This document shows, piece after piece, positions 1 through 64,000 of a DNA stretch of 64,000 bases. Source of the stretch: Bugulina stolonifera (taxonomy: Eukaryota; Bryozoa; Gymnolaemata; Cheilostomatida; Bugulidae). A program made the position numbers and the translations under genes. The notes under the pieces were generated by a model. The model saw only the letters and a program-made list of their open reading frames with translations. It did no database searches and was not told the DNA's origin. The stretch's first letter is position 1. Every line of letters begins with the position of its first letter. The DNA lies in contig OW285190.1 in assembly GCA_935421135.1 (NCBI GenBank), positions 8,318,501-8,382,500 on the forward strand, in the 5' to 3' direction.

Positions 1-3000
1 TAAAGGAGTTCTCCCCTCTTTGCACTTAGCGTTAACATCTGCTTTCTCATTGGCTAATACTTCCAGTATAGTGTCGCTGTATGTAGCACCAGCTGCATAG
101 TGTAATGGAGTCTGCCAAACGAAGATACAGAACAATATTGTATGGTCACACACGTTCAAATAAATCAGTATTATGATTTAATACAACATACATATACATT
201 ATGATAGTACATTTGCAGTCTCAATGATAATTACACATTAAACACCCTGTTGAATAGGCCGGCCGTTTCGATGCCGATAACTGAAGCTACTGTGAAGTCA
301 ACGAGTAGCAAATAGCAAAGATGCCATCTCAGTTTTGAAATTGTTCATATTCAATTGAAGGTATGAAAACTCTAATTAGTGACAAATTTTACCGGAAACA
401 TAGAGAGGGAGTCAAGATTGTGGAGATGTAGGCAAGGGGGGGGGGGGGGGGGTAGTTACCTGTCCCTTAGTGTTGGTGATACCAGGTGAAGCTCCATAGG
501 TTAGTAATTCATTCACTATCATATCCATACCATTGAGACAGGCTATATGTAGTGGAGTGTTCCCAACCTGGTTCACAGCATTCACATCTGTCTTCATCTC
601 CAGCAGGAACTTGGCAGCAGTAATCTGTCCACCGGCTGCAGCAGCGTGTAGTGGAGTGAACATCTACATAGACATATAGAGTTACAAAGACATTTAAGTG
701 TAGGTGTGCATAGACATGTAAGTGTGCATATACATGTACATAAATATAGTGTACATACATGTACACTCCAGATAGGCATCTACTGTGAGTGTACATACAT
801 AGAACATATACATAGACATGTAAATGTCCATAGACACACATAGACATATAGTAGTACTTAGCTCACCTGTTTATCCGGACAACCCATATCAGCCCCATGC
901 TCAGTCAGTAGCATTATTACATCAATATGGCCCATAAAACTGGCCCAGTGCATAGCTTGCCTCTCTTTCTTATCCAGTGCATTTATCTTGGCCTTATGTT
1001 CTAGCAGGAGTGATACCATCTACATAACAGATATAAGTATAACATTGCTAGCTGAAACAATAACTTGAAGTATTCCCATAAACAGACAGCTATATTATCA
1101 CAAATCTCGCTCATTAATAATCACATCGATGAAATATGGAGTATAGCCCTGGAAACTCTGTGTCATTTTACCTGCTGTGTGACAAGCAGATCACAGAACT
1201 TGCAGGCCAGTTTTTAAATAGTTTACAATTTCAAAAACCAAATTATGTTAAAATATTAAACACAACATCTTAGTCTAATATACAGCAGGCGCTACATTCA
1301 CCATCAAAGCACTATGTAGATTATATCTGTTATCACCAACTTCAATGGCGCTAAAAAATCAATGCATATATCTGGAGTTGCCCTCTCCCAGAGCAGAGTT
1401 TGACAAAGAGCAACAACTCCGAATAAATTTCATAGTTCATCATAAAGTACCTCGGTATGTCCACTGAATGCTGCATGATGAAGTGCTGAACGTCCAGTTC
1501 GATCTGTCATGTCCACTTTGGTGACCAAAGGTAGTAGCATCTTTGCACATCTAATAATAGTACAACACAGTCACAACATAAATATACATGCAATTTTTAT
1601 ATAATATAATAACATACCATCGACATACATATACATCAAACATTTAATATAGTATTATAATAATACTAGAGAAGGGAAACTGAGGATTATATGCGCTGGA
1701 AATCAATTGCACTATCTTACTTTGTATGTACATGTACATACACCAAAGTACTCACAGTGCATAAGAAGGGCTATTATGAAACAAGACATTTCTGTGACTT
1801 TACTTGTGGTCTATGCTTCACAGGTACTATAGTTTGTTGAGGAGACAACCTTAAGTAATTATTTAGTGATGGGCAGTTCCAACCTCAGTACACAGTACAT
1901 TGATTGTGTTATTATGGTATGTGTCACACACTACTGGTGGGCCTGGGTGGGTGGTACAATTACACTGAACTATCAATGGATGTTTCATAACAAGTAGGTA
2001 CAAGTAGTATATTACGTTATGTAACACCACATAACTTGCACTAACCAAATGACCTGTGACTTCAGTTACTTTGGTATGTATACATAGTAATATACAAACC
2101 ATATACAATAATTATAATACTGAACAGTGCACTATGGATTATATAATATGTACTGGAATATACAATGGGCTACACAGTACAGATACAACTGTACAGTGGT
2201 ACTAGTAAGCACAATGTGTACATCTACATAGATATCAGAACAGCATAACACATATCACTTTGAGAGAATGGTGGGGTAGGATATTATTATACTACCATAT
2301 AATGAAGGCATAACGTACCCAACAGCGTTGTTACTGGCAGCTACGTGTAAAGGAGTCTGCCACTGCTTGTCTCTAGCATTCACATCTGCATTATGTTTGA
2401 GTAAGACTTCAACTGTGCTCTAGAATAAACATCAAGGAGAGATAATACTTTTATCTATAACAACAACTATCAATACAATCTACGCTTATAACTAAGTCAG
2501 TATTAATATGATGAATACTACACCTATTATAAAGCATAATCCAATATCTTAATTTTTTATCCCATCTAACAACACCAAAAGATCAGCAATAAGCTAGTAA
2601 TCATTTGTTACAGCAAGTAAGCATTGATTATCCAAGGTATGGGTGTGGTATATCCCATACATTTAATTTTCAATATTATTCTTTTGATCACAACATATTC
2701 TAAACCAGGGATGCCCAAACTTTTTGGTGGAAAGGGACAAATTCTTAAAGCGCATCAGAGCGAGGGACACTTAGTTTTTCACGCTGAATTTATTGTGATT
2801 ATTAATGGGCAATTTGATTATGATACAAAATGAGTTATTTTATAGTTATAACTCGCGTATTTATTGATTTGGTTTCAACCAAAGTATAACAGCAATAATC
2901 ATCTACTTTTGAAGTGCACAAAAACAGAATAAAGATAGAAACAGAAACAGACTAGCAGATTTCGCGCCATCATTAGCCGCAAAATGACGGTGAAGCGAAA

Positions 3001-5433
3001 GGGCGTCACAAAACTGAGCACAAAACGCCCTGTTCGCCAAATATCAAGCGTGTTTAACATTTTACATTTAGCTCGCGATATTACTGACTTCTGATTGGGC
3101 AGAAAAAATTTTACTGGCGCCATTCTACACTTTAGTCTATAAACAAAAATTCCAAGTTGAGTCGTTGTTATAATATGATGTGAGCGTAGCGGACAGGTAT
3201 AACAATAATTGCCTCCCTTGGCACACATGTGAAGACTAGAAATTGCTTTCATAGAGAAAACATTGCTAGTGTGTTGTTCAGCGGAAAAAAGTCGTCACGC
3301 TGGCAAATTGTGATTGAACGCGGCGAAAGTATTCGTTAATCTGTTTCGGCCTTATGCAAATTATATGAAATATACAATGAATATTCTATGCATGCTACAA
3401 GATTCACTTGTGAATACAATCATTAGTGGGTGACATGGAATTGTCCTTTCTCTTGTATCATCCTCAAACTCGATGTCTCCTTTAGTAGCTGCCTGGTATG
3501 TTTGTCTGCCAGTCTTGTTTGATTTTCGCTTTTGATATAGTTCAGGTGACTGAACAAACTCTCACACAAGAATGTGCTACTATAGAGTGTCATCAGTTTG
3601 ACAGAAATTTAAGATAATTTGGGGTAGCTGTGCTTTCCACCTTACTCTGCCTTCAGCTCTTGGCACTGTGATTAGGTCAATCAGGCCATCGATTTTTGTA
3701 GGTTTTAAGTCGTTGACAGAAATCTACATCTGTATCAGCTATAAATATTTTGAGATTTTCGAATGTGGGGATTTTTTAACATTGTGATGTGTTTTCGAGT
3801 GTAATTTGAGCAGTGCAATTGCTTTCACAGCCCAGCCACAAAAAAGACATGTTTGCATGTGAAATTTGAAAAGTGATGAAGGGACACTGAAATCCATGCA
3901 AAGGGACACTGTGTCCCTTAGGGACACATTTGGGCATCCCTGTTCTAAACGATAATAATTATTATATTTAAAAATGAACGAAGAGAGGATACAGTTATGT
4001 ACATCCAGGTAATAAGGGCCTACTAGCATTCTGGTACAGGAATTATGATAGGAATTATACAGTGTAGATAAGCAGATGATGCAACATGTATTCTTGTGTG
4101 GTGTAAGACAAAGGGAGTCGTTAGGGCATGATATCCACCATGATAAGATTGTATCTCTAAGTAATACACTGTACAAACTATAATACTTCCTGAGATAACT
4201 GCAGGCATTAGGCAGCAGATCAAGTCCAAATAGTATTTGGCACACTACATGCTAGACAGTAGTTGGAAGATATAATCTGTCTATATATAAGATGTTGTAG
4301 TCTAAATGTATAATTGTAAGTATTACATTGTTATATAATGTATAGCGAACAACAATGAACTGCACTCTATAACAGGCTGAGTTCATGTCACCATTACCTA
4401 CTAGGAACAACAGTACATCTGTCTAGTAGGTAATGGATAGCTAGGAAATTTCCATATAAGTTGAATTACTTGAAAACCAAAACTGTTCATATAACAAAAT
4501 GCCAACATTTATATTTACTTTGTACAATAATTCATATAATAACAGTGAGCTAATTCTAGACACTGTACAACTTCCCACAAATACATCTACTTACATCACT
4601 ACGACTACAGCATGCTCTGTGTAAAGGGGTTCTCCACTTATTATCCTTATGATTGGGCGAAGCTCCACTTAATATAAGTAGGTCAGCTATCTCTGATTCC
4701 CCGCAGTATGCGGCAGCATGTAGTGCCGTTCTTTTTTCTGTATCCTGGAACACATTCACACAGAGTTACTCCCTAGTACAGACCAAGCTGTAACTATAAC
4801 CTGTATGCTACTGACTAGACTAGTGTAAATAACTAGCAGATCCACTCTAAAATACCCAACTGGTAAAATTGACAGTTAATAGTAGCTCATTGTCACTAAA
4901 TGACTATTGTTCCCGCTTGGCCTTTGTCCAGTTGATACAATTGAGAACTGTGCAACAAATTCTAATAAATCACCGTTGAAATTGCATTGAAGTGTAGGCC
5001 TAGGCCTATATCTGGAGTTTTACCAGAGCATATCTATAATATCTCCCTCCAAAAACCAAACAGAAGTTATGGTATATATATATATATTATGCAGATACAT
5101 GCAGACTTGGCATGCCTACCAACCTGATAATTAACCTCATCTGGTTTATTATATATGATGGCTCTCACTTCATCTCCGCTACCATGAAAGCAAGCTTGGA
5201 TTAACCCGGGCTGCAATAGGTAAGTAATATATTCAACATCAGTTTCTGTGATAACATCCAAGTAAACCAACAAAATGTAAATCATATTCAACCAATAATA
5301 CGACACTAGTATTTGGTGCTACTAAAGCCAACTGAGTAAAGATGGTGCCGAGTGTAAATCAGGTCCCTTACTCCAAATCGCAAACCATGAACATATTTTG
5401 ATCTACCTCATTTTGTAGCTGAAGGTAAGCCAT
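1..5433 (-). CDS. ANKRD28: Ankyrin-repeat regulatory subunit of protein phosphatase 6 (ANKRD28/ANKRD44/ANKRD52 family), 5' part
   Basis: Family members are long ankyrin-repeat scaffolds that bind the PP6 catalytic subunit with SAPS proteins. Eight coding exons join in frame on the minus strand: 5433-5407, 5210-5124, 4744-4595, 2419-2319, 1550-1451, 1019-867, 663-460 and 111 to the window edge. Together they give 311 codons of a protein that is usually about 1,050 aa. The start MAYLQLQNE followed by [17 protein letters not shown] matches the characteristic start of this family, which fixes the ATG. Ankyrin cores such as [26 protein letters not shown] and [12 protein letters not shown] follow at about 33-residue spacing. 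Exon 6 carries the family's atypical [11 protein letters not shown] repeat. The intron between exons 3 and 4 holds a hAT element. The symbol stands for the three-member vertebrate family; which member is closest cannot be told here. Confidence 0.93.
2706..3942. mobile_element. Non-autonomous hAT transposon, copy 1
   Basis: The ends are CAGGGATGCCCAAA and its inverted counterpart TTTGGGCATCCCTG, the usual hAT terminal form. They are flanked by a perfect 8-bp target duplication, TTCTAAAC (2698-2705 and 3943-3950). At 1,237 bp it is too short for a full transposase. The open frames inside (2899-3252 and 3739-4245, minus) show no transposase motif I recognise. The element lies in an intron of the ankyrin gene. 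Confidence 0.85.
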
Positions 5434-7621
5434 TTGCTCACGTCCAGCTGTTATCAGAACTGGAATTCAATTGACCTTGCACTCCCTTTAATTTATTATC
5501 TTGAACTTCAGGTGTAACATGTAGTTTCTACAATAAAATACAGCGTAGATAGAGATTGAAATTAAACTAGAAAATGGTTGTGTTGAACCTTGATGTCTGC
5601 ACAGTCATCATATTATATTTCATATTGCTACTCGTGGTTGACAAATTAGACCTAACATTGAGTGGTTGAAAAATAGAAAAAAGTAAAAAAAGTAAAAGGT
5701 GTCAGCCTTCAGCAAACTTTTGCAGCTCATATCGTGGAGTCAACATTATTTGGAACAATCTTAAAAACTTCCAGTCGGCCAAATTTTCAGACCTGACCGG
5801 AATAGCCTACAATGACATTGCACCTTTGTACTTACGCTGTATTATAATGGTAAATATTAATATATATAATTCAAAGATATAACAATCTTGATACTCGTAG
5901 CAACCGCCACAGGAAGAACGGACACAACATCCTCTTACGCATTTTGGCGAATGAAGAACACCATGAAGCTCTTGCCAATGCTTATGATGAGCTCATGAAC
6001 AGTCGTTCTGCTGATGCAGTTGTTACTAGAGCTGCTACAAGAGGTGATCCACCCACTGTTTATCCAAAAACTTCCGCCTACGATGGTAGCTTCCTGCCAA
6101 AGACTATATGTGAACTCAAGTCACTTTCACTGCAACCAAGGAGTAAGAGAATTTTGTGTTCAATGTTCTCCTCGGTTAAAAAATATGAGCACATGAGTCG
6201 CTGGCGTGAGCGAGTAAACAACTTTGTTGAATCGCGATGAGCTTCCTCATTTCGAAACGGGTATAACTGCAATGCACATGTGCACTGCTCTGGCGCTTAT
6301 TACGTCACAGTTATAGCATCCAATGAAAATCATTTCTCCAGAGAGATAAACATTATTGTTTATTGACATAGCCTATAGTTTGAGCACTATTTTCATTTAG
6401 TGTGGGCATGTTGTAGGACACATAAACTAGCTAACCAACTAAAATGGTATCTGAACTATATGCCATAAATCAAATTAAGTATTATTTTTTATTATTTTGA
6501 TGAGCATGTTGGTATTTGCAGAAAGTGTCATTTTATGTTGAGATGCGCAATTTTCTTCAAATCTGGCGATTTTACTTGGCGATATCTATTGTATCCTAGT
6601 GAAACTTGTTGTGTGTATATAGGCCTAGTCAGTCTGTTCATTCGAGTACCACCAATTGGTGACATTGGCTATATTTTACTTTTAGTTGATGTGTGAATTT
6701 TACTTTTTAAAAAGTATTCAAATACCCGAGGCGCACATTGAACACCGAAAGCCCATTGTAACATATATACAGGTTTTCAAAGACGAGCCTCCTTCCCCTT
6801 TTATTCCTTGCTGCAACCAATGTAGCAACAAATATATGTTAGTATGACATGAACACATGACCACAGTAATCCTGACAAAAGCCAAAAACAAATGAGGAGC
6901 ACCCCTTGTACCTGCTCCAGTACGTTCTAAAGAAGAAGAAGACGTAAACAATTATTTTATAATTATTATAATAATAATTTAATAATAATAATATAATTAT
7001 AATAACTTATCAATTTAAAAAAAATAAAAATTCAAATTCTAAATTGTAATACGATAATCGTTAATTATATTATAATTATTTTAATTATACAAAAGATAAA
7101 TAATTTAATTAGGTACAACCTATAATCACATATTTATCCAGTCTTCATTTCATTAATAAAAATATAAATAAAAATCATTCTAGCAGCATCGAGCATGCAA
7201 TGCATCACTGATTCACTCACGATCAATCATCAGATCATCTCATGTTAATATTCGTGATAATATAATAATTGCCATCGATCGATCACATAAGGTATATCCT
7301 AATTTCCTGTTGCAAGGTACGAAGAGCGTTATAATTAAAGCAAATGACTTTGAGTGAAGTAAAAGTAAACCAGGTAACAGGGTGGTTACAGTTGCACTAA
7401 CACACAATTAATTAGAGTACCGTCCACATTTAAAACTAGTCAAGTAGTTTCCCCACTTCGCAACTTTGCTAAAACGTAGCCTCATATGAATGCTTTCTGC
7501 ACGAACGCATCGTTTTTATTGTCTTCTGTAATTCTTAAAAAAAAATTAAAACAATTGTGAAATACAAAAATAAATTACCAATCAATTTAGTAATAATTAC
7601 TAATACAAACAAAGAACAGAA
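5434..7621. other. Intergenic region upstream of the ankyrin gene
   Basis: It must contain the promoter of the ankyrin gene (its start codon is at 5433), but I see no clear core element. A coding-like ORF lies at 5944-6240 (separate entry). 6940-7180 is very AT-rich with simple TAA/ATT runs. I recognise no other gene here. Confidence 0.5.
5944..6240 (+). CDS. Unrecognised coding-like fragment
   Basis: The open frame of 98 codons can be extended upstream without a stop to about 5880, through a segment reading NLDTRSNRHRKNGHN. The composition looks like real protein: mixed hydrophobic and charged, with a PRSKR-x-LCSMF stretch and a WRERVNNFVESR end. I do not recognise the family. No partner exons are obvious. 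It may be the last exon of an unknown gene or a remnant of a transposable element. The start given is only the first ATG; the true beginning is unknown. Confidence 0.3.
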   Translation: MANEEHHEALANAYDELMNSRSADAVVTRAATRGDPPTVYPKTSAYDGSFLPKTICELKSLSLQPRSKRILCSMFSSVKKYEHMSRWRERVNNFVESR

Positions 7622-7628
7622 CTGTTAG

Positions 7629-8006
7629 CAAAGATAGTGGAAGGGAAGATCGGACACTCAATGATAAAACCCTGTCCCACCAAATACGCCCAATTTGGCG
7701 GTCCCGACGTTCCGCGACCTACTTCCCGCCTTAAATGTGCTGAACTTTTAGATGGCTGCTAGACTAGTTTCGCGAAGCAACGGGTTAACTGTTGCGCTCC
7801 TTTTAATAATATATCGTTTGTGTAAGTAGACTGTCTATTCAATGCCGCTGCTAGCAATATTATCTGATTGGCCGGCGGAACACCAATAGCAAGAGCGGAT
7901 TTGTGTACAAGGTAGCACAACTCTTTGCTTTGTTCGGACCGCGTTTGGAGGCGGGGGACGGACAGTTTTTGGCCCGAGTGTCTGATCTTCCCTTCCACTA
8001 TCTTTG
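7629..8006. mobile_element. MITE with about 32-bp inverted repeats
   Basis: The left end, CAAAGATAGTGGAAGGGAAG and onward, is mirrored at the right end (CTTCCCTTCCACTATCTTTG) with one mismatch near the inner end. The flanks carry a direct repeat CTGTTAG (7622-7628 and 8007-8013). If one terminal G/C pair is counted in the inverted repeat, the duplication would be the 5-bp TGTTA. The length is 378 bp and it is more GC-rich than its surroundings. The superfamily is not assigned. Confidence 0.75.
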
Positions 8007-8013
8007 CTGTTAG

Positions 8014-8933
8014 CATGAACTATTTACATTTCGAGAGTATCTCTGCCTAAGGACCCAACTTTAGTCATATTGAGGGTACATACTAGATAACCCGTTTTCT
8101 CACTGCAGATCGTCGACCAAGTTTGAAAGCGAAAGTAACTCTTTTCTGAGATTCTCCCATAGAGTTTAATATTCTTAGACTTATGCTGATACTCAATGGA
8201 TTCTCTTCAAAACTGGTCATGTCCATAGATTTATCTCTATGGGCATGTCAACAAAATTTGTTGGCCATACGCATGATGTATCACTGAGCAAGCTTACCGA
8301 GTGCCTCTGATTCAGCAGTAGACTCCCTAATTTTCCACTCAAATTTTACTTTACTTTGGTGTCCTACACCCCATCGGCCATCCCCCACCCCACTCAAAGT
8401 GGACACCCTTACCCAAACGCTGAATCTCTTTGATTTTCATTAGCGGCACTTGGCAAGCCTGTCACTTAGAGACTCTTTAAGACTGGCATAATTATAATTA
8501 GTTAGTTAGTTAGTTTATTCCTGCCTCCAACGTATGTCTGAGAAATATTTTGTCTGTTAGAGCAATAAAAAATGAAGTGAGTAAATAAATACAAAAATTT
8601 AGTTGCTAGTCAGTTACTCTGGTTAACAATTAATTGTAAGCTTTAAATACAGAGTTCAGGAATTTAATGCACAGATTTCTAAAACAGTACTTTCTTAGAT
8701 CAATGCGGCACTTCAGCTGACGATATCTACTAGAATTAGGTGTTTGAATGTATTGAAGTTAATTTTCACTGCGTCAGTGTCTGTGATCCATCATTTCGGT
8801 GAAGTCCTTTATTTATCCTAGCCTTGTCTAGGTTATTCATTTCTATTTCAATTTGCTGTTGTCGAATGTTGTAGATTACACTTTCAGACCTCAGAGTATA
8901 TCTGTATCGAGCTTATGCAGATGACTGACAAGC
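8014..8933. other. Upstream region of COASY
   Basis: No gene is seen. It should contain the COASY promoter and 5' UTR. A short GTTAGTTAGTTAGTTTATTCC simple repeat lies near 8500. No clear TATA box or other core element can be assigned. Confidence 0.4.
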
Positions 8934-11900
8934 ATGTCACAAAAAGTCGCCCTACTGTGTGTCGATGTTGCAGCTCTGAGGTTTCACGCTAAAATACTAG
9001 GTGCTTTAAATGTGGCCTTTAAACATGCAGAGCAGAATCAAGTGCTAGTTCACATGTACTCTACATCAGGTATCAACTTAATAATATGAATATGTATTTA
9101 TGACCCATTAGTATGAAAGTTAGCTGTTCGTAACTAGAGCTGTATTTCTAGCGCTCTGAATATTTGCAAGATTATTTGCCAACAGAATAAAAATTTTGAC
9201 AAACTGTGATTCACGTGCTAAGTATTTCTTATTTTTCTGCAGATATCCATCATTTTATAACCAAATACATACCAATTATAGGCCTGAGTGGATTTAGCTA
9301 AGCTCTCTAAAACTGAATAATCTCTTTTGCATATTGAACTTATTAAAAATATATTTACTCTTTTGTAGATGCAGCAGGCCTGTGTGATGACAGTTTCTCA
9401 AAGCGGCCATCTCTATCAAAGTTATTGAGCTGCTCCTCTCTAATATACGCTTCTGCTTCCAAACACGTCCCTGGTTTGAATGTAACTGTCCTCCAGAGAT
9501 ATTTTAATTATAACATGAAGGAGCACAGGCCTGCCAAGGAAGTCAATTTTTTATTAGTAGAAGGACAAAAAACTGATTCACTTGTAGATGTTGTCAAAAA
9601 GCACTACAACCTGTCACATGACTATCAGGTAGAGGTATTGTTAAACTATAAGTTAGTAAAGTTTCTCTTGGACTACAATTCTCACCCTAGGCTATATCAA
9701 AATTTGCTTTCTATGAAACCCACTTTAGAAATCTAATAATTCTTGCAGCTTAGATAGTTGTCATTTGTGTAATTCAACTGTACATTCCTAGTTATTAATG
9801 TGGGCGGGAGCCAATTACCGGATGTTGTCAATCAAACCCATGTAGGCCTAATCGATTACTATTTTAATGCACGGCACATTAAACGAAATTTAAGTGTTAT
9901 ATTCTTTATATTGTTGAGCATTAGGTTAGTAAGATAACATTGTTATACTCACAGGTGTTAGATTACGACTCAGTCAAGGATTTGTCCCCCAGTACAACAT
10001 TCATTGAAGACATTGACGAGCAGATGTATGATTATTGTGCACTTGGTGGAACATTTGATAATATTCACAATGGTCATAAAATGCTCCTAGGTGCTGCCAT
10101 AGCATGTACTAATAAGACACTTACCATTGGTGTTACAGATCAGTCAATGAACCTTAGTAAGTATTTATCTTATGAGTTTGTATCATGTGATGCTCGTATA
10201 TACCTACGATTCAATGCTTTATCAACAATTGGACAAATATAATACATGTATGTGTTTAACTGTGAGATTGTTTGATAAGGGCCATGAGTGCGGAATTTAA
10301 GAGGTTTTTGTTGTCTACAGCAGAAGGAAATCTTACAAGGCATTCCTTTAATAGATTTTGTAACTTTTTAAACTTATTATTCCAGCGAAGATGAGGCTAG
10401 AAAAAGATAAGCTCAATTCTGTTGGACATGTAATACGTGGAAATTTGTTATCTGATGGCGAACGGTCATGTAACCCATGCGCAAATCCCACTAAAAGTTT
10501 TGAATTATTGCAATGAGCAAAGTTCAGCCTTTATATTGATTTAATTTCAAATGATGAAGTTTTGTTTGCAGACAAAACACTTTGTGAGCTGATCAGTCCT
10601 ATAGAAGAACGAAAGGCTGCTCTAAAATCATATGTTGAAGAAGTACGCCCGGATATTGAGTATGATATTGTTACTCTAACTGATGGATACGGACCAACCA
10701 TCATAGATGAAAAGTTGCAATGTATAGTAGTCAGTGAGGAAACGAAACGTGGTGCTGACATGATTAATGAAAAGAGAACGCTCAAGGTCAGATATAGGTC
10801 ACTGGTTGTTATTGTTAGACATACATGTAGGTCATGTATTCTCAAGTGTTTGTTACATTTGTTGTATTCCATTTCTGCTGGCAGGGTTACCCTCTCATGA
10901 CTATGGTTTGTGTGCCTCTAGTGGAAGATGATTCCCCTTCTAAGCACCAGGATGAGAAAGTTAGTTCCTCCACTCTCAGAGAGCGTAAACTCGGCCAATT
11001 ACTACGGCAACCAGAGGTACGTAGCAGTCGCTCGGTTTCTATTTATGAAACACATGATACTTTCCATTGTACGACTTTGATTTAGTCCTCAAACAGTCCT
11101 TCATTTATTAGTTAATACCTGCATACGCTTTTTATGTTAGTAGCTGATACGCAAATATGGTGCAGGGTCAAGGTCACTAGAAATTAGCCAGTCTCAATAT
11201 CTCCGGGGATGTACAAAAACATATCCATATAAAATTCTACTTGCACTGTACTTTTAGAGTAGTTAAGACAAGTCGTAGCATTAGAAAGGCTTGTACTTGT
11301 ACCCATGCTCCTTTCCTCTCCTATTGCATATTATTATTTTAGCCCAGACCACAGTTACCAAAGAGGCCCTATCTTATTGGTCTAACCGGTGGTATCGCCA
11401 GCGGGAAAAGTTCGGTAGGAAAGAGACTTGAACGACTTGGGGCTGGTCTAGTGTCCAGTGACTTACTTGGTATGTTGTACTATGGCCAAGGTATAGCATG
11501 TACAAAGTAGAGTTATATAACATATCAACATCTCGATAAGATATACACAACATGTACATACACATGTATATCTGTGAGATGTCTTCAAAATGTAGAGGAA
11601 AGACGATTTCTGATGTGTATTTTTACGTGCCACTGTATTGCAGCACATGCAGCTTATAAGAAAGGTAGTGAGGCTTACAACCAGGTTATAGAAGCTTTTG
11701 GTGGAGATATTGTGAATCCTGACAATGGTGAAATTGAACGCAGGAAGTTAGGAGCTGTTGTATTTGGGAATAAGGTAAGGAAATTCTGAATTATAACTGT
11801 AGACAAAATCACACTAACTCAAGAATTGTGAGGTGTTTCTGTAATAATAAACATGTCATTGTCCAATCAGTTACCTGCATTCATTCTCACATGTAGTTGT

Positions 11901-12603
11901 AACCTACACATTTATACTCTCACCAAATTAATAATCTGATCCAGGTGACCGCACTCTGCAAATTTGTGTCAGCTTTGACTTAAAACGTTGGGCATACCTA
12001 GTGAAATATTCTAGAGTGCATGTGCCTAATGGGCTATATTAGACATGTATTTATTTTTCAGTCTAAGCTAGATCAATTAAATGGAATTGTGTGGCCAGCA
12101 ACTGCTAAACTAGTGCAGGAGAAAGTTGCCGAACTGTTCAAACAAGGTTTGTGCAATACATACAGTATAACATGTATCAGGCTTTACTAAGTTACAGCTG
12201 GACATAACCTCGTAAAAACCTAATAAACTAGTTGTAAATCAATGCACTAAAACTGGAATATTTGTGAAATTTTATTATAAATTTGGTTTTAATTATAGGG
12301 AAAGAGGTATGCTACATTGAGGCAGCCCTACTGCTGGAAGCAAACTGGAGCTCACAGCTGCATGAAGTCTGGTCTTGTATTATACCAGAGAAGGAAGCGG
12401 TCAAGAGATTGCATGATAGGAATGGGTTGGAGGAAGAGGAAGCCCTCAGACGAATCAAGTCTCAAGCTAGCAACCAGTTCAGAGTAGACAAATCCAATGT
12501 AGTTCTATGCACACTCTGGGACTATGAGGTTACTCAGAAACAGGTTGAGAAAGCCTGGGGACTGTTACAAGAACGATTAGAATCTCAGGCTGGTGACTCT
12601 TAG
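8934..12603 (+). CDS. COASY: Bifunctional coenzyme A synthase (phosphopantetheine adenylyltransferase / dephospho-CoA kinase)
   Basis: The enzyme catalyses the last two steps of CoA synthesis: adenylyl transfer to 4'-phosphopantetheine, then 3'-phosphorylation of dephospho-CoA. Nine exons join in frame with GT-AG borders: 8934-9069, 9369-9628, 9955-10156, 10572-10786, 10885-11016, 11343-11469, 11644-11774, 12062-12146 and 12299-12603. They total 530 aa, against about 564 in human. The order is an N-terminal region starting MSQKVALLCVDV, then a nucleotidyltransferase domain with GGTFDNIHNGHK near residues 163-174 (the H-x-G-H-type site) and its later part DGYGPTIIDE. The kinase domain has the P-loop GLTGGIASGKSS near residues 328-339 and the lid-like DRNGLEEEEALRRIKSQ. 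It converges with GTF3C4, whose stop lies about 590 bp away. The start ATG is the first that opens the N-terminal frame. Confidence 0.96.
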
Positions 12604-13192
12604 GGCCGTCTGTTGAGAACTTGGGTTTAGGCACTTAGGAAGTCTACTCACCTTCTCTGAAATTCTGAAATAACTAGTTGCAAACCAAACCAGTATAGAC
12701 TCTATGTTGGCATATATGCTGTTATTCCCAACTGCTATGTGAGTGTTGGGCCAGTATTGGTGCAAGGTGTAGGGCCATGATATCAGACTACTGGTACTTG
12801 ATGATGTAACATTAGTGGGGACTGATGTTATGCCACAAAGGAATACCCAATATTGGACCAACAATGTTTTATGCTTGGGTACTTCATCAAGAGTTCTGAA
12901 TATTTCTCAGCGAACAGACCTCACATGAATAAGAAGATAGAAAATGGTGATAATGGTGATAATATGTGACGAGTTGACTAAATTATATAATTTAATGGGA
13001 TTTTATTAGGCAATGATTAATTTTAAATTTTAATGATGTATTTTTATATTGAATTTTATAGCTGCGGAAGTGATTAGGAGTGTCAACTTATATTATTGGT
13101 GGATAATTATAACGACTATATATATATCCTCCTGAGATGTTACAATAAAAACTAATGTAATGTAATGGCTATGGAAAACCTGTTGTAATATA

Positions 13193-16100
13193 TTACAATA
13201 GGATTTTGTTAGCCACTTTTCTCGCCCCTCCACAATATGCACAAGTATCACTTACAAGTGTTGTAAGGCCACCATCAACCCTGTCAGTCTCCACAATAGC
13301 AGCTGAACACTGTCTACACCGATCTGGAGCTAGGCTAAGTATCGGCAGCAGTGTGTTTGAACAGGCTTGGAAACAATGCCCTTCATTACACTCATATTGT
13401 AGGTTAGAATTTAGCTTGAGTTCATTCTCACATATAATGCAGTGTCTGTGGGGGACATAGGGGATGTCCCATGTCGATGGATCAGATTTGTATAGGTTCT
13501 TGGTATGTTCTATATATTGTAAGGCACTGTCACTTGTGGGATGTGTGTTTTCCATGTGTTGGACAGTGAGTAACAGTTTCAACTTGGATAGCCTGAGCAA
13601 CCTACAATATTGAGAACACAAGTATAACAGATGCCCTCTCTCAAAATCTTGGAGACCATTTTTTGGTGATATGGTTATGCTATGACACAGGATGTAGCAG
13701 TACAATTCTGGTGACGTTGACCCTATATAATGAAGCACAAAAATCAGCCTAAGCTGATTAACCCTACCTAAAGCTGTGACTACCTACATCACCACTGCAA
13801 CCCACATTACTACCACAGAGCATGATAGACTCACCTGTCAGAAACACAGATAGCGGGATCAACATATTTCTCTACCAGACAGTGATACGCTACATAGAGT
13901 AGCCTAGCCTGAACTGGTGTGAGTGTAGACCATCCATCTATCCCATCTGTATCCATTACCTGGGTGAGCCAGTCTGGTAGATCAGCCATATGGTCTCCTG
14001 CAGAATGAGGACATACTGATACAATAAACAACATCCACCAATATGTTCCATGTTCTATCATCGAGACCTTATTATAGTCACAACAAATAAATATTATATT
14101 AGTTTACAACGGTTTGCAAAGAACTAGTTGCACAGGAGACGTCATATAGTAGCAATCCATTCTCATGAAACACATGAGACCGGCATGCCTGTTGGTATTA
14201 CAATCACCAATAACTCTCCCAAGAGACTTTGCTCAGCTTTCTACTACAAGAATGCCTGCTGGAAGAGGTTGGTTGGAGTTTCCCCACCCTCATGTTGCTG
14301 TCCCCCAACAAATAAAAAGAGATACAACTCTAAATTTAGCATACAGTGTTGGAAGTCTCATTGATTTAATAAAATAATAATATGAATTAGGGCAATTCCA
14401 TAATCTATCCAATGATGGCTAGTAAACTGACCAATTACAATGAATGTATCCCAGCAAATGTCTGAAACCACTGAGCTTTCCCATAGATCTTTTAGGTATT
14501 TGTCCGCAGGGTTCAGTTGGAATATTTGTATCTGAAATAGAGAAGATAACCACTAAATCTACAGATACACTGTAAACAGAAAACGGTAATATCCACATGG
14601 CAAAGAAAGATGGTTGGTAATGACAGATTGCAACGCAAAGCCTTATTATTATTATACCTCAGTTACAATAATGAATTCTTTCTCATAGCTGACTGTAACT
14701 ACACCTACATGTACATGTATACACCACATAATAGTCGAATGTAATTTATAATAAGCAGCTACATGTATGCTACCAATTTTTAACATCATCAAGCCAGTAT
14801 CTCCTGCAAGCGTAAATATGTAGAACTAGCAGGGAACAAAAATATTAAAGTGATGTCTGAAGCATTGTGTCCACCAGTAGTCCAGATTTAAGTTTTACTA
14901 CGAACACCATGAACAACATGTTACATGTGAGGCTCACTCTGTACTCTTCAAGGAGTTTACTAATATACATACAGCGAGTGGTTTCCTGTTGATGTACAAG
15001 TCACTGATGATAGGCTGGGAGAGAGCAAGTAGGAATGTACCACCTGCACTAAGTGCCACTCCATGGACGGAATGGTTAGATAGAGCTGGCAGCTGCTGAC
15101 AGGTCTCTCCATTCGCTCTGTTCTAGAACATACCGTTGTAATATTAAACACCACCTTATTCGCTCTAGGCCAGCAGAGTAAAGACAACAGAGTGCATGCC
15201 ACTAGTCAGAGAGATATGACAACTCCTCATTAGTTGATAGGACAACTCTTCATTATTTTTCTCAGGATTCTCTATGCCTAATGGTTACAAAATATTTCCT
15301 ATTTAGAGGGTAGTTGAAATTATCTCCCCTGTTAATTGGTTTGACCATTTCTTATGAGAATACCCAAACTTATACAGATACTGAACATATCATGCTTCTA
15401 GATGATTTAACTACATAATTTATACATGTATGTATCCCATGTTAACCTAATTATATACAAAGACTGTATAATGCATTATAGTCATTGATCAATGCACAAG
15501 TCAAATCAAAAACTAAGGAAACTGAAGAAGCATAACCAACCAGTTCTTGCCCCGGCAGACAGCCGTTTTACATTCAGCTAATGAGGAGTAAGATTTACTT
15601 ACCTTGACAAGTAGACCGGAATCACTAGTTGCTATGTAAATATTTGTAGAATCTGCTGTAGCATGATTCAGTGTGTATTTAGTTTCAGTAACGCTATATG
15701 ATTGCATCACATCCTTTTTGAAGTTGTATAGGAATACCTCTGTATGTTTAATAAAGATTATTTCATATTCCTAAAAATATAACCAATAACTTTAATAAGA
15801 TAAGGCAAATCAACTTGGATAGATAGAAACAATAAACACATAAAATAAATGTATGTTTTTAAGTAACTAGTTATGGAAAGGAATAACATTACAATGCATT
15901 AGCCTGTTGTGACTGAATAACTTTATGAAGTACGAAAAATTTATGACCTTCAAATGTCAGTACAAACATGCGAACCTTTTGTGAAAATTTGTAGGTTGGT
16001 AGGTGGTAGGTTCATATGATTTGAACTAACCAACATTTTACGCATAATTAAAGATAAAATAATACCCCTTGCTAACACCACTACTGCCTATTATTGAATT

Positions 16101-18451
16101 AGTTCGATCCCAGCCGTATATGAGAGCAGAGTTCATGATTGAACAAGTGTTGGGTTGAAAAAAACAACAATGTACTCGTATATCACACTATAACTACATG
16201 TATATTATGTATGTACGTCCTTTTTTTTACAACAAAACCTGGAAACAAGACTTGAGGAGGGAGAAAGTAAACATGAAGTACTCACCGAGACTCTGTGGAG
16301 ACATTCTATGGGCCGATAATCCGTTTCCAATGTGAGATCTAGAGAATAGTTGGTTTCAAATTTTTTTGTCAAATTTACTAGAGAGCAAGTACCATTGTTT
16401 CTACCAATAACCAGAGTATCTGCACCATCGTGGGAGCTGATCCAAGTGAGTGAATTTATACATTTCGTACATGAAGAAATTTCAACTCTGTGGACCTTAG
16501 GCTTTTCACCGGAACAAGAAGGGCAGACAATGGCAAAAACATGACCATAATTGTTGACCACAAAGATTGTGGGTTGACCCCAGGTCATTAGTCTAATATA
16601 TCGGCAGTGAACTTTGAACACTTCATTCACATCACCAGTATTGTTAGCAATAGGATGCTCATCTAGATAGCCAGAGAGAATATCTGACAGGTTGGCTGTC
16701 TCCAGCCACTGATGGTTAATATAACTGTAGACTAGCAGCTGCTGGGCGAGCACAGCCAATCGGCGGTGAGATTTACCAGGATCCAGTTCCCAGCAACTCT
16801 ATAACAAAGTTTAAACTCTTTGAAGGGCCAGTCTGGTGAATCTGACATACTATAAGTGGCAATTTCCTTTGACACAGAGCCTTCCTCTGAGCAGTACAAA
16901 TGCCATCTGACCTAAACCACCTTACAGTGGAACCATCAAACAAGCTAGATAGCTATACTCAAGCACATATAGCTCTATACGTGTCTTCGCGACCTCTTGG
17001 ACGGACCCGAGTCGCAAATAAAAATCACAAGATGGCCGTTCGACCCAGGTCAGAAGGGCTATTGGTCTGGGATTTTGCTTAGCCGGACGAAACCATCTCT
17101 AGCTCATCGGCACACCTGATTTCTTTGCGCAAAAATGAGGATTTTGCTTTTGGCCTAGGCCGGTGTGTTCGCGACCCTGTGACTGATGTGTGCCAGAAAA
17201 TATTTTCGTAAATCGGCCTGGGTCTGAAGTTTAGGTCGCGAAGACACCTTATGCAGTCTGTTCAACTAACTAATAGGTGAGTTCACTATCACCTCCAGAC
17301 ACTGACATTAACCCCTAGTGTAGAGTAATACCTGTCTGATATTAAGATGGTCTCCCATTGATCTCAGAGAAGGGGAGACAACTCTATCCACTTTCATCTT
17401 CTGAATCTTCAATAAATGTATATATTTTAGCAGGAGAAGACAAAGCACATATGTGTCATAAAGAGTATTCTAACCAACTAAAAGCAGTACTTTAGATTCA
17501 CACTGTAAACATATACTTTTTTATTCTGGTTCTATCACTAAGACCTGAGTGTTGCAAGAGTTAATTGAAGACTGCAATGACCGCACCGAGGTAGCACAAG
17601 AGCATTGTAAGGTTGGATGCCCTTCCTAGCACCACCCATGATCTTTTACAGGAATCGAATCTGGAACTCTCACAGTGCTCTAACCGCTAGGTCACGGCTT
17701 CCCCTTGTGAAACAAAGCGAAGTGAACTCTCACCAGTTCTGCCTCTCTTCCCAGTTCCGTTATAAGTTGGTCTCTATCGATAACTTTAGGTTCAATCACA
17801 TCCAGGTACGGCTCTATAGACGAGCAATGTATCTCCACCTTTGCGTTCTTACGGCCAGGTAATTTCAACTCAACAACTGCCATGCCTGTCACAAAATTCA
17901 TTAATTAAAATTTATGCAAGTATAACCTATCAAACCAATACAGAAGCATCATATACATAATATTAATTTGCATTTGTGGGCATTTATAGAGTCAAGTTTC
18001 GTAGAAGGGAAAATAGTTATTTGTGTTATTTGGGAAGGACTATTTGAACACTATTACAGAGTTGCAAAATGTCATTTCAAAGAAAATATCATAAGTAAAA
18101 CGTATTTGAGGGAATAACTGTTTACATTTCCATTCGGTTATCATTACAAGAGTCAATGAATCCTCACAAATGGATAACATAAAACACAGACTTCAGTTTT
18201 GACTATTATAGTATAGGCTTACTTTAGTCTGACAAAGACTATCAATAGGAAGTCTAGAATTCAGTTTTTTGTAAAATTATAAGTCTGTTATAAGTCGTGC
18301 AGGTAGGTATTTATGATTGAATGATACAAACAGGAGTAATGTATATACCTTCGACAGAGGCCAAAAGACAAGATGAGTGTGGAGCCCACTGGACACAGCC
18401 ACTAACTCTAAGATTTCTTGTCAGGTTGGCTTGGCAGATAAGCTCAGCCAT
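13193..18451 (-). CDS. GTF3C4: General transcription factor 3C polypeptide 4 (TFIIIC90)
   Basis: This is a subunit of TFIIIC, which binds the internal promoters of tRNA and other Pol III genes and recruits TFIIIB and Pol III; it acts in the nucleus. Nine exons join in frame on the minus strand: 18451-18349, 17885-17734, 17400-17332, 16798-16286, 15770-15603, 15122-14973, 14531-14432, 13997-13835 and 13601-13193, giving 608 aa. The N-terminal part has a WD40-like propeller character (VQWAPHSSCLLASVE, then HRRLAVLAQQLLVYSY). The last exon encodes the C-terminal zinc-binding domain with C-x2-C pairs CIIC, CRQC and CAYC plus CNEGHC. It is shorter than the human protein (822 aa). Introns contain a MITE (16981-17247) and a SINE (about 17570-17705). 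Identification rests on the zinc domain plus the propeller and overall layout. Confidence 0.87.
16981..17247. mobile_element. MITE with 15-bp inverted ends
   Basis: Both ends read GTGTCTTCGCGACCT when viewed inward, with one internal copy each. The element is 267 bp, clearly more GC-rich than the surrounding intron of GTF3C4. I see no unambiguous target-site duplication, so the superfamily is left open. Confidence 0.65.
17570..17705 (-). mobile_element. tRNA-derived SINE fragment
   Basis: Read on the minus strand it begins with a tRNA-like head. The A box is in the segment TGACCTAGCGGTTAGAGC, and the B box is in GAGTTCCAGATTCGATTCC. It ends with AAGGGCATCCAACC, a tail seen in several invertebrate SINEs. 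It lies in a GTF3C4 intron. Borders are approximate. Confidence 0.6.
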
Positions 18452-20513
18452 TGTAAATAGCTGTATAACCTAAAAAGACAAGATAGTACATTTTTCTGGT
18501 TTAATATGAAGGAGAAATTTGACCTCCCTCCACGTGTTCCATTAGATTGATTAGCTAGCCTGAATCTGCTTCATAACTCTGCTGGCCAAACTACACTTGT
18601 GAGGCTGGGTGGTGGGTAGATTGAGGCGAAACGAAAAGTCTTATACCATGCATAATATAGGCTTATTTGCTTTTCTCACAAATACCTGTCTGTTTAGTTG
18701 AATTAAGTTGGAATTTCGCAGTTACGGAGTTAGAATTATCATTTTTATTTCAATTTAAGTTTGACTAAAACTTTTCATACTTTTTATTTCTAATAATATT
18801 ATTAAATTACACATCTTTATGATTAAAACAACTAAACAAAAATTTGAATAAATGTAATACTTTATCTTATTTAATATTTGTGCATAAAATTAAAAAATAA
18901 AAAAAAAATAATTCAGCGGAATAAGAATTAAAGCTAAGCCTAAGCAATAGCAACTAGTAATACTGTTGTGATCGGACGTAATTACCTATACCTACTGTGG
19001 ATAGTTATAGCCTACCTACTAATACCTACTAATACTATACAAATATATTATACAGGTATATATACATTTACGTGTCAAATCCCTGCAGTAACAAGAGCTG
19101 CGAAAGGAAGAGAACCTACTTCAAACTATCATGGAACAGTTTTCTACCATATAGGGTCTAAGGATAGCGCCTCTACAATCCCAATGTGAAAATTGAAAGC
19201 GACAAAATGTTGGAAAACTACACAACCACTGTTTATTTCCTATCTTAAACATACGACGCCCTCTATTTTTGTACCATTATCATTATGATGCAGCTAGAAT
19301 GTCCTAAATTCATTGATGTAAGAATTCAAATTGCTATACTCCAGGCCTCAGCAACTTATATTGTTATTGTAGGCTACAAACTTCAAATTGGTTGTCATTG
19401 TTGAGTCAGTATTTTTAAGTACACAACATATAGATGCCATTGCTGAACCAGTATTTTTGGAGTACACAACATATAGAGCCTCAGATGCAAATAGAACTTT
19501 GACTTCCTTATTTTATTAAATTGTTTATACAATAATAATAATAATATAATTATAAAATAATATTATTTTTCTCTTCCAAGTCTTTGATTTCCTCAGCTCT
19601 TCAGCTGGTATTTAGTTGACACCTAATATTATTTATCCACCGGCCAGGGGCATAGATTAATACATATACAGTGTACTTTTTACTTGACTTAAACATTCGT
19701 CTGGATTTTAGTCCACCCACCAAATCAAAGCAAACCCTTGCTATAGATTGATTGTCACTCCATGATCAATGAAAAAATCATTTTCTTATCCAAGTTGGCC
19801 TTGACATAACCATTTTGGACATAACCATATCACGGTGCGGAAGTCGCCGCGACTCGACCATCATAAAGAATCAGTGAGATTGTTGGCTATTTTCGGATGA
19901 GAGCAGATAACTTCGATGCAATGCAATTGAGACCTGTCATAATGTATGCACGAGGAATTCAAAACAATACTATACTATTGTTCTGCTAAATACGGATTAA
20001 ACTTTTTGTGACAGGCCAAATTTTGTAATTTAATATTATCCTGGCATGTAAGAAGATTATGATTATGAAAAACAATCCCTTTAGTTTTAGTACAACAGAA
20101 AAAGAATAGGTGTCGTAAAATGCATTTTTTATGTGTCATAAATCCCAAATTTTGATTCTGTTGTGGATCCCAGCCAAGTTCCATATACATATGGTATGAT
20201 ATATGATACCATGTTGCAAAAATCTACTTGTTTAAAATACAGTGAGCTGCTCTAATTTCCCAATTATCTAACTAACAAACAAACAAACAAATGTTCACTA
20301 AATACTACATTATTACAAAAGGTTTATTGGCATGCTGAAAAAAATAAGTTACAAGAAATTTCTAGCACACTTGGAAGTATAAGACAATGCATAGAATGGT
20401 AGTGAAACAATAATGTCAAAGAGTAGAAATATTCACTATATCCTCATCTAAAAGTATTACATACATGTGAAGTATAAATGCTAAGCTTATTCCTAAGTTT
20501 ATTTTGTCAACTC
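18452..20513. other. Intergenic region between GTF3C4 and NIPSNAP
   Basis: AT-rich sequence with A/T runs around 18780-18920 and a TAA/ATT simple stretch near 19530-19570. It should hold the promoter of GTF3C4 and the 3' end of NIPSNAP. A repeated phrase (GTACACAACATATAGA) occurs twice near 19420 and 19456. I see no gene. Confidence 0.5.
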
Positions 20514-23500
20514 TTATTGAAGTGGAGAGAATGGGGTAGGAATGAGTATTCTAGACCGGAGCGACTTGATCAGTGGAACTACAAAATGAAACCACATTAT
20601 TGGTCAGCAACCGTTATGCCATTAGAATACCATAGCAAATTTATGCAATGGAAGTCATATACATGATACTTTTTAGGCAAGGAATTTATTCTTTGAGCAA
20701 TCCGAGACTTGTGTCAAATCCATGAAAAGTCCAGTCCCTTACTGGGGTTTGAACCTGGGGGCCTCTACGGCACCTAATCGCCTAGCACAGTGAACAGAAC
20801 ATGCTACCACTACACCAGCTCAGCAACCTTAAAAAATGAAGCTTCACTGGTAAGCAGCAGACATGCTCTGAGCCAACTACACACAAGGCACCCCTCATAT
20901 TATATAAAAAATGGCCAAACCCCTTAAAATGTCACAATCATATACAGATAATTATGTGCATTGCATAACAATGTAACTCATTGTGGTATTACATCACACT
21001 CTGTCTATACCCAGTACCTACCTGTATATCTGACATTCTCATCCCAGCCAGGCCTAGACCAAGCCGACTCTCTCGTATCTTTCCTTGTCTGCAGATCTTT
21101 ATATGCCCATAGATGATGGCACATGTTTATCTGTCCTATGTGGGAGAAGAAACCGCACACTGGAGCACTGTTCTCTTGTCTGAACTTGAGCGCTCTCGCC
21201 CAATGGTTACCCCATTCTATCGTAGATCCAGGCTACAAAATAAACGCATTATCAACCCTTTGGAATATACAGATAAGCCTAAAATCTTAACATTTCCAAC
21301 ACTAAGGATAATCTAAAATCCACATTTTTATATTAAAGATGAATTTCCTTGTATCTAGCTAGACTAATACAATTATCAGCATAACAAAGTTCACACAGAG
21401 TAAACAAACATGTACAATAGATAGTGGGCTGGAGACGAATAAGTTGGAGCAGCAGGACAAACCAAATACGGATTCTGCAAGGTGAGATGACAAGAAATTC
21501 AATTTGAGAGAACTCGAACTCGACTACAGAATGAAATAAGTTTTTGCTTTAATTATAATCTAAATAAACATACACATACTTTTAACAGATACGAACAATA
21601 AGAAAGTAAAACATGTTCCTAAAAATGCATAATCTGATTTAGGAGAACGGAATATGTTTATAGATATTATGCTAACTCGTTGATTTGAAATATTGGCATA
21701 TGTTTGTATAAATGAGTTGGGGTAATGAAATACATTATAAATATTATAGGTCCACAAAGTCAACTTAGCTACAGATTACTGTACCATCAGTTATGACATA
21801 CCCGGAGCTCGTAACTTCTCATTTCAAACATATTGCCAGGTTCTCTTTGCTTCTGGAACTCCCAGAAAGCAAAGCGAAGTATTATTTGGTTATATCTAGA
21901 CCTGAGCATGGCATTCCTCCTCTGCCTGTACTCAATGATCTCCTACAAGTAGAAATATAGTCATATACTGTAAGTTATAGAGGATGTAAATTATAGAGGA
22001 TTAGTAGGCAAAGAATAGTTTGGAAATCTAAAGCAAGCTACAGAAATTTGTCTTGGAGAACCAGCCCAGACTATAACATGAACTTGAAGAATACACATTC
22101 ACAACATTAAAAGTTTGTGATCTCAAACAAATCCATCAAAAAATCAAAATTACATAATAATTATGTCGAATAGACACTTGAAATACCGTCTTTTAAAGCA
22201 GTTTTTATTCGCAAACCAAGAATAGTTCTACTGTGTTTGCTAGTTACAACATAAGCAGGTAAATTATGGCCTACAAATATTGGTGGACATGTACTCGCCT
22301 ACCCTTACCTGTTATATTTACCTACCTATATTGAAACACATTAATTATAAAGCAATAGCTTTGGCACCATCTCTATAAAACTAACAGACAAAATCTGGAT
22401 ACTTACAGGGTCAGTTCTGTATATCTGCATTGCTTTATTATATGATGGATATCCACCTTCATATGTCCATAAGTGTACTAGAATCATAAATATATAACAC
22501 GTACAGATAATGCCGTGCCAAATATTTGACCAAAGCTATTGTCTATATAACATGAGATGAATCATTTGATGGATACTCTGTATTTCTAGATGTATTGGTT
22601 AGCCTGTGTCCATCATAAACTATAATATTACGTATGAATAGTAAGACGAGACGCATTTTTATATTTTTGTCGACTCCTTATATTTCGATGTATGTCCATA
22701 CATCATCATCATCAGAGGAATGATGATGATGATGTATGGACATACATCGAAATATAAGGAGTCGACAAAAATATAAAAATGTGTCTCGTCTTACTATTCA
22801 TTATTAAGATACTTGCTCGCACCAACATTTTCCAATATTACGTATGATCATGTATAACATGTGCATGTACCCTTTGCAGAGCATCAGTACCAATACACCC
22901 TGATCAAGGTTTTGCTCCAAATTAAATACATGTACACATGTAAGAATGTAATTGTTTGTCAACATAATATTGTTCTTTACTATCAAATGTTTGGAGTCAT
23001 CTGTCCAACAATTTAGGTTAAAGGCAAAGGGGAGCCAACTCCAGGTTCATATGTTGTGTTACAATAATATAATATGATACTCTAAGATAGAAATGATCCG
23101 AGAGTAGACAACTTTCTAAAACCATGAAGTTCTATCTCACAGAGACTACTGCTTTCAGGGTTGCTAATTTTTTCCCCCTTACTAAGACTATGTTTTAGCA
23201 TTACTCTGAAATTATCATCAGCAAGCGCGACATTTTGGGTCAATGGTTTCATCTAAAAGTGAAACTATTATTAGAGCTGACAATTCCTACCTGCTTCGTC
23301 CTGATCTCCTATTAGACACGTCCAACTCCCAAGCAGCTTGGCACCAGTATCCTTCTCTTCCATTAGCTCAACAAATTTGGAACTGCAACCATACAATAGC
23401 CGACCTATAACTAACAGTTGCCACTGCACGGTCACAAATGTATGTGACGAGTTACTAAGTTACTATTGTCAAAAGTCAACAAAACTGTTTAAAGCATGCC

Positions 23501-25477
23501 GTAGTCAAGTTCAGCACGATGCATGTCATATGACCCATAAGCCTGCTCTATTCACCACCATTATAAGGCTACTATCATATCTTACCTCAGATTTTACTTA
23601 CCATTGCTCTAGATATCCATGCATCTTAGATGGCTGTACCCTGTGAACTAAAAGAACATAAAACTGATATATTACACACACATACATGAGGTAAATACAA
23701 CACATTGTGATTTTATAGTATGAGTATGACCCTGGGTTATATGTAAAACTTTCCAAACTAGCATGTAATCAGTAAGAGAGAAGAAACGAAGACATACCAC
23801 CATGACACCCATTTTTTTCATTCCAACTCCTATGTACTACTACATACAAATAACATCAATAACAGCAACGTCCAGATTTCAATGAATATTAGCCAGTGTA
23901 ATCAAACACTCATGAATGAATTTGTCACTATTTGAAAATGCCTGTGAAAAACCATATACAAGTGTGTCAATTATTTCCCTCACATCTGACTACATTTTGC
24001 ATTCGATAACACCAAACTATAATCTCCATATATGCTGTGTCATCAAAGATTCAGCAACAATCTGGTAGACATATGAAACAAGCCCTTTCTCATTTAAATG
24101 GCTCTTGAATTAAAGATGTCTTTTAGTGACTCACAAAATCTTTGAAAAAGCAGATAAGTTCCACATCAGACATTCAAGTTAGTCATACATGATGCACCTA
24201 CATTGCAGCTCATATACAGACTCCATATCTGATAGCAGACTGGACTGGGTTTTGCTAGGCGTATCCAACTTCTCCACCTTCATCAACTTTTGGAACCACC
24301 AATCATCTTGCTTATTTGCAGCAGATGAGACATGAATGTTTGACCTGTAGGAACATCAAACAGTAAAGCAAACTCTTGCATAATTGTTAGTTTTTAAGAT
24401 CATTTCATATTTGTTTTGTAGCAAGTCGTTCACAAGAGAAAAAAATTCTAATAGCAGGGCTATAGGCTACTTGACCTTGACCATACTAAAACAGAACCTC
24501 AGGAGCTTAGTTTTAGTGCTATAGACTTATAGTATATGTATGGTAATGCATGGTATAGTAGGCCTAATGGGCTAGGCTATATTTTTTGTTCTATTTTTTT
24601 GCAGAAAAATTAATTTATGAACAGCGAGTGACTTGGTTCCACATCTATAGAGATAGCCATCTGTGACTGGCGTTTTAACTCGACCACCTACAGCACCTGA
24701 TTGCCTAGCACGGTAGACAGACACACAAATCACTACACCAGCTTGGCTTCCTAATAAAAAAGAAAGTTTTAGTGCCTGTTTCCTGTACCAACTGCACAAT
24801 TCCTGAAGCCCCCTTGCCACATATAGGTTGTTATGGGGTTTGGCCATACTTTCTATGTTATACTTTTCTTGCAATGAAATTTAATGGTTAGCAGCCAGGA
24901 ATTTAGTTTCATATTCGCAGAAATGGCCCATTCCTGACTAGAATCTGAACCAGAGGTGCTACGGCACATAATTGCCAGGTGAAGTAAAGTAAAGTAAAGC
25001 AGCAACTACCCACTAGGTCTGTGAAATCTGGTTGTTCTATGTGGTGTATCGCCAGTGTCGTGTGCTACCCACGGTTGGGTATAAATAAAACAAATAATAT
25101 ATCAGCTTGTTGCAAAGCCGTAATGTGCATATGATATTGGCATATGGATCAGTTGAGTTCCAACAACCAAACTGAACTTAAATAAACTTCCGCTGAATTG
25201 ATTGAATCTCTCAATGATTCAACTTTCAAGTAAGATAATCTAAAAAGTAATTTAGATAAAATATATGAGTACGAACAGTAGAGTACAGTACATCATTACG
25301 ATAATCACTCATCAGTATCATAATGATAATTATATTCTGATAACTAAACTATAACTATTACTAGCCTACAATAACAAGTACATGTAATGATGTATGTGAA
25401 TCGTTTTTTTACCTCTGTAGCAGTCCACTATTGGTGACGCATGGCTGACGAAGCAGCATTAGCCGGCACTTCAACAT
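20514..25477 (-). CDS. NIPSNAP1: NIPSNAP family mitochondrial protein
   Basis: NIPSNAP proteins are mitochondrial and act as signals for mitophagy when exposed on damaged organelles. Eight exons join in frame on the minus strand: 25477-25413, 24344-24202, 23647-23602, 23382-23291, 22477-22407, 21942-21802, 21232-21022 and 20578-20514, giving 277 aa (about 284 in human NIPSNAP1). The N-terminus [12 protein letters not shown] is basic and free of acidic residues, as expected for a matrix-targeting signal. Two ferredoxin-like halves follow: [16 protein letters not shown] ... [17 protein letters not shown], then [18 protein letters not shown] ... [17 protein letters not shown]. The ending [18 protein letters not shown] is the family's conserved C-terminus. 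The symbol covers the NIPSNAP1/2 type. Introns hold SINE copies and a long hairpin. Confidence 0.95.
20672..20930 (-). mobile_element. tRNA-derived SINE, copy in a NIPSNAP intron
   Basis: On the minus strand the head reads GCTGGTGTAGTGGTAGCATG (A-box-like), followed after about 45 bases by GGTTCAAACCCC (B-box-like). The same family recurs at 24595-24850 and as an inverted pair at 59990-60425, where the body and the flanking AAGGAATTTATT segment are conserved. Borders are approximate. Confidence 0.7.
22635..22800. repeat. Near-perfect 166-bp hairpin (fold-back element)
   Basis: The two arms, about 78 bp each, are inverted copies with essentially one mismatch and meet in a CATCATCATC/GATGATGATG centre near 22717. 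The inner arm segment ATCGAAATATAAGGAGT recurs alone near 47828. The element lies in a NIPSNAP intron. Confidence 0.85.
24595..25000 (-). mobile_element. Diverged tRNA-derived SINE copies
   Basis: 24595-24850 is an older copy of the SINE at 20672. It shares the phrases GCCTAGCACGGTAGACAGAC, CACTACACCAGCTTGGCTTCC and the GGGGTTTGGCCAT end. 24885-25000 is a second, shorter fragment of the same body. Both are in the first intron of NIPSNAP. Confidence 0.6.
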
Positions 25478-26045
25478 GTTTAAGTCAGAAAACTACTATT
25501 TTATGCTAGGCAAAAGTGTGAGATTCAAGTGTTAGTAAGATCAGATTTTGGTTCGGTCTATGAGTATTTCAAATAAGTGTTCCTGCAAACGAAATGTTGT
25601 TATCGGAGGTAAGCCTATAGCCTATAAACTACTTTCGTTTTAAAACAAAAGTATTTTTTGTAAAATTAATTTTAAAAACAAAGTAAAAATTTGTTGTTTT
25701 ACAATTTATAAAATTGAAATTTTACATTAAAAGTTATAATATACATCATTGAATGAATGGACATCCATGTACTAGGTTTTAGATGGCAAACAGTCTTTTT
25801 AAGGCTAAATCGCCATAACAACGTTTCTCACTTCCTGTCTTTAATTCGGGATTTCGGTGTAGCATTTTTACATATTTTTGCTTTTTGTTACACATGAATA
25901 CATGTTTGGTGATTGGATTAGGTCATAAAAATTGAGACTAATATAACGTGGTTGAACTAATATACAAGCTACAAATATCGTGAATTCTAGGCAAATACTG
26001 TCAAAACCTACTTCTAGCAGGCTAGATAAAAATATCTGAATAAAA
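25478..26045. promoter_or_regulatory. Shared upstream region of head-to-head NIPSNAP and CCDC42
   Basis: The two start codons face away from each other 568 bp apart, so both promoters must lie in this interval or within 5' UTRs. It is AT-rich with no obvious TATA box placed for either gene and no CpG-rich block. No specific factor site is claimed. Confidence 0.45.
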
Positions 26046-29000
26046 ATGGCTCTCAATTTAGAAGATTATTTCAAAACCACATTTGAAGACAAACTCTTGG
26101 TGTAAGTATTACTATGTTGTACCTTTGTTTGCAATTATTTTTATTGCGCATTTTAAAAAAATTTAGTAATTATTAAAAGCACAGCATATGAATATTGAAT
26201 ATATCATAGTGCTATCTATGTAACGGTGTCTAGATGCCCTGAAAAAACAATTATATTAAATCTGCAGTAAGTGAATGTTAGAGGTATTCATTATTCAGAG
26301 CATTGAACCCAATGCTGGAAACCTTTTGCTGACCATAAAACCATCTACCAAAAAAAAACTCTACCATTTTGGGTCATTGCAATATCAATTTTGATGGTTA
26401 TAGCAATTTGTTAGAGAAATTGATATGGATTTTTTGGGTCGGCTAGGGTAAATGACCAGCGACAGTCAAATCAGGGAATAAACTTTAGTTGATACTTGGT
26501 GGGATACAAATCTACAACCTTGCAATTGTGAGCCTTGCACTCTACCAACTGAGCTACCCCTGACCCCATCCTTTATATATAACTACTTATGAGATATTTT
26601 GCATTGTTAATATTTAGGGCAGCTGCCTTTGTAGTGAGTATTTCATGGTTGTAGCAAGATGCCAGAGCGTGAAGATGATCACCTCACACCAGCCACTAGG
26701 CTTTTGGAAAAACGAAGAGAAATGCAGGAAGTTGAACAAGCTCTTGCAGCTCAAAAAGAGGTTAACATCACATTATTACTGGCTATTGTTTTCAAACATA
26801 AAAGTGTATAATTTGAATAGTATCATGTTATTTGCAAGTTCTCTACATGCACAAGTATTTAGCCCTCCATTCCTGAATTTTAGGAGTTCCAAATGAAAAT
26901 GGAAAGTTTGCAACAGAGAAGAGAAGAACTTGAGAAAAAGGAGTACTCATTGAAAGAACATTTGCTGAAGTTTGATCATTTTCTTAAGGTTTGTATTTAC
27001 TTAGTCTAGAATCCAGTTCTTTCAAAAGAATCAGTGGATGTAACTGTAGAAATTTATATTGCCTATTATGTATTCGATGTCACAATTGTAAAGCATATGA
27101 GTGAATCTTTCATCCTACATAGATATACAGTGTTGTCAATGTTATTGCACAAAGACTAATTCTATTTTAGGAAAATGATGCAAAAAGGACCAGAGCTTTG
27201 AGAAAGGCAGGTGAAGAAAAAGAACTGAAAAAAGTAAAAGAATCTGAAATATACAAGTGAGTGAAATTTTGTGTATGGTCATATAAATTAAAGAGAACTA
27301 ACTATAGACTGTGTGTACTTTTTCAGTTTATTTCAGGAGTGTAATGGTAGACAACATACATGTGTACATGTACAATGTACATGTACATATTCTGCGTTAA
27401 CAGATTTTTTTATATTCATTTATTTATTATTTTATACTATGTGATTTGATATGTACTTTCATTGTTTTCAGTTTAGCATTGTGACCTGTTTTTATTTCAA
27501 CTTTCTGAAGTTTGTCTGCTCCGATTAGGTAAAAGGGAAATTCCAACATTTGCAATATAAAACTAAAATACCTAGTAGTCAGATAAACTAATGCCTATGT
27601 ACCTATAGTTTTTATCTAAGATCTTTTGCTATAACTTGTGAGATTATATTTCTCTTTTTGATGCTCAGGATCAAAGATGAATCAGATGAGTTGGTTGCTG
27701 CTCGTGAGAGGGTGAAGGCAAGGTTAGACAAGTTAGTCGTCTACCAGAAGTATTTAGAGAAAGTCGTAGAGTCTGCCGAAGAGTTTCATGAGATTAGAGA
27801 AATCTTATCTAGACATGACACACTCACTTCAACTTACCAGGTACTGAGGCTAACCTTGTGTATTTGATCATCTTTAACTATTGTAATAATGCCCCATGGT
27901 TTATTGCACGACTAAGTATATACATGTATAATTGCTTTTCCATCAGTTTGAAATCTAATAATCTATTATCTTCGATATTCCTTCTACTATTAGAATTTTA
28001 TGAATTCCTTGTTGTGAAATTGGGAAGAAGAGGAATTGTCCTTCTTATGCATGAACATTTAATATTCTTGTAGGATTTGATGGAAAGGGACCAGTTGAAT
28101 CAGGAAAAAATAGATGCCGAAAAAACCAAGTTATCTAAATACACAGAAGATAAAAACACAGAGATACTAGGATATAATAATCAGGTATGTAGTATAATAT
28201 TCCCAGTACTTCTAGAGAGAATGATGCGTCTTGTTTTACTATTCATTATAAAAATATTAGCTCACAGAATAGTAGTCTCACTTTAGTATATATTAACTTA
28301 TTTGAGGATTGAGAAATTCAATTCAACTAACTGGTGTGAAGACCATAATGTGAACACTAGACTGAGCTCCAGTATAAATGATTATATCTTCTTCTGATTG
28401 TTGCTGTTTTGTAGCTCTCAGGCTTGCAGACCAAATATGACAAGGGCCAAAGCGACGCAGCACACTGGGAGTCTCAATGGACACACATTAAGAACACTGC
28501 AGCATCAAAAACACTGGAGTTGGGAAAAATTAAAATGTATGAATTTAATTACACTAAACACAGAGTATTTTTGTCTCAATACTGTTATGGCCTTCAAAAT
28601 GGGTGTTGCATCAAATTTAAGTCAAACCATACATTGTGTTATGCACTAAGACTATGGTGTTTGAGTGTAGATATTTTATTTCAAGGGTATAAATTCCTAT
28701 TAGAGATTTTGATCATATATCACAAAATCGTTCTTCAGTGTAATATGGATGCTTGGTTGCTACAGTGTTGCCTGTGCATAAACAAGTATAATTAATTTTC
28801 TAACTGCGTTTACAAGTGTTTTCTGCAAAGGAAAGTACATAACTTGTATGCTTTTAATTGGTGAATATCTGGTTGCCTTGTAGGGCCACACATAACCTGT
28901 ATCTATTAGTAATGAACAGACAGCGTGGTGGTGTCGGAGAGCAAGTGGATGATACTTCTGAACAACTAGACAAGGTAAGACAATTCTACCCAACATACAT

Positions 29001-29705
29001 GCACCATTATGTATGTAATAATAATATTATACTGTATAATATCATATACATTTTTGTAATGCAATAATATATATGTATTTGCATGCAGTCTACATACATG
29101 TATGTGTATCACATGGTATATAAAGTTGCAACTGTGTATAGGGATGCATGTTATCCTAGATTTGTGTGTGTAATATTGCTAGAACCATTGCTGAATGGTA
29201 TAGATGTATATTGAACAGGTAATAATAACACATATTACTGTAACTATAATTAATAAGGTTATCGCACTTTAAACGGATATTTCCTTTGCTTGTTCTTAAT
29301 TGTTCTTTAACTGTAAGCTGTGACTTGTCAAATTGATCCCTTTTTAAAATTAAAATAGAATTTTAGTTCAGTATTCAATAATTTTTCAAATATTGTAATA
29401 TTGTACATGTACAGGCTAAACACATAATAGTTTCATATTTGATGATGATATAAAATCCACGATTTCCATAATATGTACATAGTCACGTTAAATATCTTGC
29501 ATGCCGTATAAGTGCAGATACTCGCTAAGTAGTTTTTGGTTGGAGGCTGTGTTTTACCTTCGTGAGAGATTGATCAATCAACGAGTATCTGATTCACATC
29601 TATTTTTAGATTCAAGTATTCATACAAGATTTAAATAAGATAACAGAAGAAATAAAGAGATCAGATATTGCTGCAACAAGTATGGCTGCCACATCCAGTC
29701 ACTAA
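26046..29705 (+). CDS. CCDC42: CCDC42-type flagellar coiled-coil protein
   Basis: CCDC42 and its relative CFAP73 are coiled-coil proteins of cilia and flagella; CCDC42 is needed for the sperm flagellum in mammals. Nine exons join in frame: 26046-26101, 26655-26760, 26884-26988, 27171-27256, 27669-27840, 28074-28184, 28415-28536, 28884-28974 and 29610-29705, giving 314 aa (316 in human CCDC42). Most of the chain is heptad-rich coiled coil. Family landmarks are [46 protein letters not shown], the [20 protein letters not shown] block and [12 protein letters not shown]. It points to a flagellated-cell function. It is divergent from NIPSNAP. CFAP73 is the main alternative, but length and the ending favour CCDC42. 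Confidence 0.93.
26495..26570 (-). mobile_element. tRNA-like SINE head
   Basis: Read on the minus strand: GGGGTAGCTCAGTTGGTAGA (D-arm and A-box form), then GGTTGTAGATTTGTATCC (B-box form). The anticodon arm does not fold into a normal 5-7-5 arm and no matching acceptor 3' half follows, so it is a SINE head or tRNA pseudogene rather than a working tRNA. It lies in intron 1 of the CCDC42 gene. Confidence 0.6.
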
Positions 29706-30353
29706 ATACCTCAACCAATCCACTACCTGATAGCAACACCATGTCTGCAATTAACCTATTCCCAAGCGCGAATCTATGTGTATACTAAGCAGACGACCCT
29801 GGATAATTTTCAAAGAGTTATCCTCTCTCTAAACGATATAATATACCAGTTAGACTCTGTATATATGCTGGACTACCTTGCTTTTCTAAAGAATGATCCT
29901 CCCTCTAACCTTTGTGCCTCAACGTTCCCATTGATATCTTCGTGAAAGGATGAAACAAAAACTAACAACCTCTCTACTATTACTAACTTTATTATAACAG
30001 TTCGGGTGGCGTGTCTACTCCCCTTCCTTCGTGTAGGACAGTGCATCATTGATTTAGTGTTTTGTGTCTGCTGGTACAGTTGTGGAAGTCCTAGTGACAT
30101 TGTTTCTATTAGCATATGTTTAAAACATGAGTAATATGTGAAGGAGATGAAAGACAGAACAACAGGATGGACTCATAGGGCGTTCCACATCTTGATCCAA
30201 ATTCTGTTGTCACATCATGCAATACATATATTGTACAACTGTTGGTCATACATACATTTCTCCACTACTGCACCTAACAGGAATTGTGACACATAGTACA
30301 TGTGATACTTGCATCACTATACGCAAACAATCATACTGTATTGTTTCTGCCGT
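29706..30353. other. 3' flank of CCDC42
   Basis: It presumably contains the CCDC42 3' UTR. I recognise no other coding sequence here; open frames on the minus strand (29873-30115) look like chance. Confidence 0.4.
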
Positions 30354-30446
30354 CTGCAGGCTATGGTTGGTGAGCTAGACCTAAAACCTCCCACCTGGAA
30401 GAAGTTCGCTCACCCAGCTGAAATCGACTACCGACTATCGTTATGA
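30354..30446 (+). other. Orphan exon-like segment
   Basis: After a TCTGCAG acceptor, an open frame runs AMVGELDLKPPTWKKF and ends 13 codons later in a TGA. No matching upstream exons are found nearby, and CCDC42 already has its own stop at 29705. A diverged copy of the same segment lies at 58294-58350 (AVVGELVLKPPTW then a stop), with its left edge at 48979. It may be an alternative last exon, the end of an unrecognised gene, or part of a repeat. Confidence 0.4.
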
Positions 30447-30962
30447 ATTATCACTTGATCATTACCTGAGAGTTACTGGTGTTTGAATTTTTATAAGACG
30501 ATATATTTTTGTACAGATTTTGGATTTTTAACTGTATTTGATATTGCCAATTATTAATTTATTTGCTATTATTATTATAGTTTCAATATGAATGTCAAAT
30601 GTAATGTAAATAGGATAGAAATAGAAATACCTTGTAATATTACAGATTTGGAGTGGATACAATCAGTATCAGAATATAACCAGAGCCCAATGGCTCTGAA
30701 TAAAACTATATTTCATGGACATACAATACATGCATATATAAGTACATTTACAATTGCGGCATACCTAACAGGTGTCTGCACTGGATTGCAAAAAGGACAA
30801 TGCTTTGAGGTCATCAAATAGAACAGAAAAGAGTAAACAGGCTATTTCCATCACCAAGTAATATCCTGATTGGTCATGATGGTCACAAAAACAACATTCT
30901 TGACTATTTTTGGGTCATCAAATAGAACAGAATACAGCTACTGCCAGTATTGTACAGTGTTA

Positions 30963-31088
30963 AGGGTATGCTACATGGACGCACAACTTCTGCGAATATC
31001 GCAAGTTTAAAAAACGGAAAACGTTGTTAGGTGCAAAACGCAAAATTTATGCGATTCGCATAAATTTTGCGTCCGTGTAGCATACCCT
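30963..31088. mobile_element. Harbinger-like MITE
   Basis: The ends AGGGTATGCTACA and TGTAGCATACCCT are inverted and continue as GGACGCA/TGCGTCC with one gap. They are flanked by TTA on both sides (30960-30962 and 31089-31091). A 3-bp TTA duplication is typical of PIF/Harbinger. The length is 126 bp, with a second inner palindrome around CGCAAAATTTATGCG. Confidence 0.7.
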
Positions 31089-31380
31089 TTATAGGGGTGG
31101 GCCTACATTTGTAACATTGTAGGTCTATAAAACTACACTATACAATGTATATACACTGCACATGCTGTATAAATAGTGTAGGTTTATAGACTTACACCAT
31201 GCATGTATATACATGTACATGTATATATAGTCTAAATCTATAAACCTACACTATATACATGTATAATACATGAATGTACAGTATATATTATATAATGTAC
31301 ATGTACATAGTAGCATACAGACTAGAGCTTTCCTATAGAATTCCATTGCTTGTACTATCGAAAAGTTGAATGAATATAAC

Positions 31381-31660
31381 GGGTGTCAGGGTGTTAGGGT
31401 GTCAGGGTGGCACAGTTGGTGGCATACATGCACACAAACCGTGAGGTTGTGAGTTCAAGCCCCCAGCTGTGTCATTTCTGGCAAAGGCCTTCAGCAAGTC
31501 TTTCACCCTAGCTGCGCCTGTTCGGATCAGGGCTTATAAATAATACAGGAGGTCCCGTGTAGTGTTTACATCAAAAACACGCACGTTAAAGATCCACCTC
31601 TGCCCTGATTCGCAAAGAGAAGCCAGATTCTGGCGGGGTATGTGACCACATTAGGGTGGC
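31381..31660 (+). mobile_element. tRNA-derived SINE with conserved-core-like body
   Basis: The head has GGTGGCACAGTTGGTGGCAT (A-box form) and GGTTGTGAGTTCAAGCCC (B-box form). The body contains CACGTTAAAGATCCAC, a phrase common in invertebrate SINE bodies. Borders are approximate. Confidence 0.65.
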
Positions 31661-31899
31661 AGGTTGATGTAGTGGTCACTGACCATGCACTCCTGTTGTG
31701 GAAGGTGAGCTCTTCCACTCAGAGCCCAGCTCCTGTCGCTCATACAAGTTTCGAACTTCTGAGGTCCGTTAAATAGGATGGCCAAGTGGCTCGACAGAAA
31801 CAAAAAACAAAAAAAACAAAACGGCAGCAAAAATAGTCTTTTCAAATACAAGTCTGTGCAACATATTTTTTGTATGTAATCGAACCAGATTTTTTCCAT

Positions 31900-32056
31900 T
31901 AAATTGATAGTCCTGCAAGCACATGTAAAGTTCTGCAAGCACATGCAAAGTTCTGCAAGTACATGCTCTAGTTAGATATTCAGGTCTATCTATGGCATAA
32001 CAGCTGAGTGGTGTAGCACCTATCCCATCATCTCGTACTTGGAGACCCATTTGGTA
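31900..32056. repeat. Segment duplicated near the SAM exon of the WDSUB1-like gene
   Basis: It contains a short run of CTGCAAGCACATG-type repeats, then ACCTATCCCATCATCTC. The same order of elements is found at 61741-61975, where the second part is the end of the SAM exon and its splice donor. In both places the 28-bp satellite lies beyond. This copy keeps the donor-like GGGATAG/GTGC but not the SAM exon. Confidence 0.55.
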
Positions 32057-32128
32057 CAGTTTAATATCATATTTATAAAGTACATGTATAAAAGAGTGGA
32101 GGGGAAAGGATAGATGGGTTTATTTATT

Positions 32129-32184
32129 CAGCCAACATACAACACTGTATTACTACATAGTAATACAGTGTTGTATGTTGGCTG
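32129..32184. repeat. Perfect palindrome at the edge of the 28-bp satellite
   Basis: The 27-base arm beginning CAGCCAACATACAACACTGT is followed by a 2-base loop and its exact inverse. Outer sequence (ATTCATTCAATTAGGATC) recurs at 62795-62815 next to the second satellite block. Confidence 0.85.
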
Positions 32185-32224
32185 ATCCTAATTGAATGAA
32201 TAATTATTCCTATCCTATGGTACT

Positions 32225-32922
32225 ACTTACAACACTGTATTACTACAGTATTACTTACTCCACTGTATTACTACAGTATTACTTACAGCACTGTATTACT
32301 ACAGTATTACTTACAGCACTGTATTACTACGCTGTATTACTTACTACACTGTATTACTACAGTATTACTTACTACACTGTATTACTACAGTATTACTTAC
32401 TGCACTGTATTACTACAGTATTACTTACTGCACTGTATTACTACAGAATTACTTACTGCACTGTATCACTACAGTATTACTTGCTATACTGTATTACTAC
32501 AGTATTACTTGCTACACTGTATTACTACAGTATTACTTGCTACACTGTATTACTACAGTATTACTTACTACACTGTATTACTACAGTATTACTTACTACA
32601 CTGTATTACTACAGTATTACTTACTACACTGTATTACTACAGCCTTACCTACTACACTGTATTACTACAGTATCACTTACTACACTGTATTACTACAGTA
32701 TCACTTACTACACTGTATTACTGCAGTATTACTTACTACACTGTATTACTACAGTATTACTTACTACACTGTATTACTACAGTATTACTTGCTACACTGT
32801 ATTACTACAGTATTACTTACTGCACTGTATTACTACAGTATTACTTACTGCACTGTATTACTACAGTATTACTTACTGCACTGTATTACTACAGTATTAC
32901 TTACTGCACTGTATTACTACAA
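32225..32922. repeat. 28-bp satellite array
   Basis: About 25 tandem units with the form ACTGTATTACTACAG + TATTACTTACT(A/G/C)C. Single-base variants (TACT/TGCT/TCCA) group in neighbouring units, as expected from local amplification. Each unit contains two small inverted repeats, ACTGTA..TACAGT and AGTA..TACT. The array is open in several frames only because of its composition. A shorter block of the same satellite lies at 62820-62985. Confidence 0.95.
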
Positions 32923-33028
32923 TGTAACAGTAACACCAGTACATACATTGCTATGAAGTAATACAGAGTATTCACCACATCTCGGAACGTTTGTGTGATT
33001 TCTCAAGAGCGTTTGGACTATATAATAT

Positions 33029-33692
33029 TGTAATGGTTTCTGTGATTTGGTGCGGTCGTCCTTGGACGACTATCGACCCAGAAATGAAGTGCCTATGAGT
33101 GGTAATAGGACTTCGCATTACATGAAAGATCGAGCGGTCTCAGTAGCCCAAAAACTACCAAAGACGACCCATCTGGTCCCAAGTCTGACCTTCAGACTAT
33201 ACGTTGAAAGAGAGTGATCCGACCTAGTAGGCGGTTCGCTAAGCGAATGACCTGACAAAAGGAAGTGAAAGTCTCTGTATCAAGTATAGATGTGTCTTTA
33301 TTGAAAGCCAAGTGAAGACTGAGACAATGAACAGTAAAACAGTGCCCTTTATATAGTATAAGGACTTCCGGCCGACCACACGTCGGGAAAAGACGACGTG
33401 TGGTCGTCCGGAAGTTGCGCAACAAGATGGCCGCCGGAAGCCCGACGGCCGACCCAAAATAGGTCGGGTTCTACAAAAGTTGCTTATAATGGTCCAATTC
33501 ATGTACAAAATGAATATCAATGGATTCTGAGAGGTCGGGCCTCTGTACATGGGTATAAAAGGCATTAAAAGACTTAGTTATAATCATTCAACTATATACA
33601 ATAACATATAGTAAAGTACAAGTAGATATATACATGTATATGCACACAATAATGAGTGTCAGATGTAAGATACGATTTGGCGTACCATTACA
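33029..33692 (-). mobile_element. Solo LTR, minus orientation
   Basis: It is bounded by TGTAATGG and CCATTACA with ATAT duplications on both sides (33025-33028, 33693-33696). It is homologous to the LTR at 34113-34850 in reverse. Read on the minus strand it carries a TATATAA box near 33353 and an AATAAAGACAC polyadenylation-type signal near 33300, which define an R region. The length is 664 bp. Confidence 0.7.
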
Positions 33693-34112
33693 ATATCCAC
33701 ACATTTGTACAATTGTCACTCTTCTAGAAAACCAGAGTGTGTGACTGCAATGTCACTCCTAGAACACTTTAGTAGTGTATGGTTTTCACATCATGACTCC
33801 GCTGCATAAGCCTGTTGCTAAGAAACTAGCAGCAGAAAGAGAGGATCATCCCAGGCTTTGATCAAATGATAGGAGGGATTTCTGACTTCACTACCTATCA
33901 ACATCCAAGGTGAACAGAATCAACTTTTCTATTACTGACAGTTGATTTGTTGAGACACAGAATCAGGTACATATACTTAAGACATTATGATAAGCAGTAA
34001 TGCAGTTTATGACAGTGTGGGCTATACATGTACAATGTACATTAGACTGGTAAGGTGACTGTTCATAAATGATCATTTATAACCAAATACAACTGTATTT
34101 AGCAAGTAATAT

Positions 34113-34850
34113 TGTAATGGTAAAATGTAACTCTAACTCAGCCTCCCGACTACACGACACTTATTATGTATATCTATTGCATTATATATGCTTGTGTTGC
34201 CTGTCTATGTAGTAAATTGTCACTGATATACATGTACCTATAATGTGCATTACTGAGCAATTATGTCCTTTTTATACCCATGTAAAGAGGGCCGACCTCT
34301 CAGATTTAGCTGATATTAATTTTGTACACGAACTGGATGATTTTAAGCATCTTTTGTTGTACCCGACCTATTTTGGGTCGGCCGTCGGGCTTCCGGCTGC
34401 CATCTTGTTGTGCAATTTCCGGACGACACTACGTTGTCTTTTTATGACACTGCGTCGGCCTTTTTACCAGAACTTCCTCTGGAAGTTATCATACTATATA
34501 AAGCACATTGTTTTTATGTTCATTGTCTCAGTTGATGCTTGGATCTCAATAAAGACACTTCTATACTACTTATACAGAGACTTTCTCTTCGTAGATAGGT
34601 CACTCCAGCTGTCAAGGTCTACGACCTTGCCTCCTGAACCGCCTTCGGATCACTGTCTTTCTCAGTATAGTAAACAAGCATTGACTCGAGACCACATGGG
34701 TCGTCTTGGGTAGTCGTTGGACGACTAGTACCTGTTGATCTCTCATGTAATGAGAAGAACTAGCACCACTCATAGGTTCTTCATTTTGGACAAGGGGTCG
34801 TCTTAGGACGACATCACAACCCCCCCCCCCCCCCTCCCAAAACCATTACA
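34113..34850 (+). mobile_element. Solo LTR, plus orientation
   Basis: Same family as 33029-33692: TGTAATGG...CCATTACA ends, ATAT flanks (34109-34112 and 34851-34854), CTATATAAAGCACATTG promoter-like box and AATAAAGACAC signal. The length is 738 bp. It contains a run of C residues near its 3' end (34818-34834). It is followed at once by another TGTAATGG, perhaps the start of a further fragment. Confidence 0.7.
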
Positions 34851-34854
34851 ATAT

Positions 34855-35955
34855 TGTAATGGACGATGTCGTTACGACTTCATAGCCTGGACATGTACAT
34901 ACTTACACTGTATGTTCGTCCTCATCCATTGTTTGTGTATATTATTTATCACACTGGACAGCACAATCACTCAGTTAAAATTTATTGCATAGTAATCACC
35001 CGTAATAGTACTCATCTTATTGTACGTGTATATAAAACAGCTTACGGAACCTCTACATTTTTATAGAATATTATATTATTTTAATTGTTTCAAACGTCAT
35101 CCATTCCTATTCTCTTACATCGTATTTACAATCTGATTGGCCCATTTTTGTGGCCCTCTACCTCTACAATCTGATTGGCCCATTTATTGTAAGAATAGTT
35201 ACATGTTGTTGTTATCATGCTCTTGGATATGCAATATATGGGATTGTTTTATTCTATAGTTATACTTTTGGTATGCTGGATTGGAATATAGCTCACAATT
35301 ACCGACATACCCTGTAACTGGAATGCCAAGGAGGCGTTTGGACTGACAGACCTACTCACCTATACTGCTCCTATCTGCAGGAAAGTTTAGGCTTGGTTAC
35401 CATGAGGTAATTAGAATATAACAACGGTGGGTTACTTTGCATAAATCTACAACAACATAACATGTGGAGGGTTTGAAACTTCAAATCAGCCACTTTTTGC
35501 GTACAGTGTACAATGTCATGTAGAATGGTTATTGAAGGAATTGTCTGCTTTTAACCAAAGAAAATGTGAGATATTTATAATTTATTTATTTACCATTTGG
35601 CCACGTGCATTCTGTGTTTTGACTTAGCTGGGTATAGAAATTCACCCAGACTATTAATTGGGAGAAGGTAACCTTTCAAACAAATCATATTACAGTATTG
35701 AAAGATAGACCAAACTTGGAATTGAACAATGAAAGTTTCAAACTCACTAGTATATAAAATACAAAGCGGGCTAATCGGCAGATGACATTTGAGACTATCA
35801 GGTTCCTGAACTTTTCACTTCTTCTGTTAAAAGTGTGCTTATGTTTAGAGCCTTAGCATAGCGAGATTTGATCTCATGTTGCATCCTGCAAGTGACATGT
35901 ATTTGGGTGAAACATCTATCAATAGTCTAACGAAATATTCTATTTTTCAGTAACA
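34855..35955. other. Region upstream of the SLC46-like pseudogene
   Basis: AT-rich non-coding sequence. CAATCTGATTGGCCCATTT occurs twice, near 35128 and 35176. A TATTTTTCAG acceptor-like site directly precedes the first ATG of the pseudogene. I see no gene. Confidence 0.4.
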
Positions 35956-37320
35956 ATGGGTGTCCTCCAGAGAATCAATCCTTGCGTCACGGTGGAGATC
36001 ATAACAGTCTTTTTTAGCTTCACCCAATTACTATGATGCAGGTCACTCTCCAAGACCTACCATAACTTAAAATATGTCTACAGACCACAAACACAACTGA
36101 GCTCTTATGTCGTGACCAACAGTTCATAAGCACTCACAAAGAGATCGAGGGTCAGACATCATTGTGGAGCATGTATCTTAACATTGCGACTATACTGCCA
36201 GCCATTGTCACTGCCATACTGCTAGGCAGCTTCATCGACAAGTATGGTTTCGGCCTACCTATCAAGCTAGCTCTTATAGGCACATTTATAGGCTGTGCTG
36301 CAGCAACCATCGTGTCGATGATGTCACTCTGACACAAGTTTCTAATCATAGGGATGTTAATTATGGGTGCATGTGGACACTCACCTGCAATTCTAATGGC
36401 TGTGTATGCCTACGTGATAATGGACTCAAATGAAAAAGACAAGACATTTAGGATTGCTGTCGTTGGCTCGAGTTCAGCCATTGCTGTAACTATTGGTCTT
36501 GCTATAATGGGTCCGTTAACAGACAATCTAGGAGTACAATGGGTGTTTATCTTTGAAATGATAAGTATCGCCATTGCATTTGTTGACAGTCTTCTACGAC
36601 TACGTCCAGCTAAAAATCAACCGATAGAAGTTCATGACAAACCTTCGAAAAAATTTAAACAGATCTTTGAGATTAAAACATTGATATCGTATATGCGAGT
36701 GATGACGAAGCAGCGTGAGAGATCAAAGAGGTTGCATCTACATCTAATAACCATAGTCTTCATCCTATCGCTCTGTGCCTTTGTAGGAGCTGTGGACGTA
36801 GAGTTCTTGTATCTGACCGAAGAGAAAGGTTTCTCCATGACGTCTGTCAGCATGTTCATGAGTGTATCCGCTCTTCTTGCCTTCCTGGGTAGCATTGTAG
36901 GTACATACGTACTCAGCAATAAACTAGGCTTGCATTTAACTTGGATAACGCTTATTGGCTCAATTAGTTCTATCATTAAATATGCTGGATGCTCATTGGC
37001 CGATTCTATCACCGTATTGTGGATATTAAATGCATTTAAGACTTTTAGTACTCTGACCTCAGTTGCCGCAAGGTCATGTGTGAGTGGCTGTGTGGAACCA
37101 AGCGAAAACGGAACGATCATGTCACTTATGGCAGTGGTAGAAGCTCTATTTAGCCTTTTAGCAACCATTGCATTCAATGGGCTCTATCCTCTAACTCTAG
37201 CATCATGGCCGGGAATGCCACTCATGGTAGCAGCCGCATTGTGTGCATGTAGAATACCAATTCTAGGTTACATTAGATGGCATGAATGGAGACAAGATGA
37301 TGCAGGGTATTTTTTCAAGT
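35956..37320 (+). pseudogene. SLC46-like major facilitator transporter, broken
   Basis: SLC46 proteins are 12-helix proton-coupled transporters of folates and related solutes. The first ATG opens MGVLQRINPCVTVEI and a first helix, but that frame stops at about 36034. After a frameshift the family pattern resumes with SLWSMYLNIATILPA, LLGSFIDKYGFGLPIK and a second helix. An in-frame TGA at 36330 then interrupts it. From 36354 a long open frame covers the remaining helices, ending WPGMPLMVAAALCACRIP and a RWHEW tail. No introns interrupt the part seen, unlike the neighbours, which suggests a retrocopy or a decayed single-exon gene. A Polinton-like element is inserted about 100 bp downstream, and the long frame runs into it without a native stop. 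Confidence 0.65.
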
Positions 37321-37422
37321 TTTTAAACTGGGGTCTCCATAGGCCGGGGGTACAGGGGGCTGCCCAGGCCCCCTGGTGGGGTCCGGGGCAGCGCCTCGGC
37401 CGCCGGAGCATTTTCAGCATAA

Positions 37423-37428
37423 CTCACA
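37423..37428. repeat. Target-site duplication, left copy (CTCACA)
   Basis: CTCACA lies directly before the left terminus AGTAGTACAGTC and is repeated at 46166-46171 directly after the right terminus. A 6-bp duplication is the Polinton/Maverick signature. Confidence 0.9.
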
Positions 37429-37953
37429 AGTAGTACAGTCAGTGCAGATCTGCACAGACACCCGGCCATTTCCGCGTCGTATTAGCCCTAGATCCAAAAA
37501 CTCCCCGGGCGGACGACCATCCCACCCGCCCTCTCGCCCCCTCCCCTCCCCTAAACCTCACTCTATGTGCAAAGCCCTAGAACCTACTCTCCCCGATCGC
37601 GGGTGGGGTTTCAAAAACCTCATCGGCTGTTCCGCGGAACCCAGTCTAAAGAGCAAACCCCGCGCCCCGCCCTCGCCCCGTCCCAAGGCTCGGGCGAGGG
37701 GGCGCGCGCGTACGCGCGCGCCCCTCGCCCCGCGAACCCCACCCGTCCTCCCCTCTACCCGTCCCCGCCCCTCCCCACCCCCTCGCCTCGCCCTCCGCCT
37801 CGCGGCGGTTCTCGTTTGCGAGTCCAGCCGTGGCCCCACGCCGCCCTCCCCCGCCCATCCCCCACCCTCCCGCCCCAACGACCCGTCGCTGCCCTCGCGG
37901 CCGGACCGTCGGCTGGAGTACGGTGAAGCGAAGGAAAATACGGGTTAGAGTAA
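37429..37953. repeat. Left terminal inverted repeat of element A
   Basis: It starts AGTAGTACAGTCAGTGCAGA and matches 46165-45659 in reverse. It is very GC-rich, with C-runs and CpG-dense stretches (GCGCGCGTACGCGCGCGC at about 37711), in contrast to the AT-rich host. Weaker similarity continues to about 38035. The 12-base end sequence GACTATACTACT recurs at 38104-38115. Confidence 0.9.
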
Positions 37954-38115
37954 TGATATACGACTATAAAAAACGTGAGCGAGGGTAATGGTACACGAAT
38001 TTGTTTTAAATTTCAATACGTTCGAGAGTAATAGTACGGTGAATCGAAGGAAAATACGGGTTAAAGTAATGACAGGCTACGACTGTGCAGAATTTACGAC
38101 GCTGACTATACTACT

Positions 38116-38920
38116 ATAAGAAACTTACTGAGTGGTGGTGGTGGTTCCGGATGATTTCTTTGCCGGGAACTGTTGAGACTGAACTGGTCGGAGTGACACC
38201 GCACTCGCGTGCTCCTCCGTTCGAGCGCCCCCGGACCTCCGATGAAAGACTCGCGCCTTAGCCCTCATTTTCCCCGGACCCTCCCCTAGGGAAATTGCCT
38301 GTCCCCGTGACGAGCGGCGAAGGAAAGTGAAGGCGGTGGCTCTTCCGCGCTTCAAACCGTAGACTTCCCGAGGTGGTTAGCCGACAACATCCTCGCTCGG
38401 AGGGGTAGAAATAGATAAATGGGATAGATGGATGCTTGTCTTCTCATCATCATCGTCATCGCCATCGTCATCATCATCCTACAAATAGACCCGCCTCTAC
38501 GATGATGTCGCTGACTCTCCACCAATTTCTTTGACCACCGCGCCCACTTTCCCCCGGGTAGCAAACTCCGATAGGGAGAGAGCGCATCGTGCGCGTGCGA
38601 TATCACCCCCCCCCCACCTACGAATGAAGACAATAGAAGAAATGTGAACTGATAAAGGGTGAGTATGAGCGGAAGCTGCGCTAGTACCGTCTACCCCTTT
38701 GGTTTGGAGAGGTAAATGGTTTTTAATGTATTAGCTAGTGTTTTATTGCTCGGTTTTAAGGCTACAACCGGTAAACCCTCCGTTTTGAGGACGGAGACCC
38801 CTTACAATAGAGAGTGAATGTGAAAAAAATTATATGGGTATATGTACAAGGGTTATGATGCACTGTTCGTTTACTCTCCAATTTATCGAATGAAGTAGTC
38901 TCATCTCCGAGAAATAAGTA
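38116..38920. other. Stretch between left repeat and the polymerase stop
   Basis: On the minus strand two overlapping open frames (38633-38352 and 38355-38125) encode basic, low-complexity peptides. The first contains a run encoded by GATGATGATG-type repeats. I recognise no Polinton protein here. They could be remnants of a lost gene at the 3' side of the polymerase. Confidence 0.3.
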
Positions 38921-41900
38921 CTAGCATTCTATAGGACTCGTACTCACCCCGTCTTCTGCAACCTTCCGCTTACCATAGAAGTAGGTGAGTCCGGTCTTTA
39001 GCTGGGTGTAGCTATACGTTTGGTTTCCTCTTCTGATAAAACCCCGATTGTCCCATCTCACCGACTCCCCTGTCCTGAGCACGGAGAGGAACTTCTCTTC
39101 GGTAAGGGCGTTTCCTCTTTTGTTTAGTCCTTTCCTGCTATACTTGCTATCACCATCAGCTGACCAACAAAAGTATGTTTTTGAGTTGAGCGCGATGACC
39201 CCCCTCCCCCCGAAACTCCTCCTTAAACAGGCCGGGGGTTCGTGTTTCGTATCGTTGCACCTTCTCACAACATTCCCTCATCTCCCACTCTTGGCCGAGC
39301 ACCTTGGTCGTGATAAAGTCTCCCTTGTGCCTATCGCAGAAGGGTCTGGGAAACCATCTACCATATTCTCTGTAGAACTCTTCTTTTTTATCTTTTCGGA
39401 TGACCTCATCTATACTACGAGCACTCAGAGCCATGTAAGCGCTATCCGTTTCCATTTCTACGTACTCAAAGTCCTCTCTGCTGACGAATCTGTGAAAATA
39501 AAACGGACGAGTTGTAGGGGGGGGGGGGGGGGGGGTGGGGGTTGACACCAAAAAATAAATAGAGAAGAATTTGATAAAATCTTTGTATAGTCTAGTTATA
39601 CTTACCTATCCATAAAGTCGTAGTAGAACTCTAGCATTCTCAACTTGGCTCTCTGGAGGATGACGAATCCTACGACAGATGGAACATCCATTCGAATCTA
39701 AAAGAAAGAAAGAGAGAGAGTTTACCCTACCACTCAGAAAAAGTTTCGTCAAATTAAGAATCAAAATAAAAGAAAAAAAAAAAAGATTGTCAACACTTGC
39801 CTTTTTCTTGTGAAGCTCTATCTCAAAGTAGTTTTCATCAACTTCGTTGAGACTAGAAAAGTGCCTACTCCTCACTTTGACAGCCGCCTCCTCTACTGTC
39901 TCCACATACTTGACAGTCTTATGTTTCTCTTTATTTGTTATGGTCTTTCCGTAGGCTGAATTCCCAACGAGCTTGCTGGTGCTGGCCAAGAGGGCCAGGT
40001 CGGAGTCCACATCCCCCCTCTTCTTGCGTCTGAGACCGAAGAACCAAAGTCTTTGTAAATGGCTCGTGGGATAAAGTGAACGAACTGATAGACCCTGGTA
40101 ATTATCAAACCTTGATCTAGATACCATCTAGCCAGATCGGAGAGTAGTGTGATTCGCTCGCCAAAAAGACTCCCCACGAGCATTCGCTGAGGTCTCTTCA
40201 AGAATCCGTTCTGTTCGGCAAAAGCGCGCATGTGTTCGCTAAGGTGTTCTCTTCCCACGTTTATATTCTTGAAAATAGGTGCTATCTCAGAGAACTTCGC
40301 TTTTAGCTCTTCGGGTACGGAAATGTCACACTCCACTAAACCATAGTACTCTCCACTACGAATGTTATTGATTATCTTATCGAGGTTGACGTAACCCCTC
40401 TCCGGGTAGAGAGAAGAAAAGAAGATGGCGAGAAATGTCCTAACTTCTACATCCGAACGAACTCGCGCTTCCCACTCACACTGCCGAGTGGTGATGAGCG
40501 TATAGCCTAGAGCCTTGATGTAATCTTCTTTCCTTGCAGTGTCCACCCGGAGCTCTTCATTCGTCATGTTTCTGACACCTTTTCCGTTCCCTCCCAGCTC
40601 GCACTCGTGTCCATGCCAGTAGCAACCGTGGAATTGGTACACCGTCCGACTCTGTTCGCTATAACCATCCACTGGTAGGTTGTGACAGCCTATCCTCATT
40701 TCTCCTCCATTCTGTTGGTGAAGGATGACTTCTCCTCTCTTCCACGATTGGAACTCTAACCAACCATGCGCCACTTTGCTGAACTTTTTAATAGGTTCTA
40801 GAGCAAAGCCTCGGCTCTCTAGCCTCCGCCTGGGATAACCCGTAGGCAGTGGTGATAATCTTGCTCGCTCAATTCTTGCTGAGTCAGCGAGTTGAAAAAA
40901 CTCTCTCGGGGAGGGAGTCCATAATAATTCAACCTTCTCAGGGAATCTACCCAGTTGTAAGGAAAGAATCCCTTACTCTCTGACACGCCAAATGCCTTCA
41001 AGTATTTGGAGTAGTTGAAGCCCGGTGCCATAAAGTTGCATATGTCAAGGAACCTAAAACGTCTACTCTCCACGCAGGACATACTGTTAACACGCTTAAC
41101 GATGAAGACAAAATCTTCTCCCTCCTCCTCTTGTAGAGAGCGAAGCAAAGGTCCCTTTAGTATATTTAGGTCATACTTTTGTGAGTTGAAACCAACCACC
41201 GGAACGCTGGAGATGTGCTGTTCTAACTCTCTTTCTAATCCGGAGAGACCGGACTTCACCCTGTAAGTCGAGACGTTAGAGAACTTGTCGTCAGCAAAGG
41301 CTTCTTCTCTATCCGCCCGATCCGCAAGGAAAGTAGAGAGTCGCTTGCGTACATCCCGGAATCTTTCTCCGAACAAATCTCCTGCCACGTCAGCAATCTT
41401 TGCTATGTATTGGACGAATTAACGAATGCACTTCGTTCCATCCTTGCTGTCGACGCTCCTCACAAAACACTTGGCCTGCTCAAACCCCGGGACGTTAGAA
41501 CATACAGATATGCTCAGTAACTCGTGTCTTGCACTAAAAGTCATTGTGGAGGTGTTAGTTTGTAGGTTGTCTTTTGGCATGAAGCATTCAATATCATAGG
41601 TGATATAGTAGGGGTAGTATAAGAGGTCGAGGTTCACCACCTCTATTCCCGCCACTCGCTTGAGTTTTGTGAATATGGTTGGCGGGGGTCCAAACGTTCC
41701 ACCAGGGAAAACGAACACCGATGCCTCCTCTGGCGAGCACTTATGTCGCCGTAGGCTGGACAAACGTGTGAAAGCGCCATCGCACAACTTGCAGGTGAAA
41801 CATCTGGCAAACGAATCAACATTCTTTATCCAGCTGAAGTGTTTTTCGTACATGTTGACAAAGAGTTTACGGGCTTTGTTTCGTGCCCCAGATGACCAAA

Positions 41901-42970
41901 CTATCGGAGCTACCCCATCATCAGTTAGGCAGAAGACTATTATAGATATGTCAAAATGATCTTCCAAGGCCAGCAGATCACTCGCGCCCACCCCGGGAAA
42001 GTCTGACAAAGTTGATGAGGGTGGGGAAGAAGATCTAGATTGTCTCATGTATTGTTTAAACAAGTGATGTGTTGTGGTCTGAGAGGGGCGACGACAGCAA
42101 CATCCCTTCTTTGGGTCGCAGTTACAGTCATACATCATGGCCAAACATCTAAAGAAACACAATTTGTCTGGGTAGGGACGCGCACCTCCTCTGGCCCAAA
42201 AGTCTACATCTAGTGCTATCACATGTCGGTTGTTAAGTATGTAGTCTGGGAGTTTGCTCACTACACCACCCACCTTGCCAATCTCTAGGAGTTTATAGAT
42301 GTAGAATGTCAGATTTGCAATGTGACGTAAAACCCAAGCGGTGTTCGGTCTCCTTTGTGCTGACCTCTCTCTCAAGTCGAGCTCCTGCACAGATTCGCAA
42401 AACTCTCTCATCTCATTCTCTGCTCTGATCAGTCTTGGCTTGGGGAAGAACGCGGCATTGTTGCTTGATGAGTGAAAGTAGCGCAACTCTCCACTGGTCT
42501 TATGCTCGAGGATGACTCCAGCGCTACAGTTAATCTTCACAGTACAAGGCACTCTCTTCCACATCGCTCTCAATTTAGTCCACACCTCTTCATCTCCTTC
42601 ATCTTCACATTCCCCTCTCCACACTCGAACGTTGAGAATGTCTTCTACAGGACGAGAGTGTATTGTGGACCTGATAGAACTCCAATAGCGGGCTAGTAGC
42701 ACCCCCATCTCATCTCCCTCTTCAGGCTGTTGGAGGTTTGGACCAGAGAACATCATCAAACTTCTCTGCATCTCCCTCATCTTTTTCCGCCTTGGCCTCG
42801 CTATGAAATCGTCTCATGTGATGACCTAGCTTTCTCCTCCCATCAAAACATCCGCCACAAACCGGGCACTTGTGTGGGTGAGCCTGTGCATGCATTCTCT
42901 TCGTGTGCCTGTCTAGAGAAAACGCTGTTTTGAGAACCAGACCGCATAGTTGACAGGTGTGCTCGGCCTG
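38921..42970 (-). pseudogene. Protein-primed DNA polymerase B (Polinton pPolB), inactivated
   Basis: The family replicates element DNA from protein-primed ends. Order on the minus strand: two C2H2 fingers (42970-42744, TCQLCG and HKCPVCG), then the main body from 42780. Visible motifs are YITYDIECFM (exonuclease I), VVGFNSQKYDLN (exonuclease II), FHGCYWHGHECE, KLVGNSAYGKT (motif B), METDSAYMAL (motif C, where DTDS is usual), SKYSRKGLNKR and the ending DGVSTSP. Breaks are a frame change after the fingers, an in-frame TAA at 41421-41419, a junction near 40840, and frame changes in G-runs near 40025 and 39205. The 40840 junction jumps from the exonuclease/linker region to PTGYPRRRLESRGFAL and loses the region with palm motif A. 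Two introns fit: 39800-39698 (GC-AG, AAG/GCAAGT donor) and 39605-39490 (GT-AG). Without motif A it cannot be active. Confidence 0.9.
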
Positions 42971-42984
42971 ACGAGAGCTCTCCC

Positions 42985-43325
42985 CCCCTATAAAAATACG
43001 AAATAGTAGGGTGTAAGTTATTCTTTTACCTCATACTACTATTAGCAATCCACAATTGTTACCAACTACCTCATTTAGCACTAACCTTTTTTACTTGTTG
43101 ACATCTCTGATCAGGTGCTGACTAGTAGGTAGGTGTCTCTGTTTAGTCTCCCTATAAAAATATATATTAGTAGGGTGTGAGTTATTTTTTAGCTTGATAG
43201 CATTATATACAATAAACACTTCACAATTGCTGCCAATTACCCCATTTAGCACTAACCTTATGTTCTACTTGTTGACATCTCTGATCAGGTGCTGACTAGT
43301 AGGTGGTTGTCTCTGTTTAGTCTCA
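42985..43325. repeat. Tandem duplication of a 164-bp unit upstream of the polymerase
   Basis: Two copies (about 42985-43148 and 43149-43325) share CCCTATAAAAATA, GTAGGGTGT, TTAGCACTAACCTT and GACATCTCTGATCAGGTGCT. The copies differ at many sites and by small indels, so the duplication is not recent. The CTATAAAAATA boxes, read on either strand, could be part of promoters for the flanking genes, but this is a guess. Confidence 0.75.
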
Positions 43326-43436
43326 CTCTGTTGACTAGAGGCTGATTGTACATACTGCTAGAGTGAGAAACTCATATCTTAAATAGTAGTATTCAGTAGG
43401 CGGAGTTTAACCATTTACCCGCCCTTTGCAATACCA

Positions 43437-43836
43437 CCCCGATGCGTCCTGATGTCAATCCGAAGCCCCCCGATGCGTCCCGATGCCAATCCGAAGCCTC
43501 CCGATGCACCCCAATGTCAATCCGAAGCCTCCCGATGCACCCCGATGTCAATCCGAAGCCTCCCGATGCACCCCGATGTCAATCCGAAGCCTCCCGATAC
43601 ATCCCGATGCGCCCCGATGCGCCCCGATGTGAATTGACACATCGGGGCGCATCGGGATGCATCGGGGTGCATCGGGATGCATCGGGATGCATCGGGAGGC
43701 TTCGGATTGACATCGGGGTGCATCGGGAGGCTTCGGATTGACATCGGGGTGCATCGGGAAGCTTCGGATCGACATTGGGGTGCATCGGGAGGCTTCGGAT
43801 TGACATCAGGGTGTATCGGGACACATTGGGATTGGA
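43437..43836. repeat. Palindromic array of 31-bp units
   Basis: The left half has about six units of the form GATGCACCCCGATGTC + AATCCGAAGCCTCCC. The right half has the same units inverted, and they meet at 43632-43637 in a GCCCCGATGTG/CACATCGGGGC stem. Near the centre, shorter GATGCGCCCC units are added. The whole 400 bp could fold as one long hairpin. It lies between the polymerase (leftward) and the plus-strand genes (rightward). Confidence 0.9.
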
Positions 43837-44023
43837 TAATAAAAAGGGAGGAGTCAAGAAATGAGCAGTTGTATAAAGGGAGAGTGGGATCACAGTCTCA
43901 GCATTCAAAGTTCAACACATCACTACTGTACAGCTACACTACTACAATAGTACATTATCAATGGATACTGACAACATAGTCCAGAACCAAGAATAGTTAT
44001 TTGCGGGCTTAACAGACTCACAA

Positions 44024-44487
44024 ATGGATGGAATTATTGAAGAAGAAGAGTGCAGTCAGAAGAGGAAAGAAGAGGTGGATGCGTTAAAAGAGGCACGGAA
44101 GAAGGGGAAAATAATAGGAGTGGGGAGTGTTGCCCAAAAGGATCTTTCTAACATGGCGGACTCTCCGTCCTCCCCGGAGCGGGCCTCGGATAGGGGCGAG
44201 CCCACAACCTCCAAGAAGAAGAAGAGCCCAAAAGGAAAAGAAGTGAAAGGAGATGAAATCTGTGCTAGGAAAAAGAAGAAACCCCAGGTGATTGTAATAT
44301 CAGATGAAGAGAGTGGAGATGGTGATGATGATGATGGCCACGGAGCCGATACGGCTACGGAAGAAGTGGATGGTGGTGGTGAGGTGTCAAAGGGAAAAAA
44401 GCTACCAAGTCCCCTTGCAAGGGGAAGAAAAAGAGTGGAGGACTAAGCCTGGAGAAAGCTCGTGCAGTGGCAGCAACCCTAATGTAA
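44024..44487 (+). CDS. Charged acidic/basic protein of the Polinton-like element (frameshifted)
   Basis: The ATG at 44024 opens MDGIIEEEECSQKRKEE, then Lys-rich stretches (KKKKSPKGKEVKGDE, RKKKKPQVIVISDEESGD) and an Asp-run. In the strict frame it ends at 44446. One base slip at the A-run near 44400 restores a more sensible ending, GKKKSGGLSLEKARAVAATLM with TAA at 44487. The alternating acidic and Lys-rich blocks resemble nuclear DNA- or histone-binding tails. No family is recognised. The slip may be a mutation or a sequencing error in the homopolymer. Confidence 0.5.
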
Positions 44488-44584
44488 GTAGCCCTATTCG
44501 TATATCCATAAAACTCCGTACCATTTTTCTCCCGTTTAACCGCTTTGTCGGATCTATATACACCACTTTCGTTATTGTAGGAGC

Positions 44585-45310
44585 ATGGGAGCGGAGAAGA
44601 GGAGCTCTCTGCAGACAACGGTGAAGCTGTCAGAGCTAGAGCCAGGAACTGTGCTAGAAGTGAGTGGAGGTTCGGTGGTTGAAACGACATTCGGAAAAGC
44701 ATTCTTAGCCAGGGCAAGCTATGTGGATGGCAAGGGGATGAGACATTGCATCAGCTTTCACACCAACATTCGTCACGCCATGCCCAAGCTAGCGGATGCC
44801 AAAGAAGTGGAGCTAAAGGACCTTACCCTTCCACCTAGGATCATGGTGTACTTGGGGCAGCAGGAGACCGCTAAAGGACAAAACACATTCAACCGTATCG
44901 AGAGCGTGTGCTCCTTGCCAGGAGCAGCCATGAAAAAGCTGGCCGGTGACTTGAGAAAGAAGACCTTAGCCCAGTTAGAAGATTTTTTTCGAGTGCACAC
45001 GCTATCTTCATTCCCCGTTGGTTTTGTGCTGGTGGTGACCGCACTCCGACCCACGTACGTCCCAAGATGCGGTGATGGTGATAATGCGAGCAACTCCATT
45101 GCCACCTACGAGTGTCGGATTGGAAACGAAGAAAGAAAGGGAGAGGTCTTCCTTCCGGGACGTCTGGCAGTTTCGATGAAAGAGCTCCTCCCCTCCGTGA
45201 TGGTGTACAAGGGAGAGAAGACTTCCAAGAGCGGGAGAACATTCTACGATTGTGCCATTCTAGACTCCATCCTCGGCGAGCGTCTCCTCCCCGCCACTGC
45301 ACAGTTTTGA
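44585..45310 (+). CDS. Unrecognised 241-aa protein with an internal duplication (Polinton-like element)
   Basis: The open frame starts MGAEKRSSLQTTVKLSEL and ends LLPATAQF. Two halves look alike. Residues around 105-125 read PPRIMVYLGQQETAKGQNTF and residues around 205-225 read PSVMVYKGEKTSKSGRTF. Each is preceded by beta-rich sequence with a Val/Leu/Gly pattern (VLEVSGGSVVETTFGKAF; FVLVVTALRPTYVPR). Short beta strands with Lys/Gly turns suggest an OB-like fold and possibly single-stranded DNA binding; this is inference only. A TTATTGTAG acceptor-like site lies just before the ATG, so a 5' exon ending at 44483 is possible, but the frames then do not match the charged ORF. The second element copy preserves the same last codons and stop (63975-64000). 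Confidence 0.6.
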   Translation: MGAEKRSSLQTTVKLSELEPGTVLEVSGGSVVETTFGKAFLARASYVDGKGMRHCISFHTNIRHAMPKLADAKEVELKDLTLPPRIMVYLGQQETAKGQNTFNRIESVCSLPGAAMKKLAGDLRKKTLAQLEDFFRVHTLSSFPVGFVLVVTALRPTYVPRCGDGDNASNSIATYECRIGNEERKGEVFLPGRLAVSMKELLPSVMVYKGEKTSKSGRTFYDCAILDSILGERLLPATAQF

Positions 45311-45339
45311 GGCAAGAACTTTTGTCATTCACACTCATT

Positions 45340-45650
45340 CGTGTCTACTTATCAATTGATTTTATATTATTACTCTCAAACTCGTGTATCATTAGCCTTA
45401 CTCATATTTTTCATAGTCGTATATCGAGTTTTTATCGATTGATTTTATATTATTACTCTCAAACGTATTGAAAATTAAAACAAACTCATGTATCATTACC
45501 CTTACTCATATTTTTCATAGCCGTATATCAGGTTTTTTATCGATTGATTTTATATTATTACTCTCAAACGCATTGAAAATTTAAACAAACTCGTGTATCA
45601 TTACCCTGACTCATATTTTTCATAGTCGTATATCATTTATTCTAGAATAC
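45340..45650. repeat. Subterminal tandem repeats of about 105 bp
   Basis: Units begin ATCGATTGATTTTATATTAT and contain TACTCTCAAACG, CGTGTATCATTACCCTTACT and TTCATAGTCGTATATC. Starts at 45351 (short, 83 bp), 45434 and 45539. The first unit lacks about 22 bp. Element B carries the same array in reverse, with at least one unit more (63545-63950). Confidence 0.85.
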
Positions 45651-45658
45651 ATCACACA

Positions 45659-46165
45659 CCATTACTCTAACCCGCATTTTCCTTCACTTCACCGTACTCC
45701 AGCCGACGGTCCGGCCGCGAGGGCGGCGACGGGTCGTTGGAGCGGGAGGGCGGGGGATGGGCGGGGGAGGGCGGCGTGGGGCCACGGCTGGACTCGCAAA
45801 CGAGAACCGCCGCGAGGCGGAGGGGAGGGGGTGGGGAGGGGCGGGTGGAGGAGAGGACGGGTGGGGTTCGCGGGGCGGGGGGCGCGCGCGCGTACGCGCA
45901 CGCCCCCTCGCCCGAGCCTTGGGACGGGGCGAGGGGTTTGCTTTTTAGACTGGGTTCCGCGGAACAGCCGATGAGGTTTTTGAAACCCCACCCGCGATTG
46001 GGGGGAGTAGGTTCTAGGGCTTTGCACATAGAGTGAGGTTTAGGGGAGGGGAGGGGGCGAGAAGACGGGTGGGGTGGTCGTCCGCCCGGGGAGTTTTTGG
46101 ATCTAGGGCTAATACGACGCGGAAATGGCCGGGTGTCTGTGCAGATCTGCACTGACTATACTACT
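45659..46165. repeat. Right terminal inverted repeat of element A
   Basis: Inverse of 37429-37953 with small indels, ending GTGCAGATC...TACTACT at 46165. Target duplication CTCACA follows at 46166-46171. Confidence 0.9.
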
Positions 46166-46171
46166 CTCACA

Positions 46172-48978
46172 AAAAGAGAAGGGTTTTAGAACACTGCACA
46201 CCGTTGCTTGGATCTCATGTTTATTGCAACTAGATAGCACACTACTGAAAAAATATCTTTAAGATTAGTTTGATTGCTAACTACATGTATATTGTTGGGT
46301 AGCGTTTATATCCAAGAACTTAATTAAAGTATTCAATTTTTGAGGATTTGACCCTTCTAGTCAGTTAGGTAACACTTTTAGCTTCAAGATGATATGCAAA
46401 TTGACTATATTTACTTTATTTACTTCAGTGTAATCAGACTGTAAAGTTTATATATTGCTAAAAATGCTCAGCTATTCAACAATAGGTGAATAAGTGACGT
46501 CACTTGTTCAGGTTATCACTAGTGCAATCAAGCGGCACGTTGACTACTAGTTCTATGAGCCGCGCAAACACTGATTGTTCTAATGCAAATTACTATGAAT
46601 CACCGGTCTATATTTAGTATTCATGCAACATGTACATAGCTTAATTCTTCAACTACTAATGTGTAAAGGGGATTCTACTTTTGTCCCGATGATTTGCTGA
46701 AATTTGTCAATGAACATGGGCTTGCTTACAATTGGTTTTAATAGGTCAACTAGTCATGTGCACTAGTACAATAAACTAAACTATAATTGTAAACAGCATT
46801 ATTCCCACAGTAACAATGGTAACAATTGACCTATTTATAACTAACACTCTCTCATTGGTTGTCTTTGTTTCTTTGTTCAACTATGTGAATGCTCTTTCAT
46901 ACTGAACAGACAAGTGACATCAATGAATAGTTGGAAATTCCTGGCAAAATTTCCTGAGCTTTTACAAAATCACTATATTTCAACGATTTTTGGGGTTCAA
47001 ATACAGCCATTTGTACATGTTCAACCAAGTCAAGTTGCATGTCATTTTGAAGCCCAAAATATGAACTTACTAACTAAAATACCTATATTTTGAATCTTGT
47101 ACTACTTTAAGTTCAGAATAGTACATTCAAAGTACATGTAATTACTAAAAAAACTGAGTCTGAGTCATGCAAGACCCAGAAGTGTGGGTGCGACTTTTAT
47201 AGCTAGGCTGTGTGTAGGGGTTCTGGTTAGTGTCATGAGACTGTATCTGGGAAGGCCAGAGAGAGCACCTGATATCCTAGCTGGAAAGAGTAAGAAACTG
47301 TATGACTATGAGTTAACTTCAGTAAGATAACTTTATTGAACAACAGTCTACAGAAAACCAAAGCTAGAATGAAAAATTGTGCTCCTAATATATGAATTAT
47401 AGTTCTCAACCAAGGTCACAAGGTCAAAAATGCGATAAATCAAAAAGCCAAAAAGGGTCCGAGCTATAATAGGTGCAAACTGGTCTCGAATTACAAGTAT
47501 AATAAAATGTATAACTACATATCAAAAAGACTATCGGCACATTTCAGAGATAAATACATAGCAATAATCGATATCATATAGGTTTGTTTACAGGAAGGGT
47601 AATAAAAGATAACCAAAAATGGGCAACATGTATACTTGGGATTCACACGAAAAAGCAGTCAAATAAAGACAATGCAAGGGGATATAGCGGATGCTTACTT
47701 CCAATTATATCTGAAGTTATAGTCGTTTGGGAGTCTGCATCACTCAAGATTTTTATTCCTCATGTTTCGAAACTAGTTCTAATATCATCATTAGCAATTT
47801 CATCTCCGATGGTGATACTTGGAGTAGCATCGAAATATAAGGAGTAAAATTCAAAAAGTGTCTGGTACTACTTTACACCATAAAACATCTTCAAATGTAC
47901 ATGTGTATATAGTAAATAAAAAATAATGCTGTTGCCAGACACTGCTATTGCTTTAAACCAAAACTACATGTAAGTTCTCACCCCATGCTTGCACAGCTTG
48001 GTGCTTGGTTTCCTTCACCTCAACTACTGTCTACCAGAAACAACCATCTCTACTTCACCCGCACATGGTGCTGTGTTATCCGGAGGATAATTATGCTCCA
48101 TCTCTTGTTCCAGCCTGTAGTCTTGTAATTTATCTTTGAAGACATTTTTTCGTAAATTAAGTAACAACAACTTCTAATTGTATTCAATAGCTTATGAGTG
48201 TCCACAGCATTGAATTGAGGACAAAATGGCAGATTATCGGCTATACCATATCAGCTATAAAACCCTACCAAAACCATTTGAGAGCTGCTGGGGGGAGATG
48301 CTTTAACCGATAAATTAAACCACAAATTATCTTCTACACTATCTTGCAGTGAACTGTGGTTACAATCCCCAAGTTAGATAATTGACTCACTGAATTGCAT
48401 GTGTTGTACTGTAAATACCTACATTGTAAATCATGTTTATAAAAATAAATGTCTATTTTGTACTTCTTATTGAGTGTTCATTTCCTGCTGAATTGCATAT
48501 TGTGTGTTTACTATAAGGGCTGATGAGAGCTAATGATGTACGTATATATACATGTAGAGTAATTGGTTACATACGTCACGATTGCCTGCCTGACTATCTA
48601 TGTCGACCTTTCATATCAAACCCAATGGGTGGTTTTACTGTCCTAGTCATAGAGTTATCTCCCCTGGGGTGTTACCTCTATGGTCCTAGTCATCACTCTT
48701 GTTGATGCATTTGTCTGAGGTCTTTCAAAACATAAATGAATTAATTGTAGGCTGATGGTCCAACGCCGCCCCCCCCCCCCTTCCATTTTGGGCCATACAT
48801 AATATTGTACAATAATTGTACAATATTGTGTATGGCTTGACCCGTTTTTGTCTATGACCCACAATTACTGTGGGTCATAGACACAAACGTACGCATGCAG
48901 ACACATACCATACTGTGACAGATAGCGCATGCGGTAACCATGCGCTTCCTATAGCTTGTATAATTCCTGTGGTATGCA
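46172..48978. other. Repeat-rich non-coding stretch between element A and the Mutator-like element
   Basis: No complete gene is seen. On the minus strand 48135-48030 is a coding-like fragment (KLQDYRLEQEMEHNYPPDN) that stops after about 36 codons; it may be an exon or a pseudogene piece. Near 47828 is a partial copy of the fold-back arm from 22635. A C-run lies at 48766-48780. Two adjacent hairpins occupy 48792-48882 (separate entry). Confidence 0.4.
48792..48882. repeat. Two adjacent hairpins
   Basis: 48792-48836: arms GCCATACATAATATTGTACA and its inverse with one mismatch. 48850-48882: perfect 14-bp arms GTCTATGACCCACA with a 5-base loop. Confidence 0.75.
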
Positions 48979-49236
48979 GGCTGTGGTCGGTTGTGGTAAA
49001 AGACGTGAGCGTGACGTGAGAAATAAATGGCGTGAGAGCGTGAAGACAACTCCAACTAACCTTAGAATACCTCTATTAGGGAGGAGCTAAATCCGGAAAT
49101 AAAACCTTTGGTTACGGTCAAGGTTAACATGGGGAAAATCCAAATCAAGAATTTATTTTCCCATGAAAAATCTCTACTTGTCTTATGATTTAATTATGGC
49201 GATCTCAAAAGACTTTTAACTTGCACATAATGATTT

Positions 49237-49971
49237 TGTTATAACTAAAATTGGGGGTTTTGGTATTGTCAGTTATAACATTTAATTGGAGCCAAAGCAC
49301 TTAGGACTCACCAACTGTACGTAGTATGTAGTAGTAGTACGCTGTCTGTAGGTCCTATTGTCAGCACCTTGATCTCCAATGTAGTAAGCTGTGTGGGGTA
49401 GGTTCTGGTTCTGTGGTCTAGGATGTGGCGGTGTCGACTCTATTCCAAGGTCTACAACGAGATAGTTGTTCCGCATATATCCTTACTCCTTAGTACGCAT
49501 TGATATGAGTTACTGGGTAGCCTACGATCCACCTACACCCCACATGCTCCACACTATTGTAGTTTAGTTTAGTTTTTAGTGTTTTTGTTTTTAGTGTTTT
49601 ATTGGTTTTTATTTGGTTTTCTATTTTGTAGTTTTTCTTCTATTTTCGTGTTTTCTACTAGCTTATACATTTGTATAATATGTATGTGTAACGTCTATGT
49701 AGTCGTCCACTCTTGTCACTGTGTGACTTATCTACAGGTATGTCGACAGTCTATACTGCTGTCTCTCCATGCCTCATTTTCACAGTCTACTCTAGGTATC
49801 TGTCTATCTATCTCTCTACTGAGACTACTCTACTGTGTAGGTACTTCTCTCCTATATATACCTGTCCTATCTACAGTCAGCCAATCAATTTTAGTGAGGA
49901 GTTACATTCTCTTAAGTGCGCAAGAGTGGACAACTCTTAAATATACTAATTGTCACTATTTATATGCAACA
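49237..49971 (-). repeat. 3' LTR (left copy)
   Basis: 735 bp; it appears identical to 54246-54980 over its whole length by reading. On the minus strand a TATAAATAG box occurs 6 bases after the start, and TATATATAGG near 49857-49866 is a second promoter-like box. Confidence 0.9.
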
Positions 49972-52900
49972 TCCTGCCCGAATACAGAAGGATATGTCCA
50001 CATATCAGTCACGCTTTTAACGAGCAGATATTTTTAGTGGATCTATTTTCTTCCCATCTTGTTTGTACGGTTATTAGGCTAGTACTACCTATGCCTTGTA
50101 TACTGACAGGTGTATGACATTGAGTGACTATCTACTACCCTTCACCAAAGTTATTACTCTACTATAATACATATGCAATGTGTTACTATAATATTATTCT
50201 ATCATTATACTGTGCAGCTATTGCATATACACGTGTACATAATTTGTGTGGTTTAAATACCTAGTACCATTATAGGGGTACCATGCTCTGCCTACTGCTA
50301 TCGGTTCTAAACTGGGTCAGCTACTATTTCTCAGGGTACATAAAATACTCTCTAGTTAATATATGCTTGCCTAGGAATGTTAATCTAACCTTGATCTAAG
50401 GCCAGCTGTTGGCTGGTTTGCCTGTCTACCAACTAGTTATTATATTCCTTTTTAAGCATCTTAAGATATGCTAATGCTCCGTTAATCACCCATTGTATGC
50501 AGCTCTAGTTTCCAATTAACACTGCACTGACATTTAATCCTAATCTAAACAGCTATGTAGCTTATGATATGAAATGACATAATATTGCCTATTAATTACA
50601 TTGACGTCTGCATGAAACCTATCAGTTTTCAGACCTTCAATTACTCATCCCTGATTCACTGTTTGATAGATATTTTATGATGATTTATAGCAGTCTCCTT
50701 GATGCCTGCACAATGCGCAGCAATACATTACCAGCTGCTCTTCTTTGAGTTGACCCACTTTTTGTCTTGTATGCTACAGGGTACTGTCTTCATGGCTTTT
50801 CTTTGCTAATGCTCCTCCATTCAACTGGTTGGCACCAATACATTTGCTGCAACTATACTACATGCAGACATGCACATTTCTGGGTGTCCCAGAAAACAAA
50901 TACCAATCACAGTTTTAAACTAGGACTTGGGGGGGGGGGGGGGGAGTTTGGGTTGGACGTCATGCGTCCATATACTATTGCCATAAGATCTTTTCATGTA
51001 TTTGTACATTACCAGTTATACGTTACCAGCACTGTATACTGTGTCTTGATTGTGTTTGTCTCCAGCTGTACATCTATCCAGCTGTATTTCTGTGTTTCTT
51101 TGATGACCATATTGGATTCCTCACATGTGAGTTCCTGTCTGGCTAAAGGTCATTAGTTATCATGCACATACATGTATATGCATAATTGTATATTGTAGAT
51201 TCACATCTACTGTACCTATATATCGTCCAATACTTCACTTAACACTTTGTATCTATTAGGCACCTGTGTATATATTATGTTAGTGGTTAGTAGAGGGTAT
51301 CTCACCACCACCACATTCGGTCTAGTTGTCGTAAATATTGATCCATTCGAACCCGCTCATGTATGTGTGGGTGACGGACATCGATATCGTTCAGCGGTTA
51401 CTTTAGTATCTACGTACTACTTATACTACTTAGTTACTTGACGATAGATATATAATTTACATAGTTATATTACATATAGAATACTACATAACGTATTCCT
51501 AATCATTACTGCTGTACTCCATAAATATTCCCAGATATAATAATATGTTAAGTGCTATGCGTTTGCTTGGCGCTGGTTGGCTCTGCTTAGCGCTGTTCAG
51601 CTGCGCGTTTGTAACATGATATATACATGTATAATAGATGGTGATATTTTCACCTTGTACCACCTATTTAGGTAATACTCTCAACACACATTTTCACACT
51701 TTCATTCACTCAGGGTTTCATTGTATTCAAGATACATTGTACGTGTATGTACTGTACAGTCAGTCAGATAGTTATAGTGTTAGTTCCACTTTTTCTTTCA
51801 CAGCCCAGTTGGGTTGTTATAGTTTGGCCAGTAGATTTGTTTATACACCAGGTGTCAGAGATCTCTGAGTCTAGACATGGGGCCCATAGTTTGGTTTGAC
51901 TTGTGTTTAGGTTTCACATAGCCTTATTTTTTCCCAGGCATTAGCTCTGTGGAAAGTAGATGGGTGTGCAAAGCTTGTGCTGTGCTACACTCCAATCAAA
52001 AAGTCGTTTATAGCCATCCCAAGTTTTTGTTCCTTGACTACAGATAGCATTAGGCCTATATAGATAATTGCCAGGTGGTCAAACTGTTGATTTTTAGGGA
52101 GAGCACAACCCCAACAGCATGCCATTCCCATAACAAAATATTATGCTCATTGTGTGTCACACTAGATGGCTTATAGCCTTATTCATTCCAGGCTTTGAGC
52201 TCTGAAGAAAATATATGGGTGTGCCCGCTTGTGCTGTGCTACACTCCAATCAAAATGTATAGAGATTTACTCCTTGTTGCTGAGGCCTATTGGTATGGTA
52301 TGTTTTAACCATCCATAAATTGAGCTACACGCCTTCGAGTTGACGTTTTGTAGCAAAAACTATTTCCCTTTAGAAAAATGTGATACCTTTGATGTCTCTC
52401 TCTTTGTTAGAGCAGATTAAAAGACATTTTTTTTTTAATGCCGTTCTGAGTGTTGCTTAGCAACGCTAGTCCATAAGAACTTCTTAGCTAGCTTAATTAT
52501 TCTAGAATTATGTTAACCTAGATTTCAGGCTATAAAAAAGGTTTATGTTAACCTCCCTTTATTATCTCAGTGATAACCCTTTTAGGTGTAGGACCCTAGC
52601 CTACAATTGTGCTAACTCGATGGAGTTGCATATACTTGTTACTGGACAGATTTACATGTTATTTCTCCTAGGTAAAGAGAATTTGTACAGCTCTATGCTG
52701 TTATATAGGACTCTTGGAATGGACACTTCATTGGAGTCTATGTACATGGACTACTACAATTGAAGTTGTCATCTACTCTACAAGGTCTTACTATATTATA
52801 TTTCTGTCAGCTACTTGGTTAGTAGCAGCATAAAATTGTTAGTGTTAGTCTAGCCAACAGGAATACAAAACTGCCCTAAATAGTACTATAACCAATTTAC

Positions 52901-53017
52901 AAAGTCATGTACTTTTACTGTATATCATAATATTCCATTTACATAGAATAATAATTGTATTTCTTACACTCTCATACTATTCCTATATGGTGTGTATATG
53001 TCAGATGCGTGTCTGAC
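49972..53017. other. Internal non-coding part of the LTR retrotransposon
   Basis: Three kilobases without a convincing ORF on either strand. A G-run lies at 50929-50945. A phrase containing GTGCTGTGCTACACTCCAAT occurs twice (about 51978 and 52230) within a roughly 255-bp duplicated stretch. This is where pol would be expected; it is absent or decayed beyond recognition. Confidence 0.55.
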
Positions 53018-54133
53018 TTAAAGAGTACAGTCGCTGTGGTAACCTTGATCTGAGTCGAGGTCGGCGCTGTCTGAGTTATTTTTGGTTTGTGTGTGGACTC
53101 TGTACCTGTTATTTCGCAGGTCTTTGAGTGACGGCTTGGTCTGTTCCACTTTGTTTCCAAAAATACAGATTGTGAGGTCTAGAGCGGTACTGTTGTCTGT
53201 CCTAAATTTCTCAGTAGCTACAGGTATTTCCAGCTCAGGTTGAGTGTTAACCGCAGTATTATCTACTGGAACAATGTCAAGGTCAGTGTTAGTTGACGCA
53301 CTAGTAAGTTTTACCTCGGTGACTGGTTCTGCATTTAGTATTAACTGTGAGTTAGTTGTCAAAGCTTCAGTTGTAGAGCTGTTGGCGGTTTCTCTCGCAG
53401 TTGCAGGTACAGTACAATCTGTTTCATTTGTTAAGGCACTCCTTTGTGGTTGGCCACTGGTAGTGCTCTTGCGTCTATTGCGACGTCTTCTTTTCCTCAT
53501 TGGTGTTTGTGGCTCTTTCACCTCACTGGTTGTCAGATCAGGCTGGCCGCGTTTTCTGAGTTGCTCTCTGGCATTTTCTAGGTTTCTCAGAAATTGGTAC
53601 GCACCGACTACAGTGCAGTTGTCTGTTGACAACATGTAGTCCACCCAAAATGAGTTTAAAAATGACTCTAATAGCCCTAGACTTAGTGTGTCTAAAACTA
53701 ACTGGTCAATAAAATATTGGGGGAAGTCAGTACCTTTGAACAAGTCGAGTACTCTGCTAAAGAACTCAGATATAGGTTCTCCAGCTTGCTGCCTTATAGT
53801 TTTCATGCCAGGGAAGTATTTATTCCTGACACTCAACTTGTTTATAGGTAGGAAGATGCTGTCTAGTAGTTGGAAGCCCTCATGGATATCTGCTACATTA
53901 CTACTTTGTACTATGTTTAAAGGAAATTCAGCTAAAAATATAGGGAGGATTTTTGTCTGCTGTACAGGGTCTATTTGTAATGCGCTCATTACTAGCTGAA
54001 ATCTCTCTTTGAAAAATATGTAGCTATTTTCCTTGCTACTATTGACAGCATCACTAAAAGTTGGGATATGCAGTATATGCTTATTATCACCCAACATTGA
54101 GAACTGATATATTTTATTTGCCACTTGCTCCAT
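53018..54133 (-). CDS. Gag-like structural protein of the LTR retrotransposon
   Basis: 371 aa, starting MEQVANKIYQFSMLGDN about 110 bp inside the 5' LTR. The first 200 residues look all-helical and capsid-like, with FKERFQLVMSALQIDP, ISEFFSRVLDLFKG and FLRNLENAREQLRKRG. A strongly basic segment RKRRRRNRRK near residue 215 could serve in nucleic-acid binding or nuclear entry. A long Thr/Asn-rich tail follows, ending DSDQGYHSDCTL. There is no CCHC zinc knuckle and no protease. The intact frame between apparently identical LTRs suggests recent mobility with enzymes supplied by another element. Assignment as Gag rests on position and helical character. Confidence 0.65.
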   Translation of the reverse strand: MEQVANKIYQFSMLGDNKHILHIPTFSDAVNSSKENSYIFFKERFQLVMSALQIDPVQQTKILPIFLAEFPLNIVQSSNVADIHEGFQLLDSIFLPINKLSVRNKYFPGMKTIRQQAGEPISEFFSRVLDLFKGTDFPQYFIDQLVLDTLSLGLLESFLNSFWVDYMLSTDNCTVVGAYQFLRNLENAREQLRKRGQPDLTTSEVKEPQTPMRKRRRRNRRKSTTSGQPQRSALTNETDCTVPATARETANSSTTEALTTNSQLILNAEPVTEVKLTSASTNTDLDIVPVDNTAVNTQPELEIPVATEKFRTDNSTALDLTICIFGNKVEQTKPSLKDLRNNRYRVHTQTKNNSDSADLDSDQGYHSDCTL

Positions 54134-54245
54134 GGCTAAAATGGTACCTTATGACTTCTCCCCGAATTAAAACAGCTCGACCCGAGCTAACAGGTAAAAC
54201 ACATGGCAGCGAGAGAGGATTCGACCTCTTTGACCTCCACCATTC

Positions 54246-54980
54246 TGTTATAACTAAAATTGGGGGTTTTGGTATTGTCAGTTATAACATTTAATTGGAG
54301 CCAAAGCACTTAGGACTCACCAACTGTACGTAGTATGTAGTAGTAGTACGCTGTCTGTAGGTCCTATTGTCAGCACCTTGATCTCCAATGTAGTAAGCTG
54401 TGTGGGGTAGGTTCTGGTTCTGTGGTCTAGGATGTGGCGGTGTCGACTCTATTCCAAGGTCTACAACGAGATAGTTGTTCCGCATATATCCTTACTCCTT
54501 AGTACGCATTGATATGAGTTACTGGGTAGCCTACGATCCACCTACACCCCACATGCTCCACACTATTGTAGTTTAGTTTAGTTTTTAGTGTTTTTGTTTT
54601 TAGTGTTTTATTGGTTTTTATTTGGTTTTCTATTTTGTAGTTTTTCTTCTATTTTCGTGTTTTCTACTAGCTTATACATTTGTATAATATGTATGTGTAA
54701 CGTCTATGTAGTCGTCCACTCTTGTCACTGTGTGACTTATCTACAGGTATGTCGACAGTCTATACTGCTGTCTCTCCATGCCTCATTTTCACAGTCTACT
54801 CTAGGTATCTGTCTATCTATCTCTCTACTGAGACTACTCTACTGTGTAGGTACTTCTCTCCTATATATACCTGTCCTATCTACAGTCAGCCAATCAATTT
54901 TAGTGAGGAGTTACATTCTCTTAAGTGCGCAAGAGTGGACAACTCTTAAATATACTAATTGTCACTATTTATATGCAACA
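54246..54980 (-). repeat. 5' LTR (right copy)
   Basis: Same 735-bp sequence as 49237-49971. It lies directly upstream (minus strand) of the gag-like ORF and inside the left arm of the Mutator-like element. Confidence 0.9.
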
Positions 54981-55310
54981 ATTTTAAAATTTTCAATGGA
55001 TTAAATTTTTTGCTGTGATAAAAATATTCATAGTAGAAAATATTAGTAAAATTGTAACAAATTCTATGCAAAAAGTGAAAAGCACTCACCAGTTGCATTT
55101 TGATTTTACTTTTCATCATGATTATTTAGTTACAATATTTTACCAAAACTTAAATAACAACCTAAAAATTCTAAAGAAAGCGTGAGCTAAAGACACAATT
55201 AAATAATAAATTGACTTGTAGTCACTCCTTGCTTTTAGTGACTTGATGAAACATGCGTTTTGGGACATTAAAAAATTTGACTCAGGCTGTTAAAAATATA
55301 ATTATTCTAC

Positions 55311-57734
55311 TATTTACTGTCTCTTGTGTAGCCTCTTGTGTAGCTGAGTCTTTGCAATCATGTAAATTTAATTCTATCACATTTCTGTTTAATGTTATTT
55401 TGTTTCTCATGACTTTGGTGTATTATTATTTGCAATCACTCAGCCTATAACTATTTGATAACCGTTTGTTGTAGGGCTAGTGGAAGTTTCACATCCTGTT
55501 TGAAATATATTCTCCCATGGGTTTTCACAAGACCCCAATCCAATGACGGGTAAGTGCAGGTACTGAGCAAGAGATTATAATAATTGTAGCCCATCTGCTC
55601 TAAGCCTCGTCTTTGGTTCTTTTACCGTTACTTGAAGCACTGCCGTCTCAGGTATTTGTAGAATTGTTTGCAGTTATTAACATTCATATTAGTATTCGCA
55701 GCAATTTTTGTCAGGTAAATGTAGACACCGTAACTGTAGACCACCTTCTGTTGAAGTTCCATGTGTATGTTTGTGTACAGATAGAATAATTATTTTAACT
55801 CAACTCTGTAGTTATTATTGTTATTATATTATCAATGATGTAGTAGTTTTATGAAAGTATGATTAGCCCCTTGTTATAATGATTAAATTTTGTATAGGAA
55901 ATATCTCTACTCTAGATGTTGCCTTCTCATCACTGTCGGAGATCTCAATTACTTCTTCTACAGCATAACCAGGATAATGTGAAATTTAATTATTTTTCTT
56001 CACATCATGTTATTCTCTTTATATCTGCAGGTCACGTTGGTCAACACGTTGATGCACACTACTATCATGATATCATCAAGAACAAGGATTTTTGTTCTGT
56101 CAGCGAAGAATAGTGGATTTATACATGTACTGTACTTACTCGCTAATCTATACAGTACTTGATAGCAAACAGTAAATAATTGCAGAATCAATTGCGTATT
56201 CAGTAACTATGGATTTATGCAATTATACACTTATCGTGGTGAAACGGATATTTCTTATCTCACATTGTGTAAATACATGTATGTATAAATTGCATTCTAT
56301 TGTATGATTGTATAAGGCAGAGTGCCAGGCTAATGTGTACCTCGTTTTCTGCATGCTATACTTGCGTTTTCTATACTGCTTTGTATTGTACCCAGTCTAG
56401 GTGGGCCGATCATTGGTAGGTTGGTGCTCAACGCTTGATACTATGTCTTAGTCCTTGATACTATGTCTTAGTCGTCCTTCTCAATACATGCTTATTGCAT
56501 TCTTATTACATATTGTAAGTTTGACTGTTTATTGTCCTTTTGCTGGAAGTAACCATAAGTAGATTTTGTATGAAAGCAGCGATACTTTTGTTGAGGATGA
56601 CTTGGATGCCATGATTGAATTTTTACATGTTTATTAACAAAGAAGCAATGGGAAAAGGGAACAGGAAAAATGATTTACAATGCATTATGGGATAACATAC
56701 AGTTCTAAATATAGTAATGACATGAATGTGGCTTTTATGATTGTATCTCAACAACTTTTCTATGTTAGTGCAGTTGTTCTTTGGGAGTTCAATACAGTCA
56801 CATCTGTTCTATCTAAGCAAAATTTATCTTTTTAGACTAATATATTCTTAGCCTAAGTATCTGAGTTTAGAGTGAATGAGGGCGGAAAGCCTACCTGCAG
56901 CCGATTCTGTCTTAACAGAGTTTGATTAGCCAACCCTCATGGGAATTGCACCCACAAATCAGCAGTAGGACAAGGCGATCCCCACTCGTACAATATAATC
57001 AGTAATCACCAATTACTATTATCACCTACCACGGTTGGCTTGACATAATTCGTCAACATTAAACATGAGCAGAAATATGCATATCCATTATTTAATAAAC
57101 AGAAGTTTTCCAGTAAAAAAGTGTAACACAGTACAGTACTTGTTTTGGACAATTATTACAATTCCCCTACTACCTACCACAGTTGGAAGGATGTGAGCTG
57201 ATCATTTATCTGACCCATGCTACTGCCTTTGACACATATCTTTGTTGTCTTGACCACACCAGCACACCACTCACTTCTATTATAGATTGCTGACAAACAT
57301 TATTGCTTTACTATAACTTTCTAATAGTCCTAGTCTTGCCCTTAGCATTCAATGTTTAGGCTAAGCTAATACTATAAACAGCGTTTCCCTGGTTAGCACC
57401 GTACTTGAGATAGTACTGCTCTCCCTAGCAATATCAAGGATCTTGCTATCGATAACAAGGACCTGTTTAAAGGTATAAGTATCGTCACAGCCTGGTTTTC
57501 AGGCTGCTTAAGCCTCTATGGTCTACACAACAAATATAACTTGATTTGAGTATTCTAGTATAGTTCTTGCACATTCCTAGAAAACATTGTACCTCAAGAC
57601 ATTATGTTTCTGATGGTGAAAACCATCACAAGGGGACAAGTATAGAAAACGTCAAGATTGTCCAGCACATATTCATTTCTAAGATATATATTTAAGATTA
57701 CATAATCAAACTTCTACATTGTCAATCAAAACAG
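55311..57734. other. Internal part of the Mutator-like element
   Basis: No transposase is recognised. A coding-like stretch after a CTGCAG acceptor at 56031 reads HVGQHVDAHYYHDIIKNKDF and stops at 56113; it may be a captured exon. A short tandem repeat (TTGATACTATGTCTTAGTC, twice) lies at about 56435-56473. Confidence 0.4.
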
Positions 57735-58293
57735 CTAATAGTAGAATAATAAATTCAAATAACTACTTTTAATGGCCTCGTGTAATCATGTTTTATCAAT
57801 TTACTAAAAGTGACAAAAAGTCAAATTATTATTCAATTGCCTGTTTAACTGATGCTTCCTAGGCCATTATTGAAGTTTTGGTGAAATATTGTGACTAAAT
57901 AAATAATAATCATGATGGAAAGTAAAATCAAAATCAAAATGAAAATCAAGTGCTTTTTGTATAACTTGTTATAATTTCTCTAATTTATGGGTATCTCCAT
58001 CACAATAAAAACTTTGAGTCATTGAACAATTTAAGATTATGATGAGCAAGTAAAGAGTCTTTTGAAACTGCCATAATTACATTATAATTCAAGTTACGAT
58101 ATGTTCTTGGCAAAATAAATTCTTAATTTGGATTTCCCCCATGTTAACCTTGACCGTAACCAACAGTTTTATTTCTGTCTTTAGCTCCGCCCTAGTATAA
58201 GTATTCTAACGTCAGTAACACAGTTGGAGTTGTCTTCTTTTACTCTCACGCCATTTATTTCTCACGTCACGCTCACGTCTTTTACCACAACCG
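57735..58293. repeat. Right inverted repeat of the Mutator-like element
   Basis: Inverse of the left arm, which is itself interrupted by the LTR element. Conserved blocks include the outer ACGTGAGCGTGACGTGAGAA and the inner TTTTACTTTYCATCATGATT and ACAATATTTYACCAAAACTT. Confidence 0.75.
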
Positions 58294-58302
58294 GGCTGTG
58301 GT

Positions 58303-59427
58303 TGGTGAGCTTGTTCTGAAACCACCAACCTGGTAGAATTTCACTTGCACAGTCTTCATTTCAAATGTGTGTGTCAATCTAGCATAAAAATATTTTTTTT
58401 ATAATGTATATGGGGGTTCAAAAACATGTGATATGTTATCATCTTTCTTGATCCATGTAAATATTTCAACCATTTTTGCCATTATAAGTCGAAGTTGAAT
58501 GAGCTGCATTGTCAAATCTGAATCACAAGAAACTTTTTATCTATATTTAATTTATTTCTAGGCCGGCCCATAAAATAGATAAAAGGATAAATATTTTTAT
58601 TCATTTGGCTTATGTGATTATATTATTCATTGGATAAATATATTATTTGTTATCATTTATGTTTTGCTTTAAAACAAAACAATTATAGGCTAGTTACAAC
58701 TATTCAACCCAAAATGTAACTCGACTGGCCACAGATTGATTTAACTGAATGAACTGAACTGGCTCTTAGGCCCTCCTGGGCCCACAGATGCCAAAATTTT
58801 GCTTACAGCGCCCCCCAAACCCCCAGCTGGAAGGGACGCTGCATCGCAGCGTGACGGGGCACGAAGCGCCGCACCTGAAAACTGAGGTTTTACCTTAAGA
58901 AAAGCCCCAGCTATTTATTTTGCACCACCCTTACTCCATTCCTGGATCTGCTACTGCACTGTGTACTGCTAGCTGATATCTTGTAATTACTAATTTTAGA
59001 ATTTACCTGTGTCAATCTGGCAAGTTAGCAAAAAAGAAGAAAAACAACTCTTATCATTTTATTGACATCTCAAATCATATTTCAAAATTAATATAAAAAT
59101 AACAGATTGTTGAGCAAAAGTAACACAGAATATAAAAATAAAATCCACATTCATAACTAATAAATAATAATAACAGTCTATAAATAAAATTTCAATCAAT
59201 AAAAATAATAATACAAAGTGTAAACACCACAACAGGTTGTCATAAGTTGATATGAATATGAGAGAATGTAGACACTAGTAAAATCAGAATAACTGGATTA
59301 ACACTTTTCCGACAGAGTAGTTACTTTTCAGATTTATATACGAAAAGCAAAATTTTTACCTGCAGCAATCAGTTGTTCGACTCAGAGAGAAAACAACTCT
59401 AAAAATGATGTGTGTAGACCCTGTACC
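58303..59427. other. Stretch between the Mutator-like element and the U-box gene
   Basis: The first 50 bp continue the exon-like segment split by the insertion (see 30354). 58790-58880 is a short GC-rich block (CAGCGCCCCCCAAACCCCCA). The rest is AT-rich, with A-runs at 59040-59200. No gene is seen. Confidence 0.4.
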
Positions 59428-62230
59428 TCACTTCTGCAGATGCTTTTCTATTAGGATCTTCAGATTGTAGTTTGGGAGGATTGTGTTGACAGTAAGTGTA
59501 GCATTAGTCATTGGGCTAGTAGTCTTACCTGCAGCCATCCATGCTTCTATAGCCTGCCTCTCATAAGAGTACCCATCTAAATAATAACCATGTCATACAG
59601 GGACTACATTTAGTGCAAGTAAGGAATGATAACTCCCAAGTTTGAAGTTGCTATTTATTGTTGCAGGTGCCAAGACTGTTTCAAAAGACATACCAGATAA
59701 TAATATGGGCAACAATTTCTAACGCTAGAAGTCACATGATCATTGAAATGAATTATCCGAATTTCAAAATTCCCTGAACTGTGCATCATGGTGTACACCA
59801 GGTGTGCCCAAATGTTTCTCACCGTGGGCCAGTATTGAATGTTTCAGAATTTTTGGTGGGCCACAAAATTTACGCTGATATGAAGTGAAGTTGTATATGA
59901 GTATCAGAATGTACATGTACTGTACATGTAATATACTAGTATTGTTGTTAGGGGGTTTGGCCATTTTTTGTATAATGATGTACAATGTATTTTAAGGAAG
60001 GAATTTATTTCATTTCTGAGCAGCCAGGGACTTGTTTCAAATCCATGAAAATACCAGGCCTAGCACAGCGAACAGAACATGCTACCACTACACCAGCTTA
60101 GCAACCTTATAAAAGGAAGCTTCACCAGTGAGCCTAGACATGCTCTGAGCGAACTGCACACAAGGCACCCCTCTTATTATGGCCACCTTGCACTTTATAG
60201 GATGTTAAGGGGTTTGGCTATTTTTGTGCAGTTCACTCAGAGCATGCCTACTGCTCACTGGTGAAACTTCCTTTCATAAGGTTGCTGAGCTGTTCTGTTC
60301 ACTGTGCTAGGCGATTAGATTAGGTGCCGTAGAGGTCCCGGGTTCAATCCATAGTCAGGGACTGGTATTTCCATAGATTTGAAACAAGTCGCTGACTGCT
60401 CAAAAATGAAACAAATTCCTTGCTTAAAAATACATCATTAAATAGTATTGTTATATTTCACTAAATTTACTTTACACACGAGCAATAATTAATTTGGAAT
60501 ATACAAGTCATGTAGACTATTTACATGTATTTAATTATGTATGTATACAAAGAAGTACTTTGTAAAATTCAGTTTAAGTAATGATGTGCTACGTTCCAAT
60601 GTGACAAATGAAGCATGAATTCCTCAGCTATGATGGCCTCGTAGTCTGTAGCCTTGTGGTTGGTGGCGGTGCTGCTGACTAAGTTTTGCTTTTTATGTGA
60701 TTCATATCAAAAAATACTGACCCATGTGGGTATGTGGAGGCATATATCGTCAGCCAGGATCTGGTCATTCTCCTTAGTAACAAATTTTCAAATGCAAGCG
60801 ATGTACAGTCCGGCACCACTTTCACTGGTGAAAAGTTGGTCATGATTAGCCAATGCTATGGTGTGGTTAGGGGAAGGTCCTTCAGATCTAGGGAAATTCC
60901 AGGAGCTCTGGTTCACATTTCAAGGAAAGTCCAATTATAACAATAATTTAGAAGCACTACTGTAATGCAAATCATCTCTACAGAGAAATACCCTTTCTAA
61001 AGCTTTCTACACCAGCCTAATTATTTTTGCAAGTCAAAATAGGCAAAAATACCATTTTATAGACCATGCAAGGTAGGCCACATTAAATTTGCTGGTGGGC
61101 CAAATTTGGCCCGCGGGCCGCTATTTGGGCATCACTGGTGTACACTATACACCATCTACTAACCAGATGCTACTACTGGTTCTTTCATGATCTCATGTGT
61201 GATTGGACAAACAAACTCATGAGTCAGTTCAGCGGTGGATCCAGAGGTCTCTGTTACTGTTCCGTTCTTAGTTAACAAGTCTTCTAGACCCCTTGCAATC
61301 TTGTTCCTTGCTCCGTAGGCCCCTTGAAAGGAAAACCAATAGTAGAGTTATTGGAATTGGAAATCTAACCACCTTGCAAATGCAGAACTTGATAGCAAAA
61401 ACAAGATAGATTTCACTGCACTACTAGGCCTACTTGTTTGGCTTATGTCAGCTTATAAGCTTATGGAGTTTAAATGACTGACACTATCCATGACAGCAAA
61501 GCCATGTATTGGATTGCAAAATCAATCACAAAAAAACTAACAAAAAAGAGTAAACAAGGTGTTATTATCATTCATATAATATATTGGAGAGAAGTGCCTG
61601 GACGTAGTGTATCTTGGTCTACATGTATAACATAGCAGTTCATAACCTGGGTATACAACAGTATTGCACACTTTGGCAAGGAAAATACTCACATAACACT
61701 AGAGTTTGAATATTTCAGTAACCATCTAAAAAATCAAATTAATGGCCCTGCAAGCACGCGCATAGCACTGCAAGAGCATGCGCATAGCACTGCAAGAGCA
61801 CGCGCATAGCACTGCAAGGGGCATAGCACTGCAAGGGCACGCGCATAGCACTGCAAGAGCACGCATAGCACTGTAAGAGCACGCACAGCACTGCAAGCAC
61901 ACGCACACTCTAGTCGGATCTACTTGCTTATAGCACAAAGATTAGTGGTGTACGCACCTATCCCGATTTCCTGCTCCAACACCTCTTTAGTTAAATGCTT
62001 GAGTTCATATCCATCTATATCATGTCGTCTGAAGACATCAGTGTATTTGCTTAGCCCTAGGCCACTCAACCATTGACACACATCATTAACAGACCATGAG
62101 GCTATATTAACAGTCCTTGGAGTTTTAGGGTTAGTCAACGATGCTGATTGGAGGGGTGGTGCTGATAATGCTTGCTGATTGGTTGCTTGATATGGCTGAG
62201 CAGAAGTACTATTTGATGTAGAGGTAGCAT
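59428..62230 (-). CDS. WDSUB1: SAM and U-box exons of a WDSUB1-like protein (5' part not seen)
   Basis: WDSUB1 has WD repeats, a SAM domain and a C-terminal U-box, the RING-like fold that recruits ubiquitin-conjugating enzymes. Three exons join in frame on the minus strand: 62230-61958, 61322-61164 and 59576-59428. The first holds a Ser/Thr/Gln-rich linker and the SAM domain (WSVNDVCQWLSGLGLSKY ... DIDGYELKHLTKE). The second ends the SAM domain and begins the U-box (HEFVCPITHEIMKEPVVAS). The third completes the U-box (DGYSYERQAIEAWM, SPMTN) and ends LIEKHLQK. Intron 1 has the GCGCATAGCACTGCAAGA minisatellite; intron 2 holds a hAT element with nested SINEs. No WD-repeat exons appear between 62231 and element B at 62986; they may lie farther right or be lost. 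Confidence 0.85.
59799..61137. mobile_element. Non-autonomous hAT transposon, copy 2
   Basis: Ends CAGGTGTGCCCAAAT and ATTTGGGCATCACTG with a perfect 8-bp duplication GTGTACAC (59791-59798 and 61138-61145). 1,339 bp including an internal SINE pair. Subterminal GGGCCAGTATTGAATG and GGGCCAAATTTGGCCCGCGG blocks are typical of hAT ends. It lies in the last intron of the WDSUB1-like gene. Confidence 0.85.
59990..60425. repeat. Inverted pair of SINEs inside the hAT element
   Basis: Two copies of the SINE seen at 20672 face each other: 59990-60180 on the minus strand and 60205-60425 on the plus strand. They form a long imperfect hairpin. The plus copy has GTTCTGTTCACTGTGCTAGG and the B-box-like GGGTTCAATCC. 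Confidence 0.75.
61741..61915. repeat. Minisatellite with units of about 22 bp
   Basis: About eight units of the form GCACGCGCATAGCACTGCAA(GA), with shortened units in the middle. It lies just beyond the splice donor of the SAM exon. A related, shorter run is at 31915-31960. Confidence 0.85.
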
Positions 62231-62819
62231 CTAAAATACAGTAAAAATAGACATATTTACACTATGTTGTGCTAAAGACATAATTCATTCTCTAACAAAC
62301 GTAGGCTGATATAAACTTCACACAAATCCGCACAACTCGATGTTATTAGATTCTCATTATCACCATCCAATTAATGACTAGAATTAATCTCACATGCTGG
62401 AGGAAGAGAAATAAGAACTACTCCCTGCAAAACTATGGGTGATCAGTTTTACAGACACTCAAATGAGCTAAAGCTGTAGCATATGTGAGCATAATCAGTA
62501 TGAGTATCTCTAAAGTCTAAACCATACGACTTTTGTCTGAATCCGATTAGATTTACCACCATTGCAACCTGCACATGTATAGAGGATAACCACTTACATA
62601 TAGTTTCCTAATATAACAGATATAAATTGTTCCCATGTATAATACTGCAACATCATGGTACATTTCCATAATATTATCATAAAAATAATATATCAACCTC
62701 TCTACAGCAATAAATCATTATCAAAGGAGCTAAAGGTCCAACCAGATAGATTATTTATAAAGGAAGCAAAAACAAGAGGAAGGATAGATGTGTTTATTCA
62801 TTCAATTAGGATCAGCCAA
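62231..62819. other. Stretch upstream of the SAM exon
   Basis: AT-rich, with no convincing WD-repeat exon on the minus strand. The end (62780-62819) matches the flank of the first satellite block (GGATAGATG, TTTATTCATTCAATTAGG). Confidence 0.4.
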
Positions 62820-62985
62820 CATACGTACTACATTGTACTACACTGTATTATTTACTACACACTGTACTACTACAGTATTACTTACTCCACTGTATTACTA
62901 CAGTATTACTTACTCCACTGTATTACTACAGTACTATTTGTTATACTGTATTACTACAGTATTACTTACTCCACTGTATTACTAC
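62820..62985. repeat. Second block of the 28-bp satellite
   Basis: About five to six units of the same ACTGTATTACTACAGTATTA form as 32225-32922. It is interrupted at 62985/62986 by the terminus of Polinton-like element B. Confidence 0.9.
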
Positions 62986-63544
62986 AGTAGTATAGTCAGT
63001 GCAGATCTACACAGACACCCGGCCCTTTCCGCGTCGTATTAGCCCTAGATCCAAAAACTCCCCGGGCGGACGACCACCCCACCCGTCCTCTCGCCCCTCC
63101 TCTCCCCTAAACCTCACTCTATGTGCAAAGCCCTAGAACCTACTCCCCCCCCATCGCGGGTGGGGTTTCAAAAACCTCATCGGCTGTTCCGCGGAACCCA
63201 GTCTAAAGAGCAAACCCCTCGCCCCATCCCACGGCTCGGGCGAGGGGGCGCGCGTACGCGCGCGCCCCCCGCCCCGCGAACCCCACCCGTCCTCCCTCCA
63301 CCCGTCCCCGCCCCTCCCCACCCCTCCCCACCCCAAACCCCTCCGCCTCGCCCTCCGCCTCGCGGCGGTTCTCGTTCGCGAGTCCAGCCGTGGCCCCACG
63401 CCGCCCTCCCCCCGCCCATCCCCCTCCCCCGCCCTCCCGCCCCAACGACCCGTCGCGACCCTCGCGGGCGGACCGTCGGCTGGAGTAGGGTGAAGCGAAG
63501 GAAAATACGGGTTAGAGTAATGGTGTGTGATGTATTCTAGAATA

Positions 63545-63950
63545 GATGATATACGACTATGAAAATATGAGTCAGGGTAATGATACACGAGTTTGTTTTA
63601 ATTTTCAATGCGTTTGAGAGTAATAATATAAAATCAATCGATAAAAAACTTGATATGTGACTACGAAAAGTATGAGTAAGGGTAATGATACGCGAGTTTG
63701 TTTTAATTTTCAATACGTTTGAGAGTAATAATATAAAATCAAGCGATAAAAAACTTGATATACGACTATGAAAAATATGAGTAAGGGTAATGATACACGA
63801 GTTTGTTTTAATTTTCAATACGTTTGAGAGTAATAATATAAAATCAATCGATAAAAACCGATATACGACTATGAAAAATATGAGTAAGGCTAACGATACA
63901 CGAGTTTGAGAGTAATAATATAAAATCAATTGATAAGTAGACACGAATGA
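63545..63950. repeat. Subterminal 105-bp repeats of element B
   Basis: Three full units and one short unit, each with TACGACTATGAAAA, AGTAAGGGTAATGATACACG and AGAGTAATAATATAAAATCA. The full units are very similar to each other and to those of element A. Confidence 0.85.
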
Positions 63951-63974
63951 GTGTGAATGACAAAAGTTTTTGCC

Positions 63975-64000
63975 TCAAAACTGTGCAGTGGCGGGGAGGA
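63975..64000 (-). CDS. 3' end of the duplicated-domain protein of element B
   Basis: Only the last codons lie in the window: they read LPATAQF then TGA, the same ending as the protein at 44585-45310. It shows that this gene is a shared part of both element copies. The rest is beyond the right edge. Confidence 0.7.

Follow-up and report, generated by a model that had tools for sequence, protein, structure and literature searches.

In a window of 64,000 nucleotides from the bryozoan Bugulina stolonifera, which is the whole stretch of DNA analysed, an element of 8737 bp begins with AGTAGTACAG, ends with CTATACTACT and is flanked by perfect 6-bp copies of CTCACA (Table 1). Its inverted repeats of about 0.53 kb are 92% identical over 529 alignment columns. 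The Polinton-like ends, the duplication, the repeats of about 0.5 kb and the compact length of 8.7 kb described in the initial annotation were all confirmed. The element belongs to a family of about 9.65 kb, designated S1, of which it is an old and damaged member; the terminal inverted repeats (TIRs) of two other S1 copies, L031 and L032, are 99.8 and 98.3% identical, respectively, compared with 92% in the window copy.

Table 1. Features of the S1 copy in the window and of its neighbour (window positions).
Feature	Position	Strand	Basis
Left target-site duplication, CTCACA	37423..37428		sequence read
S1 copy, decayed, 8737 bp	37429..46165		ends, TIR identity, comparison with relatives
Left TIR	37429..37955	+	TIR alignment
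Broken PolB gene, 3' part probably with introns	38921..42813	-	open reading frames, comparison with L031
Two C2H2 zinc fingers	42722..43030	-	share a frame with the PolB start in L031
Central palindrome, units of about 31 bp, between divergent genes	43438..43821		repeat comparison
Plus-strand gene, exon 1, acidic, lysine-rich	43961..44483	+	broken here
Plus-strand gene, exon 2; 241-aa open frame from 44585	44581..45310	+	two weakly repeated halves
Right TIR	45660..46165	-	TIR alignment
Right target-site duplication, CTCACA	46166..46171		sequence read
Second S1 copy, right end, running off the window	62986..64000	-	C4:8381486-8391164

The polymerase was recovered as a PolB by its motifs, although its minus-strand gene is broken in the window copy by an in-frame stop (41419-41421) and further frame changes. 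By reference to L031 it also lacks 494 bp at about 40847, a region placed by eye that is presumably that of polymerase motif A. What we take to be exonuclease and polymerase motifs were recognised by eye, and the match to Pfam DNA_pol_B_2 (16.7 bits) lies below the cut-off of 25.8. Long frames are found elsewhere, with at least 1238 aa in 83 of the 91 S1 copies listed. An OTU domain in the PolB N-terminus was considered but not adopted, as the best 60 of 119 matches in a PDB profile search fell to zinc-finger stretches.

The frames previously described as two plus-strand genes are both present, but they are probably two exons of one gene, to judge from a donor GTAAGT at 44484, an acceptor AG at 44579-44580 and reading phases that, worked out by hand, agree in the open copy L031. 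Exon 1 of the window copy contains a stop (43994-43996) as well as a frame change; exon 2 is open. When the genome was searched with the 241-aa protein and the best 150 of 340 candidates were scored, 149 contained no stop, so that the open frame in the window is not a chance observation. The protein collection contains a single near-identical relative of the 241-aa domain, and Pfam, PHROGs and PDB gave no significant match to it. Its internal repeat was reached by 3 of 2000 shuffles, while a single-sequence structure model (pLDDT 32) was of no use. On a two-OB-fold reading, the gene perhaps encodes a single-stranded DNA-binding protein. The size of the palindrome that precedes it varies among S1 copies, and a similar palindrome is found in S2, described below.

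Copies of the S1 family

The element had been proposed to be a propagating compact form and not one chance deletion, and this was borne out by the survey of S1 copies and by the pairing of element ends described below. Twenty copies, drawn from the 30 best-scoring ones, were examined; the 17 in which both ends could be measured span 9156-9950 bp, and 15 of these are flanked by a perfect 6-bp duplication. These 17 copies, the 150 scored copies of the 241-aa gene and the long PolB frames rule out a single deleted copy. The second copy noticed near the window, said to have the same gene at the same place, was substantiated as an S1 element of 9679 bp with the duplication GTAGTA. The window itself holds its right end and only the last 23 bases of its 241-aa gene (C4:8382478-8383200; the window ends at C4:8382500).

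No integrase of the rve type, double-jelly-roll capsid protein, packaging ATPase or protease was recognised by eye among the frames of the window copy or L031, and the nine window frames gave no Pfam match to rve, to a packaging ATPase or to a protease, in agreement with the element having been described as capsid-less and integrase-less. Two longer S1 copies, measured by their TIR pairs at 12.3 and 13.4 kb, were considered as full-length parents and rejected: in the right parts that were retrieved, the additional DNA is found close to the right TIR and encloses no frame above 150 aa in full. In one of them, L053, a single 152-aa frame extends out of the insert into the TIR. No relatives were confirmed in viral contigs.

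S2, S3 and the shared tip

The 18-bp tip AGTAGTAYAGTCAGTGCA occurs 680 + 699 times in the genome, while its reversed control gave 0 + 0 occurrences. By arithmetic, the tip count corresponds to about 690 insertions, or roughly 3% of the bryozoan genome. Apart from S1, the tip bounds two further kinds of element. S2, of about 10.7 kb, carries an integrase with a chromodomain (Pfam rve 44.5 bits, chromo 28.7), a packaging ATPase (Pox_A32, 28.4 bits), a double-jelly-roll capsid protein, a protease candidate and other proteins. The model of the capsid protein (pLDDT 85) has as its best PDB matches double-jelly-roll capsid proteins, including those of Sputnik and mavirus. The protease candidate, of 196 aa, matches the adenovirus-type cysteine protease family Peptidase_C5 below the cut-off (E 0.14). 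No PolB was found among the frames above 110 aa of two S2 copies, and Pfam gave no polymerase for ten such frames. All 94 capsid copies scored, of 269 candidates, were open and identical over 448 aa, in lists that favour intact copies; the integrase frame of the S2 copy L090 is broken, so S2 copies are not all intact. Eleven S2 copies were examined, and the four with both ends all have perfect 6-bp duplications. S3, of about 9.5 kb, contains an ankyrin-repeat gene and a second gene, and the one copy inspected for a 6-bp duplication has a perfect one.

The terminal 60 bp of S2 (L087) and S3 (L091) are exactly alike. S1 (L031) agrees with both at 18/18 positions of the tip and at 30/34 of the first 34 bp, compared with 20/34 for the conventional family A introduced below, and past the tip its TIR matches theirs at 42/60 positions. 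S1 and S2 also have about 1.1-1.5 kb in common, comprising the palindrome and the start of the plus-strand gene, of which about 1.1 kb is 88% identical. An older S2 copy, L066, is without the S1-like region, and the sharing therefore looks like later recombination.

We paired the tips from the first 100 tip places on chromosome 1. The 46 pairs comprised 15 S1, 13 S2, 7 S3 and 11 unassigned elements with none mixed, where classes were taken from the matches listed and a mixed element would be visible only if both its genes were listed. A first classing had given 12 S2 and 12 unassigned pairs before the capsid list moved one pair to S2, and the integrase position of L090 was added by hand on account of its broken frame. 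Most assigned pairs are too short to leave room for both modules. Two pairs of 12.1 and 13.6 kb contained an integrase and one of 15.0 kb an ankyrin gene, these contents again coming from listed genes only. Among 103 S2 integrases (after exclusion of 25 of 128 integrase rows that belonged to family A or to other groups), none lay within 6 kb and one within 9 kb of a listed copy of PolB or the plus-strand gene. Thus neither the tip pairs nor the spacing of integrase and PolB revealed a contiguous 15-25-kb element with the joint content of S1 and S2. Eight of the 103 lay at most 16 kb from a listed S1 gene, against a random mean of 2.2, and none of 200 simulations reached 8; one such case, C1:14183858-14220827, consists of three separate elements by their tips.

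This genome does contain elements in the 15-25-kb range that carry both integrase and capsid genes, but the only such family found is family A, a conventional Polinton of 15,049 bp with different TIRs and six integrase copies. The suggestion that S1 borrows its integrase from full-length relatives stood in part: gene content and tips indicate that integrase is probably supplied in trans, but the likely supplier is mainly S2, which is abundant and has the same tips, with S3 as a third element; family A could also serve as a helper. PF00665 alone was unsuited to finding a helper integrase: among the best 150 of 986 matches scored, many lay in frames above 1000 aa, taken for retrotransposons.

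A candidate multipartite Polinton

Taken together, the shared tip, the duplications, the complementary genes and the lack of a mixed element among those assigned suggest, with a probability of about 0.75, a multipartite Polinton of at least three segments (S1, S2 and S3) that complement each other in trans. The segments have shared terminal sequences and complementary genes, as multipartite viruses do, and the Polinton set is found jointly on S2 (integrase, ATPase, capsid) and S1 (PolB, by its motifs), with near-identical copies among those listed. Each segment is a linear element inserted on its own. The PolB of S1 would copy any DNA bearing the tips by protein priming, the S2 integrase would insert such copies, the S2 capsids may package the segments and S3 is possibly an accessory segment for host interaction.

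Alternatively, S2 or an unseen exogenous virus could be the actual virus and have its own PolB at another site, S1 and S3 being satellites that travel with it on copied tips. The divergence of the S1 TIR past the tip and the coexistence of complete Polintons (family A) are compatible with this, but the frames above 110 aa of two S2 copies offered no polymerase, and long PolB frames in 83/91 listed copies are unlike a passive satellite; we consider this explanation unlikely. The three elements might also be internal-deletion derivatives of a larger monopartite Polinton that still exists, as the stretch common to S1 and S2 and the tip pairs of 12.1, 13.6 and 15.0 kb would allow. Against such an origin, 0 of 46 tip pairs are mixed by their listed genes, the two long S1 copies hold no further large frame in their extra sequence as far as fetched, and L066 points to recombination as the source of the common stretch, which makes it improbable.

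Less probable still is that S1 is by itself an autonomous transposon of a replication-only kind, with a new integration enzyme in the plus-strand gene or the PolB N-terminus: its tip and its 6-bp duplications are shared with S2, and S2 encodes a Polinton-type integrase, although the scarcity of matches to the 241-aa domain would leave space for such an enzyme. We thus favour the multipartite reading. With good, if somewhat lower, confidence we regard this as the first multipartite Polinton, that is, an integrating, virus-like transposon that has a double-jelly-roll capsid and at least three linear segments, inserted separately and amplified together. Its segments would recombine with one another, and one of them may be an accessory for host interaction. 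The literature searched contained no segmented Polinton; bidnaviruses and Vesanto virus come closest to one.

Comparison with known systems

Polintons, or Mavericks, are described as single elements that encode a polymerase, an integrase and a capsid for themselves. The Bugulina elements resemble these monopartite forms, such as family A, in TIRs of at least about 0.5 kb, 5'-AG tips, 6-bp duplications, PolB, rve integrase, Pox_A32-type ATPase and double-jelly-roll capsid protein. However, their modules are split over elements of 9-11 kb, with an ankyrin segment in addition, and none of the elements classed unites these tips with the full set. Bracoviruses carry ankyrin genes and their packaged DNA consists of circles, whereas the Bugulina segments are linear TIR elements with their own PolB and integrase. 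These polydnaviruses are reported to have dsDNA genomes made of several segments, of which an animal host's genome holds proviral copies (PMC1919376, PMC2646287).

Bidnaviridae, represented by Bombyx mori bidensovirus, have two linear segments in separate capsids and a PolB traced to Polintons, as given in the extracts available (PMC4061559). They are ssDNA viruses whose capsid protein is derived from parvoviruses, in contrast to the elements seen here, which have a double-jelly-roll capsid protein, an rve integrase and chromosomal copies in the hundreds. The Drosophila Vesanto virus, described as a bidna-like ssDNA virus, has up to twelve segments, with PolB-like proteins on some and similar TIRs on many, and the accessible part of its description mentions neither chromosomal segments in hundreds nor a double-jelly-roll capsid (PMC8363768). 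If the multipartite reading is correct, multipartite organisation enters the double-jelly-roll dsDNA lineage, with elements that share only their tips and a central stretch, and a single genome with hundreds of insertions allows theories on the origin of multipartite genomes to be tested. It would also parallel the segmented bidna-like viruses, whose PolB is related.

Decay of the window element and spread of its segment

The element in the window has 5'-AG...CT-3' tips, a perfect 6-bp duplication and inverted repeats of 92% identity over 529 alignment columns, in agreement with the initial annotation. It is a decayed copy of a proposed segment, S1, that carries a polymerase B (PolB) gene and a plus-strand gene. 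The PolB gene contains an in-frame stop and further frame changes, and lacks 494 bases found in L031, an S1 copy elsewhere in the genome. The two plus-strand genes proposed initially are, judging from their sequence, probably the two exons of a single gene, as canonical donor and acceptor sites are found in both the window copy and L031; the exon reading phases in L031, worked out by hand, are compatible. In the window copy, exon 2, encoding a 241-aa protein, is open and exon 1 is disrupted. A 384-bp palindrome with units of about 31 bp separates the divergent genes. An open frame, by eye a putative membrane transporter, reaches the insertion site of the element.

Coordinates of the features (C1, a contig of the assembly; L063-L066 and L085, stretches of the genome)
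Feature	Coordinates	Length	Duplication
Window element	window 37429-46165	8737 bp	CTCACA
Stop in its PolB gene, minus strand	window 41419-41421		
Putative transporter frame	window 36333-37433		
Family A element	C1:4278024-4293072 (L063 from 1525, L064 to 6573)	15,049 bp	TAATAT
S2 copy without S1-like stretch	L066:708-10000 (with L085)	9608 bp	AACAAC
S3 element	C1:3987912-3997479	9568 bp	AACACG
Two facing tips, 4 bp apart	C1:14505550-14505589	40 bp	
Neighboring elements	C1:14183858-14220827		

The suggestion that this gene set propagates, and is not a lone copy, was borne out by a search of the genome (234,951,659 bases in 27 contigs, with the window at C4:8318501-8382500). The 241-aa protein gave 150 scored copies among 340 candidates, 149 of them free of stops, and the N-terminal piece of PolB gave 91 among 643, with an open frame of at least 1238 aa in 83 and an internal stop within the match in one, these being best-scoring matches and hence biased toward intact copies. 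The reported frame of the window PolB is 464 aa. A listed copy of the plus gene lies within 8 kb of 72 of the 91 PolB copies, always on the opposite strand (72/72). When ends were examined in 20 copies, all among the 30 best-scoring, both were found in 17, with lengths of 9156-9950 bp. The 6-bp duplications, collected across these copies as initially proposed, were perfect in 15 of the 17; L003 differed at one base and L005 had no match. In L006, L007 and L008, one or both ends were absent from the stretch examined. An alignment of L031 with a further copy, L032, shows 97.6% identity over 9671 columns, and the two terminal inverted repeats (TIRs) within each copy match at 99.8% and 98.3%, respectively, over the stretch examined; since the pair of the window copy is less alike (92%), this copy looks older.

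Further proposed segments with the same tip

A Pox_A32 profile search of the genome returned 10 matches. One of these falls in a conventional Polinton with other TIRs, family A, which encodes an open PolB of 1381 aa (DNA_pol_B_2, 95 bits), an integrase of 310 aa (rve, 36.6 bits; six copies, 97-100% identical) and a Pox_A32-type ATPase in the same element. Its tip has 12/18 and 20/34 bases in common with that of S1.

With the family A integrase as query, 128 matches were scored among 329 candidates; 25 rows belong to family A and other groups, and 103 to a second, near-uniform integrase, 26-27% identical to the query, with frames of 341-359 aa, mostly 359. Beside this abundant kind, further Polinton-type groups of 356, 361, 365, 369, 373 and 383 aa have 2-4 listed rows each, and 315 and 395 aa a single row each. 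The segment that carries the abundant integrase, S2, was read in place in L065 with L087 (10.7 kb) and in L066 (9.6 kb), and its tip equals that of S1 at 18/18 and 30/34 bases. S2 encodes the integrase (rve 44.5 bits, chromodomain 28.7), a 225-aa ATPase (Pox_A32 28.4), a 196-aa candidate protease (weak adenovirus-protease match, E 0.14) and further frames, one of them of 451 aa; a domain search of ten S2 frames found no polymerase. A 448-aa protein has a confident predicted structure (pLDDT 85); with TM-scores of about 0.5-0.65, the closest PDB structures are double-jelly-roll capsid proteins from an iridovirus, PBCV-1, Sputnik and mavirus. The best viral structure match in BFVD is R9XLG5, an uncharacterised protein assigned to a Cotesia bracovirus (26% identity, TM-score 0.37). 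All 94 copies of this capsid protein scored among 269 candidates are identical and open. S2 is not uniformly intact, as L090 has a disrupted integrase frame. Both ends were mapped in 4 of 11 S2 copies examined, with perfect duplications (AATGTG, CACCAG, TATGTC and AACAAC). Each of the remaining seven has one end beyond the stretch examined.

Queried with 160 bp of the S2 TIR, the genome yielded 793 candidates; the 40 that were scored all match at full identity and lie on C1. Some TIR pairs lie about 9.5 kb apart, with no integrase among the matches listed. One such segment, S3, has a palindrome of its own, a 485-aa frame with no match in Pfam and an exon that encodes ankyrin repeats (Ank, 25.9 bits; 150 copies scored among 200 candidates). 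One may speculate that S3 modulates host defence.

Separateness of the segments and a proposed mechanism

The genome has 680 forward and 699 reverse occurrences of the 18-base tip (reversed control, 0 and 0), which by arithmetic amounts to about 690 elements and about 7 Mb. The first 100 of these occurrences all lie on C1 and form 46 tip pairs, 15 assigned to S1, 12 to S2 (one by hand through L090) and 7 to S3, with 12 unassigned and none mixed among the matches listed; the listed capsid matches shift one pair to S2, leaving 11/46. More segments may exist. The 40-bp tip pair, counted among the unassigned, is perhaps a remnant after loss of all sequence between the tips. Since gene matches are the best of many candidates, a mixed element would be visible only if both genes were listed, and within this scope S1 was mixed with neither S2 nor S3 in any assigned C1 pair; the lengths, 9.3-9.8 kb in 13/15 S1 and 10.6-10.9 kb in 10/12 S2 pairs, are too short to accommodate both modules.

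The 103 S2 integrases had listed PolB or plus-gene copies within 6, 9, 12 and 16 kb in 0, 1, 5 and 8 cases, compared with 1.0, 1.3, 1.8 and 2.2 expected from random placement. The count of 8 was reached by 0/200 simulations, and this excess argues against fully independent insertion sites. One such case consists of three separate elements side by side. Adjoining the capsid module, L065 and L087 contain an S1-like stretch that takes in the palindrome, the intergenic region and the start of the plus gene, with about 1.1 kb at 88% and a further 285 bp at 91.5%; we read this stretch from the sequence as a product of recombination between segments. The S2 copy of L066, which is without this stretch, is useful for dating that recombination.

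The best reading is that the S1 PolB would copy every DNA bearing the common tips, that the S2 integrase would insert these copies and that S2 capsids may carry them. Protein priming of the S1 PolB is presumed from its family: in eukaryotic protein-primed PolBs, including those of polintons, one of the N-terminal domains, D1, shares homology with terminal proteins (PMC11071308). We infer dependence between segments, packaging and a role of the plus gene.

Relatives and known divided genomes

The best identity to distant PolB relatives is 43%; the capsid protein has one same-sequence match (100%) and otherwise relatives of at most 51%. Of the eight best PolB relatives, three (P0002, P0008 and P0009; 41-43% identity) come from contigs that measure 9.1, 8.7 and 9.2 kb, about as long as S1, and are possibly S1-like segments of another species, a lead only; the remaining five are on shorter contigs. 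Neither 'Polinton' nor 'transpos' appears in the main text of the paper on the B. stolonifera genome (PMC10213821), and neither 'Maverick' nor 'Polinton' in a paper on the Flustra foliacea genome (PMC13326412). In the mostly open-access literature covered, on Polintons without integrase or with divided genomes and on bryozoan Polintons, no segmented Polinton was found. Among viruses, bidnaviruses carry each of their two ssDNA segments in a capsid of its own, and their PolB derives from Polintons (PMC4061559); the genome of Vesanto virus may comprise as many as twelve segments, and the TIRs of many of them are similar (PMC8363768).
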